Shown piece by piece: positions 1 through 64,000 of a DNA stretch of 64,000 nt; positions within the stretch are counted from its first letter, which is position 1, and each line of letters starts with the position of its first letter. Origin of the DNA: Chloroflexota bacterium (GTDB lineage: Bacteria; Chloroflexota; UBA6077; SHYK01); assembly GCA_035652535.1 (NCBI GenBank), contig DASRDP010000124.1, forward strand, positions 62,001-126,000, written 5' to 3'. The position numbers and the translations under genes are program-made. The notes below the pieces were generated by a model. The model had not been told where the DNA came from. It saw nothing but the letters and a program-made list of their open reading frames with translations, and made no database searches.

Positions 1-390
1 GTGCGGGTCAACGAGGTGCGCAACACGTTTCCGGGCATCAACATGCCCGGCTCCGGCGATAGCACGGAGCGGGCAATGATGGAGAACTTCATCAGCAGCC
101 AGATCGGCACGCCGGCGAACCGGTGGAGCGGCAGCAACCGGGGTGGATGGTCGAACGCCGCGTATAACGCAGACTACGACGCATACAACTCCACGCTCGA
201 TCCGGCCGACCGCCGTCGGGCGGTGGCGGACGCGATGCGAATCCTCAGCGAGGAAGCCCCGGCGTTTCCGCTCTATTACAACATCTACGTCTTGGCGGCC
301 GAAGCCGATCTCAAGGGGCCGGAGCAGACCGGCGCTCCCGCGACGACCGATTACTGGAACGTCCACGAGTGGCACTGGGTTGAGTCGTAG
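1..390 (+). CDS. C-terminal part of an ABC transporter solute-binding protein (SBP_bac_5 family), cut by the window edge
   Basis: Only the last ~129 residues are present and the reading frame is open to base 1, so the true start lies upstream. The segment resembles the C-termini of the two full-length family 5 solute-binding proteins at 34458-36197 and 40678-42444. It has an N-R-x-x-(W/Y) stretch followed by an N-A-x-(Y/F)-D-like element, a helix at a P-A-D-R-R turn, a hydrophobic P-L-Y-Y strand and a tryptophan-rich ending (WNVHEWHW). Such proteins capture peptides or other small organic solutes outside the membrane and deliver them to an ABC permease. No permease or ATPase follows. The substrate cannot be told. 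Confidence 0.75.
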   Translation: MRVNEVRNTFPGINMPGSGDSTERAMMENFISSQIGTPANRWSGSNRGGWSNAAYNADYDAYNSTLDPADRRRAVADAMRILSEEAPAFPLYYNIYVLAAEADLKGPEQTGAPATTDYWNVHEWHWVES

Positions 391-399
391 GACGATGTG

Positions 400-821
400 A
401 TGCTTGGATACATCACCGACCGAGTGCTCCGGGTGGGTTAGCCCTCCGCGACCTACCAGAGCCCGAGGTCGGACCGCAGGACGTCCTCGTGAATGTCCAC
501 GCATACGCGGTCAATCGCGGTGAGATCAGCCTGCTCCAGCAGCGGCCGGATGGCTGGCGGCCGGGTCGGGATGTGGCTGGGATTGTTGCCGTCGCGGCGG
601 CCGACGGCGGCGGACCGAAGGTGGGGACGCGGGTCGTCGGGATCGCCGATGGAGGCGGGTGGAGCCGTCGCGTTGCCGTGCCCGTGTACCGCGTCGGTCG
701 ACTTCCCGACGCCGTGTCGTACTCGGACGCCGCCGACTGGCGGGACACGGTCGCGGCGATCGACGTGCTCTCCCAGCACGCGACGACGGGGAACGTCGTC
801 CTGGTCGTCGCCGGCGGGTGA
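400..821 (+). pseudogene. Decayed medium-chain (zinc-type) alcohol dehydrogenase/quinone oxidoreductase
   Basis: ATG at 400 starts a peptide (MLGYITD) that stops after 13 codons. From base 420 the +1-shifted frame continues as PSAPGGLALRDLPEPEVGP and then a GroES-like N-terminal domain with VNRGE, RPDGW and GRDVAGIV motifs. One missing C in the gaCCg run near 418-422 would explain the shift. The reading then jumps from the end of the N-terminal domain (LPDAVSYSDAADW) directly to a C-terminal tail of the type AAIDVLSQ...GNVVLVV. About 170-200 codons encoding the NAD(P)-binding Rossmann domain are absent, while family members have ~310 residues. Two independent lesions make a functional product unlikely. 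A shorter ORF from GTG 489 exists but would lack the cofactor domain. Confidence 0.7.
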
Positions 822-859
822 TCGTCGTGCCGCGGGAATGCAGGGCTCCGCACCGTGCG

Positions 860-865
860 TATAAT
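860..865 (+). promoter_or_regulatory. Possible -10 element (TATAAT)
   Basis: A perfect TATAAT lies 51 bases before the ATG at 916 in the gap between the decayed dehydrogenase and the split-barrel flavoprotein gene. No convincing -35 hexamer is found at 16-18 bases, so the call rests on the -10 alone. The ten bases TATAATCGGC recur at 15895 before another gene. Confidence 0.4.
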
Positions 866-915
866 CGGCGGAAGGCGTAAATCACGCAAAAGGGTTTGTG
901 GAGGAATGTGCGCGC

Positions 916-1338
916 ATGATCGACCTGTCGAAATTTGAAGAAGCGGTGAATCACGCGCTGGAGGATGGCAACCCCTGCCTTCTCGCGACGGCCGACAGCT
1001 CGGGCCAGCCGGACATCGCCTTCAAGGGCAGCATGATGGTGTTCGATAAGGACCACCTTGCATGGTGGGAGCGCAGCCTGGCCGAGCAGATCGAGCAGGT
1101 TGCCCAGAATCCCAAGATCGTGGTCTTGTATCGAAGCACGTCCCGCGGAATGCTCCTCCGCTTTTACGGCCAGGCCACGATCCACCGCGAGGGCGCGATG
1201 CGTGAACAGATCATGGGGCGGACGATCCCCGTTGAATTGGAGAAGGACCCGGAGCGAAAGGGCTTCGGCGTCCTCGTCCGCGTGGATCGCGTCCGCCTCG
1301 CCGGCAAGACGCTCCAGGAGCGCGACGGCGCGAGCTGA
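916..1338 (+). CDS. Pyridoxamine 5'-phosphate oxidase-like flavin-binding split-barrel protein
   Basis: The 140-residue product has the layout of the small FMN-binding split-barrel family: an N-terminal strand pair (CLLATADSSGQPDIAFKGS), a central strand with the pattern NPKIVVLYRS, and a G-x-A-x-I-x-R-E segment. Members bind FMN or F420/haem and reduce or oxidise small substrates; sequence alone does not choose among them. ATG 916 is taken because a good ribosome-binding site (TGGAGGA, 899-905) sits ten bases upstream; GTG 898 would overlap it. The gene stands alone between a pseudogene and a promoter-driven aldolase gene. Confidence 0.7.
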   Translation: MIDLSKFEEAVNHALEDGNPCLLATADSSGQPDIAFKGSMMVFDKDHLAWWERSLAEQIEQVAQNPKIVVLYRSTSRGMLLRFYGQATIHREGAMREQIMGRTIPVELEKDPERKGFGVLVRVDRVRLAGKTLQERDGAS

Positions 1339-1425
1339 GTCGACCGCTCTCGCGAGACTCCACGCTCTCGAGTCAGGCTCGCGCGCGACGAGCAGCGAGA
1401 CGGCATGGTTGTCGCGCCGCTTGCG

Positions 1426-1454
1426 TTGACGCGTTTTCCGAGCAGGTCTATACT
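1426..1454 (+). promoter_or_regulatory. Sigma70-type promoter for the DapA-like gene
   Basis: TTGACG (1426-1431) and TATACT (1449-1454) are separated by exactly 17 bases, the clearest housekeeping promoter in the window. Transcription would start near 1461, about 45 bases before the GTG at 1507, which has an AGGAGG ribosome-binding site at about 1491-1497. Confidence 0.7.
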
Positions 1455-1506
1455 CGCGGCAAGCGCCGCGTGAACGCGCGCGAATCGAGAGAGGAGGCGA
1501 CGCGCC

Positions 1507-2478
1507 GTGTACACACCGGAAGACCTCCACGGTCTGAACGCCATGATCCCCGCATGCGCGAAGGACGTGGAGATAGGGCTTGACTCAGACGACACCGTCG
1601 ACGTCGACAACCTCACGGAGTGTGTGGACAAGCTGATCCGCGACGGCATCAACGTCGTATCGGCGATGGGGAGCTACGGTGAGTTCCACACCCTGACCGA
1701 GAACGAGTTCAAGACGATGACCAAGGCGACGCTCGACGCCGTGAACAAGCGGGTGCCCGTGTTCATCGGCGTGACGAGCCTCAATAGCCGCGAAGTCGTT
1801 CGCAAGGCGAAGATCGCGCGCGACCTCGGGGCGGAAGGAATCTTCACCGGTGTTCCCTTTTACTACCCGCCCACGGTGGACAACGCCATCCAGTTCTACC
1901 ACGACCTAGCGGACTACTTTCCGAATCTCTCGATCCAGATCTACCACAATCCTCCGTTGCACAACATCCACATCCCCGTCTCCGCGTTTCCGAAGATCAC
2001 GGAGAAGCGGAACGTGGTGTCGATGAAGGACAGCCATCGTTCCACGATGGAATTCATCCGTTTGATTGACGTAACGAAGGGGAAGATCAGCGTGTTCGTC
2101 AATCAGATGCAGTACTACCCGTACCACGAGCTCGGGGCCCGGGGCTTCTGGTCCACGGACGTCTCCATGGGCCCATGGCCGCTGCTCAGGCTGCGGAACT
2201 GCACGGATGCGAATGACGGCGAGGGGGCGAAAGAGGTGCTGCGGGACATCCAGGCCATCGCCACCGGGAGCCAGGACTTCGGCGGCCCGCAGGACAACGC
2301 CCGTAAGCTGGGCGCCAGTCGAACCGGATACGCCAATCAGGGCCCGAACCGCCCGCCCTTCGTGGTTGTGCGGCCGGAGTCCCTCGAGAAGGCTATCCAG
2401 CGAGCCGAGGGCTGGGCTCGGCTCAACGCGAAGTACCGACCGCTGGTGGAAGCGCCAGTCGCCGCAGGGCGCGCGTAA
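1507..2478 (+). CDS. DapA-superfamily hydratase-aldolase/lyase
   Basis: The 323-residue class I aldolase has Schiff-base Lys174 (SMKDS) and Tyr146 (IYHNPP) in the expected places. The substrate-loop motif is GSYGEFHTLT instead of the DapA GTTGE. That loop and the spacing MGxxGExxTLT resemble trans-o-hydroxybenzylidenepyruvate hydratase-aldolases of naphthalene and phenanthrene breakdown more than true dihydrodipicolinate synthase, which is encoded separately at 21807-22709. The likely reaction is reversible aldol cleavage releasing pyruvate from an aromatic or keto acid, in the cytoplasm; the substrate is inferred. The GTG start follows an AGGAGG site and a strong promoter. A 13-bp hairpin (2517-2548) closes the unit before the amidohydrolase genes. 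Confidence 0.75.
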   Translation: MYTPEDLHGLNAMIPACAKDVEIGLDSDDTVDVDNLTECVDKLIRDGINVVSAMGSYGEFHTLTENEFKTMTKATLDAVNKRVPVFIGVTSLNSREVVRKAKIARDLGAEGIFTGVPFYYPPTVDNAIQFYHDLADYFPNLSIQIYHNPPLHNIHIPVSAFPKITEKRNVVSMKDSHRSTMEFIRLIDVTKGKISVFVNQMQYYPYHELGARGFWSTDVSMGPWPLLRLRNCTDANDGEGAKEVLRDIQAIATGSQDFGGPQDNARKLGASRTGYANQGPNRPPFVVVRPESLEKAIQRAEGWARLNAKYRPLVEAPVAAGRA

Positions 2479-2516
2479 GGACGCGTCGCTCGCGCGTACA
2501 GCCCCGAGGGTAACAC

Positions 2517-2548
2517 GGAAGGCTGCACCTCACGGGGTGCAGCCTTCC
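2517..2548 (+). terminator. Hairpin terminator without U-tract
   Basis: A perfect 13-bp inverted repeat (arms 2517-2529 and 2536-2548, 6-base loop) starts 39 bases after the aldolase stop. No T-run follows, so it may act as a transcript-end stabiliser or a Rho-assisted stop rather than a classical intrinsic terminator. Confidence 0.6.
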
Positions 2549-2587
2549 TCATGGCGCTTGCCCGGGGCGGCGAACGAGGGGGGAAGG

Positions 2588-3745
2588 ATGGCACGCGCGT
2601 ATCGCCTCATATCCGCGGACTCGCATCTCGAAATCGCGCCCAATCGATGGACGGGGCGCGTCCCGGCGAAGCATCGCGACCACGCGCCGCGGCTCGTGGA
2701 GCTGGAGGACGGCGGGCACGGCGTGATCGTCGAGAATCGCCCGCTCTACGTTCTGGGCCTGGCCGTGACCGGAAAGCCATATCAGGAGCACCAGCTCTCG
2801 GGCATTCGCTACGGTGAAGGGCCGGGGACGGCGAGCCCCGAGCAGCGGCTGAAGGAGCAAGACCTCGACGGCGTAGACGCCGAGGTGATGTACACCTCGG
2901 CCGGCAACGGGGGCTTCTGGCGCGGCATCGGCAACGACGAGGCCTACCGGGCCGTCATCCACGCCTACAATGAGTTCCTCGCCGAGGAATACTGCGCGGT
3001 CGACCGCGATCGCCTCCTCGCCATGCCCGTCATCCCGAGCACCAGCGTGAACGACGCCGTCGCGGAGATGGAGTACTGCAAGAAGGCGGGACTAAAGGGC
3101 GTGGCCCTCAACTCCTTCCCCAGTGGCAAGGGCTATCCGACGGCGGAAGACGATCGCTTCTGGGCGGCCGCGTGCGACCTCGACATGCCCATCTCCGTTC
3201 ACATCGGCTTCATTGGACGCGAGGGGCCGGTGTTCCAATACTCGAAGCACCCAACCGCGGCGGGATTCGGCACCGACCCGGTGCGCCTCCTGACCCGGTT
3301 CGGGGGCGGGATCAGCCAGAACGCGATCCAGCTCATTTTCGCGGGCGTCTTCGATCGATTCCCGGAGCTGCGGATCTACTGGGCCGAGACGATGATCGGC
3401 TGGGTCCCCTATTTCTACGAGCAGGTCGACGACATCTACGAGCGATGCCGGTACTATGCCGAGCGCGAGTACGGGCTTCCCCCTCTGAAGCGACGGCCGA
3501 GCGAATACATCAAGGACCACTGCATCTGGGGCTTTCTCCATGATCCTTGGGGGGTCAAGGTCCGGCACGATGTAGGCGTGAAGAATGCCATGTGGGGCAA
3601 CGACTTTCCGCATTCGGCCGGCAACTGGCCCAACTCGCGCGAGATCCTCGACGAGATGTTCGCCGGCGTGCCGGACGACGAGCGGAACCGACTCGTCTGT
3701 CAGAACGCTGTCGAGTTCTTCCATCTCGACGATCTGAAGAACTGA
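2588..3745 (+). CDS. Amidohydrolase-2 family metal-dependent hydrolase/decarboxylase (paralogue 1)
   Basis: This 385-residue TIM-barrel protein belongs to the Amidohydro_2 family, which includes ACMSD and gamma-resorcylate decarboxylases. Candidate metal ligands are D11-x-H13 at the first strand (SADSHLE), a histidine in PISVHIG, and D339/H342 in the GNDFPH motif. ATG 2588 is chosen over upstream starts because the protein then opens with the strand shared by its paralogues (MARAYRLISADSH), after a GGGGAAGG-like ribosome-binding site. It is the first of three related genes reading the same way, with a bicupin dioxygenase-like gene between the first two. Decarboxylation or hydrolysis of an aromatic acid is likely; the substrate is unknown. 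Confidence 0.8.
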   Translation: MARAYRLISADSHLEIAPNRWTGRVPAKHRDHAPRLVELEDGGHGVIVENRPLYVLGLAVTGKPYQEHQLSGIRYGEGPGTASPEQRLKEQDLDGVDAEVMYTSAGNGGFWRGIGNDEAYRAVIHAYNEFLAEEYCAVDRDRLLAMPVIPSTSVNDAVAEMEYCKKAGLKGVALNSFPSGKGYPTAEDDRFWAAACDLDMPISVHIGFIGREGPVFQYSKHPTAAGFGTDPVRLLTRFGGGISQNAIQLIFAGVFDRFPELRIYWAETMIGWVPYFYEQVDDIYERCRYYAEREYGLPPLKRRPSEYIKDHCIWGFLHDPWGVKVRHDVGVKNAMWGNDFPHSAGNWPNSREILDEMFAGVPDDERNRLVCQNAVEFFHLDDLKN

Positions 3746-3804
3746 CCGCATCGGACGTTGCGTTCGGTTCGAGATCCGCGCGCCCGGGCGCGGTGGAGGA
3801 GGCC

Positions 3805-4812
3805 ATGGAGCTAGACGACTTTAATCGATGGCTCAGCGAGCGACATATGGGCGGCATGTGGAACATGTCGCGGGGTCCGGCTGAGGAGGTGAAGCCGTGC
3901 ATCTGGAAGTGGGATGACATTCACACGGCGCTCACGACCGCCGCTGCGCTCGTCCCTATCGACGCCGTCGCCATGCGTACGATTCAGCTCAAGAACCCTG
4001 GCCTCAGCGGCCGCATGAGCAACACCCTCCACTTTTCGGTGCAATGCCTCATGCCTGGAGAGCGGACGAAGGCGCATCGCAACCTGGTCAGCGAGACGCG
4101 CTTCGTGCTGCAGGCGCCCACCGGGGCGGAGTTCGTCGTGGACGGCGAATCGTTTCCCATGTCTTCCGGAGACGTGGTGACCACACCCAATTGGAGCTGG
4201 CATGACCACCACAACGGAGGCAACGAGCCGGCCATCTGGCTGGACGGGATGGACACGCGGCTCGTGGGCATCGGCAAGGGCATGAACGAGCGCTTCGGCC
4301 AGGATCAGCAGCCCATCGAGCTGCCGGAGGGTTATTCGAACCGTCTCGTCGCCCATGCCAAGCCGTCCTGGATCGGGTGGGATAGGCCCACCCCGCCTCC
4401 GCACCGGTATCCGTGGGCGGAAACGTACGCGGCGCTCACGGCATTGCGCGAGCAAGAGATCGAGGGTCATCCTTGCGATGGGTTGCAGCTCACCTTCACG
4501 AACCCGCTGACGGGGGGGCCGACGCTGCCGACGTACGCCTGCGAGATCCAGCTTTTCAATCCGCGGCAGAAGGCCGGCACCCACCGACACAACAGCACGA
4601 CGATCTACCACGCGTATCGCGGGAGCGGCGTGACGACGATCGAGGGTGAGCGATTTGAGTGGTCCCAGGGTGACATCTTCATCGTGCCACCGTGGACCTG
4701 GCACGCTCACGAGAACGCGTCCGATACGGACGCGATCCTCTATTCCATCAGCGACTGGCCCGCAATGAAGGCGCTGGCGCTGTACCGCGAGGAGACGCAA
4801 GAATCGCGCTAA
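3805..4812 (+). CDS. Gentisate 1,2-dioxygenase/1-hydroxy-2-naphthoate dioxygenase-like bicupin
   Basis: The 335-residue product has two cupin domains with the spacing of ring-cleaving gentisate dioxygenases, including the family motif NWSWHDHHN (130-137). In the N-terminal cupin the expected H-x-H pair is H91-R-N93, so one iron ligand is replaced by Asn. The C-terminal cupin keeps H260-R-H262 and H300-A-H302. If it is a dioxygenase, the metal may sit in the second cupin, or the first may use a three-residue site with H91, H133 and H135. The start at 3805 follows a strong GGAGGAGG. Placement between amidohydrolase genes suggests ring cleavage and decarboxylation steps of one aromatic pathway. 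Confidence 0.8.
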   Translation: MELDDFNRWLSERHMGGMWNMSRGPAEEVKPCIWKWDDIHTALTTAAALVPIDAVAMRTIQLKNPGLSGRMSNTLHFSVQCLMPGERTKAHRNLVSETRFVLQAPTGAEFVVDGESFPMSSGDVVTTPNWSWHDHHNGGNEPAIWLDGMDTRLVGIGKGMNERFGQDQQPIELPEGYSNRLVAHAKPSWIGWDRPTPPPHRYPWAETYAALTALREQEIEGHPCDGLQLTFTNPLTGGPTLPTYACEIQLFNPRQKAGTHRHNSTTIYHAYRGSGVTTIEGERFEWSQGDIFIVPPWTWHAHENASDTDAILYSISDWPAMKALALYREETQESR

Positions 4813-4870
4813 GTTGCACTTCGGCACTCAACGAGTGCCGATGGATCGCCGTGACGGAGGCGAGAACCAT

Positions 4871-6013
4871 ATGGAGATCAAGTACGGCCTGGTGAGCTGT
4901 GATTCACACGGCCAGCTCGACCGAGACGCGTTCACCAGTCGGATGTCTGAGGCGAAGTGGGGAGATCGCATCCCCCAGGTTGTGGAGGTCGAGGACCACG
5001 GAGAGCGGGTCGAGCGTTGGACCGTCAACGGCAAGCTGCAGAGCGGCGGTGTCGTCAATTGCCCCGCGGCGATGCACGAGAAACGCTACTACCCCAAGCG
5101 GTGGGAGGAGGTCCCCCGGAAGGTGTACGACCCGGCGGCGCGTCTGCGTGCGCTCGACGAAGATGGCATCGACGCCGAGGTGCTGTTCCCCAACACGCCG
5201 ATTCAAGGGTTCAACTTCTGCTTCGGCGACCCGGAATACGAGATGGCGTGCGTACAGGCATATAACGACGCGCTCGGCGAGTGGGCCAGGTACAGCGACC
5301 GGTACATTCCCGTGGCGATCATTCCGTACCTCAGCCCTATAGAGAGCGTCGTGGCGCAGGTCCAGCGGGCGGTCGACCATGGACATCGGGGGATCGTGAT
5401 CTTGGCGGAGCCAGGGATGGCCTTGAAGGGCGCCAGGCACCTGAACGATCCGTACTGGGATCCCCTCTGGGCGGCGTGCCAGGAGATGAACATCCCGATC
5501 AACTGGCACGGCTCGGCCGGCCTGGCCAGCGAGCTGGCGGTGCCGAGATGGGAAGGGTTTTCGACGCGGCAGTTTCATACGGTGTCGACCGGTCGGCTCT
5601 GCGCAACGCCGTCGCAGCTCATCCCGTATCTCCTGCTGACGGGAATCCTCGACCGATATCCGCGTCTCAAATGGGCCTGCGCCGAGACTGGGATGGGATG
5701 GATGGCATACGTCCTCGAGGCCTGCGACCACGAGTGGGAGCGGCGTCGACTGTGGACCGAGGGAGTCCTAAGCCGCCCCAGCGACGCGTTCCGGCGCCAG
5801 ATCTACGTCGACTTCTGGTTCGAACGGTCGGGAATCGAGCTGCGGGAGTTCATCGGGGTCGACAATATCATGTGGGAATCCGACTATCCACACATCACGT
5901 CCACCTATCCCGATTCGTGGGAGCACGTAGAGCGCGTGGTGGCCGGCGTGCCCGACGACGAGCGCAAGAAGCTTCTCTACGAAAACGCGCTCCGGCTGTA
6001 TCGGCTCGCTTGA
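4871..6013 (+). CDS. Amidohydrolase-2 family metal-dependent hydrolase/decarboxylase (paralogue 2)
   Basis: The 380-residue TIM-barrel protein has the same plan as its neighbours: D11-x-H13 on the first strand (SCDSHG), a histidine in PINWHGSAG, the E-T-G-M-G-W segment, and D338/H341 in ESDYPH. All candidate ligands are present, so activity is expected. The start ATG 4871 is supported by a GACGGAG ribosome-binding site; an upstream ATG at 4814 would add 19 residues with no counterpart in the paralogues. It lies 58 bases after the bicupin gene and 39 bases before paralogue 3, so all are probably co-transcribed. Confidence 0.8.
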   Translation: MEIKYGLVSCDSHGQLDRDAFTSRMSEAKWGDRIPQVVEVEDHGERVERWTVNGKLQSGGVVNCPAAMHEKRYYPKRWEEVPRKVYDPAARLRALDEDGIDAEVLFPNTPIQGFNFCFGDPEYEMACVQAYNDALGEWARYSDRYIPVAIIPYLSPIESVVAQVQRAVDHGHRGIVILAEPGMALKGARHLNDPYWDPLWAACQEMNIPINWHGSAGLASELAVPRWEGFSTRQFHTVSTGRLCATPSQLIPYLLLTGILDRYPRLKWACAETGMGWMAYVLEACDHEWERRRLWTEGVLSRPSDAFRRQIYVDFWFERSGIELREFIGVDNIMWESDYPHITSTYPDSWEHVERVVAGVPDDERKKLLYENALRLYRLA

Positions 6014-6052
6014 TCGAAGCCCGAGCGAGGGGCTTTGGGGGTTTTTCAACCG

Positions 6053-7177
6053 ATGGTGCGGAAGTTTGGCCTGATCAGCGTCGACGACCACGTTCAGGAG
6101 CACCCCCGAGTCTGGACGGAGCGCCTTTCGAGATCCTGGGGAGATCGTGTCCCCCACATCGCCGCGCGTGACGGACGCGAGAGGTGGGTGGTCGATGGGG
6201 TCCCGATCCCCATTTCCGGCGTGGCATCCGCGGGGGCGCTTTGTGCCGATCGTCGCGCCGCGCCGCGGAGCTGGTCAGACGTGCCTCGGGCCGCGTGGGA
6301 CCCCGTGGAGCGATTGAAGGCGATGGATGCTGACGGCGTCGACGCCTCGGTGCTGTATCCGACAGTTGCGGGGGTTGGGGGAGAGACGTTTGGTCGGATC
6401 ACCGATCCGGCCCTCGAGCTTGCTTGTGTCCAGGCGTACAACGATTGGGTGATCGATGAGTGGGCCTCGACGAGCGAGCGGTTCATTCCCCAGTGCATCG
6501 TTCCGCTCTACCCCATCGCCGCCGCCGTGGCGGAGCTGGATCGGGCGGTGGATCGCGGCCATCGGGGTTTGATCTATCCCGCGATACCGATGGAGCTGCG
6601 CGACGTTCCTCACATCAACGGGCCCGAGTACGATCCGTTGTGGGCGGCGTGCGAGCGATTGCGGGTGCCCGTGTGCTTCCATTCTGGCTCCGCGGCGTCG
6701 ATCCAGGTGCCTGCCGCGTCGGACATGCCGCCTCGAATCGCGGCCGCGTTCACGTCAATCGCTCGGTCGGCGAGCACGGTGTCCATCGTGGTGAATCTTC
6801 TGGTCTCGCGGATTCTGCTGCGCCACCCCGCTCTCCGCGTGGTCTTCGCGGAGAGCTCCCTGGGCTGGGGCGCCTATCAGCTCGAGTTTGCCGACCAGCA
6901 GGCGCGAGAAGATGGGCTGCACCTCGAGGGATACGACCTCACGCCATCGGAGATGTTCAAGCGGCAGTGTTACCTCACGGGCTGGTACGGCCGCGCCGGA
7001 ATCCTTACGCGCGGGTTCATCGGCTCGGCCAACATCATGTGGTCCACGAACTTCCCCCTCGAGACCTCCACCTGGCCCGAGTCGCGGACGCAGATCGAGC
7101 GAAGTTTTGCTGGAGTTCCCGACGACGAGCGCGAACAGATGCTGTGGGGCAACGCCGCGCGGCTCTACAAGCTCTGA
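6053..7177 (+). CDS. Amidohydrolase-2 family protein (paralogue 3) with altered metal motif
   Basis: The 374-residue protein aligns end to end with paralogues 1 and 2: D11-x-H13 (SVDDHVQ), PVCFHSGS, and ESSLGWGAYQLEF. The late Asp/His motif (NDFPH or SDYPH in the others) reads TNFPL: Asp is replaced by Asn333 and His by Leu336. The conserved Asp is usually a catalytic base or metal ligand, so this copy may be inactive, changed in chemistry, or a partner subunit. Start ATG 6053 gives the same N-terminus as the paralogues. thiD follows after 27 bases, probably by chance adjacency. Confidence 0.75.
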   Translation: MVRKFGLISVDDHVQEHPRVWTERLSRSWGDRVPHIAARDGRERWVVDGVPIPISGVASAGALCADRRAAPRSWSDVPRAAWDPVERLKAMDADGVDASVLYPTVAGVGGETFGRITDPALELACVQAYNDWVIDEWASTSERFIPQCIVPLYPIAAAVAELDRAVDRGHRGLIYPAIPMELRDVPHINGPEYDPLWAACERLRVPVCFHSGSAASIQVPAASDMPPRIAAAFTSIARSASTVSIVVNLLVSRILLRHPALRVVFAESSLGWGAYQLEFADQQAREDGLHLEGYDLTPSEMFKRQCYLTGWYGRAGILTRGFIGSANIMWSTNFPLETSTWPESRTQIERSFAGVPDDEREQMLWGNAARLYKL

Positions 7178-7204
7178 TCGCGCGCAGTCGCCAGCGGCGA
7201 GCCC

Positions 7205-8023
7205 ATGAAGCCGATCGACCCCCAGCGCCCCGGGGTCGCCCTCACGATCGCCGGGTCGGATTCGTCCGGTGGGGCCGGCGTTCAAGCCGATTTGCGGACC
7301 TTCGCCCTGCTCGGTGTCCATGGCGTATGCGCAGTCACCGCGCTCACCGCGCAGAACCCCCGCGGCGTCATCGACGTGCTGCCCGTTCATCCCGAATTCG
7401 TGGGTGGACAGATCGATGCCGTGGCGCAGGACTTCGGCATCGGCGCGACGAAGACGGGCATGCTCGCGGAACGGGGCGTCGTCGAGATGGTCGCCGCGAA
7501 GGTGCGCGAGCACGGGCTCCAGCCGCTCGTGATCGATCCGGTCCTCGTCGCGACGACGGGGAGGCGGCTGCTCGACCATGACGGGCTATCGGCTCTCGTC
7601 TCCCAGCTGTTGCCCCTAGCCACCGTCGTGACGCCGAACATCGACGAGGCCGAAGCGCTGACCGGGCGATCGGCTCGAACGCCGACCGCAATTCGCGATG
7701 TGGCCCGTCACCTTCACGCGCTCGGGCCGGGCGCGGTCGTGGTGAAAGGGGGGCATGCGAGGGACGCGGACGCGGCCATCGACGTGCTCTTCGACGGACA
7801 CGGCTTTCGGGAGTTCAGCGGGCCACGATACGCGGTGCAGGCGGTGCACGGCACCGGATGCGCCTTCTCCGCGGCCATCGCGGCCTGCCTCGCCCGCGGC
7901 GACGATCTTCCGACGGCCGTCGCAGGCGCAAAGAGCGTCGTCGCCGCGGGAATTCGGCGCGCGATTGTTGCGGGTGACGGCAGCTACTTGGTCAATACCG
8001 TGTCGCGTGCAGCCGATTCATAA
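7205..8023 (+). CDS. thiD: Hydroxymethylpyrimidine/phosphomethylpyrimidine kinase
   Basis: The 272-residue ribokinase-fold protein phosphorylates HMP and HMP-phosphate to HMP-pyrophosphate for thiamine synthesis in the cytoplasm. Diagnostic elements are the N-terminal TIAGSDSSGGAGVQADL, the ATQNP-like TAQN turn, KTGML, the TPNIDEAEAL loop, VVVKGGH and the anion hole/catalytic motif VHGTGCAFSAA near residue 220. The length is typical. No other thiamine gene or TPP riboswitch is visible nearby. It may be co-transcribed with the amidohydrolase genes, 27 bases upstream. A pyridoxal kinase role (related fold) is less likely given the GSDSSGGAG signature. Confidence 0.9.
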   Translation: MKPIDPQRPGVALTIAGSDSSGGAGVQADLRTFALLGVHGVCAVTALTAQNPRGVIDVLPVHPEFVGGQIDAVAQDFGIGATKTGMLAERGVVEMVAAKVREHGLQPLVIDPVLVATTGRRLLDHDGLSALVSQLLPLATVVTPNIDEAEALTGRSARTPTAIRDVARHLHALGPGAVVVKGGHARDADAAIDVLFDGHGFREFSGPRYAVQAVHGTGCAFSAAIAACLARGDDLPTAVAGAKSVVAAGIRRAIVAGDGSYLVNTVSRAADS

Positions 8024-8147
8024 ACCGTGAACCATGTGTGAACGGGATGTTAGATAACTATTCTGCCTAAAAGCTGTAACTCAATTGCGGCTGATGCGTT
8101 TGAATACGTAGCTGGGACTTTGGTTCATGTGCATGTGGAGATGTACG

Positions 8148-9260
8148 ATGCTTCGAAGCGTGCTCTTTTCCGTTCTGCTTTTTGGATCGATCCCGTTCCT
8201 CCTCGGCCCGTTCGCCCACTCCGCGGTCGCGGAACAGCCGTCAGACACGCCGACCCCGACCCCCACAATCACGCTCACGCCGGGGCTAACCGATACGCCG
8301 ACGTCCACGCCGACGCCGACCCCCGTGCTCAATCCACCGCCGGGGCTGCCCGACCTGACCGTCGCGGTGACCGCGCCCCCGGTTCCCGTGCCAGCGGGAG
8401 CGCAGGTCTTGTTCAACGTGACGATCAGCAACGAGGGCGCTGCGCCATCAGCCGCGACGACGCTCAGCGACGTAATCCCACCTGGCGCCGCCCCTGGACT
8501 CGTGCCGCCCGGGTGCCGCGTCACGCTGGTCGAAATCGTCTGTCCCGTCCCCAGTGTCCCAGCGGGCGGTAGCGCGTCCCTGGTCATCGGCCTCGTGGCG
8601 ACGGGCGACACGCCCGTTATCACCAATGGCGTGGTCGTCGATCCGGCGAACCAGGTCACGGAGACGGACGAGACCAACAACGTGGATTTCGTTGGTGTTC
8701 CGGTCCTGCCGCCACCGCCGCCGCCTCCGCAACCGCCCGCTCCCGGGCAGCCAACGGCGACTCCGGCCGCCCTGCCGACGCCGACCGCGGTCCCGGCGCC
8801 GCCTCCTCCCCCGCCTGCGCAGCCGCCCGTCTCCGGCCCACTGTGGCTGCACATACTGGCTCCAACGCAGGCGTATTCGGTGACCAACGCGCCGTTATGG
8901 GTCGCGCAGCCAGATGAGTGGTACTACGTCGTTCGCCAGGAAGGCGGCTGGGCGCTCGCCATCTGGGAGGGGGACACGCCGGAGTGGTCGGTGTGGATCC
9001 AGCTCGACGCCCGGGTCGAGCTGACGCCGACCCACGTTCCATCTGCGCGGCCACCGGCCCAGCAGCTCTGGCTCGTCGTATTCGCCCCGACCCAGGCCTT
9101 CTCGGTCAACATGGATCCGTTATGGGTGGCGCAGCCCGGTGAGTGGTACCGCGTCACGCAGCAAGAGGAAGGCTGGGCGCTCGCCTACTGGGAGGGCGAC
9201 TCGCCCGCAAATCAGGTCTGGATTCAGCTCGATTCGCGCGTGCAGCTCACAACTGCCTGA
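8148..9260 (+). CDS. Secreted protein with adhesion-like beta domain, proline-rich linkers and two tandem SH3-like repeats
   Basis: The 370-residue product starts with a signal peptide (1-28, cleavage near SAVA-EQ). A Pro/Thr linker of TPTPTP type (32-62) and a CARDB/DUF11-like beta-sandwich (about 68-183; LPDLTVAV ... TNNVDFVGV) follow. After a second Pro-rich linker (187-230), two ~60-residue repeats (232-291, 308-367) share L-W-L, APTQA(Y/F)SV, PLWVAQP.EWY, GWALA.WEGD and VWIQLD.RV. The repeats look like bacterial SH3-type wall- or glycan-binding modules. ATG 8148 is preferred (GGAGA seven bases upstream) over ATG 8127. It is probably an exported envelope or surface protein; no enzyme domain is seen. 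Confidence 0.7.
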   Translation: MLRSVLFSVLLFGSIPFLLGPFAHSAVAEQPSDTPTPTPTITLTPGLTDTPTSTPTPTPVLNPPPGLPDLTVAVTAPPVPVPAGAQVLFNVTISNEGAAPSAATTLSDVIPPGAAPGLVPPGCRVTLVEIVCPVPSVPAGGSASLVIGLVATGDTPVITNGVVVDPANQVTETDETNNVDFVGVPVLPPPPPPPQPPAPGQPTATPAALPTPTAVPAPPPPPPAQPPVSGPLWLHILAPTQAYSVTNAPLWVAQPDEWYYVVRQEGGWALAIWEGDTPEWSVWIQLDARVELTPTHVPSARPPAQQLWLVVFAPTQAFSVNMDPLWVAQPGEWYRVTQQEEGWALAYWEGDSPANQVWIQLDSRVQLTTA

Positions 9261-9270
9261 ACGTGCAGTG

Positions 9271-9299
9271 GGAGGGCAGCCGCCTGCCGGCTGCCCTCC
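9271..9299. terminator. Bidirectional hairpin between convergent genes
   Basis: Perfect 11-bp inverted repeat (9271-9281 and 9289-9299) with a 7-base loop, sitting between the stops of the secreted repeat protein and the M24 gene on the other strand. There is no U-run on either side. Confidence 0.55.
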
Positions 9300-9311
9300 T
9301 CGACGCGTGGC

Positions 9312-10523
9312 TCAGAGGTCCTCGATCTGGAGAAACGCGCGTGGGCGCTTTCCCAGGCGCCGGCCGCCCGATGAGGTCACCTCGATCGTATCGCCCCACA
9401 CGATGCCTTCGCCCCGCAGCTGGGCGTTTTTGCGACGAACGGTCGGCTTCATGATGAACACCATTCGCTCCTGAAGCTGCATCTGCCCGACCTCGGGAGA
9501 ATACCGGCCCATGAGGAGCGGCCAATCCTCTCCGAGCCCGCGACCATGCAGGGTGAGGCTCGATTCGAACCGATCGGACTTTCGGCCCACGATCTCGGCC
9601 GCGTGAATCAGCTCGTCGAACGTCGTGCCCGGGCGCATGATCTCGCGCACGGCTTCAAACGCCTCGCCTTGCCACTTGAATTGCTCCTCGACTTCGGGTG
9701 GGATGCGCCCCACGCACATCGGCTGGACCTGCTGCGCACAGTAGCCGCCGTATCTCGCCTCGATCTCGTTGAAGATCATGTCGTCTTTTTGGAGCAGACG
9801 CGTCGTGGCTTGGAGCAGCCGCTGGGAGACGCGGCCCCAGGGGCCCGATAGCCACGACAGCAGCGTGGGCATATCGCCGCCGTTGGCGATCTGTTCCCAA
9901 ATCATCCACGCATACACTTCGCTCTCCCGTACGCCGGGACGCGCCGTTCGGTACATTGCGTCGACGGAGCGCTCGATCAACTCGACCGATTTCTCCAGGA
10001 ACCGAATCTCCTCGGCGCTCTTCACCATTCGGGGCTCCTGGCAGATCCACGTTCCGTTGACGATCGCCGCGTTCGGGACAAGCTCACGAATGCGATCGAG
10101 CGTCCCTGAAGGAACGATCCCCTCGGGGGCGCGGAGGTGGTCCCGCAGCCCAGAGATGGCGATGGTTCCCTTTTCGAGCCCCAGCTCCTTGATCCGTTCC
10201 GCGATGAGGTCTCCCCACGCGCGTCGCGTGACCCGAAAATCGCTCATCCAATCACGCGCCGCGGGCCCCTCGTAGTACGGATTGATGACGAAGCCGGTCG
10301 GCTCGCCCTCCAGCGGGAACACGAGCGACGCGTCGACGTTGTTGCCGCCGATCTGCGACAGGTACTGCAGGTCCGCCTGCCAGTGATTGTGGTGTCCCGT
10401 GTGGTAGACGCAGACGAGGGCGTCCACGCCCTGCTCCGCCATCCTCTTGCGTACTGCGGCCCATCGCCGGTCCCGCTCGGCGAGAGAGAACCGCGGAACG
10501 GGCAGCTCGGATGGTGACATCAT
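9312..10523 (-). CDS. M24-fold (creatinase/prolidase-like) protein with degenerate metal site
   Basis: The 403-residue protein has a creatinase N-terminal domain (about 1-170) and a pita-bread M24 domain (about 175-400). Metal-dependent M24 peptidases need D, D, H, E, E. Here the first segment reads NEIEARYGGYCAQQ (Asp positions become Glu and Gln), HGRGLG keeps the His, the usual E-P reads K-P, and the last R-x-E-D reads WGDTIEVT without the Glu. It should therefore not bind the dinuclear metal. Creatinase and related C-N hydrolases use this fold without metal, so a small-molecule amidinohydrolase-like role is the best guess. It converges on the secreted protein gene and is divergent from the transglycosylase gene. 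Confidence 0.7.
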   Translation of the reverse strand: MMSPSELPVPRFSLAERDRRWAAVRKRMAEQGVDALVCVYHTGHHNHWQADLQYLSQIGGNNVDASLVFPLEGEPTGFVINPYYEGPAARDWMSDFRVTRRAWGDLIAERIKELGLEKGTIAISGLRDHLRAPEGIVPSGTLDRIRELVPNAAIVNGTWICQEPRMVKSAEEIRFLEKSVELIERSVDAMYRTARPGVRESEVYAWMIWEQIANGGDMPTLLSWLSGPWGRVSQRLLQATTRLLQKDDMIFNEIEARYGGYCAQQVQPMCVGRIPPEVEEQFKWQGEAFEAVREIMRPGTTFDELIHAAEIVGRKSDRFESSLTLHGRGLGEDWPLLMGRYSPEVGQMQLQERMVFIMKPTVRRKNAQLRGEGIVWGDTIEVTSSGGRRLGKRPRAFLQIEDL

Positions 10524-10636
10524 GGGATTCCAGCCCCCTTCGCAAAATCATCGCGTTGTTGGACGCCCAAGGGTGTGATTCTCTTCATAGCCTCCCTCGC
10601 TCGTGCCGCGCAAGGGAGTCCGCGGACGGCGTCTCC

Positions 10637-10645
10637 TGCTATACT
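10637..10645 (+). promoter_or_regulatory. Extended -10 promoter for the lytic transglycosylase gene
   Basis: TGCTATACT is an extended -10 element 91 bases upstream of the chosen ATG (10736), in the 212-base divergent gap after the M24 gene. No clear -35 is seen, as is usual for extended -10 promoters. Confidence 0.45.
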
Positions 10646-10735
10646 GGCCCCCTAACGGGTTGCGGACGCATCCGCCAGGTCAGCGATGCGGGCCCGCAGG
10701 CCCGGCCCGGCGACTTTCACTCTGGCGATCCCCCT

Positions 10736-13111
10736 ATGGCGCGGCACAGCTCTCCCAATCCCCGCCCCGGCGCATCGAGCCTCCTCTGCGCGGCGATCGC
10801 CGTATCGTTTTTGCTGCAAGGGTCGCGTCCAATCGCGCTGCCGGCGCTGAACATCACCCTGCCGACGGTGTTGCTGCATCCGGACACCGTCCGCGACGCG
10901 CCCACGCCGACCGTGGGCCGCCCTACGCTGATCCCGTCGGGCGCCACGCCAACTCCCTCGGTGTCGGACCCGCTCCTCCGCGCTCGGCAGCAGCGGCTCA
11001 ATGGCGAGCTTGCAAACGCCGTGGCATCGTATCACCAGGCGATCCAAACGCAGCCATCTTCCGCGGTGCAATCGGCGATTGAGGGGAGCGCTGCGATGAT
11101 CGACGGGGGTGACTACCGGGGGGCCATAGATCTCGCGACGTTTGCCATCCAGCGGCGATCCGATGCCGCAGACGCGTATCTCGTGCGGGCGCGGGCGAAT
11201 GAAGCGCTGGGCGATTCGAATCAAGCCCTGGCGGACCTGGACACGACCCTCGCGCTGAACCCGGCGGACGGGTATGCCGGTTTCCTCAAAGGCCAGATCT
11301 ATCAAACCGAGGGCGATGCGCAGGGCGCAGTCGACGCGTATGCGCAGGCGCTCGCACGGCCGATGAGTCGCCTATGGCAGGTAGCCGCTGCAGCTCGGAT
11401 GGGGTCGATATTGCTGGATCTTGGCGATCCCGCGGGCGCGGTTTCGTCGTTGCAGCGGGCAGCGGACATCGCGGCGCAGGTCGAATCGAACCACGAGCCC
11501 ATCTGGTTCAATGGCGAGCTGGTCCGCATGGGGAGTGAGGCGCGCCGGCCGGCCGTCCTACTGACGCTTGCCCGGGCGCAGGACGCGGCAGGCGCCGTCA
11601 GCGACGCGGCAAGCGTGTACGCGCAGATTGCCAGCGACTACCCGACGAGCGGCGAATCGTCGTCCGCGCTGTCTGCCCTGGAAGATGATGGATTTGCGGG
11701 CCTGGTGAGCGACTTCGTGCGCGGTCGCGTGCTGCTGGCGAGCGGGAATCCGTCCGATGCGATCGATGCGTTCGCATCCGTCGCACCCGACGGCCCGAAC
11801 GCGGCGCCGGCGCGGTACTATGCCGCCCTGGCGCAAGGGGCGCTCGGGGACGCGACCGAGGAGGGCGCGGAGCTTCGCTCGATGGCCCGCGAGTTTCCCG
11901 GCCATCCCCTCGCAGCGACGGCGCTCCAGCAAGCGGCCCAAATCGTCGAGGCGACTGATTCGGCGCAGAATGCGATTGCCGCCTACGAATCCGTTGCCGA
12001 TGCGTTTCCCGCGAGCGACGAAGCGACATCGTCGCTGTTCCGAGCGGCGGCGCTGCGGCTCGGGAGCGGCGACCGGGTCGGCGCAGAAGCGGCGTGGAAG
12101 CGCATCGCGGACCTCACCTCGTCGAGCACGGTCCGTGCGCGGGCGCTGTTCGCCCGGGGGCGGGCGCGACTTCAGGATCGAGACGACGGTGGTGCCACCG
12201 ATCTCGCCGACGCCGCGCGCGCCGCTCCATGGTCATACGACGGTTTGCGCGCCGCGGATGTCGTGAAGCGCGGCCTGGGAGCTGAGCCCCTTGTCGCGCA
12301 GCGCGCGGCGCGGCTCTCTCCTCCGCCTCCGAAGTCTGGAGACGATTCCGCATGCGCGAGCTGGCTCGACTCGTGGGCATCTGACGCGCAGGAGGCCGCG
12401 GGTCAGCCCGCCGCCATCGACCGGATCCGCCGGCTTTCCGCCGTCGGTCTGTCCGCCGCCGCCGAGTCCGAAGCGCTCGACGCTGCCCGAGACTCCGCGA
12501 GCCAGCCCCACGCGCTCTTCGCGCTGGCGCGAGCGCTGACCGATTCGGGCATGTTCTCCCCGGCGATCTACGCCGCAAATCGTCTCGCCAGTGTGAGTCC
12601 GGCGGGCTCGCTCGAGTCCGCGCCCGATTGCCTCCGCCGCATCGCATATCCGCAGGCCTTTGCGGACCTGGTCCAGGACCAATCGATGCAGAACGGCCTC
12701 GATCCATACGTCCTGCTCGCGCTGTTGCGGGAGGAGAGCTGGTTCGACCCGATGGCGCGCTCGGGATCGCCGGCCTACGGATTGAGTCAGGTGACCCAGC
12801 CGACCGGCGCCGACATCGCGCGCGGGCTCGGCAAAGCCGATTTTCGGCCAACCGATCTCTATCGACCGACGATCAGCGTGGCATTTGGCGCGTGGTACCT
12901 CGGGCAACAGCAGCGCTCATTCAACGACCGCCCCCTGCTTGCTCTCGCCGCCTACAACGCCGGGCCGGGCAACGCGCGGCGCTGGACCAACGGGAATGCA
13001 GGCATCGATCCCGACGACTTCGTGACGAACATCGATTACCCGGAGACGCGAACCTACGTGCGCTCCATCTACGAGATTTACGCGACGTACCGAGCCCTCT
13101 ACGGCGGATAG
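10736..13111 (+). CDS. Soluble lytic murein transglycosylase with TPR-rich N-terminal domain
   Basis: The 791-residue exported enzyme cleaves peptidoglycan between MurNAc and GlcNAc, forming 1,6-anhydroMurNAc. A signal peptide or anchor lies at about 14-36, followed by a long helical region with TPR-type repeats (about 75-600) like the superhelical U-domain of Slt70. The SLT domain (about 640-785) has catalytic Glu667 in LLREESWFDP, then GSPAYGLSQV and LAAYNAGPGN. At Slt70-like size it probably remodels or recycles wall in the periplasm-like space. ATG 10736 gives a clean signal peptide; an in-frame upstream opening from 10511 would add residues with no signal-like features and overlap the divergent M24 start. 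Confidence 0.85.
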   Translation: MARHSSPNPRPGASSLLCAAIAVSFLLQGSRPIALPALNITLPTVLLHPDTVRDAPTPTVGRPTLIPSGATPTPSVSDPLLRARQQRLNGELANAVASYHQAIQTQPSSAVQSAIEGSAAMIDGGDYRGAIDLATFAIQRRSDAADAYLVRARANEALGDSNQALADLDTTLALNPADGYAGFLKGQIYQTEGDAQGAVDAYAQALARPMSRLWQVAAAARMGSILLDLGDPAGAVSSLQRAADIAAQVESNHEPIWFNGELVRMGSEARRPAVLLTLARAQDAAGAVSDAASVYAQIASDYPTSGESSSALSALEDDGFAGLVSDFVRGRVLLASGNPSDAIDAFASVAPDGPNAAPARYYAALAQGALGDATEEGAELRSMAREFPGHPLAATALQQAAQIVEATDSAQNAIAAYESVADAFPASDEATSSLFRAAALRLGSGDRVGAEAAWKRIADLTSSSTVRARALFARGRARLQDRDDGGATDLADAARAAPWSYDGLRAADVVKRGLGAEPLVAQRAARLSPPPPKSGDDSACASWLDSWASDAQEAAGQPAAIDRIRRLSAVGLSAAAESEALDAARDSASQPHALFALARALTDSGMFSPAIYAANRLASVSPAGSLESAPDCLRRIAYPQAFADLVQDQSMQNGLDPYVLLALLREESWFDPMARSGSPAYGLSQVTQPTGADIARGLGKADFRPTDLYRPTISVAFGAWYLGQQQRSFNDRPLLALAAYNAGPGNARRWTNGNAGIDPDDFVTNIDYPETRTYVRSIYEIYATYRALYGG

Positions 13112-13148
13112 AGCCACGCGCCCGACGCCGCTCGACTCCGGTCCGCGG

Positions 13149-13913
13149 TTACCGGCGGAAGAGGACCCGGCGGAAGGTCTCGGCGTATTCGACCCCGTGA
13201 TCTTCCCCGGCCTTTCGCAGGCGTTCCTTGGCGAATTCGGCCACTCGATCGAAGTCGCCGAACTGACTCTCGTGATGACGCAGCGCGTCCACCTTGCACG
13301 AGACGGAATCGCTCACGTCCACGAAATAGTTCGGATCATTGGCGCCCCACAGGTAGAGCTGTGGGACTGAATGCGGCTGCAGCCCGGCGGCGATCTGCTC
13401 CGGGTACTGCAGCGGACTGCGGGAGAAGGGATACACGGCGTCGACCGCGGCCTGTCCGGCCGCCCGGTGGTCGGCGTGGTTCACATAGCCCGTCGAGGTG
13501 ATGATGGTGGACGGATCGTGGGTGAACACGGCGTCCGGCTTCCACGTTCGAATCCAGCGGACGACGTCGCCCCGGAGGTCGATTCCGTACACCAGTTCGC
13601 CGTCGCGGCGGGGAAGGAATGCCACCTCGCTGACGCCGATCACGGCGGCGGCCGCGCGCTGCTCGCGCTCGCGTCGGGCCGCCAGCTCTTCTGGGTCCAC
13701 GCCAAACTCGTCGCTCCCCTTGTCACCGTTGGTGCAGATCAGATAGAAGGCGGTCGAGCCCTGCCGCACCCACTTGGCGACAGTTCCTCCACACCCGAAC
13801 TCGGCGTCATCGGGGTGGGCCGCGACAACCAAGATGCGGCTGGGGATTTCCTCAGCCTCGGCTGCGCGCTGCTCTTCACTTGCCACGGCCCGAACGTCCG
13901 ATGGCTCAGTCAT
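13149..13913 (-). CDS. PIG-L/LmbE family zinc-dependent N-deacetylase
   Basis: The 254-residue protein has the family zinc motif AHPDDAE near residue 32 and the downstream NHADHRAAG histidines. The family removes acetyl groups from GlcNAc-linked molecules (MshB, BshB, PIG-L) or other amides in the cytoplasm. Its ATG overlaps the end of the QueD-like gene by 8 bases (ATGACTGA), so the two are translationally coupled. Together with the SDR it forms a three-gene minus-strand unit, which suggests deacetylation of a small metabolite made by the pterin or deazapurine genes or a thiol such as bacillithiol. The exact substrate is not readable. Confidence 0.8.
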   Translation of the reverse strand: MTEPSDVRAVASEEQRAAEAEEIPSRILVVAAHPDDAEFGCGGTVAKWVRQGSTAFYLICTNGDKGSDEFGVDPEELAARREREQRAAAAVIGVSEVAFLPRRDGELVYGIDLRGDVVRWIRTWKPDAVFTHDPSTIITSTGYVNHADHRAAGQAAVDAVYPFSRSPLQYPEQIAAGLQPHSVPQLYLWGANDPNYFVDVSDSVSCKVDALRHHESQFGDFDRVAEFAKERLRKAGEDHGVEYAETFRRVLFRR

Positions 13914-14370
13914 CTTGATCTTCCTCCGTCAGCGCACCCGTGTAGGGTGCGCGGCTTGGGGTGTACGTGGCGAACGACGTTGGAGATTCCCAGAAGCGCA
14001 CGGCCGCGACCGGGAAGTGGTGCTCGGCCGCGATGTCGTAGATCAGCTCGGCCAGGCATTCCGCGGTGGGGTTCCGGTCCATCACGTACACGGGCTCGTT
14101 CATCTCGATCAGGACGGGCAAGAGCGGGTCATCCCGTCGGAGCACCATCTTGTGGTCGACGTGTTCGTCGATCCAGTCCTGAATGGCGTGCTTGAGGACC
14201 GTGAAGTCGGTGGCGATATCGGCCGCGTCCAGTTCTTCCGTCGCCAGCTCCACCTCCACCCGGGCATTGTGCCCGTGGGGATGGGCGCATTTGCCGTCGT
14301 AGTTCATGAGTCGATGACCGTATGCGAAGTGGATCTCGGTTGTGACTCGATACACGATCGCCCCTCTCAC
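13906..14370 (-). CDS. queD: 6-pyruvoyltetrahydropterin synthase/6-carboxytetrahydropterin synthase (QueD family)
   Basis: The small T-fold protein has zinc ligands in FAYGHRL and CAHPHGHN (the cysteine is the catalytic one) and a C-terminal PTAECLAE segment with the conserved Glu. QueD converts dihydroneopterin triphosphate to 6-carboxytetrahydropterin for queuosine and other 7-deazaguanines; related PTPS enzymes make tetrahydropterins. The GTG at 14370 overlaps the SDR stop as GTGA, giving coupling; GTG 14355 with a better ribosome-binding site (GAGAGGGG) would give 149 residues starting MYRVTTEIHF, and I cannot decide. queC lies divergently 1.2 kb away; queE and queF are not in the window. 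Confidence 0.8.
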   Translation of the reverse strand: MRGAIVYRVTTEIHFAYGHRLMNYDGKCAHPHGHNARVEVELATEELDAADIATDFTVLKHAIQDWIDEHVDHKMVLRRDDPLLPVLIEMNEPVYVMDRNPTAECLAELIYDIAAEHHFPVAAVRFWESPTSFATYTPSRAPYTGALTEEDQDD

Positions 14371-15101
14371 GCCACGAGGCGCCCGCCATCGACGGGCAAG
14401 ATGGCGCCGGTGATGAAGTCCGACCCCTCGATCAGGAAGAGCGTCGCCGCCGCGATGTCGCGCGGCGATCCCCAGCGGCCCAAAAGCGTGCCGGCTCGGG
14501 CTTCCTCCGTCTCGGCAGCGGAAAGATCAAGTGGCGGCGCGATGGGGCCCGGAGCTATGGCGTTCACGCGAACGGTTGGCGCCAGCTCGCGGGCGAAGGC
14601 CATCGTCATCGTGATTATCCCGCCTTTCGCGGTGAGGTAGGGCAGGTAATCCGCATAGGGCCGATACGCAGCCCAGTCGGCGAGATTGACGATGGCGCCG
14701 CCCCCACTTGCGATCATGTGGCGTCCGATCTCGAGGCAGCAAAGAAAGGGCCCCTTGAGATTGACGGCGATCGACTCGTCCCACTGCTCCTCGGTGAGCG
14801 TCGCGAGTGGCGTTTTGGGGTAGATCGATGCGTTGTTGACCAGCGCGTCGATTCGTCCGAACCGATGGGCGGCATGGTCCCGAATCCGTCGTACGTCATC
14901 GCCGCGCGAAACGTCGCCCTGGAGCGCGATGGCAGCGCCACCGCGAGCGGCTATCTCGTCGACCAGCTTGCCCGCGGCTTCGGCCGACGTGCGGTAGTTG
15001 ATGACCACGTTTGCGCCGCGGCCCGCGAGCGCCAAACAGATCTCCCGTCCTATTCGGAGCGCGCTTCCCGTGACGAGCGCAGTGCGGTCTCGAAGCTCCA
15101 C
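14367..15101 (-). CDS. Short-chain dehydrogenase/reductase, pteridine reductase (FolM/PTR1)-like
   Basis: The 244-residue SDR has a TGSALRIG cofactor motif, NNAS, and the catalytic pair in YLPYLTAKGG, plus the usual PGPI and PVDGG tail. The R following TGSxx and the NNAS-x-Y context resemble dihydromonapterin or pteridine reductases, which reduce dihydropterins with NADPH. The gene ends in a GTGA overlap with the QueD-like gene, supporting a pterin substrate. A general 3-oxoacyl reductase function is the alternative. The gene is divergent from queC, with 97 bases between the two starts. Confidence 0.7.
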   Translation of the reverse strand: MELRDRTALVTGSALRIGREICLALAGRGANVVINYRTSAEAAGKLVDEIAARGGAAIALQGDVSRGDDVRRIRDHAAHRFGRIDALVNNASIYPKTPLATLTEEQWDESIAVNLKGPFLCCLEIGRHMIASGGGAIVNLADWAAYRPYADYLPYLTAKGGIITMTMAFARELAPTVRVNAIAPGPIAPPLDLSAAETEEARAGTLLGRWGSPRDIAAATLFLIEGSDFITGAILPVDGGRLVA

Positions 15102-15135
15102 GTGCCACCTCGTGTACGGAAGGGAATGCCTAATC

Positions 15136-15164
15136 TTGCACTATGGTCAATGCACCGGTAAAGT
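15136..15164 (+). promoter_or_regulatory. Possible promoter for queC
   Basis: TTGCAC (15136-15141) and TAAAGT (15159-15164) with a 17-base spacer lie 35 bases upstream of the GTG start at 15199. Confidence 0.4.
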
Positions 15165-15198
15165 AGCCTGTTCCCACACACCGTTTCGGAGGCGCACC

Positions 15199-15870
15199 GT
15201 GCCCGACGATGTCCACTGTGCGCTGGTGAGCGGCGGTCTGGACAGCGCGGTGATGCTGAGTCGCATGCTGGACGATGGGGCGAGCATCCAACCGGTGTAC
15301 GTGCAGACGGGGACGGCCTGGGAATCGGTCGAATTCCGGTGGCTCGAACGGTTCCTGAAGGCGCTGGATTCTCCGCGGCTCCGGCCGGTCCACGTGCTCC
15401 GGTTTCCTATGAGCGACGTCTACGGTGCCCACTGGAGCATGCGAGGCGCCGACGTGCCCTCGGCGGACACGCCCGACGAAGCCGTCTATCTACCCGGACG
15501 CAACGTCATCCTCGTCGCCAAGACGGCCGTCTACTGTGCCCTCAATGGGATGCATCGCATCGCCCTGGGGGTGCTGGCAGGAAATCCGTTCCCCGACGCG
15601 ACCGATTCGTTCTTCACGTTATTGGCTACGTCGCTCTCCGAAGGCCTGTCGCACTCGATCGAGGTCGATCGCCCACTGGCCGGCATGCACAAGCCGGACG
15701 TCGTGCGGGCTGGCGCAGCGCTCCCCCTCGGTTTGACCTTCTCGTGCATCGATCCCGTTGACGGCAACCATTGCGGGCGCTGCAACAAGTGCGCCGAGCG
15801 CCGCCAGGGTTTCGTAGCCGCCGGTGTGGCGGACCCGACGCAGTATGCCGCTCAGCCCTCGCGACCCTGA
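15199..15870 (+). CDS. queC: 7-cyano-7-deazaguanine synthase (QueC family)
   Basis: The 223-residue ATP-pyrophosphatase has the PP-loop SGGLDSAV at its N-terminus and a C-terminal zinc-finger cluster C-x(n)-CGRCNKC followed by AERRQGF, both diagnostic of QueC. It converts 7-carboxy-7-deazaguanine to preQ0 with ATP and ammonia. The GTG start is set by GGAGG (15188-15192); an upstream in-frame extension to 14998 overlaps the divergent SDR gene and has no family match. The paralogue QueD is encoded divergently, but QueE is missing here. Confidence 0.85.
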   Translation: MPDDVHCALVSGGLDSAVMLSRMLDDGASIQPVYVQTGTAWESVEFRWLERFLKALDSPRLRPVHVLRFPMSDVYGAHWSMRGADVPSADTPDEAVYLPGRNVILVAKTAVYCALNGMHRIALGVLAGNPFPDATDSFFTLLATSLSEGLSHSIEVDRPLAGMHKPDVVRAGAALPLGLTFSCIDPVDGNHCGRCNKCAERRQGFVAAGVADPTQYAAQPSRP

Positions 15871-15885
15871 GGGGGGACGCAAAAA

Positions 15886-15905
15886 TGCCGATGGTATAAT
15901 CGGCA
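15886..15905 (+). promoter_or_regulatory. Extended -10 promoter overlapped by an inverted repeat
   Basis: TGGTATAAT (15892-15900) is a perfect extended -10. It sits inside a 7-bp inverted repeat, TGCCGAT (15886-15892) and ATCGGCA (15899-15905) with 6 bases between, which could be an operator or a start-site hairpin. The next gene starts at 15928. Confidence 0.5.
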
Positions 15906-15927
15906 AAGAGATCCCTGGGGAGCGTCA

Positions 15928-17178
15928 ATGCCTGAGCCGGGCGCTCGCGACCACAGCGCGGGGCGAGACGAGGCATTGGCCCCTTCGATCGCCACTGACT
16001 TGCGCGACGGTCGAGACCCCGAAGACCTCGCCGACGCGCTTCAATCGTTGTCCGACCCCGAGGCGATCGCCCAGCTCCGCGCGCCGGGTTTGACCGAAGC
16101 GCCGTCCGCCGCCCCCTTCCTGGAACGGGTCGCGCTCTCGGCCCGACCCCCGGTCGCCTCCGTGGCTGCCGATCTCCTCGGGACGGTGCGCCACGTCGAA
16201 GCCGCGAATGCGCTGGATCGCGTCGCCTCCACGTCCGGAGATCGAGCCGTGAAAAAGGCGGCCCGACGCTCCCTGTACCGTCTGGCCAGCCAGGGCATAA
16301 AGCCGGAGAAGGTGGCGGAGACCACCACAGCAACGGTTGGGAGCCGAGCAGCGACGATCTACCGCGTGATCGCCAGCGCATACGACGGAAGCGGATCGCG
16401 CGCGATCTGGTTCGGGGCGGAGCGACCACTGGGGGGCATCTACCTCATCGCCGTGATGTTGAACGACCTCGAGGGTCTCGTGGACGTCACGGTGCGCGAC
16501 ACGACCCGCAAACGTTTCGCGGAGCTGGAAGAGTCGCGGCGCGCGCAGGATCCGACGGCGTGGGTCGAGCTACCCCACGACTACGCCAAGCAGCTCGTCC
16601 AGGAGGCGGCATCCGTGTCGCGGGAGGCGCATCGCCCGATTCCACCGGCGTTCGTCATGTGGTCGGACGTGATTGACAACCCGGATGAGCCATTTGGCCA
16701 GGCGCTGATCTACCGCGAGATCAGCGCGATCGAAGTGCGCCTGCATCCGACCCTGGTCGACGAGTCCCCGCGGCTCTTCGAACAGCCCGAGATCGAACCG
16801 TGGTTTGATCCGCCCAGCGCGACGCGCCGATGGGTGCGCCAGTTGACCGAATCTACCGCGACGCGGCTGATCCTGACCCCGGAAAGTCCACAAGACCGTC
16901 AGGAGCGGATCATCCGCGAGGCCGCCAAGGAGCTGTATCCGCCGAAAGTCTTGAAGGGGCTCCGGCGTCGACTCGAGGAAACCGCCTACATCTTTCAGCG
17001 GACCGGGCGGGAAGTCGAGGCGCGCCGCGCCGTCGCCGCCGCGGTCACCATCGAGGACCTCCGTCCGTTGCAGCCTCTGCACCCGTTCATCCGGGCGCTC
17101 GCCGTCCGGTCCCTGATGATCGGTGTCGAGGTCGAGCGGTCGGGCGCTGAGCCCGCGCGGCTGGCCCTCGCTCCCTAA
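15928..17178 (+). CDS. Uncharacterised protein upstream of the glycogen genes, with HEAT-like N-terminal region
   Basis: I do not recognise this 416-residue protein. No signal peptide or membrane segment is seen. Residues about 25-135 are helical with a repeat-like rhythm ([33 protein letters not shown]), suggesting HEAT-type repeats. The middle (about 140-270) looks like an alpha/beta region with [21 protein letters not shown]. The C-terminal part is charged and helical ([20 protein letters not shown]). glgC begins 11 bases after the stop, so co-transcription with the glycogen genes is likely, under the extended -10 promoter at 15892. A role in glycogen control is only a guess from position. 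Confidence 0.6.
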
Positions 17179-17189
17179 GGGATCCAGGC

Positions 17190-18497
17190 GTGCGGAGCGT
17201 TGTGGCGCTGATCCTAGCCGGCGGCCAGGGTGAGCGACTGTCCGTTCTCTCGCGCGAGCGCGCGAAGCCGGCCGTTCCCTTCGGCGGCAAGTACCGCATC
17301 ATCGACTTCACCCTGAGCAACTGTGTGAACTCCGGTATCTACGACGTCGCCATCCTCACCCAGTATCGACCCCACTCGCTCAATGATCACATTGGGATCG
17401 GCCGGCCGTGGGACCTGGATCGAACCCATCGTGGCGTGCGCCTGCTTCAGCCATTCCTGGGCCGTCGGGACTCCGACTGGTACCGAGGCACGGCCGACGC
17501 CGTGAATCAGAACCTCACCTTCATCACCACGCACCGAGACGAGGTCGTTCTCATCCTTTCCGGTGACCACGTGTACCGCATGGATTACCGCCGGATGCTG
17601 GAATTCCACGAGGACCGGGGGGCCGACGTAACGGTGGGCGTGTTCGAAGTGCCGATCGAGGATGCCGGCCGATACGGCACGCTCTTTGCCGACGAGCGCG
17701 GCCGCGTGCTCTCGTTCGATGAGAAGCCCAAAAACCCCCGCAGCAACCTGGTGTCCATGGGCATCTACATCTTCGAAAAGGACATCCTTGCCGAGCGCTT
17801 GGCCGAGGATGCGGCCGCGCGCACGGCGCACGACTTCGGCCGCGACATCATCCCGTCCATGGTGAATCGCGACCGCGTCTATGCGTACCGCTTCCAGGGC
17901 TATTGGCGCGACGTGGGGACCATCGAGAGCTACTGGGATGCGAACATGGAGCTGGTCGAAGATCCGCCCGAGTTTGACCTCTACGATCCTGAATGGGTCA
18001 TCCACACTCGGAGCGAAGAGCGGCCACCAGCCCGGGTGCTGTCCGAGGCGCGGGTGAGTCGCAGCCTCATCAGCCACGGCTGCACGATCTACGGGCAAGT
18101 CGAACATTCGGTCCTGTCCCCAGGGGTCATCATCGAGCCAGGCGCCATTGTGCGGGACTCGATTGTGATGACCGACACCGTGGTGGGGACCGGCGCCGTG
18201 GTGGACCGCTCGATCATCGATAAGGAGGTTCGGGTCGAGCGCGGCGCAATCGTCGGATTCGGCGAGGCCAACGTCATCAATCGCCTCGAGCCCCAGCGTC
18301 TCAACGCCGGCATCACCATCGTGGGGAAGCGCGCGGAGATCCCGGTCGGCGTGCGGATCGGACGGAATTGCATGATCGATGCGCGCGCGCGACTGAGCGA
18401 TTACGGCGGATCCGCCGTCGTTCCGAGCGGCGAATCCATCATCGCCCGATCTACCGAAACCCAGATTCCCGCGCGGCGGACCGCTGCGCGCGCTTAG
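17190..18497 (+). CDS. glgC: Glucose-1-phosphate adenylyltransferase (ADP-glucose pyrophosphorylase)
   Basis: The 435-residue enzyme makes ADP-glucose from glucose-1-phosphate and ATP, the committed step of bacterial glycogen synthesis. The N-terminal nucleotidyltransferase has [31 protein letters not shown] and [10 protein letters not shown]. The SMGIYIF segment and a C-terminal left-handed beta-helix with VVGTGAVVD-type hexapeptides (about 290-400) follow, all as in GlgC. The GTG start follows the preceding stop by 11 bases. The branching enzyme and glycogen synthase genes follow on the same strand. Confidence 0.92.
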
Positions 18498-18590
18498 TCG
18501 GCGCCCCGCTCCTCAGGCGTGCCCGAAGCCCGTAGCGCTCAGTGCGCGACCCGTGGGACAATGAGCTGATGGCCGCACAGGGAGATGGCG

Positions 18591-20300
18591 ATGAAGCTTG
18601 GCGCGTTTACCTTCGTACTGCACTCCCACCTACCGTACTGTCGGCAGGCGGGGAGATGGCCGCACGGAGAAGAGTGGATCCACGAGGCAGCGACGGAGTG
18701 CTACGTGCCGCTCCTTCGGGGACTGTGGGACCTGCGCGATGAGGGAGTCGCGTTCAAGTCGACGATCGGTCTCACTCCAATCCTCGTGGAGCAGCTTCGT
18801 GACCCGCTGGTCAACGAGCACCTCGAGCAATACATTCGCGGGCTGATCGACGCGGCGTCGAGTGACGTTGCGCGGCATCAGCGCGCCGGTTCGGAGCGGC
18901 TTGCGGCCTTGGCGTCGCGCTATCGGTCCCTGTACGCGGAGACGCTGCAAACCTACCTCGACCGGCTTGGTGGAGACGTCGTTGGGGCCTTCAAGAGCCT
19001 GCAGGACTCCGGCCATATCGAGATCGCGACGTCAGCCGCCACGCACGGGTACCTGCCCCTCTTCGAGCGCGAGTCATCCGTGGCGGCGCAGGTGGCGGTA
19101 GGACTCGATGCGTACCGCCGAATCTTCGGTCGGCGCCCGACCGCGATCTGGCTGCCCGAGTGCGCGTACCGCCCCGCGCGGACGGTGACCATCGACGGCG
19201 TCCCGATCCGCCAGGCAGGCCTGGAGGAGGTCCTCGCCGACTACGATTTGCAGGTCTTTTTCAGCGAAACGCACACGGTGGAGGGCGGCACGCCCGTGGG
19301 CAAGGCCGCGGGCGACACGATTGGACCCTACGGCGACGTCCCGCGGCGCTACTCCGTCCCGCTTTCGAGCCCGGCTACACCCCACCATGGCACCACATTT
19401 GAGCCGTACTATGTCGGCTCGACGCACGTTGCTGTCATCGCGCGCAACAATCGCACAGGCATGCAGGTCTGGTCCGCCGAGCACGGCTATCCCGGCGACT
19501 ACGCGTACCGAGAGTTCCACAAGCGTGACGGGGTATCCGGGATGCGGTACTGGCGCATTACCGGACGTCGAGTGGACCTGGCGGACAAGGCGGAATACGA
19601 TTTCGATCGGGCGCGCGATGCGATGAATAGCCATGCGCGCCACTTTGCCCAGCTCGTGGAGGACCTGGTCGCAGGCTACCACGCGCAGACCGGTCGCTAT
19701 GGCATCGTGAGCTGCGCCTACGACACCGAGCTGTTCGGCCACTGGTGGTTCGAAGGTACCGACTGGCTGCGCGAGGTGCTACGGCTTCTCGCCGCGAGCG
19801 ACGTCGTCGACCTGACAACGGCAAGCGAGTTCGTCCAGCTGCATCCTCCAGAGCACCACATCACCCTTCCCGAGAGCTCCTGGGGCCAGGGCGGGGGCGA
19901 CTTCACCTGGAAGAACGTCGACACGGAGTGGATGTGGCCCGTGATCCATGAACGCGAACGCAGGATCGAATGTATCGCCGACCGACACACCCACGCGAAC
20001 GATCTGGAGGCGGCGGTGCTCAAGCAGGCCGCGCGCGAAGCGCTGTTGCTCCAGAGCAGCGATTGGCCATTCCTCGTGACCACGGGCCAGGCGCGGGAGT
20101 ACGCCATCGAGCGATTCGAGGGGCACGTCGAACGGTTCGATCGTCTGGCGTCGGCGCTCGAGAGCGGAACCGTCGACGCGCGGGCGAGGGCGCTGGCCGA
20201 CGAGCTATACGATCGTGATAATCCGTTCGCCGACATCGACTGGCGAACGTTTCAAAGCTCGACGAGCGCGCAGCCGCGTCGTCGGTCGGCCGCCAGTTGA
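18591..20300 (+). CDS. GH57 family 1,4-alpha-glucan branching enzyme
   Basis: The 569-residue protein has the GH57 N-terminal motif HSHLPY, the nucleophile Glu190 in WLPECAYRP, and the acid/base Asp378 in AYDTELFGHWW, followed by a helical C-terminal domain with SSDWPFL. These match the Thermus/Thermococcus-type branching enzymes that introduce alpha-1,6 branches into glycogen. It replaces the GH13 GlgB, none of which is seen. ATG 18591 (GGAGA five bases upstream) is preferred over ATG 18585, which lies too close to the ribosome-binding site. Its TGA overlaps the TTG start of glgA by 4 bases. Confidence 0.88.
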   Translation: MKLGAFTFVLHSHLPYCRQAGRWPHGEEWIHEAATECYVPLLRGLWDLRDEGVAFKSTIGLTPILVEQLRDPLVNEHLEQYIRGLIDAASSDVARHQRAGSERLAALASRYRSLYAETLQTYLDRLGGDVVGAFKSLQDSGHIEIATSAATHGYLPLFERESSVAAQVAVGLDAYRRIFGRRPTAIWLPECAYRPARTVTIDGVPIRQAGLEEVLADYDLQVFFSETHTVEGGTPVGKAAGDTIGPYGDVPRRYSVPLSSPATPHHGTTFEPYYVGSTHVAVIARNNRTGMQVWSAEHGYPGDYAYREFHKRDGVSGMRYWRITGRRVDLADKAEYDFDRARDAMNSHARHFAQLVEDLVAGYHAQTGRYGIVSCAYDTELFGHWWFEGTDWLREVLRLLAASDVVDLTTASEFVQLHPPEHHITLPESSWGQGGGDFTWKNVDTEWMWPVIHERERRIECIADRHTHANDLEAAVLKQAAREALLLQSSDWPFLVTTGQAREYAIERFEGHVERFDRLASALESGTVDARARALADELYDRDNPFADIDWRTFQSSTSAQPRRRSAAS

Positions 20301-21793
20301 GCGCGGGCCCGCGGAACGCGACCGCTCCCGTCAAGGTCCTGTTCGTCGCCGCCGAGGTCGCTCCCTTCGTCAAGGTGGGAGGTCTCGCGGACGTGGCGGG
20401 CGCACTCCCGAAGGCGCTGTGCGCCATGGGCCACGACGTACGCGTCGTTATGCCGCTCTATCGGCAAATCGATCGCAATGCGCGCGGCGTGCGGCGAACC
20501 AACGCCAGCGCGATCGCGGTTCCGGGCAGCGACGCCCCGGCGGAGCTGTACGAATCGAAGATGGGCGCCGTGACGGTGTACCTGATTGCCAGCAACCGCT
20601 TCTTCGACCGCGACGGCGTGTACGGCTTTCCGGACGACACCGAACGATTCCTGTATTTCTGCTGGGCTGCGCTCTCGGTGTTGGACGCTGTGGATTGGGA
20701 GCCCGAGGTCATCCACTGCAACGATTGGCACACGGCGGTGATTCCCTACTGGCTTCGAACGCGACGCGATCTTCCGCAACGGGCGCGGGCGTCGGCATCG
20801 CTGCTGACGATCCACAACCTCGCCTATCAGGGGGCCTTCGACCCGGGAAAGCTCGGACCGCCGTGGGTCGATCCGGCCACGCTTCGGAAGCGCGGAGACG
20901 GCGGCGCCGACCTCATGAGCCAGGGGATCCAGTTCGCGGATCTCATCAGCACCGTGAGTGAGCAATACGCTCACGAAATCACGACGCCCGAGTTCGGCGA
21001 GGGTCTCGACGGGCTTCTGACGTCACGGCAGAATCAGCTCCGGGGCATTCTGAACGGGATCGACTACGAGACCTTCGATCCTGCTCGGGATCCGCACATT
21101 GCCATGAACTACTCAGCCGACGACGTCCGGGGAAAGGCGGCGTGTAAAGCTGCGTTGCAGCGCGAGATGGGGTTCGACGTAAACCCCCGCACGCCGGTGG
21201 TCGCACTGATCGGCCGACTGGCCGACCAGAAGGGATTCGACCTCGTCGCTGAGGTGCTGGAGCCCCTCACGGCCGAGGCGAATGTTCAGGTCGTGGTCCT
21301 GGGTACCGGAGACCAACGGTATCACGACCTCTTTCGCGTCCTTGCGTCCCACAACCGGGCGCGCATAGCCGTGAACCTGACCTTTGACGAGGCGCTCGCT
21401 CAGCGGATCTACGCCGGCGCCGACGCGTTCCTGATGCCGTCTCGATTCGAGCCGTGCGGACTGGGGCAGATGATCGCGCTCCGGTATGGGACGGTGCCGA
21501 TCGTGCGGGCCACCGGAGGCCTGGCTGACACGGTCCAGGACTACCAGCCGTCGACACAGCGGGGGACCGGTTTTGTCTTTCGTCGCTATGACGCGACCGC
21601 GCTCACCTTCGCGGTTGGGCGCGCCCTGGAGGTGTATCGCGACGCCGAGCGGTGGCGCGGAATTCAGGAGCGCGGCATGCGCCAGGATTTCTCGTGGGGC
21701 GCGTCGGCGGCGCGCTACGTCGAGGCGTACCGCGACGCCTGCGCCCTGCGGCGACAGGACCCCTCGCCCGTTCCGAGGGGGATGGGCGGGTGA
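20297..21793 (+). CDS. glgA: Glycogen synthase (ADP-glucose:glucan glucosyltransferase, GT5)
   Basis: The 498-residue GT5 enzyme elongates alpha-1,4-glucan from ADP-glucose. It has KVGGLADVAGALPKAL near the N-terminus (sugar nucleotide binding), ICNDWHTA-like HCNDWHTAVIPYWL, LTIHNLAYQG, and the C-terminal RLADQKGFDL and PSRFEPCGLGQM segments. It starts at TTG in a TTGA overlap with the branching enzyme stop, so translation is coupled. Ends 13 bases before the convergent dapA stop; no terminator hairpin is apparent between them. Confidence 0.92.
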   Translation: MSAGPRNATAPVKVLFVAAEVAPFVKVGGLADVAGALPKALCAMGHDVRVVMPLYRQIDRNARGVRRTNASAIAVPGSDAPAELYESKMGAVTVYLIASNRFFDRDGVYGFPDDTERFLYFCWAALSVLDAVDWEPEVIHCNDWHTAVIPYWLRTRRDLPQRARASASLLTIHNLAYQGAFDPGKLGPPWVDPATLRKRGDGGADLMSQGIQFADLISTVSEQYAHEITTPEFGEGLDGLLTSRQNQLRGILNGIDYETFDPARDPHIAMNYSADDVRGKAACKAALQREMGFDVNPRTPVVALIGRLADQKGFDLVAEVLEPLTAEANVQVVVLGTGDQRYHDLFRVLASHNRARIAVNLTFDEALAQRIYAGADAFLMPSRFEPCGLGQMIALRYGTVPIVRATGGLADTVQDYQPSTQRGTGFVFRRYDATALTFAVGRALEVYRDAERWRGIQERGMRQDFSWGASAARYVEAYRDACALRRQDPSPVPRGMGG

Positions 21794-21806
21794 TCGCGTC
21801 GCGGGG

Positions 21807-22709
21807 TTAGGCGGGGGCGGGAGCGGGCAAGTCGACCGTAATGCCGGCGAGCGCTCGATCCATGACCTGCGCCGACCGCTCGTCGATCTCCACCAGCGGC
21901 AGCCGTAATCCGCCGCACGAAAAGCCGCAGCGCGCCAGCGCGTACTTCAGCGGAATGGGACTCGTCGTCGCAAAGAGGGCGCTAAAGAGGGGTGAGAGCG
22001 ACGCGTGGATCCGTGCCGCCTCCTCCGGGACGCCCTCGACGGCGCATGCGATCATGCGAGCGAGCTGCCTCCCGACCAGATGGCTCGCGACGCTCACGAC
22101 TCCGTAGCCGCCGAGGGCCAGGATCGGGAGGGTCACGGCGTCGTCCCCGCTCCACACGCGGAAGCCCGGCTCGGCGTCGCGAATGATGGTGGCGATTGCC
22201 TCCATGTTGCCGCTCGCCTCTTTCACGCCGACGATGTTGGGAGTGCGGCTCAGACGGATCGTCGTCTCCGGAAGCATGTTCGTCGATGTTCGGCTTGGAA
22301 TGTTGTAGAGGAGGATCGGGATGCTGACGGCGTCGGCGATTGCGCGAAAATGCCGCTCGAGGCCGGCCTGGGGCGGCTTGTTGTACCAGGGCACCGTCCC
22401 GAGAATACCGTCGACCCCGAGGCGCTCGGCCTCCTGGCTGAAGCGCACGCTCTCCGCCGTGTCGTACCCGCACGTCCCGGCGATGACAGCCGCGCGATCG
22501 CCCACGGCGTCTTTGATCTCCGAAAACAGCCGGGCCTTCTCCTGGTGGGTCATGGTGGGCGCTTCGCCCGTCGTGCCCGCGATGACGAGGCTCTGCGTTC
22601 CCGACGCGAGCAGCGCATCAGCGAGCTGGCGAGCGCGCGGATAGTCCACCGAGCCATCATCAGCAAAGGGCGTGGCCATGGCGGTAATGAGGCGGCCAAA
22701 CGGTTGCAT
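21807..22709 (-). CDS. dapA: 4-hydroxy-tetrahydrodipicolinate synthase
   Basis: The 300-residue class I aldolase condenses pyruvate with aspartate semialdehyde in lysine/diaminopimelate synthesis. It has AGTTGEAPTM, Tyr135 in LLYNIPSRT, and Schiff-base Lys163 in VGVKEASG. It is the last gene of the rpsO-pnp-dapB-asd-dapA unit, 9 bases after asd, which makes the assignment firm and separates it from the DapA-like aldolase at 1507. Confidence 0.93.
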   Translation of the reverse strand: MQPFGRLITAMATPFADDGSVDYPRARQLADALLASGTQSLVIAGTTGEAPTMTHQEKARLFSEIKDAVGDRAAVIAGTCGYDTAESVRFSQEAERLGVDGILGTVPWYNKPPQAGLERHFRAIADAVSIPILLYNIPSRTSTNMLPETTIRLSRTPNIVGVKEASGNMEAIATIIRDAEPGFRVWSGDDAVTLPILALGGYGVVSVASHLVGRQLARMIACAVEGVPEEAARIHASLSPLFSALFATTSPIPLKYALARCGFSCGGLRLPLVEIDERSAQVMDRALAGITVDLPAPAPA

Positions 22710-22718
22710 CCGTCTACC

Positions 22719-23777
22719 TCAGGCGAAAAGCAGCTCGGCCACCTGCACGGCGTTCAGGGCGGCGCCCTTTCGCAGATTGTCGGAGACGATCCACATCGCG
22801 ATCCCGTTCGGGTGCGAGATGTCGCTCCGGATTCTGCCGACAAACACCTCGTCGCGGCCGGCGGCCTGCAAAGGCAAAGGGTACCGCGATTCGAAGGGCT
22901 CGTCCACCACGGCGATGCCCGGCGCGGACGCCAAGATCGCGCGCGCCTCCCCCGCTGTCATGGGGTGCGAAAGCTCGACGTGGACGGCTTCGGAGTGGCC
23001 GACCTCAACCGGGACCCTCACGGTCGTGGCGGAGATGGCGATATCTGGCGCGTGCATGATCTTCCGCGTCTCGTTGACCAGCTTCATCTCTTCGCTGGTG
23101 TATCCGTTGTCTCGGAAAGATCCGATGTGCGGGAGCACGTTGAGGACGATGGGATGCGGATACGCCGACGTTTCCAGGCCGGGCGCGTGCGCCGAGAGCG
23201 GGGCCGTCGAAGCTCCGGATCCGTTCTGCGCGCGCGCCGCGTCGACCACGGCCAGGGTTTGGGTCCGCAGCTCCTCGACCGCGGCGGCGCCGGTGCCCGA
23301 CACGGCCTGATACGAGTCCACGATGACGCGGGTGATCGGGTTGGCGCGGTGGATGGGTGCCAGCGCCACGACCATCTGGATCGTTGAGCAATTCGGACCC
23401 GCGATGATGCCACGGTGTCGATGCGCATCGTCAGGATTGACCTCGGGCACGACCAATGGGATCGCCGGGTCCATCCGCCACGCGGCGCTATCGTCGATCA
23501 CGACGGCGCCGGCGCGCGCTGCGATCGGGGCCATCTCGCGACTGATCTCCTCGTCGACGGAGAAGAACGCGAGATCTACGCCGTCGAACGAGTCGGCCCG
23601 GGCCGCGTGGACGGGGATCTCCTGGCCCTTGAACCGCACGGTCTTGCCTTCCGAGCGCTCGGATGCGAGCGGGCGCAGCTCCGCGACCGGGAAGCCGCGC
23701 TCTTCGAGCACGCGAAGGAAGGTGCGCCCGACGAGGCCGGTCGCACCCAGGACGGCGACGGTGAGATGACGATTCAA
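22719..23777 (-). CDS. asd: Aspartate-semialdehyde dehydrogenase
   Basis: The 352-residue enzyme makes aspartate-4-semialdehyde from aspartyl phosphate with NADPH, feeding lysine, threonine and methionine. It has GATGLVGRTFLRVL at the N-terminus, the active-site Cys130 in GPNCSTIQM, and a downstream VELSHPMT segment. It lies 18 bases after dapB and 9 before dapA. Confidence 0.93.
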   Translation of the reverse strand: MNRHLTVAVLGATGLVGRTFLRVLEERGFPVAELRPLASERSEGKTVRFKGQEIPVHAARADSFDGVDLAFFSVDEEISREMAPIAARAGAVVIDDSAAWRMDPAIPLVVPEVNPDDAHRHRGIIAGPNCSTIQMVVALAPIHRANPITRVIVDSYQAVSGTGAAAVEELRTQTLAVVDAARAQNGSGASTAPLSAHAPGLETSAYPHPIVLNVLPHIGSFRDNGYTSEEMKLVNETRKIMHAPDIAISATTVRVPVEVGHSEAVHVELSHPMTAGEARAILASAPGIAVVDEPFESRYPLPLQAAGRDEVFVGRIRSDISHPNGIAMWIVSDNLRKGAALNAVQVAELLFA

Positions 23778-23795
23778 GGACTCCTCCCCAGCGTA

Positions 23796-24614
23796 CTACG
23801 TGAGATCCATGAGCTGGTCGAGCCCGTACACGAGCCCGACTCGTCCCCGCAGATGTTTGAGGGCGTAGATGACCCCCGGAACGAACGAGTCCCGGCCGAT
23901 CGAGTCGTGCCGGATGGTGAGCGACTGGCCCGGCCCGCCGAACACGACCTGATGCGAGGCGACGAACCCGGGCATCCGCAGGCTGTGGATGTGAACGTCG
24001 GAGCCGATGCCGCCGCGCGTGCCGGGTATCGTGTGCTTGGTGACGTGATCACCGCTGAACGGCCTGTCGCGCGCGGCTCGCATCGCCTCGGCCACCATCA
24101 GTGCCGTGCCGGACGGCGCGTCGATCTTTCCGTCGTGGTGGGTCTCGATGATCTCGGCGCTGTCGAAGAATTTGCTCGCCAGACGGGCGAACTGCATCAG
24201 CAAATTGGCGCCGATGGCGAAGTTGGGGGCGACGAGCGCCGCGACACCCGACGTGCGCGCGAAGGAGTCAATCTCTTTCAGATCGCTCGGCGCCAGGCCC
24301 GTCGTGCCGATCACGATGGGGATGCCGCGTCCGAGCGCCGTCTCGGCGTTCTCCCTCGCGGCCTCTGCCGTGGTGAAGTCCACGACTGCGTCGACCTCGA
24401 CCAGCGTGAGCAGATCCGACAGGGATGTCGTGATGGGGATGTCGGGCGGCGGCGATCCGTCGATGGGAGGCCGAGGATCGCACCCGCCGACGACGACCAG
24501 CGCAGGGTCCTCAGCGAGGCTGACACGCATCTCCTGGCCCATCCGGCCGAGGACTCCGCAGATCGCGACGCGAATGGGTCGAGTAGAAGCTGACGTGGCG
24601 CCCTCCGTCGCCAC
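23796..24614 (-). CDS. dapB: 4-hydroxy-tetrahydrodipicolinate reductase
   Basis: The 272-residue enzyme reduces hydroxytetrahydrodipicolinate with NAD(P)H. It has CGVLGRMGQEM for cofactor binding and the family active-site motif ETHHDGKIDAPSGTAL. The gene starts 2 bases after pnp ends, so the DAP genes are tied to the RNA-processing genes upstream. Confidence 0.92.
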   Translation of the reverse strand: MATEGATSASTRPIRVAICGVLGRMGQEMRVSLAEDPALVVVGGCDPRPPIDGSPPPDIPITTSLSDLLTLVEVDAVVDFTTAEAARENAETALGRGIPIVIGTTGLAPSDLKEIDSFARTSGVAALVAPNFAIGANLLMQFARLASKFFDSAEIIETHHDGKIDAPSGTALMVAEAMRAARDRPFSGDHVTKHTIPGTRGGIGSDVHIHSLRMPGFVASHQVVFGGPGQSLTIRHDSIGRDSFVPGVIYALKHLRGRVGLVYGLDQLMDLT

Positions 24615-24616
24615 GA

Positions 24617-27004
24617 TCAGTCCTCGTGCGGCAGGCCCTCATCCCACCGGGGATTCGGGCGCGCCACGGGTGGGCGGTCGTGCAGCGGCGCCGGTCCTCG
24701 CGGTGGCCGCTCGGGCGCACCGGGTCGCGCAGGGGGACGATGGCGCTCGGGCGGGCCTCCTTCACGCCGTGGGCCCCCCGAGGGCTCGCGCGGTCGATCG
24801 AAGCCGCGACCGCCACCTCGGATGATGTTCCCCTGGGTCGGTCGGCCTGCGTTCTCGCGGCCGTTGGGTCCGCGCCCGCCGGCGCCCGTCGGCATGGGCG
24901 GCCGACCCGGGCCTTCGCCCTCGGGAGTCGGAGCGAGCAGCGCGCGCCGCGAGAGATTGATCCGCCCCTGCCGGTCGATCTCCGTCACCAGGACCGTGAT
25001 CTCATCGCCGATCTTGACGACGTCTTCGACCGAGGGGACGCGATAGTCGGCTAGCTCGGAGATGTGGACGAGGCCCTCCTTACCCGGAAGGACCTCGACG
25101 AACGCTCCGAACGCCATGATGCGAGTCACTTTGCCGGTGTAGATGGTGCCAACTTCAACGTCCCGGGTGAGGCCTCGAATGATGTCGATGGCCTTCTGCG
25201 TGTTCTCCGCGCTGGTCGAGCCGATGAGCACCGTGCCGTCGTCTTCGATGTCGATGGTGCACTTCGTCTCTTCGGTGATTCGCCGGATGACCTTGCCACC
25301 CGGGCCGATGATGTCGCGAATGCGGTCGGGGTTGATGGTGATCTTCGTGATCCGCGGGGCGTATGGCGACAGCTCCGGCCGCGTGACCTGGATGGCTTGA
25401 CGCATTTTATCGAGGATGAACATGCGCGCTTCGTGCGCCTGCGCCAGGGCTTCGCGCATGATCGTCGGCGTGATGCCGCGCACCTTGATGTCCATCTGGA
25501 GACCGCAGACCCCGTGGACCGTGCCGGCGACTTTGAAATCCATGTCGCCAAGGAAGTCCTCGACTCCCTGGATATCGGTCAGGATGCGATACGTGCCATC
25601 GTCCCGAGTCACCAGACCCATCGCGATGCCCGAGACGGGCTCGCGGATGGGCACGCCGGCGTCCATGAGGGCAAGTGTCCCAGCGCACACGCTGCCCATT
25701 GAGGTCGATCCGTTGGAAGAGAGGACCTCGGCGACGAGGCGGATGGTGTAGGGGAACTCGGCCTCGTCGGGCAGCACGGCCTGGAGCGACCGCTCAACGA
25801 GATGGCCGTGCCCGATGTCGCGGCGCGAGGGGCCCGTCATGCGGCGAGCCTCGCCCGTGCTGTACGGCGGAAAGTTGTAATGGTGCATGAACCGCTTCGA
25901 CTCATCCACGCCGATGCCGTCGATGATCTGCTCGTCACTCGCGGTCCCGAGGGTGGCAACGCTCAGCACCTGCGTTTGGCCGCGCGTGAACAGCCCTGAC
26001 CCATGGGTCCGGGGGAGAACGCCGACCTCGCAACTGATGGGGCGGATCTCGGTGAGGGCGCGTCCGTCCGGCCGAAGGCCCCGGTCCAGGATCGCGTTCC
26101 GGACAGTCTCCTTCTCCAGCGATCCGAAGATCTTCCCAATCGTCTTCTCATCGTGCCCGCGGCTCACGAACTCCGCGATCATCGCCGAGCGAACCGCGTC
26201 CACCGCCGCTTCGCGCTGGGCCTTGTCGGGGTTGAAGACGGCCTCGCTGAGCTGCTGCCCGAGCCAGGCGCGTACGTCTTCGTCTAGCTCCGGATGCTCC
26301 TCGGCGCCGGGATACGAGCGCTTGGGCTTTCCGACGAGCGCGACGAGCCGGTTCTGCAGCTCGTTCAGCTCCTGGAGCGCCCGATGTCCGAACTCAATGG
26401 CCTGGAGCATCGTCTCTTCGGGAAGCTCGAGCGCGCCGGCCTCTACCATCATCACGGCGTCCGCCGTGCCCGCGACCATGAGGTCGAGCTTGCTGTAGGT
26501 CAGCTCGGACAGGGTGGGATTGATGACGAACTCGTCGCCGATGTACCCGACGCGCACGCCGGACACGGGCCCGTGGAACGGGATATCGGAGATGCACAGG
26601 GCGGCGGAAGCGCCGAGGATGGACAGCTCCGAGGGGTCGTTCTGCTGGTCGGTCGAGAGGACCGTGATGATGATCTGCGTTTCGTTCCGGTAGTCTTTCG
26701 GGAAAAGCGGGCGAATCGGTCGATCGGTGAGCCGGGCGGCCAGAATCGCCGACTCGCCTGCGCGACCCTCGCGCTTGAAGAAGCCGCCCGGGATCTTGCC
26801 CGCGGCGTACATCTTCTCTTCGTAATCCACCGTGAGAGGGAAGAAGTCGATCCCTTCCCGCGGGGAGTTCGAGCTCACCGCCGTTGCGAGGATCACCGAG
26901 TCGCCGTAGCGCACCAGCACGGCGCCGTCGGCAAGCCCCGCCAGGCGGCCGCTTTCAAGGGTAAGGGTGCGTCCAGCGAAATCGATGGACAGGGATTCGG
27001 TCAT
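24617..27004 (-). CDS. pnp: Polyribonucleotide nucleotidyltransferase
   Basis: The 795-residue phosphorolytic 3'-5' exoribonuclease contains two RNase PH domains (about 1-215 and 310-540), the KH domain ([20 protein letters not shown], about 555-610), and the S1 domain (about 625-695; [23 protein letters not shown]). A C-terminal tail of about 90 residues is rich in Gly, Pro and Arg ([27 protein letters not shown]), longer than in E. coli and likely an unstructured RNA- or partner-binding tail. It follows rpsO, as in many bacteria, where the two are co-expressed. Confidence 0.94.
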
Positions 27005-27126
27005 TTGGCGCTCCTTCGCCGCAGAGCGGGAGGCCGGAATCGCGAAGCCGCGGGGGAGAAGGTTGCGACCCGGGGAGGTGGGCCCGACCGTCTACCGTTT
27101 GAGGACTGCACCGGTGAAGGATCGCG

Positions 27127-27396
27127 TTAGCGCCGCAGACCCAGAGAGCTGATGATCTGGCGGTATCGCTCGAAATCCTCGCGTCGCAGGTAGTTCAAGA
27201 GGCGGCGCCGTTTGCCTACCATCATGAGAAGTCCGCGCCGAGACGCGTGGTCGTGTGGATGCACCTTGAGATGCTCGATCATGTCCAGGATGCGCCGACT
27301 GAGCAGCGCAATCTGGACGTCGGACGAACCGGTGTCGTCCGGGTGCAAACGGTACTTCTCGATGATTTCGCCCTTTACTGCCTGGGCTAAAGGCAC
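27127..27396 (-). CDS. rpsO: 30S ribosomal protein S15
   Basis: The 89-residue protein binds 16S rRNA in the central domain of the 30S subunit. It shows the S15 signature [30 protein letters not shown] and [21 protein letters not shown]. The start is GTG. It heads the rpsO-pnp-dapB-asd-dapA unit; the 122-base gap to pnp may hold regulatory RNA, but I see no clear hairpin. Confidence 0.95.
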
Positions 27397-27475
27397 TGAC
27401 GCCCTCCACGCGTGTTTCGACGCATCGGCATGCCGCTATGCGCTCTACGTTTTCTCCACTTCTTGTTTCGTGGCG

Positions 27476-27484
27476 AGTATACCA
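27476..27484 (-). promoter_or_regulatory. Extended -10 promoter for rpsO operon
   Basis: On the minus strand, TGGTATACT is an extended -10 element about 80 bases upstream of the rpsO GTG, with a leader long enough for autogenous control by S15. No -35 is obvious. The ferredoxin promoter fires in the opposite direction from the same gap. Confidence 0.5.
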
Positions 27485-27508
27485 CACGCGAAGCGGCTCG
27501 CCGGCGGG

Positions 27509-27537
27509 TTGACACGCGGGGTGCTCGATGGAACAAT
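27509..27537 (+). promoter_or_regulatory. Promoter for the ferredoxin gene
   Basis: Perfect -35 TTGACA (27509-27514), 17-base spacer, and -10 AACAAT (27532-27537). The start point would be near 27544, thirty bases before ATG 27574. Confidence 0.5.
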
Positions 27538-27573
27538 CCCGGTCCGCGGAACAACGCGATCGGGGAGATGAAC

Positions 27574-27774
27574 ATGACCCTCAAGGCGAGCATAGATTGG
27601 GACAAGTGCGAGGGAAACGGCGTGTGCGCACGAGTCGCGCCCGAGGTCTTCTCCGTGGACGATCAGGGCAACTCCGACGTCTTGATGGAAGAGGTGCCGG
27701 AGAGCCTGCGCGCCAAGGCGATGCTGGCCATGCGCCAATGCCCGACCGGAGCAGTGAGCGTCGTGGAGGCGTGA
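27574..27774 (+). CDS. Single-cluster 3Fe-4S-type ferredoxin
   Basis: This 66-residue ferredoxin has the pattern C-x5-C (KCEGNGVC) plus AP-x-VF and a C-terminal C-P-T-G (CPTGAVSV). This matches the small [3Fe-4S] ferredoxins that pass electrons to cytochrome P450s or Rieske/oxygenase systems in actinobacteria and others. Three cysteines are seen, lacking the fourth of a 4Fe-4S site. ATG 27574 has GGGGAG about six bases upstream; ATG 27568 is also possible. No P450 gene lies beside it, but the oxygenases elsewhere in the window are possible partners. Confidence 0.82.
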   Translation: MTLKASIDWDKCEGNGVCARVAPEVFSVDDQGNSDVLMEEVPESLRAKAMLAMRQCPTGAVSVVEA

Positions 27775-27801
27775 CGGCGGCGTCGCCGCGGCGGTCGCCC
27801 C

Positions 27802-28248
27802 GTGACCCGTGATGATTGGACCGTGCGGCGCGATGCGTCAGCGCGCCCTGAGGACTCGTACGCGCTGTGCGCAGAGACGCCGCCGCCGCAGCTCATCACC
27901 GGCATTTGGCAATTCAATCGGCGCGAATTTTTCGCCTGCCACGAGACGCTGGAGCGGCTCTGGCTGGCCGAATGCGCTCCGGTTCGCGACCTCTACCAAG
28001 GGATCCTGCAGATTGGCGTAGCCTTCTACCACTTGCTGCGGGGGAACTACCGGGGCGCCCACGTGAGTCTGCGACGCGGCATCACGCGGCTGCGCCCGCT
28101 GCCGCCAGTTTGCCGAGGGGTGCAGGTCGCGCGGCTGGTCGAGGACGCTGAAGCCGCCCACGCAGCCCTGGTTGCGCGGGGAGCGGCAGGCCTGGCGCGC
28201 TTCGACCTCGAGCTGATCCCGACGATTGACATCGCGCCGAGCGCATGA
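27802..28248 (+). CDS. DUF309 family protein
   Basis: The 148-residue helical protein carries the DUF309 core FNRREFFACHETLERLW and DLYQGILQIGVAFYHLLRGNYRGA, with the conserved H-E and Q residues. The function of the family is unknown; it is common in Chloroflexota, cyanobacteria and archaea. The GTG start at 27802 lies 27 bases after the ferredoxin stop, so the two may be co-transcribed. The protein ends 15 bases before the first GlcG/HbpS-like gene. Confidence 0.75.
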   Translation: MTRDDWTVRRDASARPEDSYALCAETPPPQLITGIWQFNRREFFACHETLERLWLAECAPVRDLYQGILQIGVAFYHLLRGNYRGAHVSLRRGITRLRPLPPVCRGVQVARLVEDAEAAHAALVARGAAGLARFDLELIPTIDIAPSA

Positions 28249-28263
28249 CGGGAGGATGGCACC

Positions 28264-28677
28264 GTGCGGCTTGACGTGGCCCAGCGCGTGCTGGGCGCAA
28301 GCCTCGCCAAGGCCCACGACATGGGAATTGCGGTGAGTGTGGTTGTCGTGGACGAGGGAGGGCACATGATGGCAATGGCCCGAATGGACGGGGCGCGCTT
28401 TCTGACCGTTGAGATCGCCTACGGCAAGGCGCACGGATGCATCGGTTTCCACCGCGTGGGGCCCGAGGTCGCACAATTCGGCCAGACCGCCCCCGCCTTC
28501 GTCGGCGCCCTTGCGACCGCTAGCCACGGTCGCTTCTTCGCAGCGCTGGGCTCGATTCGGGTGGTGGTCGGCGGTCAGGAGGTGGGCGCCGTGGGGGTCA
28601 GCGGCGGATCCGGCGAGCAGGATCACCAGATTGCCCAAGCGGGCGTGGACGCAGTGGCGTACGGTGGCGATGCCTGA
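28264..28677 (+). CDS. GlcG/HbpS-like protein (DUF336), copy 1
   Basis: The 137-residue protein has the GlcG/HbpS core: VVVVDEGGHMMAMARMDGA, AYGKAHGC and GAVGVSGGSGEQDHQIAQAG. Family members include haem-binding HbpS and GlcG of the glycolate locus, as well as subunits in aromatic- and diol-processing clusters; the biochemical role is uncertain. No signal peptide is seen, so it is cytoplasmic. GTG start with GGGAGGATGG upstream. A diverged copy follows 50 bases later. Confidence 0.78.
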   Translation: MRLDVAQRVLGASLAKAHDMGIAVSVVVVDEGGHMMAMARMDGARFLTVEIAYGKAHGCIGFHRVGPEVAQFGQTAPAFVGALATASHGRFFAALGSIRVVVGGQEVGAVGVSGGSGEQDHQIAQAGVDAVAYGGDA

Positions 28678-28727
28678 TTCGACGGGCTCACCCCGAGCGG
28701 AATGCAGGCCAGGATTGGAGAGAAGGG

Positions 28728-29132
28728 ATGGCGCTCGATCTCGCGACCGCCAATCGAATCGTCGAGGCATGTATCGCCGAAGGGCGGACCATTGGGCGAA
28801 ACTTCAGCATCGCCGTCGTTGACGAGGGCGGCCACATCGTGGCCATTCAGCGCATGGACGGAGCGGCGTTCGTGTCTCCGAGAATTGCGCTGGGGAAGGC
28901 GTTCGCGTGCGCGGCTTTCCGGCGGGAGGGACCGCAGCTCCAGCAGATGGGCGAGAACCCGGCGTTTGTGGCCGGGCTCGTCGAGATGACGGGTGGCCAG
29001 TTCTTCGCGTCGCTCGGGGCCTGCCGAATCATGCTCAATGGCCAGATGATGGGCGCCGTGGGCGTCAGCGGGGCGGCGCCGGAGCAGGACCAGCAAGTGG
29101 CCGAGGCAGGCATCCGGGTTCTCTCCAGCTGA
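28728..29132 (+). CDS. GlcG/HbpS-like protein (DUF336), copy 2
   Basis: The 134-residue paralogue of the preceding gene shares VVDEGGHIVAIQRMDGA, ALGKAFAC, GENPAFVAGL and GAVGVSGAAPEQDQQVAEAG. The pair probably arose by tandem duplication and may form mixed oligomers, since GlcG-type proteins form oligomeric rings. ATG start with AGGGATG context. An MFS gene follows after 151 bases. Confidence 0.78.
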   Translation: MALDLATANRIVEACIAEGRTIGRNFSIAVVDEGGHIVAIQRMDGAAFVSPRIALGKAFACAAFRREGPQLQQMGENPAFVAGLVEMTGGQFFASLGACRIMLNGQMMGAVGVSGAAPEQDQQVAEAGIRVLSS

Positions 29133-29283
29133 CGAGGCGCGCGGCGTTCGATGCCACACCAAGATTGCCGCGCCAGCGGGTCAGCTCAGCGGCTTGGCTC
29201 GCGGGCGCGGGTCGGCAGACGGCGATTTCCGCGCCGCCTGCCGCTTCTCCGCGAGACGTCGACGGAGGACCGTCTCGGAAGCG

Positions 29284-30540
29284 ATGACAGACGTCAGCGC
29301 CATCCCATCCAGCGAGACCGGACGCGTCCGGCCCAAACTGTGGACGCGCGGGTTCTTGCTGCTCCTGACCGTGGTCTTCCTCGGCTACTCGGGGCAGCAG
29401 CTCATCCTGCCCATCCTGCCGCTGTACGTGACCAAGCTCGGCGGGACGCCGGTAGAGGCGGGCTTTATTCTCGCGGCGTTCAGCATCACCAGCTTCCCGA
29501 TGCGGCCGGTCGTGGGATACCTAACCGACGCGTGGAGCGCGCGCGGCATTCTCGGGATCGGGACCCTGATTCTCTCGCTGACCAGCTTCGGGTTCTTCGT
29601 ACCCCACCTTGCCGTCATGGCAGTGGTGAACGCCGTTCGGGGAATCGGGTGGGCCGGGCTCAACACCGGCGGATACACGGACCTGGCTCACACGGCGCCC
29701 CGCGCCCGGAGGGGCGAAGCGTCCGGGTACTACAACTTGGCGACGTCGATTCCCATCGCAGGCGCGCCGGCTGTCGCCCTGTGGCTACTGGGCGTCCCGT
29801 CCATGGGCTACCCGAGCGTCTTTCTCTTCGCTGCGCTGCTGGCGGCGGCGGCCACGCTGGGCATGTGGGGCGCTCAGGCGCTGGCGCCGCAGACGCAGAT
29901 GCGATCACCCCGGGATGGCGCGGTAACCGTCTCGAGCGTCATCGGCGGGTTCGTCGATCGGCGCGTGTTCCTCGCCGCGGGGCTGCTCCTGTGCATGACG
30001 GTCACGCAGGTCTCGACGACGGCCTACTTGCCGCTCTACGCCCGGGCCGTCGGGATCGAGGGGATCGGCAGCTTCTACGTCGTGACCGGCGTGGTGGGCA
30101 TTATCAGCCAGCTGCTATGCGGTCGGTTTCTGGACCGGGGCGGACGCGGCGGCTGGGTCGTGGCTGGGTTCGCCACCATGATCGTCAGTATGCTGATCCT
30201 GTACGCGGCGCGCGGGCTCGAGGTGGTCCTGATCGCCGCCGTGATCAACGCCCTCGGGAGCACGCTGCTCAATACCATGCTCCTGGTTGTCGCCATGGAC
30301 CTTGCCGATCCCAACCGACCGGGCGCGGGCATGGCCACCTACTCGGTCTCCTACCAGCTCGGGGCGGCGGTCGGCGCGCCTGTGTTTGGCATGGTCATCC
30401 AGGCGCTCGGGTTCGGCGCCATGTATCTGAGCGCGGCCGGTGCGCTGGTCGTGGGGCTGATCGCCACGGTTCTGCAGTGGCCGCGCCTCCGCCGCGTCGG
30501 GGTGGTCGCGCCGACCGGTGGCGGAAACGCCCGGATATAA
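29284..30540 (+). CDS. Major facilitator superfamily transporter
   Basis: The 418-residue integral membrane protein shows about 12 hydrophobic helices (first at about 20-40, LLLLTVVFLGYSGQQLI) and an MFS loop-2/3-like motif, GYLTDAWSARGIL. No close family can be named; small-molecule export or uptake is expected. ATG 29284 is the first start with an MFS-like N-terminus; an in-frame extension to 29194 is rich in Arg and lacks features. Its stop codon overlaps the probable tRNA-Cys promoter. Confidence 0.8.
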   Translation: MTDVSAIPSSETGRVRPKLWTRGFLLLLTVVFLGYSGQQLILPILPLYVTKLGGTPVEAGFILAAFSITSFPMRPVVGYLTDAWSARGILGIGTLILSLTSFGFFVPHLAVMAVVNAVRGIGWAGLNTGGYTDLAHTAPRARRGEASGYYNLATSIPIAGAPAVALWLLGVPSMGYPSVFLFAALLAAAATLGMWGAQALAPQTQMRSPRDGAVTVSSVIGGFVDRRVFLAAGLLLCMTVTQVSTTAYLPLYARAVGIEGIGSFYVVTGVVGIISQLLCGRFLDRGGRGGWVVAGFATMIVSMLILYAARGLEVVLIAAVINALGSTLLNTMLLVVAMDLADPNRPGAGMATYSVSYQLGAAVGAPVFGMVIQALGFGAMYLSAAGALVVGLIATVLQWPRLRRVGVVAPTGGGNARI

Positions 30541-30541
30541 T
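30536..30541 (+). promoter_or_regulatory. Probable -10 element for tRNA-Cys
   Basis: TATAAT overlaps the MFS stop codon (TAA 30538-30540) and lies 26 bases before the tRNA. The -35 region (GACCGG) is poor. Confidence 0.45.
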
Positions 30542-30567
30542 TGGTGCGCTGCGCCACGCATCGTTAT

Positions 30568-30643
30568 GGCGACGTAGCCAAGTGGTTAAGGCGGGGGTCT
30601 GCAAAACCCCTATTCGGCGGTTCGAATCCGCCCGTCGCCTCCA
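30568..30643 (+). tRNA. tRNA-Cys (GCA anticodon) with encoded CCA
   Basis: Acceptor arms GGCGACG (30568-30574) and CGTCGCC (30633-30639) pair perfectly, with discriminator T30640 and CCA 30641-30643. The anticodon stem GGGGT/ACCCC (30594-30598, 30606-30610) encloses the loop CTGCAAA with anticodon GCA at 30601-30603. The T-loop is GGTTCGAATCC. The anticodon assigns cysteine. Confidence 0.95.
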
Positions 30644-30649
30644 GCAACG

Positions 30650-30682
30650 GCGGTCATCCAGGCACGGATGGCCGCTCTTTTT
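30650..30682 (+). terminator. Intrinsic terminator of tRNA-Cys
   Basis: 10-bp stem GCGGTCATCC (30650-30659) / GGATGGCCGC (30666-30675; one G-U pair), 6-base loop, then TCTTTTT. It is the only hairpin in the window seen with a U-run. Confidence 0.8.
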
Positions 30683-31027
30683 CGTTCCCAGTTCGAACCG
30701 GCGCCCGTTTTGACCACAATCTCGACCATAAGTCGTGGTACAGTCTGGCCGTGAATCGACACCGGCTGTTCAGGCGACTGAGGCAAAGAAGCCAATCCCC
30801 CGACCTCGGTATCGTCCAGCGATCTATCGGGCAGCCGGATGGGGATTGGCGTTGGCTGCGACCGTCGCGCGGCACCGGCGGGGACATGGCGAAGGGCTGA
30901 CTCGGCGTCGCCAGGACGGCTTCCAGTTGCGGCGAACAATTGGAACACAGGAGTGCGATCGGCGCCGGGGCCTACGGTTTCCCAGAGCTCTTATCTACGT
31001 AGCCATCCGCCGGTCACCGCGTGATGA
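30683..31027. other. 345-base gene-poor gap after tRNA-Cys
   Basis: Several short ORFs pass through this gap, but none has a recognisable domain, a good ribosome-binding site or the codon bias of neighbouring genes. I found no integrase, repeat of the tRNA 3' end or other sign of a tRNA-integrated element. The promoter for the flavin reductase gene should lie here, but I cannot place it with confidence. Confidence 0.5.
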
Positions 31028-31633
31028 ATGGGAGCGCGAGGAGAGAGAGCCACGTTCCTGCTCGGTGTAGTCGGAGGGATCGGTCAGAGCTGGCATACGC
31101 GGCTGCTCGTCGAGACGGTGCTCAGCGCGTCGGCCGATGAGCAGGTGGACACCGCGCTGCTCGACCTGAGCGAGACGCCGATCGATTTCGCGGCCAACCG
31201 ACCGGCCGAGGAGTACTCCGCCGCCACGCGGCGGGCGCTGGAGTTGGCCGGCCACGCTGAGGGCTTCGTGTTCGGCTCGCCGATCTATCGCGCCACCTAT
31301 ACCGGCGCGTTCAAGAACTTCTTCGACCTGATGCCGGTCGAGGCGCTGCTGGGCAAAGCGGCGGCGCTCGTCGCCACCGGGGCGTCGTTCCACCATTTCC
31401 TGGCGCTCGACATCGCCTTCCGTCCCATCATGACCTTCTTCAACATGCACACGGTACCCGGCGTGCTCTACGGCTCGCGGGAGCAGTTCCTGCCCGAGCG
31501 CGCGATCAACGATGCGCTGCGCGAGCAAGCCGAGGCGTTGGGCAGGGATCTCGTGTACATGACCCGCCAGCTCGCGGGTCGTGGCTGGGGCCCGCCATCT
31601 CCCGGGGTCGGGGCAGTGACGCGGCCGAGATGA
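31028..31633 (+). CDS. NAD(P)H-dependent FMN reductase (flavodoxin-like)
   Basis: The 201-residue flavodoxin-fold protein has the family active strand VFGSPIYRATYTGAFKNFFDL, the conserved GSPxY...KxxxD FMN-reductase motif, and an N-terminal VVGGIGQSW. It supplies reduced flavin. The RutA-like monooxygenase starts 22 bases after its stop, so they probably form a two-component monooxygenase. The start at 31028 lacks a strong ribosome-binding site and may be misplaced by a few codons. Confidence 0.82.
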   Translation: MGARGERATFLLGVVGGIGQSWHTRLLVETVLSASADEQVDTALLDLSETPIDFAANRPAEEYSAATRRALELAGHAEGFVFGSPIYRATYTGAFKNFFDLMPVEALLGKAAALVATGASFHHFLALDIAFRPIMTFFNMHTVPGVLYGSREQFLPERAINDALREQAEALGRDLVYMTRQLAGRGWGPPSPGVGAVTRPR

Positions 31634-31655
31634 CCGCCGCGCGACGGAGCAGCAT

Positions 31656-32723
31656 GTGAGCGCGCAACGAAAGCATTTTCGACTCGGCGTCTTCATGCCG
31701 GTGGGGAACAACGGGTGGATGTTGACCAAGACCGCCCCGCAGTACCTCCCGACCTACCAGCTCAACCGGGACATCGCGCAGCTGGCCGAACGGATCGGGT
31801 TCGACTACGTGTTCTCGATGGCGAAATGGAGCGGCTATGGTGGAGAGACGCGCTTCTGGGACTTCTCGATCGAGTCCTTCACGCTCATGGCAGCGCTCGC
31901 CGTGGCGACCACTCGGCTGCGGCTTGTGGCGTCGATCGCCCCGATCCTGATCCACCCGGCGATCGTCGCCAAGATGGTGGCCACCCTGGACGACATCTCC
32001 GCAGGCCGCATCGGCATCAACATTGTCAGCTCCGACACAGAATACACGCGGATGGGCCTCTACCCGGACGAATTCGAGTCCTACCGCCACGCCTACATCG
32101 ACGAATGGCTCCGCGTCGTGAAGGCGCTGTGGAGCGGGGAGCCCGTTGACTTCGCGGGCAGATTCTTCCGCATCGACGGCTATGCTTCGAACCCGCGCCC
32201 GGTCCAGCGGCCCTGGCCCCCGATCCTCTACGCCACGTCGTCCGAGGGCGGGTTCCGCTTCGTCGCCGAGCAGTGCGACGAGGCCTTCGTCCAGGCGGGT
32301 CCGCAGAAGAACGACGTCAGCCAGCGGTTGAAGGCGATGGCGGCCGAGCGTGGCCGCACGATCAAGACGCAAGCGCACGTCACGCTCGTCCTCGGCGAGA
32401 CGAACGCGGACGCCCAGCGGATCCTCGATCATCTCCGCGCGGGGGCGGACTACGAGGCAATCGCCAACGTGTACGACCAAGGTTACCAGGGCGATCGCGT
32501 CGCCCGAGGCCGGGAGATCCTTGAGAAGGGCTTCCCGCGGACGCTCATCTACCATGCCCATCCTCTAATTGGCGGGCCGGAGCTCGTCGCGGACTTCATC
32601 GAAGACATGGCCGTGAACGGACACTTCGACGGCATGCTCTTCTCGTTTCCGGACTTCATCGACGGGCTCGAGCGGTTCGACGCCCTCGTCACGCCGCTGA
32701 TCGAGCGGCGCGGGCTGCGTTAA
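31656..32723 (+). CDS. RutA-like flavin-dependent monooxygenase (LLM family)
   Basis: The 355-residue bacterial-luciferase-family enzyme closely resembles RutA of pyrimidine ring opening: FMPVGNNGWMLTKTAPQYLPT near the N-terminus, then SFTLMAALAVATTRLRL and GRIGINIVSSDTEYTRMG. RutA opens uracil using FMN and oxygen with a separate flavin reductase, here probably the upstream gene. Other Rut genes (RutB, RutC etc.) are not adjacent, so another heterocycle or sulfone is possible. GTG start. The stop lies in the loop of a strong hairpin. Confidence 0.8.
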   Translation: MSAQRKHFRLGVFMPVGNNGWMLTKTAPQYLPTYQLNRDIAQLAERIGFDYVFSMAKWSGYGGETRFWDFSIESFTLMAALAVATTRLRLVASIAPILIHPAIVAKMVATLDDISAGRIGINIVSSDTEYTRMGLYPDEFESYRHAYIDEWLRVVKALWSGEPVDFAGRFFRIDGYASNPRPVQRPWPPILYATSSEGGFRFVAEQCDEAFVQAGPQKNDVSQRLKAMAAERGRTIKTQAHVTLVLGETNADAQRILDHLRAGADYEAIANVYDQGYQGDRVARGREILEKGFPRTLIYHAHPLIGGPELVADFIEDMAVNGHFDGMLFSFPDFIDGLERFDALVTPLIERRGLR

Positions 32724-32743
32724 AACGAGCGCAGCCCGCGCCG
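32706..32743 (+). terminator. 14-bp hairpin spanning the RutA-like stop codon
   Basis: Perfect 14-bp stem (32706-32719 and 32730-32743) with a 10-base loop that includes the TAA stop (32721-32723). There is no U-run downstream; the gene on the opposite strand (32841) converges on it. Confidence 0.6.
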
Positions 32744-32840
32744 GGGCCGGTTGAAGTGGAGTTAGTCCGACGGCAGCCCTCGGGAACGTGGCGGCAAGAT
32801 TAAACCCCCGCCCGACCGGTCCGCGCTCCCTGCGCTCCGG

Positions 32841-33338
32841 TCATGGCTGTGACCCGCTGTAGTGCGCCGTGGCCGAAGGCGGAGCGGCGAGGGTCATGCC
32901 GTGGCGACGGAAGACGTCCGTCATCTTGGCCACATCCGGCGGGCCGCCTGCCGCGGCACGCACGATCTCGACGGCCTCGCGGAAGTAGGCCGGTCCCATG
33001 ATCGCCGGTGTGACCATGACGAGCTGCCGGGCGGCCACCGCGCCGCCATTGTCGAATCGATGCACAGCGCCCCGCGGGATGCACACGGCCTGGCCCGGGC
33101 CCACCGCAATCGCCCGACCGTCGATGGTCCAGGTGAGCACACCTTCGATTCCATACAGCGTCTCTTCGTAGGCGTCGTTCATATGCGCTGGCGCAGGGAT
33201 TTTCTGCCCGGCGGGCACCGTCATCTCGAAGACGGACACGCTTCCATTGGTGTCTTCGCCCGTAAGGAGGAAACGAATGTCGATTGGGCCGACGCGGATG
33301 GTCTCTTCCGACGCGTTGACTGTGGGCTGGGCTGCCAT
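32841..33338 (-). CDS. Cupin-domain protein
   Basis: The 165-residue single cupin has PAHMNDAYEETLYGIEGVLTW (metal-site strand with one His and Glu residues) and IPRGAVHRFDN (second His). The first H-x-H is reduced to one His with Asn-Asp following, so its metal site is unusual. No signal peptide. It is divergent from the MarR gene, 61 bases between starts, which suggests control by that regulator. It may process or bind a small ligand; enzyme function is unknown. Confidence 0.75.
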   Translation of the reverse strand: MAAQPTVNASEETIRVGPIDIRFLLTGEDTNGSVSVFEMTVPAGQKIPAPAHMNDAYEETLYGIEGVLTWTIDGRAIAVGPGQAVCIPRGAVHRFDNGGAVAARQLVMVTPAIMGPAYFREAVEIVRAAAGGPPDVAKMTDVFRRHGMTLAAPPSATAHYSGSQP

Positions 33339-33399
33339 GACTCCTCCCGTGTAAAGTAAATTGGATTGACTTGATTAGAGTACACGGAGTTTACTGTCG
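33339..33399. promoter_or_regulatory. AT-rich divergent control region of the cupin/MarR pair
   Basis: This 61-base gap is clearly AT-richer than its surroundings and holds GTGTA...TACAC and GTAAA...TTTAC inverted elements. It is a fitting site for a MarR-type operator controlling both genes. Precise -35/-10 boxes cannot be fixed. Confidence 0.4.
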
Positions 33400-33846
33400 A
33401 TGTCAAGACTCGAATTGCCCGAGGACCCGCTGATTGGCGCCCTGCTGCGACTCCCCGCCCACGCCATTCATCGCCGGATCATCGCCGGCTTGAACAGTGC
33501 CGGCTTCGATGATCTGCGCCTCCCGCACATGAGTGTGTTCCAGTACCCCGGCCCGGACGGCTACCGTCCAACTGAGCTGGCGGAGCGCGCCGGAATGAGC
33601 AAACAGGCCATGAATCAGCTCCTGCGTAGTCTGGAGCGGCTCGGCTACCTTCGGCGAAGCGGCGCCGAGGCCGACGGCCGGGCGCGCATCGTCCACTTCA
33701 CCGAGCGCGGCGCCGCGGCGTGGGCCAAGGTCTACGAGATCCTTCGGGACATCGAAGCCGAATGGCGTGACCGGTTGGGAGACGCGAAGTTCGCCCGGCT
33801 CAAGGCCCTGCTCTGTGAGGTGTGGGTTTCGGATCTCGTCCAGTAG
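33400..33846 (+). CDS. MarR-family transcriptional regulator
   Basis: The 148-residue winged-helix protein shows the MarR recognition helix (TELAERAGMSKQAMNQLLRSLERLGYL) and wing (AEADGRARIVHFTERG). Such dimers repress divergently transcribed genes and release DNA on binding aromatic ligands. The cupin gene and its own promoter are the likely targets. The AT-rich intergenic region contains the probable operator. Confidence 0.85.
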   Translation: MSRLELPEDPLIGALLRLPAHAIHRRIIAGLNSAGFDDLRLPHMSVFQYPGPDGYRPTELAERAGMSKQAMNQLLRSLERLGYLRRSGAEADGRARIVHFTERGAAAWAKVYEILRDIEAEWRDRLGDAKFARLKALLCEVWVSDLVQ

Positions 33847-34003
33847 ATTCGACCCTCGCCCACAGACTGGGCGGTGTCGGAGCAGGCGCTCCACGGCCCG
33901 GGCTGCAACCGATCAGGCTCCCACCGTGTCGTCCTGCTCCACCGGAGCCTTGGGCCGACGGCGGCGCAGGCGGTGGTGCGATAGGATCTCCGCCGATGTG
34001 CGC

Positions 34004-34420
34004 CTACGCCTCCAGCGCTCGTCGATCGCGCCGCCGTTCTTCGTTGAGCGCGCGGATCTCCGCTAGCGTGTAGGTTCGGTCAATCTCTTCGGCGCTGTTC
34101 GTCGCCGTAAGGCGAAAGCCTTCCTCGACCTGGAAGATCCCGAAGCTGGTTGCTCGCAGCGTATCGAGGACGTGGCCCAGGGTCCGCAGCATCCAGGAGA
34201 GACCTGAGTCCGGTCTGTTGTCCGGGTCGCCGCGCCGCAAGCGTCCTTCGTTCCGAAGGTCAGCGAGGTGATAGGTTTCGAAGAGGGTTTCGCTCCCCAG
34301 CGTGGAGGCGACGAGCCAGTGATCGCCGCGATCGACGATTTCGATGCTGGACGCGCCGGTCCGATCGAGGAAGTGACCGAGGGCGCGAAGCGTATCCGAG
34401 TATTCTCCCGGCTCGATCAT
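34004..34420 (-). CDS. Uncharacterised protein with an internal duplication
   Basis: The 138-residue product has no known domain. Two halves look alike: YSDTLRALGHFLDRTGASS...DRGDHWLVAST...ETYHLADLR and LSWMLRTLGHVLDTLRATSF...EEGFRLTAT...RTYTLAEIR, each about 55 residues, followed by an acidic/basic tail. No signal peptide or membrane segment. ATG 34420 is chosen; TTG 34447 would add nine residues. It follows the solute-binding protein gene's downstream side without overlap and reads the same way. Confidence 0.6.
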   Translation of the reverse strand: MIEPGEYSDTLRALGHFLDRTGASSIEIVDRGDHWLVASTLGSETLFETYHLADLRNEGRLRRGDPDNRPDSGLSWMLRTLGHVLDTLRATSFGIFQVEEGFRLTATNSAEEIDRTYTLAEIRALNEERRRDRRALEA

Positions 34421-34457
34421 GCGGAATCTCGCCCAGTGGGCGCGCAACCCTGACGCA

Positions 34458-36197
34458 TTACGGGCCGCTCACGTCCCATTGCTCGGCGTTCCAGGCATAT
34501 GTTCCCTCTGATCCCTGCCCCCGAAGATTGACGAGGCGGTTCGCGATGATCGTCGGCTGAGCGTTGTGGAAAAGGGCGAGGGGGATGACCTGGTCCGTCA
34601 TGTGGTGCACGATCTGGCCCAGTATCGCGACACGATCCGTCCGCGAGATTGTGGTGAGAAACGTGTCGATGAGGCCGTCGAACTCCGCGTTCTGGTAGCG
34701 CATGCGGTTCCGACCGACGTAGTTGGTCTCCGGCAGGGGCGACTGCTTACCATGGAACCGAGTCAGCGAATCGTATGTCAGGGCTGTCGGCTGTCGCACC
34801 AGTTCGAACCCCGGAAAGTTGGCGCGATACTCGAGATCTCGGGCGCGCTGACGTGGGCTGAGGAGCGGATCGGATGGAATGCCCACCCGCTGCCAGTAGC
34901 CCGCCGTTGCCAGCGCTGCCTTCTCCTGGAGGTCGTCGCCGGCGGTGGTGCGCACTTCGATGGCGAGCCTGCCGCCGCTCGGGGTCACGAACATCCCGTC
35001 CGGACCTCGCGTCAGCCCCATCGAGACGAGCATCTCGGTGGCGCGCCGGGGATCATGTTCGTAGCGAACGATGCTCGCCTCGATGCTTGGATACTCCGCG
35101 TCGTTCGGGCTCACGTATGCGTGCGCGACCGGTGCCAGTCCCAGCTCGAGGGTGTCGGCCATCTCCTGACGATCGAGGGCGTACATGAGCGCTCGGCGGA
35201 ATTGAACGTCGGTAATGAGGTCCGGTGTCGGGTTGAGCATCTGGGGATAGACTGCGATCCAGTCGCGGATGCCCACGCCAATACGTCCCGCCGGCCATTG
35301 GTCGCGCACCTGGACCGCCTGCTCCACCGAAAGGCTCCGCCCCAACGTCAGCTCCACTGCGCCCGCGAGGATGTTCGCCACGAGCGCATTCGAGTCGGGG
35401 ATGAACTTGATCTCGATCACATCGACCTTCGGCCTTCCGAGGACGTACGCGTCGTTCGCCTCGAGCTGCATTGAGCCGCCCCGAATCCATTCCTTCATTC
35501 GGTACGGCCCGGTGCCAACGAACTCGGTGCTCCAGTAGGGAACCTCGAGAAACGTCGACTCGTCTGCCGCGTACGCGCTCTCGAGAATGTGCTTCGGCAG
35601 GGGAAATCCTCGAAGCTGAGAGAACATGGTGTCGGCTTCGATGAAGGGCTTTTTCCAGGTGACCGTAATTGTCAAAGGGTCGCGCGCGTCCACCGATTCG
35701 ATCAGGTCGTAGGCGAAGTCGCGCGAGGTGGGCAGGTCCCGATCCTGATCGATGGTTGTCGTAAAGACGAGGTCCGCCGAGGTGAAGGGCTCTCCGTCGT
35801 GCCAGGTGACGTCGGGCCTGATCCGCCACGTCGTCTGCATCCGACCGTCCGGTAGGAACGTCCACAGGCCGTTTTCCAGCGCGGGAACCGCCTCCGCCAG
35901 CCGTGCCTGCATTGTGCTGGTGTCGTCCATCGTCGTGAGTCCGACGTTGACCAGATCGTCGATGGCGTCAACGCCGGGAACGTTCGACACGGGGTTGAGC
36001 TTGAAGCTCAGGAGGGGTGGATCGCTCATGACGGCCGCGAGAATACGTTTCGGAGCGGAGTTGGAGCCGGGGCCGTCTCCCCGCGGACCGGTCCCTCCGG
36101 CGCCCAGGGCAGCGCACGCATCGGTCCACGTGAGGATGGTGATCAATAGGACCGCGGCACCTGTTCGCGAGCCGAGCATGGTATGGAGGCATCGCAT
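34458..36197 (-). CDS. ABC transporter solute-binding protein, family 5 (SBP-A)
   Basis: The 579-residue exported protein begins with a short basic stretch and a hydrophobic helix (about 14-28), then family 5 motifs: TWRIRPDVTWHDGEPFTSADLVFT, LPKHIL, GTGPYRMKEW and FRRALMYALDRQEM. Family members bind peptides, nickel or other solutes. No permease or ATPase is near. It is closely similar to the protein at 40678-42444 (shared DGRMxTTW, ANDAYVLGRPK, ELTLGRSLS-EQ, DRQEMADTLE). ATG 36197 is preferred; a longer frame to 36305 runs through the promoter region. The -10 (TATAAT, 36210-36205) suggests a leaderless transcript. Confidence 0.85.
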   Translation of the reverse strand: MRCLHTMLGSRTGAAVLLITILTWTDACAALGAGGTGPRGDGPGSNSAPKRILAAVMSDPPLLSFKLNPVSNVPGVDAIDDLVNVGLTTMDDTSTMQARLAEAVPALENGLWTFLPDGRMQTTWRIRPDVTWHDGEPFTSADLVFTTTIDQDRDLPTSRDFAYDLIESVDARDPLTITVTWKKPFIEADTMFSQLRGFPLPKHILESAYAADESTFLEVPYWSTEFVGTGPYRMKEWIRGGSMQLEANDAYVLGRPKVDVIEIKFIPDSNALVANILAGAVELTLGRSLSVEQAVQVRDQWPAGRIGVGIRDWIAVYPQMLNPTPDLITDVQFRRALMYALDRQEMADTLELGLAPVAHAYVSPNDAEYPSIEASIVRYEHDPRRATEMLVSMGLTRGPDGMFVTPSGGRLAIEVRTTAGDDLQEKAALATAGYWQRVGIPSDPLLSPRQRARDLEYRANFPGFELVRQPTALTYDSLTRFHGKQSPLPETNYVGRNRMRYQNAEFDGLIDTFLTTISRTDRVAILGQIVHHMTDQVIPLALFHNAQPTIIANRLVNLRGQGSEGTYAWNAEQWDVSGP

Positions 36198-36204
36198 GCG
36201 CGCG

Positions 36205-36210
36205 ATTATA
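36205..36210 (-). promoter_or_regulatory. -10 element indicating a leaderless SBP-A mRNA
   Basis: TATAAT on the minus strand lies only 7 bases before ATG 36197, so transcription would begin at or next to the start codon. Confidence 0.5.
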
Positions 36211-36269
36211 CGGAGCGGCGGTGGCCGCGCTGAGCCTCGTTCTGCTCTATCACCTCGATTCGAGCGCGT

Positions 36270-36275
36270 TATACT
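36270..36275 (+). promoter_or_regulatory. Possible -10 element of the Rieske A gene
   Basis: TATACT on the plus strand, 72 bases upstream of GTG 36348. No strong -35 is seen. Confidence 0.35.
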
Positions 36276-36347
36276 CGGACGAGCCATCGCGTCAACTCCT
36301 CCCAATCACCCGGATCCCAAAAGAAGTCTCTCTGCGCGGAGGAAGGG

Positions 36348-37568
36348 GTGCTTTCACCGGAAGAGAATCAGGCACTCACGCTCGTCGGGCCGGGCACTCC
36401 GGCCGGGGATCTGTTGCGCCGATATTGGATGCCCATCGGTGCAGCCGCCGAATTGACGCCGGCTTCGCCCACGAAATTTGTCCGGGTCCTTGGCGAGGAT
36501 CTCGTGCTCTTTCGGGATGGACGCGGACGGGTCGGCCTGCTGGCGGACCATTGCGCGCACCGCGGCGCCTCGCTTCTCTATGGACGAGTCGAAGAGCGTG
36601 GAATTGCGTGCGCGTACCACGGCTGGCTCTATGACACGAGCGGAAACTGCCTCGAATGTCCGGCCGAGCCGGCGGGCAGCCGCTTCCACATGACGGTGAA
36701 GCAGACGGCCTATCCTGTGCAGGAGTTCTCGGGACTGCTCTGGGCATATCTCGGCCCTGCGCCGACCCCCGTGATCCCTCGCTACGACGTCTTCATGCGG
36801 AAGGATGGGCGGCGTCGAATCGTCGTGCAGCCGACCCTGGACTGCAACTGGTTTCAAACGATGGAGAACGCGGCGGATCCCGTGCACGCCGATGTGCTCC
36901 ACTACGAGCCACACCAGCAGCGTGGCGTCCGCATCACCAATTCGACACGCGGCAATGTGGACGATATCCAGTCATACACGTTCTATCGCGTGCCCTACGG
37001 ACTGATGAAGAAGCGCGTGCACCGGGACGGAACGGGCAATGAGCACCCGCTCATCTTCCCCAACGGGCTGCGGGTCGGGAACACCATCCAGATCCGCACA
37101 CCGGTCGACGACTCCCGAACGATGGTGTTTCGCGTGGTGTTCGAGCCGACGCCGGATGGAAGTCTGATCGAGGACGAGGGCGAGATCCCGGTCGAGTACA
37201 CGCTGCCGTACAAGGACCCGCCGTCTGCGCTGTATCCCTCCGCCCACTACTTCATGCGCATCATCGACGTGGCCGGCTACGGCTCAGGCGACTGGGTTCA
37301 GGCGCAGGACTACATGGCGTGGGAGACCCAGGGGCAAAATGCGGACCGCACGTCCGAGCGACTCGCGACCTCGGACCGCGGCATCGTCATGCTGCGCGAG
37401 ATGATGCGCGAACAGATCGAGCTGGTGCAGCAGGGGCGGGACCCACTGGGCATCGTGCGAGATCCGGATCACGCGATCATCGACACGAATCTCGACGGGG
37501 ACACCGTGCCCTTCATGCGCGCGGGGATCCCTGTGGGCGGCGTCTCCAGCTCCCGAAGCTCGCGCTAG
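36348..37568 (+). CDS. Rieske non-haem iron oxygenase, phthalate 4,5-dioxygenase-like (Rieske A)
   Basis: The 406-residue oxygenase alpha subunit has Rieske ligands C69-x-H71 (DHCAHRG) and C88-x2-H91 (CAYHGW), then the mononuclear iron site D177-x2-H180-x4-H185 (ENAADPVHADVLH). A late region, QAQDYMAWETQGQ, is typical of phthalate-dioxygenase-type enzymes. It hydroxylates or dihydroxylates an aromatic or cleaves an O-methyl group, needing a separate reductase not seen here. GTG start with GGAGGAAGG. It is followed 71 bases later by a LigB-type ring-cleavage gene, implying aromatic breakdown. A close paralogue is at 39464. Confidence 0.85.
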   Translation: MLSPEENQALTLVGPGTPAGDLLRRYWMPIGAAAELTPASPTKFVRVLGEDLVLFRDGRGRVGLLADHCAHRGASLLYGRVEERGIACAYHGWLYDTSGNCLECPAEPAGSRFHMTVKQTAYPVQEFSGLLWAYLGPAPTPVIPRYDVFMRKDGRRRIVVQPTLDCNWFQTMENAADPVHADVLHYEPHQQRGVRITNSTRGNVDDIQSYTFYRVPYGLMKKRVHRDGTGNEHPLIFPNGLRVGNTIQIRTPVDDSRTMVFRVVFEPTPDGSLIEDEGEIPVEYTLPYKDPPSALYPSAHYFMRIIDVAGYGSGDWVQAQDYMAWETQGQNADRTSERLATSDRGIVMLREMMREQIELVQQGRDPLGIVRDPDHAIIDTNLDGDTVPFMRAGIPVGGVSSSRSSR

Positions 37569-37639
37569 GAGCGAACCCGGTTTCAACCGAATCCCGGAAG
37601 CGGCGGGAAACCAGTCTGACGTGAAGAGGGGACGGTGCA

Positions 37640-38590
37640 ATGGCAACGGTCGTGTTGGGGGTCGGCAGCTCTCATGGTCCCACGATGCACACCGAGCCGG
37701 ACCATTGGTTGCGGCTTGGTGTCGAAGACCGGCAAGACCCGCGCTTCGATTTCACAGCGCTAAAGCCGGGCCCGGCCATCGAGAACGAGCTTGCGCCCGA
37801 GCGACTGCAGGAGCGATACGATCGATGCCAGCGTGCCATCGGCTTGGTTTCCCAGGCGCTGCGCGACGCGGCGCCTGACACGGTGATCGTGCTCAGCAAT
37901 CCGCACGGCGGCGTCGACCAGGACCGCATGCAGCCAACGTTCGGGATCTATCTGGACGATCCCCCGCCCGTCACCACGCGCTATCCGCGCCAGCGGGCTC
38001 TCACCGTTAGCGATCCCGCCGAGCGCCGAGAAGGGCCGCCCTATCCGACCGATGGCTCCCTCGCCCGGCACCTGATGCAATACCTGGTCGATGACGGCTT
38101 CGACCTCGCGTGCGCGTTTCAGTCGCGCCCGGGCGCGAACCTCGATGAGGCGTTCACGCTGCTCCAGCGCATCTATGACCCGGCGGCGTCGGTGGCCTAC
38201 GTGCCGTTCGCTATCAGTCGGTACTTGCCGAACCAGGCGACCCCGCGACGCTGTTATCAGCTCGGGAATGCCCTCCGGCGCGCTGTCGAAGCCTGGGATG
38301 TTGACCGTCGTGTGGTCATCATGGCGTCGGGCGGCCTCAGCCACCAGATCATCGATGAGGCGCTGGACCGCAGCGTCATCGACGCGCTCGTCAGCTCAGA
38401 CTCTGAGGCACTGTGCTCGGTGTCTCGCGAGCGCCTCAATGGCGCCCCAGGGACGCCCGAGATCCTGAATTGGATCGCCTGCGCAGGTTCCATGGAGCCC
38501 AGGGCGATGACACTCGTCGACTACATCCCCTGTTACCGTTCCGCGGTAGGCACCGGACAGGGGGTAACGTTCGGCATCTGGCGTCCGTAG
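37640..38590 (+). CDS. Class III extradiol ring-cleavage dioxygenase (LigB superfamily)
   Basis: The 316-residue protein has the LigB-fold iron and catalytic residues: His12 (SSHGP), His89 (SNPHGG), the base His235 in SGGLSHQ and Glu275 in TPEILNW. It would open a catechol-type ring (protocatechuate 4,5-type or related) with Fe(II) and oxygen. The alpha subunit LigA is not seen, so it may act as a single-chain member of the family. Its position between two Rieske oxygenases and a class II aldolase fits the sequence hydroxylate, cleave, then aldol split. Confidence 0.8.
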   Translation: MATVVLGVGSSHGPTMHTEPDHWLRLGVEDRQDPRFDFTALKPGPAIENELAPERLQERYDRCQRAIGLVSQALRDAAPDTVIVLSNPHGGVDQDRMQPTFGIYLDDPPPVTTRYPRQRALTVSDPAERREGPPYPTDGSLARHLMQYLVDDGFDLACAFQSRPGANLDEAFTLLQRIYDPAASVAYVPFAISRYLPNQATPRRCYQLGNALRRAVEAWDVDRRVVIMASGGLSHQIIDEALDRSVIDALVSSDSEALCSVSRERLNGAPGTPEILNWIACAGSMEPRAMTLVDYIPCYRSAVGTGQGVTFGIWRP

Positions 38591-38604
38591 ACACGAAAAA
38601 CGGA

Positions 38605-39420
38605 ATGGGGGGTATGGACATGCAGGCGAAGGGCGCGGTTGAGACGGTCGAGAGCCTGAAAGAGAAGGTGGCGCTCTCGTGCCGAATCCTGGCGCAGCAT
38701 GGGCTCGTCAAGGGATCGACGGGGCACGTGAGCACGCGGCATCCGGAGTCGGCCAACGTGCTCGTGCGCGGGCGACCTGCTGCGGACCGGGGTCTTCGGT
38801 ATGCCGAGCCCGCCAGCATCATCGAGGTGGATCTCGACGGAAAGGTCGTCGGGGACGCCAAGGGCGTACGCCGCGTGAACGAGATCTATCTCCACACCGA
38901 AGTGTATCGGCGGCGCCCCGACGTCAACGCCGTCGTCCACGCCCACCCGCCGGGAGTTCTGCTGTGCACGATGACGGGGGTGACCCTCCGGCCGATCTTT
39001 GGGGGCTATGAGCCGCCGGGGATGCGCATGGCATATAAGGGACTTCCGCTCTAGGAGCGGTCCATCACGCTGCATACTCTCGATGAGACGAACCCTATGC
39101 TCGAGTGCATGGGGGAGAAAGACGTCTGCCTCATGCGGGCCCACGGCATCCTCGTCGTGGGCAAGACGGTCGAGGAGGCGACCCACAAGTCCATCGTCTT
39201 GGAGAACCTGGCGCGGCTGAATTACCTCGCTGCCCTCAAGGGCGACGCGCCCGAGATCTCCGACGAGGACAAAGCCGAGTTCGATCGTCGCGAGCGTGTG
39301 GCGGCGGCGAGCGGCCAAAGCGACGGTGAGCGCGGCTTCGGCTGGGACTACTACGTAAGTCTGGTCAATGAGCCCGGGCTCATTCAGTTCAACGAGCTGG
39401 GATTCGCCTTCGGCCATTGA
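38605..39420 (+). pseudogene. Class II aldolase/adducin-family gene interrupted by an in-frame TAG
   Basis: The reading frame encodes an intact family 2 aldolase except for TAG at 39052-39054. The first 149 residues hold E93 (NEIYLH) and zinc ligands H112-x-H114 (VVHAHPP). After the TAG the same frame continues ERSITLHTLDE and includes the third zinc ligand in MRAHGILVVG, ending in a normal stop. The flanks (GLPL-stop-ERSI) fit an ancestral Tyr at the codon (TAC/TAT to TAG). Without read-through the product loses the third ligand. Start may be 38605, 38614 or 38620. It would cleave an aldol from ring-fission products. Sequencing error is the simplest alternative. Confidence 0.8.
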
Positions 39421-39463
39421 TCGACCCAAATAACGGGTGCGATGCGATCGCGAAGGAGGTCGC

Positions 39464-40624
39464 GTGCTCACACACGAAGAGAATGCAGTCCTCACACGCG
39501 TTGGCCCCGGCACGCCCGGTGGGGAGCTGCTGCGGCGGTACTGGTTCCCCTTCTGCGTCGCGGCCGAGCTGACGCCCGACAATCCGACGAAGTTCGTCCG
39601 CCTGCTGGGAGAGGATCTCGTCGCGTTTCGGGACAAGTCGGGCAACGTGGGCCTGATTCAGGACCACTGCGCCCACCGCGGGGCGTCCATGCTCTACGGC
39701 CGCGTGGAAGAGCGCGGGATCTCCTGCGCCTACCACGGCTGGCTCTATGACACGGCCGGGAACTGCCTGGAAACGCCCGCCGAGCCGGCGGAGAGCAGGT
39801 TCCACCTTACGGTGAAGATGAAGGCGTATCCGGTGAGGCGGTTTGTCGGGCTGTACTGGGCCTATCTCGGCCCGCAGCCCGCGCCAGAGATTCCCAAGTA
39901 CGATATCTGGGCACGCAAGGACGGCAGACGGCACCTCGCGGTCCAGCCGATGCTGGCGGCCAACTGGTTTCAGCCCACCGAGAACGCCGTGGACATTGCC
40001 CATGGGTTCATCCTGCACCAGGAGTTCATCGCGCGCGGCAAGCCCGTCGCCAATACGACGCGGGGCTTGCAGGACGAAGTGGTGGAGGAGAAGTGGTGGC
40101 GCGTGCCCTATGGCATCATGAAGCGCCGTCTTCGGACGAACGGCGACGTGGACGAGCATCCCTACATCTTTCCCAACATCCTGCGCGTCTTCACCGAGAC
40201 GCAGATCCGGGTCCCGGTCGACGATACCCACACCCAGATCTTTCGGGTCGGATTTGAGCCAACACCCGATGGAAGCGTTATCGAGGATGAAGATGAGTCG
40301 TCGGTGAAGTATGTTGCGCCATATAAGAGCCCACCCGACGGCATTCATCCGGAGGCGAGGTTCGACACGCGTATCGAAGTCCAGGCGCAGGACCACATGG
40401 CGTGGGAGACCCAGGGACAGATCGCAGACCGCACGGCGGAACGGCTGGCGACGAGCGATCGCGGGATCGTGATGCTGCGGGAGATGATGTTCGAGAACAT
40501 CGCGAGAGTACAGCAAGGGCTCGACCCACTGAACGTGATTCGAGACCCGAACCACGCCGTGATCGACACGAACGTGGACAACGAGTTTCGGCGGCCCGAG
40601 CGTCGGGCGCGCGCGCTGGCCTAG
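39464..40624 (+). CDS. Rieske non-haem iron oxygenase, phthalate 4,5-dioxygenase-like (Rieske B)
   Basis: The 386-residue paralogue of Rieske A keeps the same register: C69/H71 (DHCAHRG), C88/H91 (CAYHGW) and D177, H180, H185 (ENAVDIAHGFILH). The C-terminal region around QDHMAWETQGQ is shorter by a ~15-residue loop. The start is GTG 39464, set by AAGGAGGT (39453-39460). It follows the interrupted aldolase by 44 bases and precedes the SBP-B gene by 54. The gene is in the same island but may act on a different substrate. Confidence 0.85.
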   Translation: MLTHEENAVLTRVGPGTPGGELLRRYWFPFCVAAELTPDNPTKFVRLLGEDLVAFRDKSGNVGLIQDHCAHRGASMLYGRVEERGISCAYHGWLYDTAGNCLETPAEPAESRFHLTVKMKAYPVRRFVGLYWAYLGPQPAPEIPKYDIWARKDGRRHLAVQPMLAANWFQPTENAVDIAHGFILHQEFIARGKPVANTTRGLQDEVVEEKWWRVPYGIMKRRLRTNGDVDEHPYIFPNILRVFTETQIRVPVDDTHTQIFRVGFEPTPDGSVIEDEDESSVKYVAPYKSPPDGIHPEARFDTRIEVQAQDHMAWETQGQIADRTAERLATSDRGIVMLREMMFENIARVQQGLDPLNVIRDPNHAVIDTNVDNEFRRPERRARALA

Positions 40625-40677
40625 CTCGTGAGCCACCTGGCTATCTGCTCCCCAACGGCGTGGGTGGCAGAACGGTC

Positions 40678-42444
40678 ATGCTGATCGTAGCGAAGCATCG
40701 CCGTCGAGCGAGATCCTTCGCACAGTGCCCCAGCCAGATCGTGCGCGTCCTCACGGGGGCTGTAATGCTCACCCTCGTCGTGGCGTGCACGTCCCAGAGC
40801 TCGTCCTCTTATTCGTCACGTCCAAACGCGGAGGGGCAATCGCCCGGAGCGCTAAAGCGAGTCGTCGCCGCCGTGCAAAGCAACCCGCCCACGCTGAATT
40901 CACGGGTGGGCTCGACCGTTGGTGGGTCGCAACCGGGCGTCGACGCCATCGAGGAGCTGCTGAACGTGGGGATGTCCACGCCGGACGCCCACGGAGTGCT
41001 CCAGGCGCGGCTGGCGGAGGAGGTCCCAACGGTCGAGAACGGCCACTGGATCGTCACGTCCGACGGGCGGATGGAGACGACGTGGACGATCCGGCCAAAC
41101 GCCCAGTGGCACGACGGCGTACCGGTTACGGCGGACGATATGGTTTTCACCGTCCAGGTCGGACAGGATCGCGAGATACCCGTCTTTCGCGACCCGACGT
41201 ACGACATCGTGGAGTCCGTCGATGCGCTGGATGCCCGCACGGTACGCGTACGCTGGTCCGGACCGTACATTCGCGCCGACTCGATGTTCTCGCGGGCCAT
41301 CGCGCTGCCGCTCCCGAAGCACATCCTGGCGGACCCGTATACCTACGACCGGGCCGGGTTTCTCGACCTCTCGTACTGGAGCGGCGAGTTCATCGGTACC
41401 GGGGCGTTTCGGGTCAAGGAGTTCGAGCGCGGCGCCTCCCTTACGGTGAGCGCTAACGATGCCTACGTCCTCGGGCGGCCAAAGATCGACGAGATTGAGA
41501 TTCGATTCATCCCCGATAACGCGGCGGTCGTCGCGAACCTGCTCGCGGATTCCGTCGAAGTGACGCTCGGGCGGAGTCTGTCCCTCGAGCAGGGCGTCAA
41601 CCTCCGCGATCAATGGCGCGATGGCACCGTCGACATCGCGTCACAAAGCTGGATGGCGCTGTACCCACAGCTTCTTACGCCACATCCCGCGATCATCGGC
41701 GAGGCTGCGTTTCGTCGCGCTTTGCTCGATGGGATCGACCGACAGGAGATGGCGGATACGCTCGAATTCGGGATGGTCCCCGTAGCGCACGTGTACGTCA
41801 GCCCCCAGGACGCTGAATTCAACGAGATACTGCCCAGCGTCGTGAAGTATGAATACGATCCGCGATCCGCAAAGCAGCGGCTGTCACAGCTGGGGTTCGA
41901 GACTGGGGCCGATGGCAGTTATCGGGATGCGGCCGGAACCGCTCTGGGTGTCCAGATCCAGGTCACGTCGAGCCTCGAGGCCCAGGTTAAGTCGGCGTTC
42001 TCCGTGGCGGACTACTGGCAGAAGCTGGGGATCGGCGTCGGTGTCGACGTCGTCCCTCCGCAGCGCGCGACGGACGCGGAGTACCGCGCCACATTCTCCG
42101 GCTTCGCTCTCGTACGCCAGCCCAACGACGTCGATGCCATCACGCGCGCCCACAGCCGCACGACGCCCCTTCCCGAGAACAACTTCACCGGTCTCAACCG
42201 CACGCGATACCGGAATCCCGAGTTCGACGCACAGATCGACAGCTACACCACGACGATTCCGTTCGCGGATCGGATGCGCGTGCTCGGCCAGATCGTTCAT
42301 TTCATGACCGACCAGGTCCTGTGGATGGGGCTGTTTTATGAGACCGAGCCGACGGCGATTGCCAAGCGGCTCAAGAACGTCACGGCGCGAAGTCAGAAAT
42401 CCGTCCAGACCTGGAACGCCCACGATTGGGACGTATCGAGCTAA
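40678..42444 (+). CDS. ABC transporter solute-binding lipoprotein, family 5 (SBP-B)
   Basis: The 588-residue protein has an N-terminal signal with lipobox-like LTLVVAC, so it is likely lipid-anchored, and the family 5 segments TWTIRPNAQWHDGVPVTADDMVFT, GTGAFRVKEF, LPKHILAD and FRRALLDGIDRQEM. It is closely similar to SBP-A at 34458. It follows Rieske B after 53 bases and precedes the RidA gene by 23, so it may be expressed with them. No transporter membrane subunits are seen. ATG 40678 is the first start giving a proper signal. Confidence 0.85.
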   Translation: MLIVAKHRRRARSFAQCPSQIVRVLTGAVMLTLVVACTSQSSSSYSSRPNAEGQSPGALKRVVAAVQSNPPTLNSRVGSTVGGSQPGVDAIEELLNVGMSTPDAHGVLQARLAEEVPTVENGHWIVTSDGRMETTWTIRPNAQWHDGVPVTADDMVFTVQVGQDREIPVFRDPTYDIVESVDALDARTVRVRWSGPYIRADSMFSRAIALPLPKHILADPYTYDRAGFLDLSYWSGEFIGTGAFRVKEFERGASLTVSANDAYVLGRPKIDEIEIRFIPDNAAVVANLLADSVEVTLGRSLSLEQGVNLRDQWRDGTVDIASQSWMALYPQLLTPHPAIIGEAAFRRALLDGIDRQEMADTLEFGMVPVAHVYVSPQDAEFNEILPSVVKYEYDPRSAKQRLSQLGFETGADGSYRDAAGTALGVQIQVTSSLEAQVKSAFSVADYWQKLGIGVGVDVVPPQRATDAEYRATFSGFALVRQPNDVDAITRAHSRTTPLPENNFTGLNRTRYRNPEFDAQIDSYTTTIPFADRMRVLGQIVHFMTDQVLWMGLFYETEPTAIAKRLKNVTARSQKSVQTWNAHDWDVSS

Positions 42445-42467
42445 TGTGATCTGGAGGGGAACATCAT

Positions 42468-42872
42468 ATGGCTGACCGACGATCCATCTTTCTTTCGCGC
42501 GAAGGGCCGCGACGCCAGGAGGCCGGTTCGGCTCCTATCCCCGAGGGGTCCCGGATCGGCAACGTCGTAGCGTCATCCCTCCTTCACGGGATCAACTGGG
42601 ATGTCCGCGACATGAGCCGAACCGATCCGGAGGAGCAGGCCCGCGAGGTGTTCCGCGCGGTCGAGCAGTTCATGGCCAACGCCGGCGGCACCACCGAAAA
42701 CATCGTCCAGCTCACCGTGTATCTCAAGGACGAGCAGTACCGGAAGGCGATCAACGCCGAGTGGCTGAAGATGTTCCCGAACCCGGAGAGCCGACCCGGG
42801 CGGATCGTCGTCTACCGCGATTTTCCCAACAGCAACCTGTTTTTCGAAGTCTCGGTCCTTGCAGTCCTGTAG
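42468..42872 (+). CDS. RidA/YjgF-family protein
   Basis: The 134-residue protein belongs to the Rid enamine/imine deaminase superfamily: REGP, GNVVASSLL (as G-x-x-V-x-x-S), and a C-terminal FFEVSVLAV. The canonical Arg of RidA (usually before P near residue 105) appears as SRPGRIVVY. Rid proteins hydrolyse reactive enamines; RutC-type members work in pyrimidine breakdown. Ribosome-binding site GGAGGGG is clear. The gene lies in the oxygenase island, 23 bases after SBP-B and 31 before an LLM gene. Confidence 0.78.
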   Translation: MADRRSIFLSREGPRRQEAGSAPIPEGSRIGNVVASSLLHGINWDVRDMSRTDPEEQAREVFRAVEQFMANAGGTTENIVQLTVYLKDEQYRKAINAEWLKMFPNPESRPGRIVVYRDFPNSNLFFEVSVLAVL

Positions 42873-42903
42873 GACCGGGTCCTGAGACTCGAGCGCTCCC
42901 GCG

Positions 42904-43914
42904 ATGCGATTTCATGTCGTGATGCTGCCGAACTACGTGGTTGGTGTCGACCCGCCGTTCGCGAACTACTATCGGGAGCTGCTCGAGCAGATCGCGCTGG
43001 CGGAGGATCTTGGCTTCGACTGCTTCTGGTTCACCGAGCACCACTTCATGCAGTACGGAGGTCCCAGCCCGAACCCAGCCGCGCTCATTGCCGCAGCCGC
43101 TGCCCGTACGTCTCGGATTCGGCTCGGCTGCTCCGTCTCAGTTCTCCCGCTCCGGCACCCCGTGCACATTGCCGAGGATTACGCGCTCGCCGATGCGCTG
43201 TCCGGTGGCCGCCTGGAGTTCGGCATGGGCGTGGGAAACAATCCGCGCGAGTACGACGTGTTCGGCGTGGACATCGCCGAGGCGCGCGACCGGTTTGAGG
43301 AGGCGCTGGAGGTGATCCTGGGCGCATGGACGCATGAGCGCTATAGCCATAAGGGCCGGTTCTGGCAATTCGACGATCTCACGATCTTCCCACGCCCGAT
43401 CCAGGAGCCGCACCCGCCCCTCTGGATCGCCGGCCTCTCGGAGACATCGCTGAGCCGGGCCGGCCAGCGCGGATACAACATCATGACCGTCGCCCATCCG
43501 CGCCCACCGGCTGAGGTTCGCCCGGGCGTTGCCGCGTGGCGAAGCAACCTCGCAGACGCTGGCTTCAGCCCGACCGATCGCCACTGCCTCATCCACCTTC
43601 GGGCCTACGTCGACGAGGACGCGCGTCGCGCGGGTGAGCTGGGCCAGGCTGCCATTGCGCGGTACAACGCGCTGTCTCGCGTCGGACTCGGCCGTCCAGC
43701 CCGACCCGATGAGAGCGACTGGGAGGGCATGCTCGCCGCAGGCCGAAACGTGTATGGCACCCCAAAACAGTGCGTCGAGATCCTGCGACGGACGATGAAA
43801 AACTTCGACTTCGACATCTTCGGCATGCAGTTCAGCTTCGGCGGGCTCCCACACGCCGACGTGGTGAAGTCGATGCGTCTTTTTGCCCGTGCAGTCATGC
43901 CCGCGTTCGGCTGA
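42904..43914 (+). CDS. LLM-class flavin-dependent monooxygenase
   Basis: The 336-residue luciferase-like enzyme shows LGFDCFWFTEHHF, RTSRIRLGCSVSVLPLRHPVHIAEDYALADALSGGR and PPLWIAG. It would oxidise a small substrate with reduced FMN from a separate reductase. It differs from the RutA-like enzyme at 31656 and from the LLM at 46469. The upstream RidA gene and downstream MmgE/PrpD gene suggest one catabolic operon. Confidence 0.8.
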   Translation: MRFHVVMLPNYVVGVDPPFANYYRELLEQIALAEDLGFDCFWFTEHHFMQYGGPSPNPAALIAAAAARTSRIRLGCSVSVLPLRHPVHIAEDYALADALSGGRLEFGMGVGNNPREYDVFGVDIAEARDRFEEALEVILGAWTHERYSHKGRFWQFDDLTIFPRPIQEPHPPLWIAGLSETSLSRAGQRGYNIMTVAHPRPPAEVRPGVAAWRSNLADAGFSPTDRHCLIHLRAYVDEDARRAGELGQAAIARYNALSRVGLGRPARPDESDWEGMLAAGRNVYGTPKQCVEILRRTMKNFDFDIFGMQFSFGGLPHADVVKSMRLFARAVMPAFG

Positions 43915-44010
43915 TGCCTCGGCTCCGCACGCATGGCGACTGCGGAGCACAGCGGTGTCGATACGCGCTCGGCGCGCACCGCGCCGTCGTTGGATGAAGG
44001 AGGTTCCGTG

Positions 44011-45375
44011 GTGCGCTCTTCACCATTCGAGTCGCTGGCCGACTATATCTCGTCGGCCCTGTCGCGACCGCTGCCGCCCGAAGTGCAAGAGAAGACCTCC
44101 TTCCACATCCTCGACACGGTCGCTGCGATGGTCACAGGGTCGCGCCTCCGCCCCGGCCGCGCCGCTATCGACTTCATCCGCACCCAGGGCGGTACGCAGG
44201 AGGCGACGGTGGTCGGGTCGCCCATCGTCACCACCGCGATCAACGCGGCGCTGGCGAACGGAATGTTGGCGCACTCTGACGAGACCGACGACTCCCATGC
44301 TCCATCCTTGACCCACCCGGGCTGCGCCATTGTGCCGGCCGCGCTTGCTGTCGCGGAGCGCCAGCAGTCGACGGGCGAGGCGTTCATCCGCGCCGTCGCG
44401 CTGGGATACGACGTGGGCTGCCGTGTCGCACGGGCAATGGGGGGGATCGACGCCCGGGGATGGCACGGGCATGCGACGCACACCATCGGCCCAATGTTCG
44501 GCTCGGCCGCGGCGGCGGCCGCCCTGCTCAAGCTCGATTCCGTCGGCGTTCGGTACGCGCTATCGTTCACGGCCCAGCAGGCCTCGGGCATCACCTCCTG
44601 GGTGCGAGACCTGGAACACGTGGAGAAGTCCTTCGTCTTCGGTGGGAACGGCGCGCGCAGCGGTGTGACCGCTGCGCTCTTCGTCGCTTCCGGAATGACG
44701 GGCGAGGAGAACGCGTTCGACGGGGAGAACGGCTTCCTGGAGGTCTTTTGCCCGAGGGGCGAGCAGTTTCCCGAGCTGGTGTCTACCCTCGGCTCGCACT
44801 ACGAGATCTCCTTGACGAACATCAAGAAATTTTCGGTTGGATCGCCGATCCAGGCGGCGGCCGAGGCGATGACCGCCCTGGTGACAGAGCACAGCCTGAC
44901 TGCGTCCGACGTGCGTTCCGTCGACGTTCTGCTGCCTCCCCAGGGGGCGCGCGTTGTCGATGGGCGAACGATGCCCGACGTCAATCTCCAGTACTGCATC
45001 GCGTCCATCCTCCTCGACGGAGGGAAGCTCACCTTCGCGGCTACGCACTCCTACGATCGCCTGAACGACCCGGCCATCACTGGACTGATGGAGCGCGTGA
45101 GCCTCGCCGGCAACCCGGATTTCGCGGGCATGGAGAGCCAGCGCCCGGCAACGGTTCGCGTCCACACCAACCAGGGCTCGGTCCTCGAACGGCACGTGCC
45201 GGCAGTCAAAGGCACGCGGGACAACCCCATGACGCGGGACGAGGTCTTGGCAAAGGCCGTGGATCTGATCGGCAGCGTGTACGGCGAGAAGCGCGCCACG
45301 GAAGCCGCGCACGCGATCCTCGATCTGACCGGGCTTCAGTCCATTGCGGCGCTCCGCCCCCTCCTGGCCAATTAG
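44011..45375 (+). CDS. MmgE/PrpD family protein
   Basis: The 454-residue protein matches the MmgE/PrpD family (2-methylcitrate dehydratase, cis-aconitate decarboxylase and iminodisuccinate epimerases): HILDTVAAMVTGSR, NAALANGMLAHSDETDDSH, GYDVGCRVARAM and KxFSVGSPIQAAAEA-like elements. The exact reaction is open. GTG 44011 (or 44008) follows AAGGAGGT, so it is preferred over the in-frame ATG 43933, which lacks a good site. It lies 96 bases after the LLM gene. Confidence 0.78.
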   Translation: MRSSPFESLADYISSALSRPLPPEVQEKTSFHILDTVAAMVTGSRLRPGRAAIDFIRTQGGTQEATVVGSPIVTTAINAALANGMLAHSDETDDSHAPSLTHPGCAIVPAALAVAERQQSTGEAFIRAVALGYDVGCRVARAMGGIDARGWHGHATHTIGPMFGSAAAAAALLKLDSVGVRYALSFTAQQASGITSWVRDLEHVEKSFVFGGNGARSGVTAALFVASGMTGEENAFDGENGFLEVFCPRGEQFPELVSTLGSHYEISLTNIKKFSVGSPIQAAAEAMTALVTEHSLTASDVRSVDVLLPPQGARVVDGRTMPDVNLQYCIASILLDGGKLTFAATHSYDRLNDPAITGLMERVSLAGNPDFAGMESQRPATVRVHTNQGSVLERHVPAVKGTRDNPMTRDEVLAKAVDLIGSVYGEKRATEAAHAILDLTGLQSIAALRPLLAN

Positions 45376-45433
45376 CGACGGCGACCGGGCAACTCGGCGG
45401 GCAACTCCCCGCGATCGGGGCGGATGCGGCGCC

Positions 45434-46393
45434 CTACAGGTAGCCGGCCTCGCGCCAATAGCGTTCGGCCGCCGGGTGGAGCGGGACCTTCAGCGGGGCT
45501 GCCTGGGTGTCCCGGCACATCTCGTCGATAGGAAGATCGCGGGGCTCCTGCCAGATGATCGCCGACTTGCGGGCGTCCAACGCCTGGCAGAACCGGTAGA
45601 TCATGTCGTCGGGCGCGTCGGCGCGCGTGTAGATCGGCCAGCCGCTGAAGTCGAGAGCCGGTACGTCTGAGTCGAGGTTTGGAAACCGCGACCTGGGAAT
45701 CGGCGAACGATGGAAGCCAACGTCGTCCATAGCTTGAAGCACCGATTCCTCCAGGGGGAGGAGATGCATTCCCAGATCGCCGAGCTGTGGAATGAAGGAG
45801 AGCACGGCTTCGTCGAAGATGGCGTCGACCTCGCCGCTCAAGACCTGGCTGGTCCGTTCGCGCTGAAATGACATGTGCGAGCTGGGCACGACGGCCCCGC
45901 CCCATGACACGATGTCCGCCACGCTGAAGTCGTAGCAGGCCAGCACCTGGTCGATGTAGAGGTGGGTGGCGTGGTCGGGCTGGCGGCGGAGCGACATCTT
46001 CAGTGGATAACGCTGCTCCTTGATGTCGGCCAGCGAGCGGAGGCCCGTGCGGTCCGCGACGGCGAAGGCCAGCCAATCGAGCGACGGAATAACGGCGATG
46101 GCGCGCACGGGCATCGGCTTCGACCACGCCGCCTTCCCGCGATACGCGGCGGCCAACGGCCCGGCGGGGTTCATGAGCGCGATGTCCACTTCCCCGCGAA
46201 CGACCTGGTCTACGACCTGGTAGGAATCGCTGCCGAAGAGCGTCGCCGCCCAGGCCTGCTGTCCCTGGGTCCGCATCTGAACGCGGGATTGATCGAAACG
46301 AAAGCCGGGCTGGCGGACCATCTCGGCGGTCGCCTCGAGGATCAAGGACGATCGAGTGACGGCCGGGACGGATGTGGTTGGTCGTTCAGCCAC
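45434..46393 (-). CDS. TAXI-type TRAP solute-binding-like protein without a signal peptide (TAXI-A)
   Basis: The 319-residue protein has the TAXI/TRAP solute-receptor fold: TGLRSLADIKEQRYPLKMSL, EVDAIFDEAVLSF and a C-terminal LHPAAERYWREAGYL. Canonical TAXI proteins are exported; this one starts MAERPTTSVP with no signal peptide or lipobox. GTG 46393 has AAGGAG eight bases upstream; TTG 46411 is possible but also gives no signal. No DctQ/DctM-type permease is present. It resembles TAXI-B at 54537. It may be a cytoplasmic ligand sensor or an enzyme-derived variant. Confidence 0.7.
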   Translation of the reverse strand: MAERPTTSVPAVTRSSLILEATAEMVRQPGFRFDQSRVQMRTQGQQAWAATLFGSDSYQVVDQVVRGEVDIALMNPAGPLAAAYRGKAAWSKPMPVRAIAVIPSLDWLAFAVADRTGLRSLADIKEQRYPLKMSLRRQPDHATHLYIDQVLACYDFSVADIVSWGGAVVPSSHMSFQRERTSQVLSGEVDAIFDEAVLSFIPQLGDLGMHLLPLEESVLQAMDDVGFHRSPIPRSRFPNLDSDVPALDFSGWPIYTRADAPDDMIYRFCQALDARKSAIIWQEPRDLPIDEMCRDTQAAPLKVPLHPAAERYWREAGYL

Positions 46394-46468
46394 CGGTGGG
46401 CGCTCCTTCAATGCAATTGGATCGATGCGTGGGACTCTCGTGCTCGTGGTCGGGAACGGGTTCAGCGG

Positions 46469-47590
46469 TCAGCGGAGATTCGGCATGACTTCTTTTGCGA
46501 ACAGTTCTAGGCTGCGCATCGCCTGATCGGGCTCCATCGTCCCGAAGGGGAGGTATGTCAGGAACCGGCCGACGCCCAGCGCCTTCTGCTGCTCTTTGAT
46601 CAGCCGCGTGACGGTATCCGGGCTTCCGGCCACGAGATATCCGTCCTCGATCACCCGTTCATACCGGGCGTCCTCGCCGATGGGCATCGCCCGGTGCCCT
46701 GCGGACTTGTACGCGTAGCTTCGATCGCTGATCCGGAGGCGCTGCCGCTCGCGCGTTTGGGGATCGTGCACCCCTGCGCCGATGTTGCTGTAGAACTGGA
46801 AGGCGTGGGCCTCGACCTCTTCGCGCGCCTGGGCGTCGGTGTGGGCCACATACACTTGACGACTCACGCCGGTGTCTTCTGGCCGCGGGGTCCAGCCGCA
46901 CTGCTCCTGGGCGTATTTTCGGTAGTAGCCGAGAGTCTCAGCGATCTGCTCGGTCGGCGAGAAGCTCGTGAGGAGCCCCGCGTGGTGGCTCGCCGCCCAT
47001 TCAATGCTCTCCGCGCTGTTGGCTGCCGCTACGATGGGCGGGTGCGGCTGCTGGACCGGCCGAGGAATGATGGACACTTCATCGTAGTCGTAGTGCTCGC
47101 TGTGCCACGCAAACGGCTCCGGCTCCGTCCATGCCTTCACGATCAGCTCCCACGACTCCTCCCACATGGACCGCGCCTCGCTGTTGTCCACGAGGTAGGC
47201 GTGGGTCTCTCGTGCTGTGCCCCGCAGGAAGCCGCTGACGAGGCGCCCGTGGGAGAGGACGTCGATCATCGCCAGCTCCTCCGCCACGCGGACCGGGTGT
47301 CCGTGGATGGGAAGGCAATTGCCCATGAGGACGATCCTGGTGTTGGATGTGTGCGTCGCCACGGCGGCGGCGATCAGGTTGGGCGACGGGGCAGTCCCAT
47401 TGAAGGCGAAGTGGTGCTCGGCGAGGCACACGCCGTCGTAGCCAAGCTCGTCGGCCCGCTTCAGGAGCGCGAGGTGGCCGTCGTACAGCTTCATGCCCAG
47501 CTTCCGGTCGTACATGGACGCAGGGAACGGGTAGGGGATCTCCCATTGGCGGTATGGCCACATCATGATGTCGAATAGCCAGATTTCCAT
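46469..47590 (-). CDS. LLM-class flavin-dependent monooxygenase
   Basis: The 373-residue luciferase-like enzyme has GYDGVCLAEHHF, NTRIVLMGNCLPIHGHPVRVAEELAMIDVLSHGRL and the C-terminal YLPFGTMEPDQ. It probably uses reduced flavin and oxygen on a small carbon substrate. ATG 47590 is set by GGAGGAG upstream. It precedes TAXI-A on the same strand (75 bases) and is divergent from the amidohydrolase at 47773. Confidence 0.8.
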   Translation of the reverse strand: MEIWLFDIMMWPYRQWEIPYPFPASMYDRKLGMKLYDGHLALLKRADELGYDGVCLAEHHFAFNGTAPSPNLIAAAVATHTSNTRIVLMGNCLPIHGHPVRVAEELAMIDVLSHGRLVSGFLRGTARETHAYLVDNSEARSMWEESWELIVKAWTEPEPFAWHSEHYDYDEVSIIPRPVQQPHPPIVAAANSAESIEWAASHHAGLLTSFSPTEQIAETLGYYRKYAQEQCGWTPRPEDTGVSRQVYVAHTDAQAREEVEAHAFQFYSNIGAGVHDPQTRERQRLRISDRSYAYKSAGHRAMPIGEDARYERVIEDGYLVAGSPDTVTRLIKEQQKALGVGRFLTYLPFGTMEPDQAMRSLELFAKEVMPNLR

Positions 47591-47772
47591 CGCCTCACTC
47601 CTCCGCGGAGCTCGCTGTCACGAGCTGAGCTGCATTGCATGCTGGTACGTTCCGATGGCCACCCGATGATACGCTTATTGGCGGCCAGTTGCGTGATTCT
47701 CATTGGCTCCATAAACTGGCCATCGATGATCACAGAGCGTCGGACCATCTGGCGTATGAGGAGCGCGAGTCT

Positions 47773-48864
47773 ATGAACGACGGCCTCCGGTGGTTGGACT
47801 GCGACATGCACATGGCGGAGCCATGGAACCTGTGGCATCGATACGTCGATCCGCGCTTCCGTGGCGACATCGAGGCGCTCACGGGCGTACCGGAGGGCTA
47901 CAATCCCCTCACCCATGGTCCGGCCGCCAACATCCGTGAGATTCGGCAAACGCGGGTCCATCTCTTCGACGATTACCTTGGTCCGGACGGCGTCTCCATC
48001 GATGCGGCCGGGCAGCTTCGGGCCATGGATCGAGAGGGGATCGACGCGGCGATTCTCTTTCCGACGATAGCGCTCTCGTCTCCACGCACGGCTGATCCTG
48101 ACGCGGCGATGGCCGTGCGCCGCGCCTTCAACGATTGGCTGCATGAATTCTGCGCCTTCGACCCCTCGCGCCTGAAACTGAACGCGGTCATCGCCACGGG
48201 CGACGCGGTCGCCGCAGCGAAGGAGATTCGCCGGGCGCGACAGGAGCTCGGGGCCGTCAGCATCCTGCTGGACCCGCGACCTGACGGCGCGCCGTTCGAC
48301 GATCCGGTGTACGAGCCGATCTGGGCCGCTGCGGAAGAGGTCGGTTTGGCGGTGGACTTTCACAACGGCATTCCACGCCAGATGGAGGCCCGCTACGGGG
48401 ATCGGCCCACACATCTGTTCGTCCACGCTTCCGCTCGGCCAGTTGGGCACATGTGCACCTTCATGGAGCTGCTGGTGGGCGGCGTTCTCGAACGCCATCC
48501 TCGGCTGCGGGTCGCTTTTCTCGAGTGCGGCGCGTCGTGGGTGCCGTACTGGCTGTTTCGACTCGAGGAGGAGTGCGAAAAGTTCCGGAGCCGCCACCCC
48601 GGGATCGATGAGAACGTGCGGCTGCGGCCCGTCGAATATTGGCGCCGGCAGTGCTTCTGCTCGGTCGAGGTGAGCGAGTGGACGCTACCGGGCGTCATCG
48701 CCACCATCGGCGACGACAACTTGGTTGTGTCATCGGATTTTCCGCACTTTGACTCGGAGTTCCCGGAGGCAGGTCGTCACTTCGTGAGTCTCGAGGGAGT
48801 CAGTCGCGCGGCGAAGCAGAAGATCATGTGGGACAATTGCGCGCGCCTCTACGGGCTCGACTGA
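47773..48864 (+). CDS. Amidohydrolase-2 family metal-dependent hydrolase (paralogue 4)
   Basis: The 363-residue TIM-barrel protein has the same framework as the three amidohydrolases near the left end: D11-x-H13 (DCDMHM), AVDFHNG, ECGASWVPYWLFRLEEE and D322/H325 in SSDFPHFD. All candidate metal ligands are intact. ATG 47773 is preferred with GAGGAG upstream; an in-frame extension to 47635 would lie in the divergent gap. A decarboxylase or hydrolase of an aromatic acid is likely. Confidence 0.8.
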   Translation: MNDGLRWLDCDMHMAEPWNLWHRYVDPRFRGDIEALTGVPEGYNPLTHGPAANIREIRQTRVHLFDDYLGPDGVSIDAAGQLRAMDREGIDAAILFPTIALSSPRTADPDAAMAVRRAFNDWLHEFCAFDPSRLKLNAVIATGDAVAAAKEIRRARQELGAVSILLDPRPDGAPFDDPVYEPIWAAAEEVGLAVDFHNGIPRQMEARYGDRPTHLFVHASARPVGHMCTFMELLVGGVLERHPRLRVAFLECGASWVPYWLFRLEEECEKFRSRHPGIDENVRLRPVEYWRRQCFCSVEVSEWTLPGVIATIGDDNLVVSSDFPHFDSEFPEAGRHFVSLEGVSRAAKQKIMWDNCARLYGLD

Positions 48865-48957
48865 TCGCCAGCGGCCGCACCCCTCCTCCCTCCCAGGCCG
48901 CGGCCGGGGAGGGCACCACCCGAGCCCTCGCTAAGCCAGGGAGGGTGGGCTGGCGCG

Positions 48958-49311
48958 TCACTCGACGATCGTGGTGGTGGTGCCGGCCCGCGTAAGCGAG
49001 ATGTGCGACATGGCCGAGTGCTCCGTCGCGCCGTGCCAGTGCTTCTCACCAGCCATCACATGCACGACGTCGCCTGCGTGGATCTCGATCTGTTGTCGCT
49101 CGTCGGCCACGTATCCCGCGCCGTAGGTGACGAAAAGGACCTGGTCGCCGGAGTGCACGTGCCACCTGTTTCGCGAGCCGATCTCGAAGTTGATGACGGT
49201 GAGAGTGAAGTCCTGGCTGTCGCTCAAGAGCGGCTGGCGCGTGACGTCGCCGACGAAGATCGGCGCGGAGTCCTGCTGCGGTTTCACCTCGGACGGCCGG
49301 ATACGTCTCAC
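48958..49311 (-). CDS. Single-domain cupin protein
   Basis: The 117-residue cupin has RWHVHSGDQVLFVTYGAGYV (H-x-H) and EKHWHGA, the two metal-binding motifs, so the site looks complete. Such small cupins act in dioxygenase, isomerase or binding roles. GTG 49311 follows AAGGAGAGG; the in-frame extension to 49341 lacks a site. It lies 124 bases before the ftsH end, both on the minus strand. Confidence 0.8.
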   Translation of the reverse strand: MRRIRPSEVKPQQDSAPIFVGDVTRQPLLSDSQDFTLTVINFEIGSRNRWHVHSGDQVLFVTYGAGYVADERQQIEIHAGDVVHVMAGEKHWHGATEHSAMSHISLTRAGTTTTIVE

Positions 49312-49435
49312 GGTACCTCTCCTTTCGTCCTGACAGCGCACGTTCTCGCGGCGCGCGATGCGCGAGACGCTTTCCGTGTCCGCTCAGGTCGAGGAAAGTG
49401 TACCCCGAGGTGGGCGCCACCGAGATCCGTGATCG

Positions 49436-51430
49436 CTATGCCGCAGGAACCGTCGTTACGCGATCAGTGGATGGCGGCGCGGCGTCCCATTCTCGCAGGA
49501 TCGCGTCGATCTGCTGGCCTTCCACCGTCTCGTGGGCGATGAGGGCCGCGGCCAGCGCATCCAACACACCACGATGGGATTCGAGCGTGTGACGGGCGTT
49601 CGCGTACGCCTCGTCGATGATGGCGCGCACCGAGCGGTCGAGGGCCTCGGCCGTCGCCTCCGCATATTCGCGAGGTTGGCCGATCTCGCGTCCGAGAAAC
49701 GGGTGCGTCTCGCCGAGACCGTAGGAGACTGGGCCCACTTCGCGGCTCATGCCCCACACGCCGACCATGCGCCGCGCGAGGGCGGTCGCCTGCTTCAAGT
49801 CGTTCTCCGCGCCGGTGGTCGGCTGGTTGAAGACGAATTCCTCGGCAGCGCGGCCGCCCAACATGACCGCGATCCGCCCCAGGAGATATTCCCGCGGATA
49901 ATTGTGTCGCTCCTCCTCCGGGAGTTGCTCGGTAGCGCCCAGCGCCCGGCCGTGGGGAATGATCGTGACCTTGTTGACGGGGTCAGCGCCAGGCGTCAGC
50001 TTGGCGACCAGGGCGTGGCCGCTCTCGTGATACGCGACCAGCCGCCGCTCATCCTCACTCAGCGGGATCGCCTGTCGCGTCCCGAGCACGATCTTGTCCA
50101 TGGCCTCGTCGAAGTCGCGCATCCCAACCTCGCGCGCGTTCCGCCGCGCCGCCTGGAGCGCGGCCTCGTTGGCGAGGTTCGCCAGGTCGGCGCCGGAGAA
50201 TCCCGGCGTGCGGCGCGCAAGGTTCGCCAAAGCAACGTCCGGCGCGAGGGGCAGGTGGCGGGTATGAATGCCGAGAATCGCCTCGCGCCCGGCGCGATCC
50301 GGCAGTCCGAGCGTCACCTGGCGATCGAATCGCCCGGGACGTAGCAGGGCCGGGTCGAGCACGTCCGGCCGGTTGGTCGCGGCAAGCACGATCACGTGCG
50401 TCTGGTCGTCGAATCCGTCCATCTCGACGAGAAGCTGGTTCAGCGTCTGCTCGCGCTCATCGTTGCCGCCGCCGAGACCAGCGCCGCGCTGGCGGCCCAC
50501 GGCGTCGATCTCGTCGACGAAGACGATCGATGGGGCCTCCCGCTTGGCTCGCGTGAATAGGTCGCGCACCCGACTTGCGCCCACGCCCACGAACATCTCG
50601 ACGAACTCCGAGGCCGAGATGCTGAAAAAGGGCACCGCCGCCTCGCCCGCGATGGCGCGTGCCAGGAGCGTCTTGCCGGTTCCCGGAGGGCCGACCAAGA
50701 GGACTCCGCGAGGCAGGCGAGCGCCCAACGCCTGGTACCGCTGGGGTTCCTTCAAAAAGCTGACGATCTCCTGCAGCTCCGCCTTGGCTTCTTCGGCTCC
50801 GGCCACGTCGGCGAACGTAACCTTGGGGCGCTCGCTACTGTACTTGCGGGCTCGGCTGGCGCCGAACCCGAAGAGCGATTGCTGACCACGTTGGGCCTGC
50901 CGCCCCATCATGAACAGCAGCCCGACAAAGAGGAGCATGGGCAGGAAGTTCACCGCCAGCTCCAGCAACCACGAGCCGCCGCTGGTGTCCTTCGCGGACA
51001 CCGATACGCCCTGCTGGTCGAGGAGCGGAAGCAGACGCTGGTCCTCGATGGGTGGCAACACCGTTGTGAATCGCGCGTATGTCTGCTGGCTAGCTGCCGT
51101 GGGTTGGGCAGTCGCCTGGCTCTGCGGAGCGGGCTGCTGGGGCGGCCACGCGATGGGTTGCTTGAACATGCCATCAACGTTCTGGCCGGAAATAGTGACC
51201 GACGCCACTTGACCCGCTCGAACCTGGCCGATGAACTCGGTATAGGTCAGCGCGACCTGGGGCGCCGACTTAGGGACGAAGAACTCGTATCCGTTCCACA
51301 GCAAGGTGACGAGGAGGAGGATCCACCAGAGCCAAAGGGGGAGGAAAGGACGCGGGGGCCGTGGCTGCTTCGAGCGCTCATTGGTCGACGGGCCGTTCTT
51401 TTTGTTGCTCGCGGGCGGGCTTGCGTCCAT
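49436..51430 (-). CDS. ftsH: ATP-dependent zinc metalloprotease FtsH
   Basis: The 664-residue membrane protease degrades short-lived and misassembled membrane proteins. Two membrane helices flank an extracytoplasmic domain (about 31-52 and 155-178). The AAA domain has Walker A GPPGTGKT near 246-253, Walker [16 protein letters not shown] and SRH residues. The protease site is H468-E-x2-H472 (HESGH). C-terminal zinc-ligand Asp lies in TGAENDL. Length is typical. It is divergent from the EutA-like gene. Confidence 0.94.
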
Positions 51431-51541
51431 CCTTGACTACCTCGCAGGCGGTACGCGGGCGCAACCACGCTCGCGCCGCCGTTCCTGCCTCGATACTAAT
51501 CGATGGGGTGCCGAGACGTCTCATCGTGATCGCCGCTCGCG

Positions 51542-51550
51542 TGGTATGCT
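51542..51550 (+). promoter_or_regulatory. Possible extended -10 promoter of the EutA-like gene
   Basis: TGGTATGCT in the 194-base gap between ftsH and the EutA-like gene, 74 bases before ATG 51625. No matched -35. Confidence 0.35.
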
Positions 51551-51624
51551 GGCGGTCGCGAGATACGCCAGCCCCCCGAGATCGGCAACTTCCGCCAAAT
51601 AGGTATCCCGCGAGGGAGCCCGAG

Positions 51625-53313
51625 ATGAGCCGCACCCACGATCACCCCCACGATTCGTTCTCCCACGCGCATGACGACGGCGACGGCAGCCCGCGCGCAA
51701 CGCACGGGCCGTCGGTCCACAGCCACGCGCATGAGTCGGCGGCACACATCCATGCCCACGGCCATGCGCACGACCACTGGCACGACGAGGACGAATTCCA
51801 CGACCACCACGGCGAAGACCTCTCGCCGGAAGAGCAGCAGGAGCTTGCCGAGCGGCTTTGGCGACTCGAAAACGTCGAGCTTCGAACTGTGGGCGTCGAC
51901 ATCGGATCGTCGACGTCCCACCTGATGTTTGCCGAGGTTCACCTGCGCCGGCTCTCCGATGCCCTCTCGAGCCGATTCGTCGTCGTGCGCCGCGAGGTGC
52001 TCTGGCGGTCCGCGATCGAGATCACGCCGTACCGGGCGGACGACACGATCGACACGGATGCGCTCGAGGCGTTCATCGAGCGCGCATACCGCGACGCGGG
52101 GATCCGGCGAGACGCGATCGACAGCGGCGCCGTTATCCTGACGGGCGAGGCGCTCAAGCGGAAGAACGCCGAGGCGATCGCTCACCTGTTCGCCGCCGAG
52201 TCCGGAAAATTCGTGTGTGCGCTCGCCGGGCACCACATGGAGGCATCGCTCGCGGCGCATGGGTCGGGCGCGGTAGCGATCTCGCGGCGCAACCGTTCGA
52301 CGGTTCTGAACGTTGACATTGGCGGCGGCACGTCCAAATTCGCGCTGATCAGGGACGGCGAGATCGTCTCCACGGCGGCTATCGCCATCGGCGGGCGCCT
52401 CGTCGCGCTCGATGACGCTGGCCGTGTGACGCGGCTCGAAGAGCCAGGGCGATTCGCGGCGGAGGCCGCGGGACTACAGATCGCGCTCGGCGAGCCAGTC
52501 TCGCCTGACGCCAGGATGCGCCTCGTCCGGTACTGGGTCGACGCGCTGGTGCGGATCGTCAACGGCGAGGAGATCGCCGACGAGACGGCGCGACTGTTCG
52601 TTACAGACCCTATCGTCCTTCGGGAGCCCATTGATTCAATCTCGTTCTCCGGCGGCGTATCAGAGTACGTCTACGGGCGCGAGCGCGCCGCGTACCAGGA
52701 CCTGGGTGCCGCGCTGGGCCATGAGCTTGCGGCCGCTCTGGGGGTCGGTCGGATCCCACACCGGCTGGCAGATCCGGGCGAGGGAATTCGCGCAACGGTG
52801 ATTGGAGCGTCCCAGTTCACCGTGCAGCTCAGCGGGAGCACGATTTCGGTGTCCAACCGGTCCGTGCTCCCGCTGCGCAACCTCCCGGTCGTGTATCCGC
52901 GAATCGATCTGTCCCAAGAGATCACCCCCGAGCATGTCTCTCGCGCCATCGACGCCGCCCTCCGGCGCATGGACGTCGCCGATGCCGCGGTTGCGCTCGG
53001 GCTCCGCTGGCCCGGTGACCCGCTGTACCGTCGCCTTCGCGTTCTGGCGCAGGGAATCGCAGGCGCGATGGCTCCGTTCCTCGAACAGCGATTGCCCCTG
53101 GTCCTCTTGTTCGATCGCGACGTTGGTCGGACCCTGGGGGAGATCCTGCGGCGCGATCTTGACGTCGCCTGCGACGTGATCTCGATTGACGGAATGGACT
53201 TGAAGGAGTTCGACTTCGTGGACATCGGAGAGGTCGTGGAGGCGAGCAACGTAGTCCCCGTGGTGATCAAGTCGCTGCTGTTTGCTGGACGCGAAAGTAT
53301 CCCGTCACGTTGA
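51625..53313 (+). CDS. EutA-like ethanolamine ammonia-lyase reactivase with His-rich N-terminus
   Basis: The 562-residue protein has an N-terminal segment with 19 histidines in about the first 62 residues (THDHPHD, IHAHGHAHDHWHD), typical of metal-binding tails. An actin-fold ATPase core follows with GVDIGSSTSHLMF, NVDIGGGTSKFALI and SGGVSEYVYG, as in EutA. EutA exchanges damaged cobalamin from ethanolamine ammonia-lyase, but EutB/EutC are not seen in the window. The His-rich tail is not typical of EutA. Start ATG 51625 has GAGGGAG upstream. Confidence 0.8.
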   Translation: MSRTHDHPHDSFSHAHDDGDGSPRATHGPSVHSHAHESAAHIHAHGHAHDHWHDEDEFHDHHGEDLSPEEQQELAERLWRLENVELRTVGVDIGSSTSHLMFAEVHLRRLSDALSSRFVVVRREVLWRSAIEITPYRADDTIDTDALEAFIERAYRDAGIRRDAIDSGAVILTGEALKRKNAEAIAHLFAAESGKFVCALAGHHMEASLAAHGSGAVAISRRNRSTVLNVDIGGGTSKFALIRDGEIVSTAAIAIGGRLVALDDAGRVTRLEEPGRFAAEAAGLQIALGEPVSPDARMRLVRYWVDALVRIVNGEEIADETARLFVTDPIVLREPIDSISFSGGVSEYVYGRERAAYQDLGAALGHELAAALGVGRIPHRLADPGEGIRATVIGASQFTVQLSGSTISVSNRSVLPLRNLPVVYPRIDLSQEITPEHVSRAIDAALRRMDVADAAVALGLRWPGDPLYRRLRVLAQGIAGAMAPFLEQRLPLVLLFDRDVGRTLGEILRRDLDVACDVISIDGMDLKEFDFVDIGEVVEASNVVPVVIKSLLFAGRESIPSR

Positions 53314-53348
53314 ATAGCCAAGACGCACTCGCGGCGTTAGGAGGAGAC

Positions 53349-54473
53349 ATGGCTTCCGGACCGATCGAGCCTTTCTACGAGTGGCAGCTTGGGGAAGAGA
53401 TTCCCATCATCACCGGCCTCATCATCGACGATCTCAACGAGGTCGAGCTGGCGCCGTGGGATCGTATGGGCGGCAAAGGGGCATTCCTGAATCTCGGCAC
53501 GCGGCCAAGCTCGCAGACCAGCGCCTACCTATGTGAGATCGAGCCGGGGGGATCCCTGAAACCCCAGTCACACCTGTTCGACGAGTACGTCTACGTGGTC
53601 AGTGGGCGCGGTGCGACGACGGTTTGGGTCGAGGATCGACCAAAGCAGCTCATCGAATGGCAGGAAGGGAGCTTCCTGGCCATCCCCTTGAACGCTCGGC
53701 ACCAGCACTTCAACACGAGCGATGCTCCCGCGCGCTTTCTCGCGTACCATGATGCGCCCACGGTGATGAACCGGTTCCGAAATGAGCGGTTCGTCTTCGA
53801 CAACCCCTTCGTGTTCGACGATCGCTTTTCGGGCGAGGCCGGCTATTTCAGTGGGGAGGGAACGCTGGAGAGCGTGCCCGGCAAGTCATTTCGGGTGTGG
53901 AAGACCAATTTCGTGCCGGATGCGCGAGGAATCAAGCTATACGAGTGGAAGGAGCGCGGCGCAGGCGGGCTGAACATCATGCTGGAGATGGCCGAGTCCC
54001 GCATCCACACGCACATCTCGCAATTTCCTGTCGGCACCTACAAGAAAGGACACGTCGACCCGACGGTCCGGGGGAGCGACCCCGGTGGCGGATCGTTCTT
54101 GATGATCCTCGAGGGCGTCGGCTTCACCCTCGTCTGGGGCCCGGGAGACAACGAGTTCAAGCGCCTGGATTGGAAGCGGAATAGCCTGCTGATCTCCCCC
54201 AGCGGCTGGTACCATCAGCACTTCAACGTCGGCCCGACCCCAGCCAGGTACCTCGCCATGACGGGCGGCGGCCGCGGCGGGACGAACAATCGCCAGAACA
54301 CCTTCGCCGACGTGAGCGAGCGCGAGGGAGGCGGCCAGATCGAATATCCCGATGAGAACCCCGAGATTCATCGGATCTTCGAGGAGGCGCTGCACCAGCA
54401 TGGAGCGACGTGCCGCATGCGGCACCTTTCGCCCTTCTGCACAGCGGAGGACGAGAGCGCGATCCCGGCATAG
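53349..54473 (+). CDS. Bicupin protein of unknown function
   Basis: The 374-residue protein has two cupin domains. The first shows PQSHLFDEYVYVVSGRGATTVW and ARHQHFN. The second shows IHTHISQFPVGTYKKGHVDP with a late His in WYHQHFN. The pattern resembles dioxygenase or isomerase bicupins; the substrate cannot be named. ATG 53349 is set by TTAGGAGGAG. It lies 35 bases after the EutA-like stop, so co-transcription is likely. The hairpin at 54512-54534 follows. Confidence 0.75.
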   Translation: MASGPIEPFYEWQLGEEIPIITGLIIDDLNEVELAPWDRMGGKGAFLNLGTRPSSQTSAYLCEIEPGGSLKPQSHLFDEYVYVVSGRGATTVWVEDRPKQLIEWQEGSFLAIPLNARHQHFNTSDAPARFLAYHDAPTVMNRFRNERFVFDNPFVFDDRFSGEAGYFSGEGTLESVPGKSFRVWKTNFVPDARGIKLYEWKERGAGGLNIMLEMAESRIHTHISQFPVGTYKKGHVDPTVRGSDPGGGSFLMILEGVGFTLVWGPGDNEFKRLDWKRNSLLISPSGWYHQHFNVGPTPARYLAMTGGGRGGTNNRQNTFADVSEREGGGQIEYPDENPEIHRIFEEALHQHGATCRMRHLSPFCTAEDESAIPA

Positions 54474-54511
54474 GATCCTGACCGCTGGACAATCGCATGG
54501 GAGAGCATCGC

Positions 54512-54534
54512 GAGGCGCCCCCGGGGGGCGCCTC
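54512..54534. terminator. GC-rich hairpin between convergent genes
   Basis: Arms GAGGCGCC and GGCGCCTC (54512-54519 and 54527-54534) with C/G bases between, potentially longer. It ends 2 bases before the TAXI-B stop on the other strand; no U-run. Confidence 0.5.
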
Positions 54535-54536
54535 TG

Positions 54537-55508
54537 CTATGAGAGCGCGCCGATCTCCCGGTAGTAGCGCTCCGCGCCCGGATGGAGCGGGACGTCGCGC
54601 GGCGCCGCGTCGGTGCCGCCGGCCAGATCGCGCATCTCGACGGGCCCGTCGATGTCCCACTGGATGCTGCCACGAGCCGCGTCGAGCGCGCGACACATGG
54701 CATAGGCGACGTCATCGGGCAAGTCCGCGTGCACGAGCAGCGGCCACCCGCTGAACGTTGGGGCCAATAGCTCGTCCGCAATCCTGGGAAACATCGCCCT
54801 TGGAGTCGGGCCGAGGGGCCAGCCGAGCGTTTCCAGATGGTGCTGCGTCGCGGGATCGAGGGCGAGGAAGCGCATCCCGTGCTCGAGCGCGACGTTTCCC
54901 CAACCCTTGATGCCCTCGTCGAACACCGCGTCCAGCGTGCCGCTGCGAACGCCATCCATCCGCGACGCCTCGCTCGGCGTGTTGGTGTATTCCAGCCGAC
55001 CGCCCCAGGCCTCGATATCGCGAAGGGAGATGCCCGCCGCCGAGAGGACCTGGTCGATCACGAATCGCGTCGCGTGCGCCGGATTCTCGCGGAGAGAGAT
55101 GCGGAGGGGCGGCTTGCGCTCGCGAATCTGGTCGAACGACGTAATGCCCGTGCGCTCGGCCACCGCGAAGGCCATTCGGTCCCAGGAGGGCATGATGGCG
55201 AGCGCGCGGAGCGGGAGCGGCTGGGGGAACGGGCCCGTTCCCCGATACGCCATGGTGAGAAACGGGGAGGGATTGAGCGCCGCGAGGTCGAGGTCGCGCC
55301 GCGCCACCGCGAATGCGACGTCGGGCGGTCCCGCCGCGAAGGACAGCGCCCGATTGAAGGCCCCATCGTTGACGACGCCGAGAGAGATCTGGACGTCTCG
55401 GTATGGGCGGGTCGCCCCGCGCTCGGCCGACATTCCCAGCGCGATCTCCGTGAGCAGCCTGGCGCGTGTGGTCGACGCGCCCCCTCGCTCGGGCAACATG
55501 TCGGTCAT
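54537..55508 (-). CDS. TAXI-type TRAP solute-binding-like protein without a signal peptide (TAXI-B)
   Basis: The 323-residue paralogue of TAXI-A shares FAVAERTGITSFDQIRER, DAVFDEGI and the C-terminal LHPGAERYYREIG. It also lacks a signal peptide (starts MTDMLPERGGAST) and any TRAP permease neighbour. ATG 55508 overlaps the fumC stop as ATGA with GGGGGAGG upstream, giving translational coupling. The longer in-frame opening to 55760 runs back into fumC. A cytoplasmic, metabolite-sensing or enzyme-related role is inferred. Confidence 0.72.
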   Translation of the reverse strand: MTDMLPERGGASTTRARLLTEIALGMSAERGATRPYRDVQISLGVVNDGAFNRALSFAAGPPDVAFAVARRDLDLAALNPSPFLTMAYRGTGPFPQPLPLRALAIMPSWDRMAFAVAERTGITSFDQIRERKPPLRISLRENPAHATRFVIDQVLSAAGISLRDIEAWGGRLEYTNTPSEASRMDGVRSGTLDAVFDEGIKGWGNVALEHGMRFLALDPATQHHLETLGWPLGPTPRAMFPRIADELLAPTFSGWPLLVHADLPDDVAYAMCRALDAARGSIQWDIDGPVEMRDLAGGTDAAPRDVPLHPGAERYYREIGALS

Positions 55509-56926
55509 CCTCCCCCGCCGGGGCCCTCGAGCCCGGGCTTCGTCATGTCCTCGGGGTTCAGGATCCGCTCGAGGTCCGCGTCCGACAGGTCGGTCTTTTC
55601 GCGAGCGACCTCGCGTATCGTGCGCCCAGACGCGAACGCCTCCTTTGCGATCTTCGCGGCCGCGTCGTAACCGATGACGGGCGCCAGCGCCGTGCAGATG
55701 GCGAGGCCCTTCTCCACCATGGCCGGCCCATTCTCCGTGGCCTGGATTCCGCGAATGCACTGCGCCGTGAAGTTCCGAATACCAGAAGCCAGTAGCTCGA
55801 CGGACTCGGTGACGTTGTGAGCCGTGACGGGCATCATCACGTTCAGCTCAAAGTTTCCGGAGATGCCGCCGAGGACGACCGTCGTGTCATTGCCCAGCAC
55901 CTGGGCGGCGACCTGGACCAGGGACTCTGGGATGACCGGGTTTACCTTGCCCGGCATGATCGACGAGCCGGGTTGCACCTCCGGGAGCAGCAGCTCGAAG
56001 ATCCCGGCGCGCGGTCCCGAAGCCATCCACCGGATGTCGTTGCAGATTTTGAAGATGCTGACGGCCAGGGTGCGGATCATCCCACTCGCCGCCACCACCG
56101 CGTCGAGGGTGTTCTGGGCCTGAAAATGGTTGTCGGTCTCCCAAACCTTGACGCCGTTCATCTGCGAGAGCTTGTCGCAGACGCGCTTGGCGAACTCCGG
56201 GTGGCAGTTCACGCCGGTCCCCACGGCGGTGCCGCCGAGGGGTACATCTCCCAACTCCTGCTGGGCATACCGGAGCCGGCGAATGCCGTGGTCCATCTGT
56301 CCGGCGAACCCAAGGAACTCCTGCCCCAGACGTATCGGGGTCGCGTCCTGGAGGTGGGTGCGGCCGGTCTTGATGATGGGCCAGAACTCGCGCGACTTGT
56401 CCATGAGCGCGTCGCGAAGCTCTTCACACGCGGGAATCAGCTCGTCCTGAATCCCCGTCAGCACGGCGAGCTGGATGGCGGTTGGGATCACATCGTTGGA
56501 TGATTGACCGATGTTCACGTGGTCGTTGGGATGCACCAGGCCGCGCGCTCCGCGCTCCCCGCCCAACCGCTCGATCGCGAGGTTGGCGATCACCTCATTG
56601 GCGTTCATGTTCGTAGACGTGCCGGATCCCGTCTGAAAGATGTCGATGACGAAGTGGTCGTCCCACTTGCCGTCGATGACCTCCCGAGCCGCCGCGATGA
56701 TGGCGTCCGCGTGCTGCCCGTCCAGCAGCCCAAGGTCGCGATTCACTTCGGCGGCCGCGAGCTTGATCTGCCCGAGCGCCCTGATGAAGCGGCGATTGAA
56801 GCGGAGCTTGCTGATCGGGAAGTTGAGGACCGCGCGCTGTGTGGATGCGCCCCAGAGCGCATCGGCGGGTACCTGCATCTCGCCCATCGAGTCGCGCTCT
56901 GTGCGCGTTCGCTGCTGAGTTTGCAC
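55505..56926 (-). CDS. fumC: Class II fumarate hydratase
   Basis: The 473-residue TCA enzyme interconverts fumarate and malate. It has GSGTSTNMNANEV, TGRTHLQDATPI, the PLGGTAVGTG stretch and the signature PGSSIMPGKVNPV. GTG 56926 follows GGAGGAGA. A long open frame continues to 57856 upstream but has no family match and overlaps pfkA on the other strand. The gene is coupled to TAXI-B by an ATGA overlap. Confidence 0.93.
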   Translation of the reverse strand: MQTQQRTRTERDSMGEMQVPADALWGASTQRAVLNFPISKLRFNRRFIRALGQIKLAAAEVNRDLGLLDGQHADAIIAAAREVIDGKWDDHFVIDIFQTGSGTSTNMNANEVIANLAIERLGGERGARGLVHPNDHVNIGQSSNDVIPTAIQLAVLTGIQDELIPACEELRDALMDKSREFWPIIKTGRTHLQDATPIRLGQEFLGFAGQMDHGIRRLRYAQQELGDVPLGGTAVGTGVNCHPEFAKRVCDKLSQMNGVKVWETDNHFQAQNTLDAVVAASGMIRTLAVSIFKICNDIRWMASGPRAGIFELLLPEVQPGSSIMPGKVNPVIPESLVQVAAQVLGNDTTVVLGGISGNFELNVMMPVTAHNVTESVELLASGIRNFTAQCIRGIQATENGPAMVEKGLAICTALAPVIGYDAAAKIAKEAFASGRTIREVAREKTDLSDADLERILNPEDMTKPGLEGPGGGG

Positions 56927-57173
56927 AGCGATCTCCTCCGTGTCCCATGTTGGGTGTGCCCAAGGGATGATAGCGCGAAAGGCTGGGCCGACGGCACCGG
57001 GTGCGCGGTGGATGCGCATCTTCGGGACCGCGCACGGGCCTTCGCTGCGCGATGAATTTTGGTACGCTGAGTCGTGGTCGACCCAGGCAGATGTCGTGCT
57101 TGCCGTCGTGGCCGTCCTCGGCCGTGGAAGGTGACGGTGAAGACGAGTTAGACGCAAAGTTGGGGCCGTGACC

Positions 57174-58283
57174 ATGAGCTCGATTGACACGGACCGATTT
57201 CCGGGCAAGATCCGTCGAATCGGTGTGCTGACAGGCGGCGGCGACTGCCCAGGGTTGAACGCCGTCGTGCGCGCTGTCGTCAAGAGCGCGAACAACCTGT
57301 ATGGCTGGGAAGTTGTCGGAATAGAGGATGGGTTCGACGGGCTCATCTTCCCCGAGCGCTCCCATCTGCTGACACCCGCCGAGGTTCGGGGAATCCTGCC
57401 CAGGGGCGGGACCATCCTCGGGACGACGAACCGTGGGAACCCGTTCTCATACGTCATGCGCCCGGGCTCCGACCCCGTCGACGTCTCCGATCGGGTCCTC
57501 ACGAATCTGCGCGAGCTGGGCATCGACGCGCTGGTGGTCATCGGGGGTGATGGAACGCTCGCCATCGCGCAGGACCTGATGAAGCTTGGCGTTCGCGTGG
57601 TGGGCATTCCGAAGACGATCGACAACGACCTATCGGGGACGGACGTGACCTTCGGGTTTGATACCGCGGTGGCGACGGCGACCGATGCGATCGATCGGCT
57701 GCATACGACCGCGGAGAGCCACCATCGGACGATGATCCTCGAGGTCATGGGGCGCAACGCAGGCTGGATCGCCATTGAATCCGGCATCGCCGGCGGCGCA
57801 GATGTGATCCTGATCCCGGAGATTCCTTTCCGTGTGGATCGGATCGTCGACGCCATCGTGGCTCGTCAGCACAGCGGGAGCAAGTTCAGCATTATCGTCG
57901 TGGCCGAGGGCGCAGCCAGCGCAGACGGCGGTCAAATGCGCGTGGGCGAGACCACCGGAGCCGGGGCGCGGTTTGCCGGCATGGGGAACTGGCTTGGAGA
58001 GCAGCTCGGGAAGCGGCTCGAGCAAGAGGTTCGCGTCACGGTGTTGGGGCACCTGCAGCGCGGCGGAAGCCCGAGTCCATTCGACCGCGTTCTGGCGACC
58101 CGCTTTGGCGTCGCCGCGGTTCGCCTGCTCGGCGATGGCGCGATCGGGCGAATGGTGGCGTACCACGGGTCGACCGTCGACAGCGTTCCACTCGCGGATG
58201 CGCTCGGCATGCTGAAAACCGTGCCACCGGACGGCGAGCACATCCGAACGGCCCGGGCTCTCGGCATCTGGTTCTGCGACTGA
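57174..58283 (+). CDS. pfkA: 6-phosphofructokinase with mixed ATP/PPi signature
   Basis: The 369-residue enzyme phosphorylates fructose-6-phosphate. It has TGGGDCPGLN, GGDGT at 124-128 and PKTIDNDL at 146-153. G127 corresponds to E. coli G104 (ATP type), whereas K147 corresponds to the G124 position where PPi-dependent enzymes have Lys. MGRNAGWIA and LGHLQRGGSPSPFDR are conserved. ATP is more probable as donor but it is not settled. ATG 57174 is preferred over GTG 57168. It is convergent with ftsZ (16 bases). Confidence 0.9.
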   Translation: MSSIDTDRFPGKIRRIGVLTGGGDCPGLNAVVRAVVKSANNLYGWEVVGIEDGFDGLIFPERSHLLTPAEVRGILPRGGTILGTTNRGNPFSYVMRPGSDPVDVSDRVLTNLRELGIDALVVIGGDGTLAIAQDLMKLGVRVVGIPKTIDNDLSGTDVTFGFDTAVATATDAIDRLHTTAESHHRTMILEVMGRNAGWIAIESGIAGGADVILIPEIPFRVDRIVDAIVARQHSGSKFSIIVVAEGAASADGGQMRVGETTGAGARFAGMGNWLGEQLGKRLEQEVRVTVLGHLQRGGSPSPFDRVLATRFGVAAVRLLGDGAIGRMVAYHGSTVDSVPLADALGMLKTVPPDGEHIRTARALGIWFCD

Positions 58284-58299
58284 CCGAATCGAGCGGGAT

Positions 58300-59469
58300 C
58301 TACCGGCGCCGGCGCATGAACGACGGAAGGTCGATATCGTCCGGGCGATCAAATCGCGGGCTGGACGCGGGGTGGACCGGAGGCGGGGGGATGGTGGGCG
58401 CCCCGAACGTGCTGCGCGGTCGAACCGTGCGGGACCCGGGCTGCAGGCCGGTCGCGATCAAGGTGATTTTCACTTCCGACTTCGCATTGGGCACGATCAC
58501 CGTGCCAAAGATGATGTTGGCGTCCTTGTCGACCAGATCCTGAACTGCCTGCGCGGCCTCGTTGACCTCCATCAGGGTGAGGTCGGAGCCACCAGTGATG
58601 TTCATGAGGATCCCGTGCGCGCCTTCGATCGATGCATCGAGCAGGGGGCTGCTGATGGCCGCCTGCGCGGCCTGAAGCGCGCGATTGTCGCCGGTCCCCT
58701 CGCCGATTGCCATCATCGCGGTTCCCGCGCCAGACATGACCGATTTCACGTCGGCGAAGTCGAGATTGATCAGACCGGTCTGCGTGACGAGGTCTGAGAT
58801 CCCCTGCACGCCCTGGCGCAGCACGTCGTCGGCGAGTCGGAACGCTTCAACGACCGGAAGATTTCGGTCGCCCAGCGCGAGAAGGCGATCGTTGGGGATC
58901 ACGATGAGGGCATCGACGCGATCGCGCAGCAGCTCCACGCCCTTGTCGGCCACGCGCGCTCTGCGGGACCCCTCGAAGGTGAAGGGGATGGTCACGATGC
59001 CGACGGTGAGGGCGCGCTCGTCCCGCGCGATCTCCGCGACGACCGGGGCGGCGCCGGTCCCGGTTCCTCCGCCCATGCCGGCCGTGATGAACACCATGTC
59101 CGCGCCTTTGATCACGTCGCGGATTTCGTCTTCACTTGCCTGGGCCGCCTTTTCACCGACTCCCGGGTCGCCACCGGCCCCGAGCCCCTTGGTGAGCTTT
59201 TGGCCCATGACCATCTTGCAGCGTGCGCTCGAGATCCCCAGCGCTTGCGCGTCGGTGTTCAGTGCAACGAAGTCGACGCCCTGCACCGACGCGTCGATCA
59301 TCCGGTTGACCGCGTTGTTGCCGCCGCCGCCAACCCCGATGATTTTCACTTCGGTGAAGCCTTTGGCTCCGCCCCCAGCCTGATCGTCGAGAATTCGCTC
59401 GACAACGGGTTCACCGCGAGCTGTCTGAAACAGCCGCTCCGGATCGAACCCCGAGGAAATCTTAGACAC
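58300..59469 (-). CDS. ftsZ: Cell division protein FtsZ
   Basis: The 389-residue tubulin-like GTPase forms the Z-ring. It has [12 protein letters not shown] at the N-terminus, the GTP loop [10 protein letters not shown], the T7 loop [11 protein letters not shown] and a C-terminal peptide [11 protein letters not shown] for membrane-anchor binding. GTG 59469 overlaps the end of parA by 8 bases. ftsA is not adjacent; instead the gene follows a ParA and an FHA/TadZ protein. Confidence 0.95.
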
Positions 59470-60223
59470 GATTCATCACCTCTTGAGCAAGTTGCACGTA
59501 TGATTCGGCGGCCCGTTCGGCGCCTCCGTAGCAGAAGACGGAAGTTCCCGCCGATCCCGCTTCTAGGATCTTGCTGTTGGTCCCGATCTCGGTGGCGAAT
59601 ACGAGGTCGCCCCAGCGCTCCCGCAGGTAGTTCGAGACGGCACGTTCCTCTCGAAGCCGCCGATCGAGCTTACTCAACAGAATCCCGAGGACTTTGAGCG
59701 AAGCGTTCAAATACAGGATCTCCTGGATGCTCTCCTCGAGCATCTGCAGACCTTGAAGGGAGAAGTAGCGCGCCTCGGTCGGGATGATAACGCGCGTGGC
59801 CGCGACGAGCGCGTTGATTGTCAGCAATCCCAGCGATGGCGGCGTATCGATGAGTACGAAGTCGTAGCGGTCGGAAACGGTGAGGATTTGATCGCGAAGT
59901 CGCAGCTCGCGACCCAGCTTGGTCATCAGGGCCGCCTCCGCCGCCGCGAGGGGGATCGAGGCCGGGACGACGGAGATGGACCCGGGCGCATGGTTGATGG
60001 CCTCGAGGATGGGCATCCGGCACGCCCGATCCAGTAGGGCCTGGGCGACGGTTTCCTCGACTTGCCGATTCAAACCGAAGGCAGCCGTCAGATTGCCCTG
60101 GGGGTCGAGGTCCACCAGGAGCACGCGCTGCCCGAGCTGGGCGAGAGATGCGCCCAGATTGGCCGTTGTGGTGGTTTTCCCCACACCGCCTTTTTGGTTC
60201 GCAATGGCAATAACCGTTGTCAT
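59462..60223 (-). CDS. parA: ParA/Soj-family ATPase
   Basis: The 253-residue deviant-Walker ATPase shows [24 protein letters not shown] and LIDTPPSLG. These ATPases position chromosome origins, plasmids or protein complexes. No ParB gene follows, so a chromosomal Soj role is uncertain. ATG 60223 ([13 protein letters not shown]) is preferred over ATG 60241. It overlaps ftsZ by 8 bases. Confidence 0.85.
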
Positions 60224-60293
60224 CCGCAGGTCCATGCGCATCGGGACTCAGGATGTTAGGCCGCGAGTCGTGCGCACGATAGTGCAAAACCCG

Positions 60294-60302
60294 AGCATAG
60301 CA
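60294..60302 (-). promoter_or_regulatory. Extended -10 promoter for parA-ftsZ
   Basis: TGCTATGCT on the minus strand, 71 bases before ATG 60223, in the 158-base gap after the FHA protein stop. Confidence 0.4.
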
Positions 60303-60381
60303 GGAACTGTAATGGTTTTGTGATGTCGGCTGAGAGCAATCATTGGCTGCCGGCTATGTGTTCCGTTCCCGTTGTTTTGAA

Positions 60382-62700
60382 TCAATGGTGTCGGGGGCCG
60401 ATGAGTCCTTGGACCCATTGCCCAAAACCGCCGCGCTTGGGTTTGGCGGCTGCTTCCACCTTGACCTGCGCAAGTTTGGCGGCGAAGGCCTGGATCGCCT
60501 GAATGGTGGGATGGTCGGGATGCGTCAAGGCGAGGGGCACTCCGCGATCGATGGAATCGAGGACCGCGTCCTCGGCGTATGGAAGCGTGAGGCCTATGCG
60601 CTCGCCGAGGTGCTGTTCGAGCTCGGTCTGACCGATGCGGGCACGTGGGTGGATCTGATTGAGCACCAGCACCCGCCGCTCGGCCGGGGTTTGCAGCGCT
60701 GCGAAGACGTCGAGGGTCGACTGCATCACCTTGACGGTCGTCATGTCGGGCGCCAGGGGGAGCAGGATCAGGTCGCTTTGGTCGAATACGCCGAGATTCA
60801 ACTCCGAGAACGTCGGGTTTGTGTCGACAATGACCCACTTGTAGCGCGCCCGAACTTGCGGCAGGATCGCGCTTACGGCCGCAGCGCTCACCAGCTCCGC
60901 CGTCTGTGGCGATGGTGGGGCAGGAAGGACGTCGATTCCGCTGTCGTGATGGATGATGACGCTCTGGATGACGTCCCAATCGATCGTCGACGGGTCGGCC
61001 GGCAGGTCGGCGAGCGTGAGCTTTGGACTGAGGTTCATGTGGACGCCTACGGCCCCGCGCTCCGTGCTGAGGTCGATGATCAACACGCTCTGCTGAGCAA
61101 CCTGGCGGAACGCGACGGCGAGGTTCACGGCGATGGTGGTGGTGCCCACGCCGCCCTTCAGCGAAAAGACGGTCACGATTTGTCCCGCCGTGGGGTCGAG
61201 TACGATTTCGCCTTGGGCAGGCCGTGACGACGCGGGGACTCGGTAGACCAGCGTCGTCTTTCCCACCTTGATCACATCACCGTCAGCCAGCATGCGGGGC
61301 GCCGAGATCTCCTCGGTGTAATTGACCCACGTGCCGTTGGCGCTGTCGAGATCGTGAATCGAAAAGCCGTCCAGCTCCTTCACGACCTTCGCATGCGGCC
61401 GCGACACCGCGCGGTCGTTGAGCTGAATGTCGTAGTCCGCATCGTCTGCGGCTCGACCGATGACAGTCACGTCCTTCACCAGAGGGAAGATGCTGCCCGT
61501 CTCTGGCCCGAAGTTGACGACCAGATGGAATTGATCGGAAGGGTCTGTGACCGCGGGGCCCGTTCGGGTAGGCGCTCCGGCGGCAACCTCCGGGTGCGCG
61601 CGCACGAGTTCCTCCGCTGCTTGTCCCGGCAGCGCCTGTCCGGGCTCTACGGCGCGCAGGGCGTCGGTGCCGCCGCGGACCCCGGCGGGCTCGATCTCTT
61701 CCGGGATAAGTTGAGTCGCCGAGGCCTCGCCAATTTCTTCGGGCATGGCCGCGGGAATAGGAGTCTCGAACCGGAAGACGCTGCTCCCGATGCGAATTTC
61801 GTCACCGTCGGCGAGGAGCACGGGCTGCTTCACCTGCTCGCCGTTCAAGAACGTCCCGTTTGCGCTCTGGAGATCCTCCAGCCACACCCCGCCGTCGCGG
61901 CCCTCAATGCGAGCGTGGGTGCGACTGACGAGGCGGTCGCCCTCGAGTCGGATGTCGTTGCCCTCCGCGCGGCCGATGGTCACGGATGGCGCGATGGGAG
62001 TTCGCCCGTCGGCTGAGACGAGGTAACCGGCGACTTCCGGCTCCACCCATTCCGGTTCGGCGACCGGCTCGGGAGGCACCTGGGCCTGTCCGATCATGGT
62101 CGCGTCGGACGAAGCCGCCTCCTCCGGCTCAAGCTGCGCTTGTTCTTCTTCGGGTGCCCACGGTTCCTGGGCGACCGGCCCACGGGCCTCCTCTTCGCCG
62201 ACCCATACGGTGGGCGCCGGCTCGGGCTCGACCAGCACGGTTGCGCCGCCCTCTGCCTCGGGGCCGCCCGCGGCGCTCGGGAATCCTTCCAGGGCGACCG
62301 TGGCCTCTGCGCCAACCTCGCCCATCGGGACAGAGATCTGCTGCTGGCTGACGCTCATCACGGTTCTGCCGACGCGGATCTCGTCTCCCTCCCGCAGTTG
62401 CTGCTCTTCATAGATCCGCTCGCCGTTGACGAAGGTCCCGTTCAAGCTGCCGAGATCGACGACGGCGATGCCGTCAGCGGTCACCTGAATCCGGGCGTGC
62501 TGGCGCGAGAGTGCCGTGTCGCTAATGACGATGTCATTGCCAGGCACGCGGCCGATGGTCATTGTCCGCCGAAGGGGGATCGTTTGCGGCGGCGCGCCCT
62601 CCGTCTGCCACGTCAGTTGTACTTCCAGGAGCGGCTGCCCGCAGTTGGCACACGTTGCGGCATCGGCTGCGCTCTCGGTCCCACAAAACGGGCAGATCAT
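60382..62700 (-). CDS. Zinc-ribbon, triple-FHA, TadZ/CpaE-like ATPase fusion protein
   Basis: The 772-residue protein begins with a zinc ribbon (C3, C6, C17, C20), followed by three FHA domains: S65-R-Q-H68 with N87-G-T, S259-R-T-H262 with N281-G-T, and S433-R-P-H436 with N455-G-T. Acidic Pro/Glu linkers separate the first two. The C-terminal ATPase (about 505-760) has KGGVGTTT at 515-522: the signature Lys is kept but the second P-loop Lys is Thr520, as in CpaE/TadZ-type ATPases. FHA domains bind phosphothreonine. A PP2C gene is directly upstream. No Ser/Thr kinase is in the window. Confidence 0.9.
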   Translation of the reverse strand: MICPFCGTESAADAATCANCGQPLLEVQLTWQTEGAPPQTIPLRRTMTIGRVPGNDIVISDTALSRQHARIQVTADGIAVVDLGSLNGTFVNGERIYEEQQLREGDEIRVGRTVMSVSQQQISVPMGEVGAEATVALEGFPSAAGGPEAEGGATVLVEPEPAPTVWVGEEEARGPVAQEPWAPEEEQAQLEPEEAASSDATMIGQAQVPPEPVAEPEWVEPEVAGYLVSADGRTPIAPSVTIGRAEGNDIRLEGDRLVSRTHARIEGRDGGVWLEDLQSANGTFLNGEQVKQPVLLADGDEIRIGSSVFRFETPIPAAMPEEIGEASATQLIPEEIEPAGVRGGTDALRAVEPGQALPGQAAEELVRAHPEVAAGAPTRTGPAVTDPSDQFHLVVNFGPETGSIFPLVKDVTVIGRAADDADYDIQLNDRAVSRPHAKVVKELDGFSIHDLDSANGTWVNYTEEISAPRMLADGDVIKVGKTTLVYRVPASSRPAQGEIVLDPTAGQIVTVFSLKGGVGTTTIAVNLAVAFRQVAQQSVLIIDLSTERGAVGVHMNLSPKLTLADLPADPSTIDWDVIQSVIIHHDSGIDVLPAPPSPQTAELVSAAAVSAILPQVRARYKWVIVDTNPTFSELNLGVFDQSDLILLPLAPDMTTVKVMQSTLDVFAALQTPAERRVLVLNQIHPRARIGQTELEQHLGERIGLTLPYAEDAVLDSIDRGVPLALTHPDHPTIQAIQAFAAKLAQVKVEAAAKPKRGGFGQWVQGLIGPRHH

Positions 62701-62769
62701 TCACGGCCTCCTTGGCATGTCATGGGCTGGGCTTCGCCGGTCGCGCGGATGCGTGAGGACTCCGGCACA

Positions 62770-63597
62770 TCACGGGCGCGAAATGGGCTGAGTGTCCTGA
62801 ATTTCGAGCGGGTCGATCATTTCGGTCCGGTCGGTGTCGCTATCCGTCGGATCGCCCAGCACGCGGCACACAATAGCCGAGATGTTGTCAACGCCGCCAG
62901 CTTCATTCGCCGCGGCGATGAGCGCATCGGCTGCCGCCTGCGCCGAGAGCGAGTCAATAATCTGAAGGATCTTCTCCCCCGGCACCATGCCCCAAAGTCC
63001 GTCCGAGCAGACGAGAATCGCGTCGCCGGGCTCGACCCGGAATCGAGGATAGACCTCGACGTCCACCTGGGGTCGACCACCGAGGGACCGCGTAACGACG
63101 TTGCGCATTGGATGGCGCATCGCTTCTTCTGGGGTAATCTTCCCCACGGCAAGGAGTTCCGCCACCCAGGAGTGGTCGTGCGTGAGCTGCTGGATCTCGC
63201 TCTTTCGGATCACGTACACGCGGCTGTCGCCGACGTTTGCGGCGACCAACTCGTTTCCTCGAAGAACCGCGACCGCGATCGTGGTCCCCATGCCGGCGCG
63301 CTCCGCATCGCGGTTCGCTTCCTGGACGACCATGTCGTTCGCGGTGGTCAGCGCCCGGGTGAGCGCATCCTCGAGGTCCGAGAACAGGTCGCCGTAGTAG
63401 GCTTGTTTGACCGCTTCCACGGCGGTACGGCTCGCGACCTCGCCGGCGGCATACCCGCCCATTCCGTCCGCGACGACGAAGAGCAATCCCCGATGGGCCG
63501 TCTCAACATCGATGTCCGGCTGGTAGACACCGAGGAAATCTTCGTTGTGGTCTCGCCGGCGGCCGATGTCTGTTCGATGGCCGATGTCTAATCGCAT
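62770..63597 (-). CDS. PP2C-family serine/threonine phosphatase (PrpC/PstP-like)
   Basis: The 275-residue metal-dependent phosphatase has DIGRRRDHNED, VADGMGGYAAGEVAS, GDSRVYVIR and VCSDGLWGMV. It would dephosphorylate proteins modified by a Hanks-type kinase, matching the phosphothreonine-binding FHA domains in the next gene. The gap to that gene is 69 bases. It is cytoplasmic. The kinase itself is not visible here. Confidence 0.9.
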   Translation of the reverse strand: MRLDIGHRTDIGRRRDHNEDFLGVYQPDIDVETAHRGLLFVVADGMGGYAAGEVASRTAVEAVKQAYYGDLFSDLEDALTRALTTANDMVVQEANRDAERAGMGTTIAVAVLRGNELVAANVGDSRVYVIRKSEIQQLTHDHSWVAELLAVGKITPEEAMRHPMRNVVTRSLGGRPQVDVEVYPRFRVEPGDAILVCSDGLWGMVPGEKILQIIDSLSAQAAADALIAAANEAGGVDNISAIVCRVLGDPTDSDTDRTEMIDPLEIQDTQPISRP

Positions 63598-63669
63598 GGG
63601 TTAACTCTCCCCGTGCCTCAACGCACGTCGGCCAGCAAAGCCTTTCAGTGAGCCTGCGCCACGAATGGC

Positions 63670-64000
63670 CTAGCCAGCGTGGGCGTGCTCCGATATTCGC
63701 TTTCGAGCGACGACAAAATGTGAGATCCCAAATGCTCGGAGCGCGGTGTGCTCTGCCACGTCGGCAAGCCCCTGCAGCCAACGCCCGAGTATACGGTGTC
63801 GCTCCGTTATGTTATCGAACCCCGGATAGATGTGGGAGCAGACGGTAAAGTCGACGTTCAGTCCCCTGAAGAGCCGCTTGATTCCGCGTCGCGTGTAGAT
63901 GCGGACATGGTGGCAGAAGATGTTTCGCACGGCATCCGGCGTGTAGTTCACGAACGGACAGAGACGAAAAATGAAGCGTTTCCCGAGATAGAAGCCGTGC
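63670..64000 (-). CDS. C-terminal part of a class I SAM-dependent methyltransferase, cut by the window edge
   Basis: The frame is open to base 64000 and the start lies beyond it. The visible ~104 residues (HGFYLGKRFIFRLCPFVNY ... HHVRIYTRRGIKRLFRGL ... SHIYPGFDN ... ALRAFGISHFVVARK) match the C-terminal extension of type 11 methyltransferases common in Chloroflexota and actinobacteria. The SAM-binding motifs are outside the window. Substrate unknown. Confidence 0.65.
   Translation of the reverse strand, partial: HGFYLGKRFIFRLCPFVNYTPDAVRNIFCHHVRIYTRRGIKRLFRGLNVDFTVCSHIYPGFDNITERHRILGRWLQGLADVAEHTALRAFGISHFVVARKRISEHAHAG

Follow-up and report, generated by a model that had tools for sequence, protein, structure and literature searches.

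Decarboxylases are known among enzymes with a class II aldolase fold. PMC6362003 mentions dhbB, a class II aldolase of a meta-cleavage pathway that decarboxylates a ring-cleavage product, and two further points of reference are the 3,4-dihydroxyphthalate decarboxylase PhtC (NCBIfam model NF053537) and the solved 3-hydroxy-2-methylpyridine-4,5-dicarboxylate decarboxylase (PDB 2z7b). As to genes broken by a stop codon, PMC7918605 describes in-frame stops as widespread in bacterial genes, with dN/dS <1. Here we analysed a locus that touches on both subjects: a class II aldolase-family gene that lies among genes for Rieske and LigB-type oxygenases and whose frame is broken by one in-frame TAG. It is present on a 64,000-nucleotide stretch of a Chloroflexota genome, referred to below as the window. 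The features of the locus are as follows.

36348-37568, plus strand: Rieske oxygenase with a LigXa-type C-terminal domain (upstream neighbour)
37640-38590, plus strand: LigB-type (class III) extradiol ring-opening dioxygenase, directly upstream of the aldolase gene
38605-39051, plus strand: head of the class II aldolase-family gene (149 codons; E93, H112, H114)
39052-39054, plus strand: in-frame TAG at codon 150 (no stop in any of 17 homologs, 12 of which have Tyr or Phe)
39055-39420, plus strand: tail of the interrupted aldolase gene (121 codons and TGA; H180)
39464-40624, plus strand: second Rieske oxygenase, directly downstream (GTG start, picked by eye)
40540-42444, plus strand: extracellular solute-binding protein, family 5 (SBP_bac_5; start chosen by us)

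A single aldolase domain on both sides of the TAG

The region 38605-39420 (plus strand) comprises 272 codons, and the TAG at 39052-39054 is its sole internal stop; the terminal stop is the TGA at 39418-39420. The start of the gene is uncertain, the candidates being the ATGs at 38605, 38614 and 38620. Both halves matched PF00596 consecutively (profile positions 2-109 and then 139-182, of 183), with 74.8 and 37.6 bits when scored separately. When the stop was replaced by X, the full frame gave a single continuous PF00596 match of 116.3 bits (curated cut-off 22.2) spanning residues 21-206. The halves also matched NF053537 consecutively, at positions 2-132 and then 136-211, of 232. The continuous PF00596 match and the consecutive order of the profile parts show that the TAG splits one domain, and the presence of two neighbouring genes in the same frame was ruled out because a single PF00596 domain spans the stop. 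The opposite strand contains a 370-residue open frame (38533-39645, minus strand) that spans the entire aldolase gene, and which we take as the antisense shadow of a GC-rich gene.

The first-pass annotation, made from the DNA letters, had stated that the zinc ligands and E93 are kept on either side of the TAG and had suggested that codon 150 was formerly a Tyr codon. Both points were supported. An alignment of ten rows, namely the frame with the TAG read as Tyr and nine homologs, shows no variation at E93, H112, H114 or H180; we take the three histidines to be the metal ligands, and E93 the acid/base residue, of the class II aldolase family. The position of codon 150 was inspected in 17 homologs (16 aligned by tblastn, plus L091) and corresponds to Tyr in nine, Phe in three and another residue or a gap in five; none has a stop there. 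Among the 11 closest of them (at least 34% identity in these alignments) it is Tyr in nine and Phe in the remaining two. The closest homolog (L011, from genome G004 of the same family) shares 61% identity over residues 15-244, and 54.5% over residues 15-267; its frame is open throughout and has Tyr at the position of codon 150. As in a nonsense pseudogene, the stop thus lies inside a conserved domain and homologs elsewhere are intact.

Close relatives of the interrupted gene appear to be scarce. No second genome of the source genus was found among the five genomes of the family that were searched. Counting the source genome each time, homologs were found in three of these five at E <=1e-40, in two of 16 genomes of the order at E 1e-60, and in three of 400 genomes of the phylum at E 1e-58, the last being a draw from a larger group with at most six candidates scored per genome. 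A scan of genome contigs gave three homologs at about 40% identity.

The preferred reading and the age of the change

We favour the view that the TAG is a real and recent single-base nonsense lesion in a class II aldolase homolog, and give it a probability of about 0.6. A single-base nonsense change would have struck a position that is usually Tyr in the gene of a probable aldolase-fold decarboxylase. Translation would then halt after 149 residues, so that the product lacks H180 and its fold is cut short at the C-terminal side. In a structure model of the read-through protein, strands 174-177 and 181-186 and helix 189-212 all come from the tail, and loss of H180, the two strands and the helix suggests that the truncated head would be inactive. 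Since the remaining frame looks intact and coding, the nonsense change would be recent or even still polymorphic in the population.

Loss of the gene may be tolerable because the source genome contains 12 class II aldolase homologs, the interrupted one included (the 11 others at E <=0.001). One of these is part of a cluster on contig C93 (18874-23643, minus strand; L074, L075, L002) carrying genes for LigB, RidA, Rieske, aldolase and Rieske proteins in this order. Compared with the cluster in the window, the Rieske proteins are 58-66% identical and the others about 40%. The aldolase homolog of the C93 cluster is intact, and the genome thus has a related, intact set. Nor need translation of the Rieske gene downstream of the interrupted gene rely on the latter, because it has its own start at GTG 39464, with AAGGAGG just 5' of it; the list of open reading frames places this start at 39437.

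Both halves of the frame retain a coding composition. GC3 is 0.819 in the head and 0.843 in the tail, and the codon score per codon is 0.241 and 0.331, respectively; the 173 coding-scored ORFs sampled from the genome average 0.216. Relative rates were compared with five outgroups taken singly, leaving out L017 (a near copy of L015), the more distant homologs and L091. The frame was the changed partner at 10-12 columns of the head and 9-12 of the tail, and L011 at 10-16 and 11-16, respectively; the frame was slightly ahead of L011 in two of the ten comparisons (11 versus 10, and 12 versus 11). At columns where at least seven of eight outgroups agree, the frame agrees with them at 27 of 38 in the head and 15 of 22 in the tail, and L011 at 27 and 16. 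These counts give no clear sign of a speed-up or relaxation in either half relative to L011, in what is a weak test of low power with a distant partner. Identity to L011 is 89/145 in the head and 55/120 in the tail. The lower likeness of the tail could reflect relaxed constraint, though L011 itself changed about equally there.

The first-pass annotation had concluded from the undamaged remainder of the frame that any loss must be very recent. The frame does lack a further stop, but that conclusion is too strong: about 2.5% of single substitutions in the interrupted frame would create a stop, so that the lack of a second one limits the age only loosely and, by our estimate, is compatible with the order of 100 substitutions. 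Two points count against a lesion. The genome is a draft assembly of 168 contigs (98.3% complete, 4.56% contamination), and many bacterial in-frame stops are argued in PMC7918605 to remain under purifying selection.

Alternative explanations for the TAG

The TAG could instead be an error in sequencing, assembly or strain consensus, with the gene of the organism intact. We consider this unlikely, though deserving of real weight. It would agree with the draft state of the genome, in 168 contigs, and with a frame that is free of other lesions and shows no clear relaxation of constraint. The sequence around the stop is also of a suggestive kind.

39046-39060, plus strand: perfect inverted repeat with 6-base arms, the TAG forming its 3-base loop

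According to PMC3622629, earlier work tied inverted repeats to Illumina miscalls, and the repeat around the TAG is a context of this type. The same paper, however, describes short known contexts as no reliable predictor of error-prone positions, which counts against an error. Perfect 6-3-6 inverted repeats were found at 315 of the 563,610 positions examined, and the placing of the TAG in the loop of one, noticed post hoc, is probably due to chance. Moreover, an error in the consensus normally requires low coverage.

The frequency of comparable stops in the genome also argues against an error. A scan of 564,000 bases, or about one eighth of the 4.45 Mb, took in the window plus 25 further 20-kb stretches and looked for same-frame stops flanked on either side by sequence that resembles coding DNA. 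It flagged 21 stops, with 39052 among them. Five of the 20 others were scanned with Pfam on both flanks: no family was common to both flanks in any of the five, and the downstream flank of two lacked any Pfam match. The other 15 were assigned by eye to the ends of genes, to adjacent genes or to antisense shadow frames. Thus, 39052 appears to be the only one of the 21 that splits a single domain, 15 of the other assignments being by-eye calls. With one apparently domain-internal stop among the 21, errors of this kind would be uncommon in this genome.

The frame and the metal-site residues retained on both sides of the TAG would also agree with a leaky stop, read at a low rate by a near-cognate tRNA, so that a little full-length enzyme keeps the frame under selection. 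Read-through is proposed in PMC7918605 to be frequent in bacteria, and a true case here would add one more to the tolerated in-frame stops treated there. This explanation is nevertheless improbable. The stop is not conserved, being absent from all 17 homologs, and RNA structure as a read-through signal was rejected: folding around the TAG was not significant (z -1.04), and 33 of 200 shuffled sequences folded equally well. In addition, PMC7918605 finds in-frame stops to be short-lived, lasting about as long as polymorphisms within a population, and anticipates that many of them are artefacts.

Another explanation would be that the stop doubles as a restart signal and that head and tail are made from one message as two chains that assemble into a putative split enzyme. 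The TAG and the GAG that follows it create AGGAG (39053-39057) six bases 5' of an in-frame ATC (39064), and an in-frame ATG is located at 39097. ATC is, however, very rare as a start, and the AGGAG-N6-ATC arrangement is present five times in the window, where 1.9 are expected, which makes a split enzyme very hard to accept.

The use of TAG elsewhere in the genome was determined for the same 564,000 bases, in which 393 long non-overlapping ORFs were reduced to 173 with a coding score >0.15. These end in TGA (90), TAG (57) or TAA (26), so TAG is an ordinary stop in this genome. A gene for RF1 is present and scores over the cut-off (505.5 bits). None of the 47 tRNA genes found in the genome, all typed with ARAGORN, has a CTA anticodon, and no PylS over the cut-off was found in the genome, its top match reaching 28.9 bits against 178.15. 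Decoding of TAG in this genome by a suppressor tRNA or as pyrrolysine, for which nothing but the open frame beyond the stop speaks, is therefore rejected on the results for tRNA, PylS, RF1 and stop usage as next to impossible, a decoding gene missed in a genome that is 98.3% complete being conceivable but unlikely.

Recent loss, read-through and sequencing error had all been named as options in the first-pass annotation, which also proposed looking for a suppressor tRNA and for other in-frame TAGs. Both loss and error stand. The evidence speaks against recoding or suppression of the TAG: the tRNA genes found include none with a CTA anticodon, and none of the 20 other candidates in the 564 kb was recognised as a domain-internal TAG. 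No sign of an altered genetic code was found. In this genome, an isolated in-frame TAG should be taken to mark a probable nonsense lesion or an error rather than to point to recoding. Interruption of a gene by a recent one-letter loss or by a sequence error is ordinary, and matters little outside annotation.

Probable function and comparison with known systems

The top NCBIfam model for the frame is that of PhtC, NF053537, matched continuously over residues 20-225. The score with an X at the stop was 194.7 bits, and the curated cut-off of 200 was not reached; L011 scored 168.4 bits and the neighbour homolog L016 200.9. The read-through structure model has a mean pLDDT of 81.8 and a pTM of 0.81. 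We infer from the family matches and the gene neighbourhood that the interrupted gene probably encoded a putative aromatic-acid decarboxylase acting together with the Rieske and LigB enzymes encoded beside it. Many further Rieske/LigXa-type oxygenases and family 5 solute-binding proteins were seen in the genome as tblastn hits within the sampled stretches (L074, 3403-17792, and other loci), and their abundance suggests a broad use of aromatic compounds.

Of the known systems, PhtC resembles the product of the window gene in its class II aldolase fold and as the best NCBIfam model, and the window gene lies between LigB and Rieske genes; it differs in that the window gene scores just below the model's cut-off. 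Among solved structures, PDB 2z7b is both the best match by sequence (E 2.4e-14) and the best fold match of the read-through model (E 9.1e-15, TM 0.69/0.79), but it is only 24% identical to the window protein and acts on another substrate. The likeness to dhbB, as described in PMC6362003, is that of a class II aldolase serving as a decarboxylase. With respect to its interruption, the gene most resembles a bacterial pseudogene with a single stop, or a nonsense polymorphism: the stop stands alone, the frame is otherwise intact, and many homologs are present in the genome.
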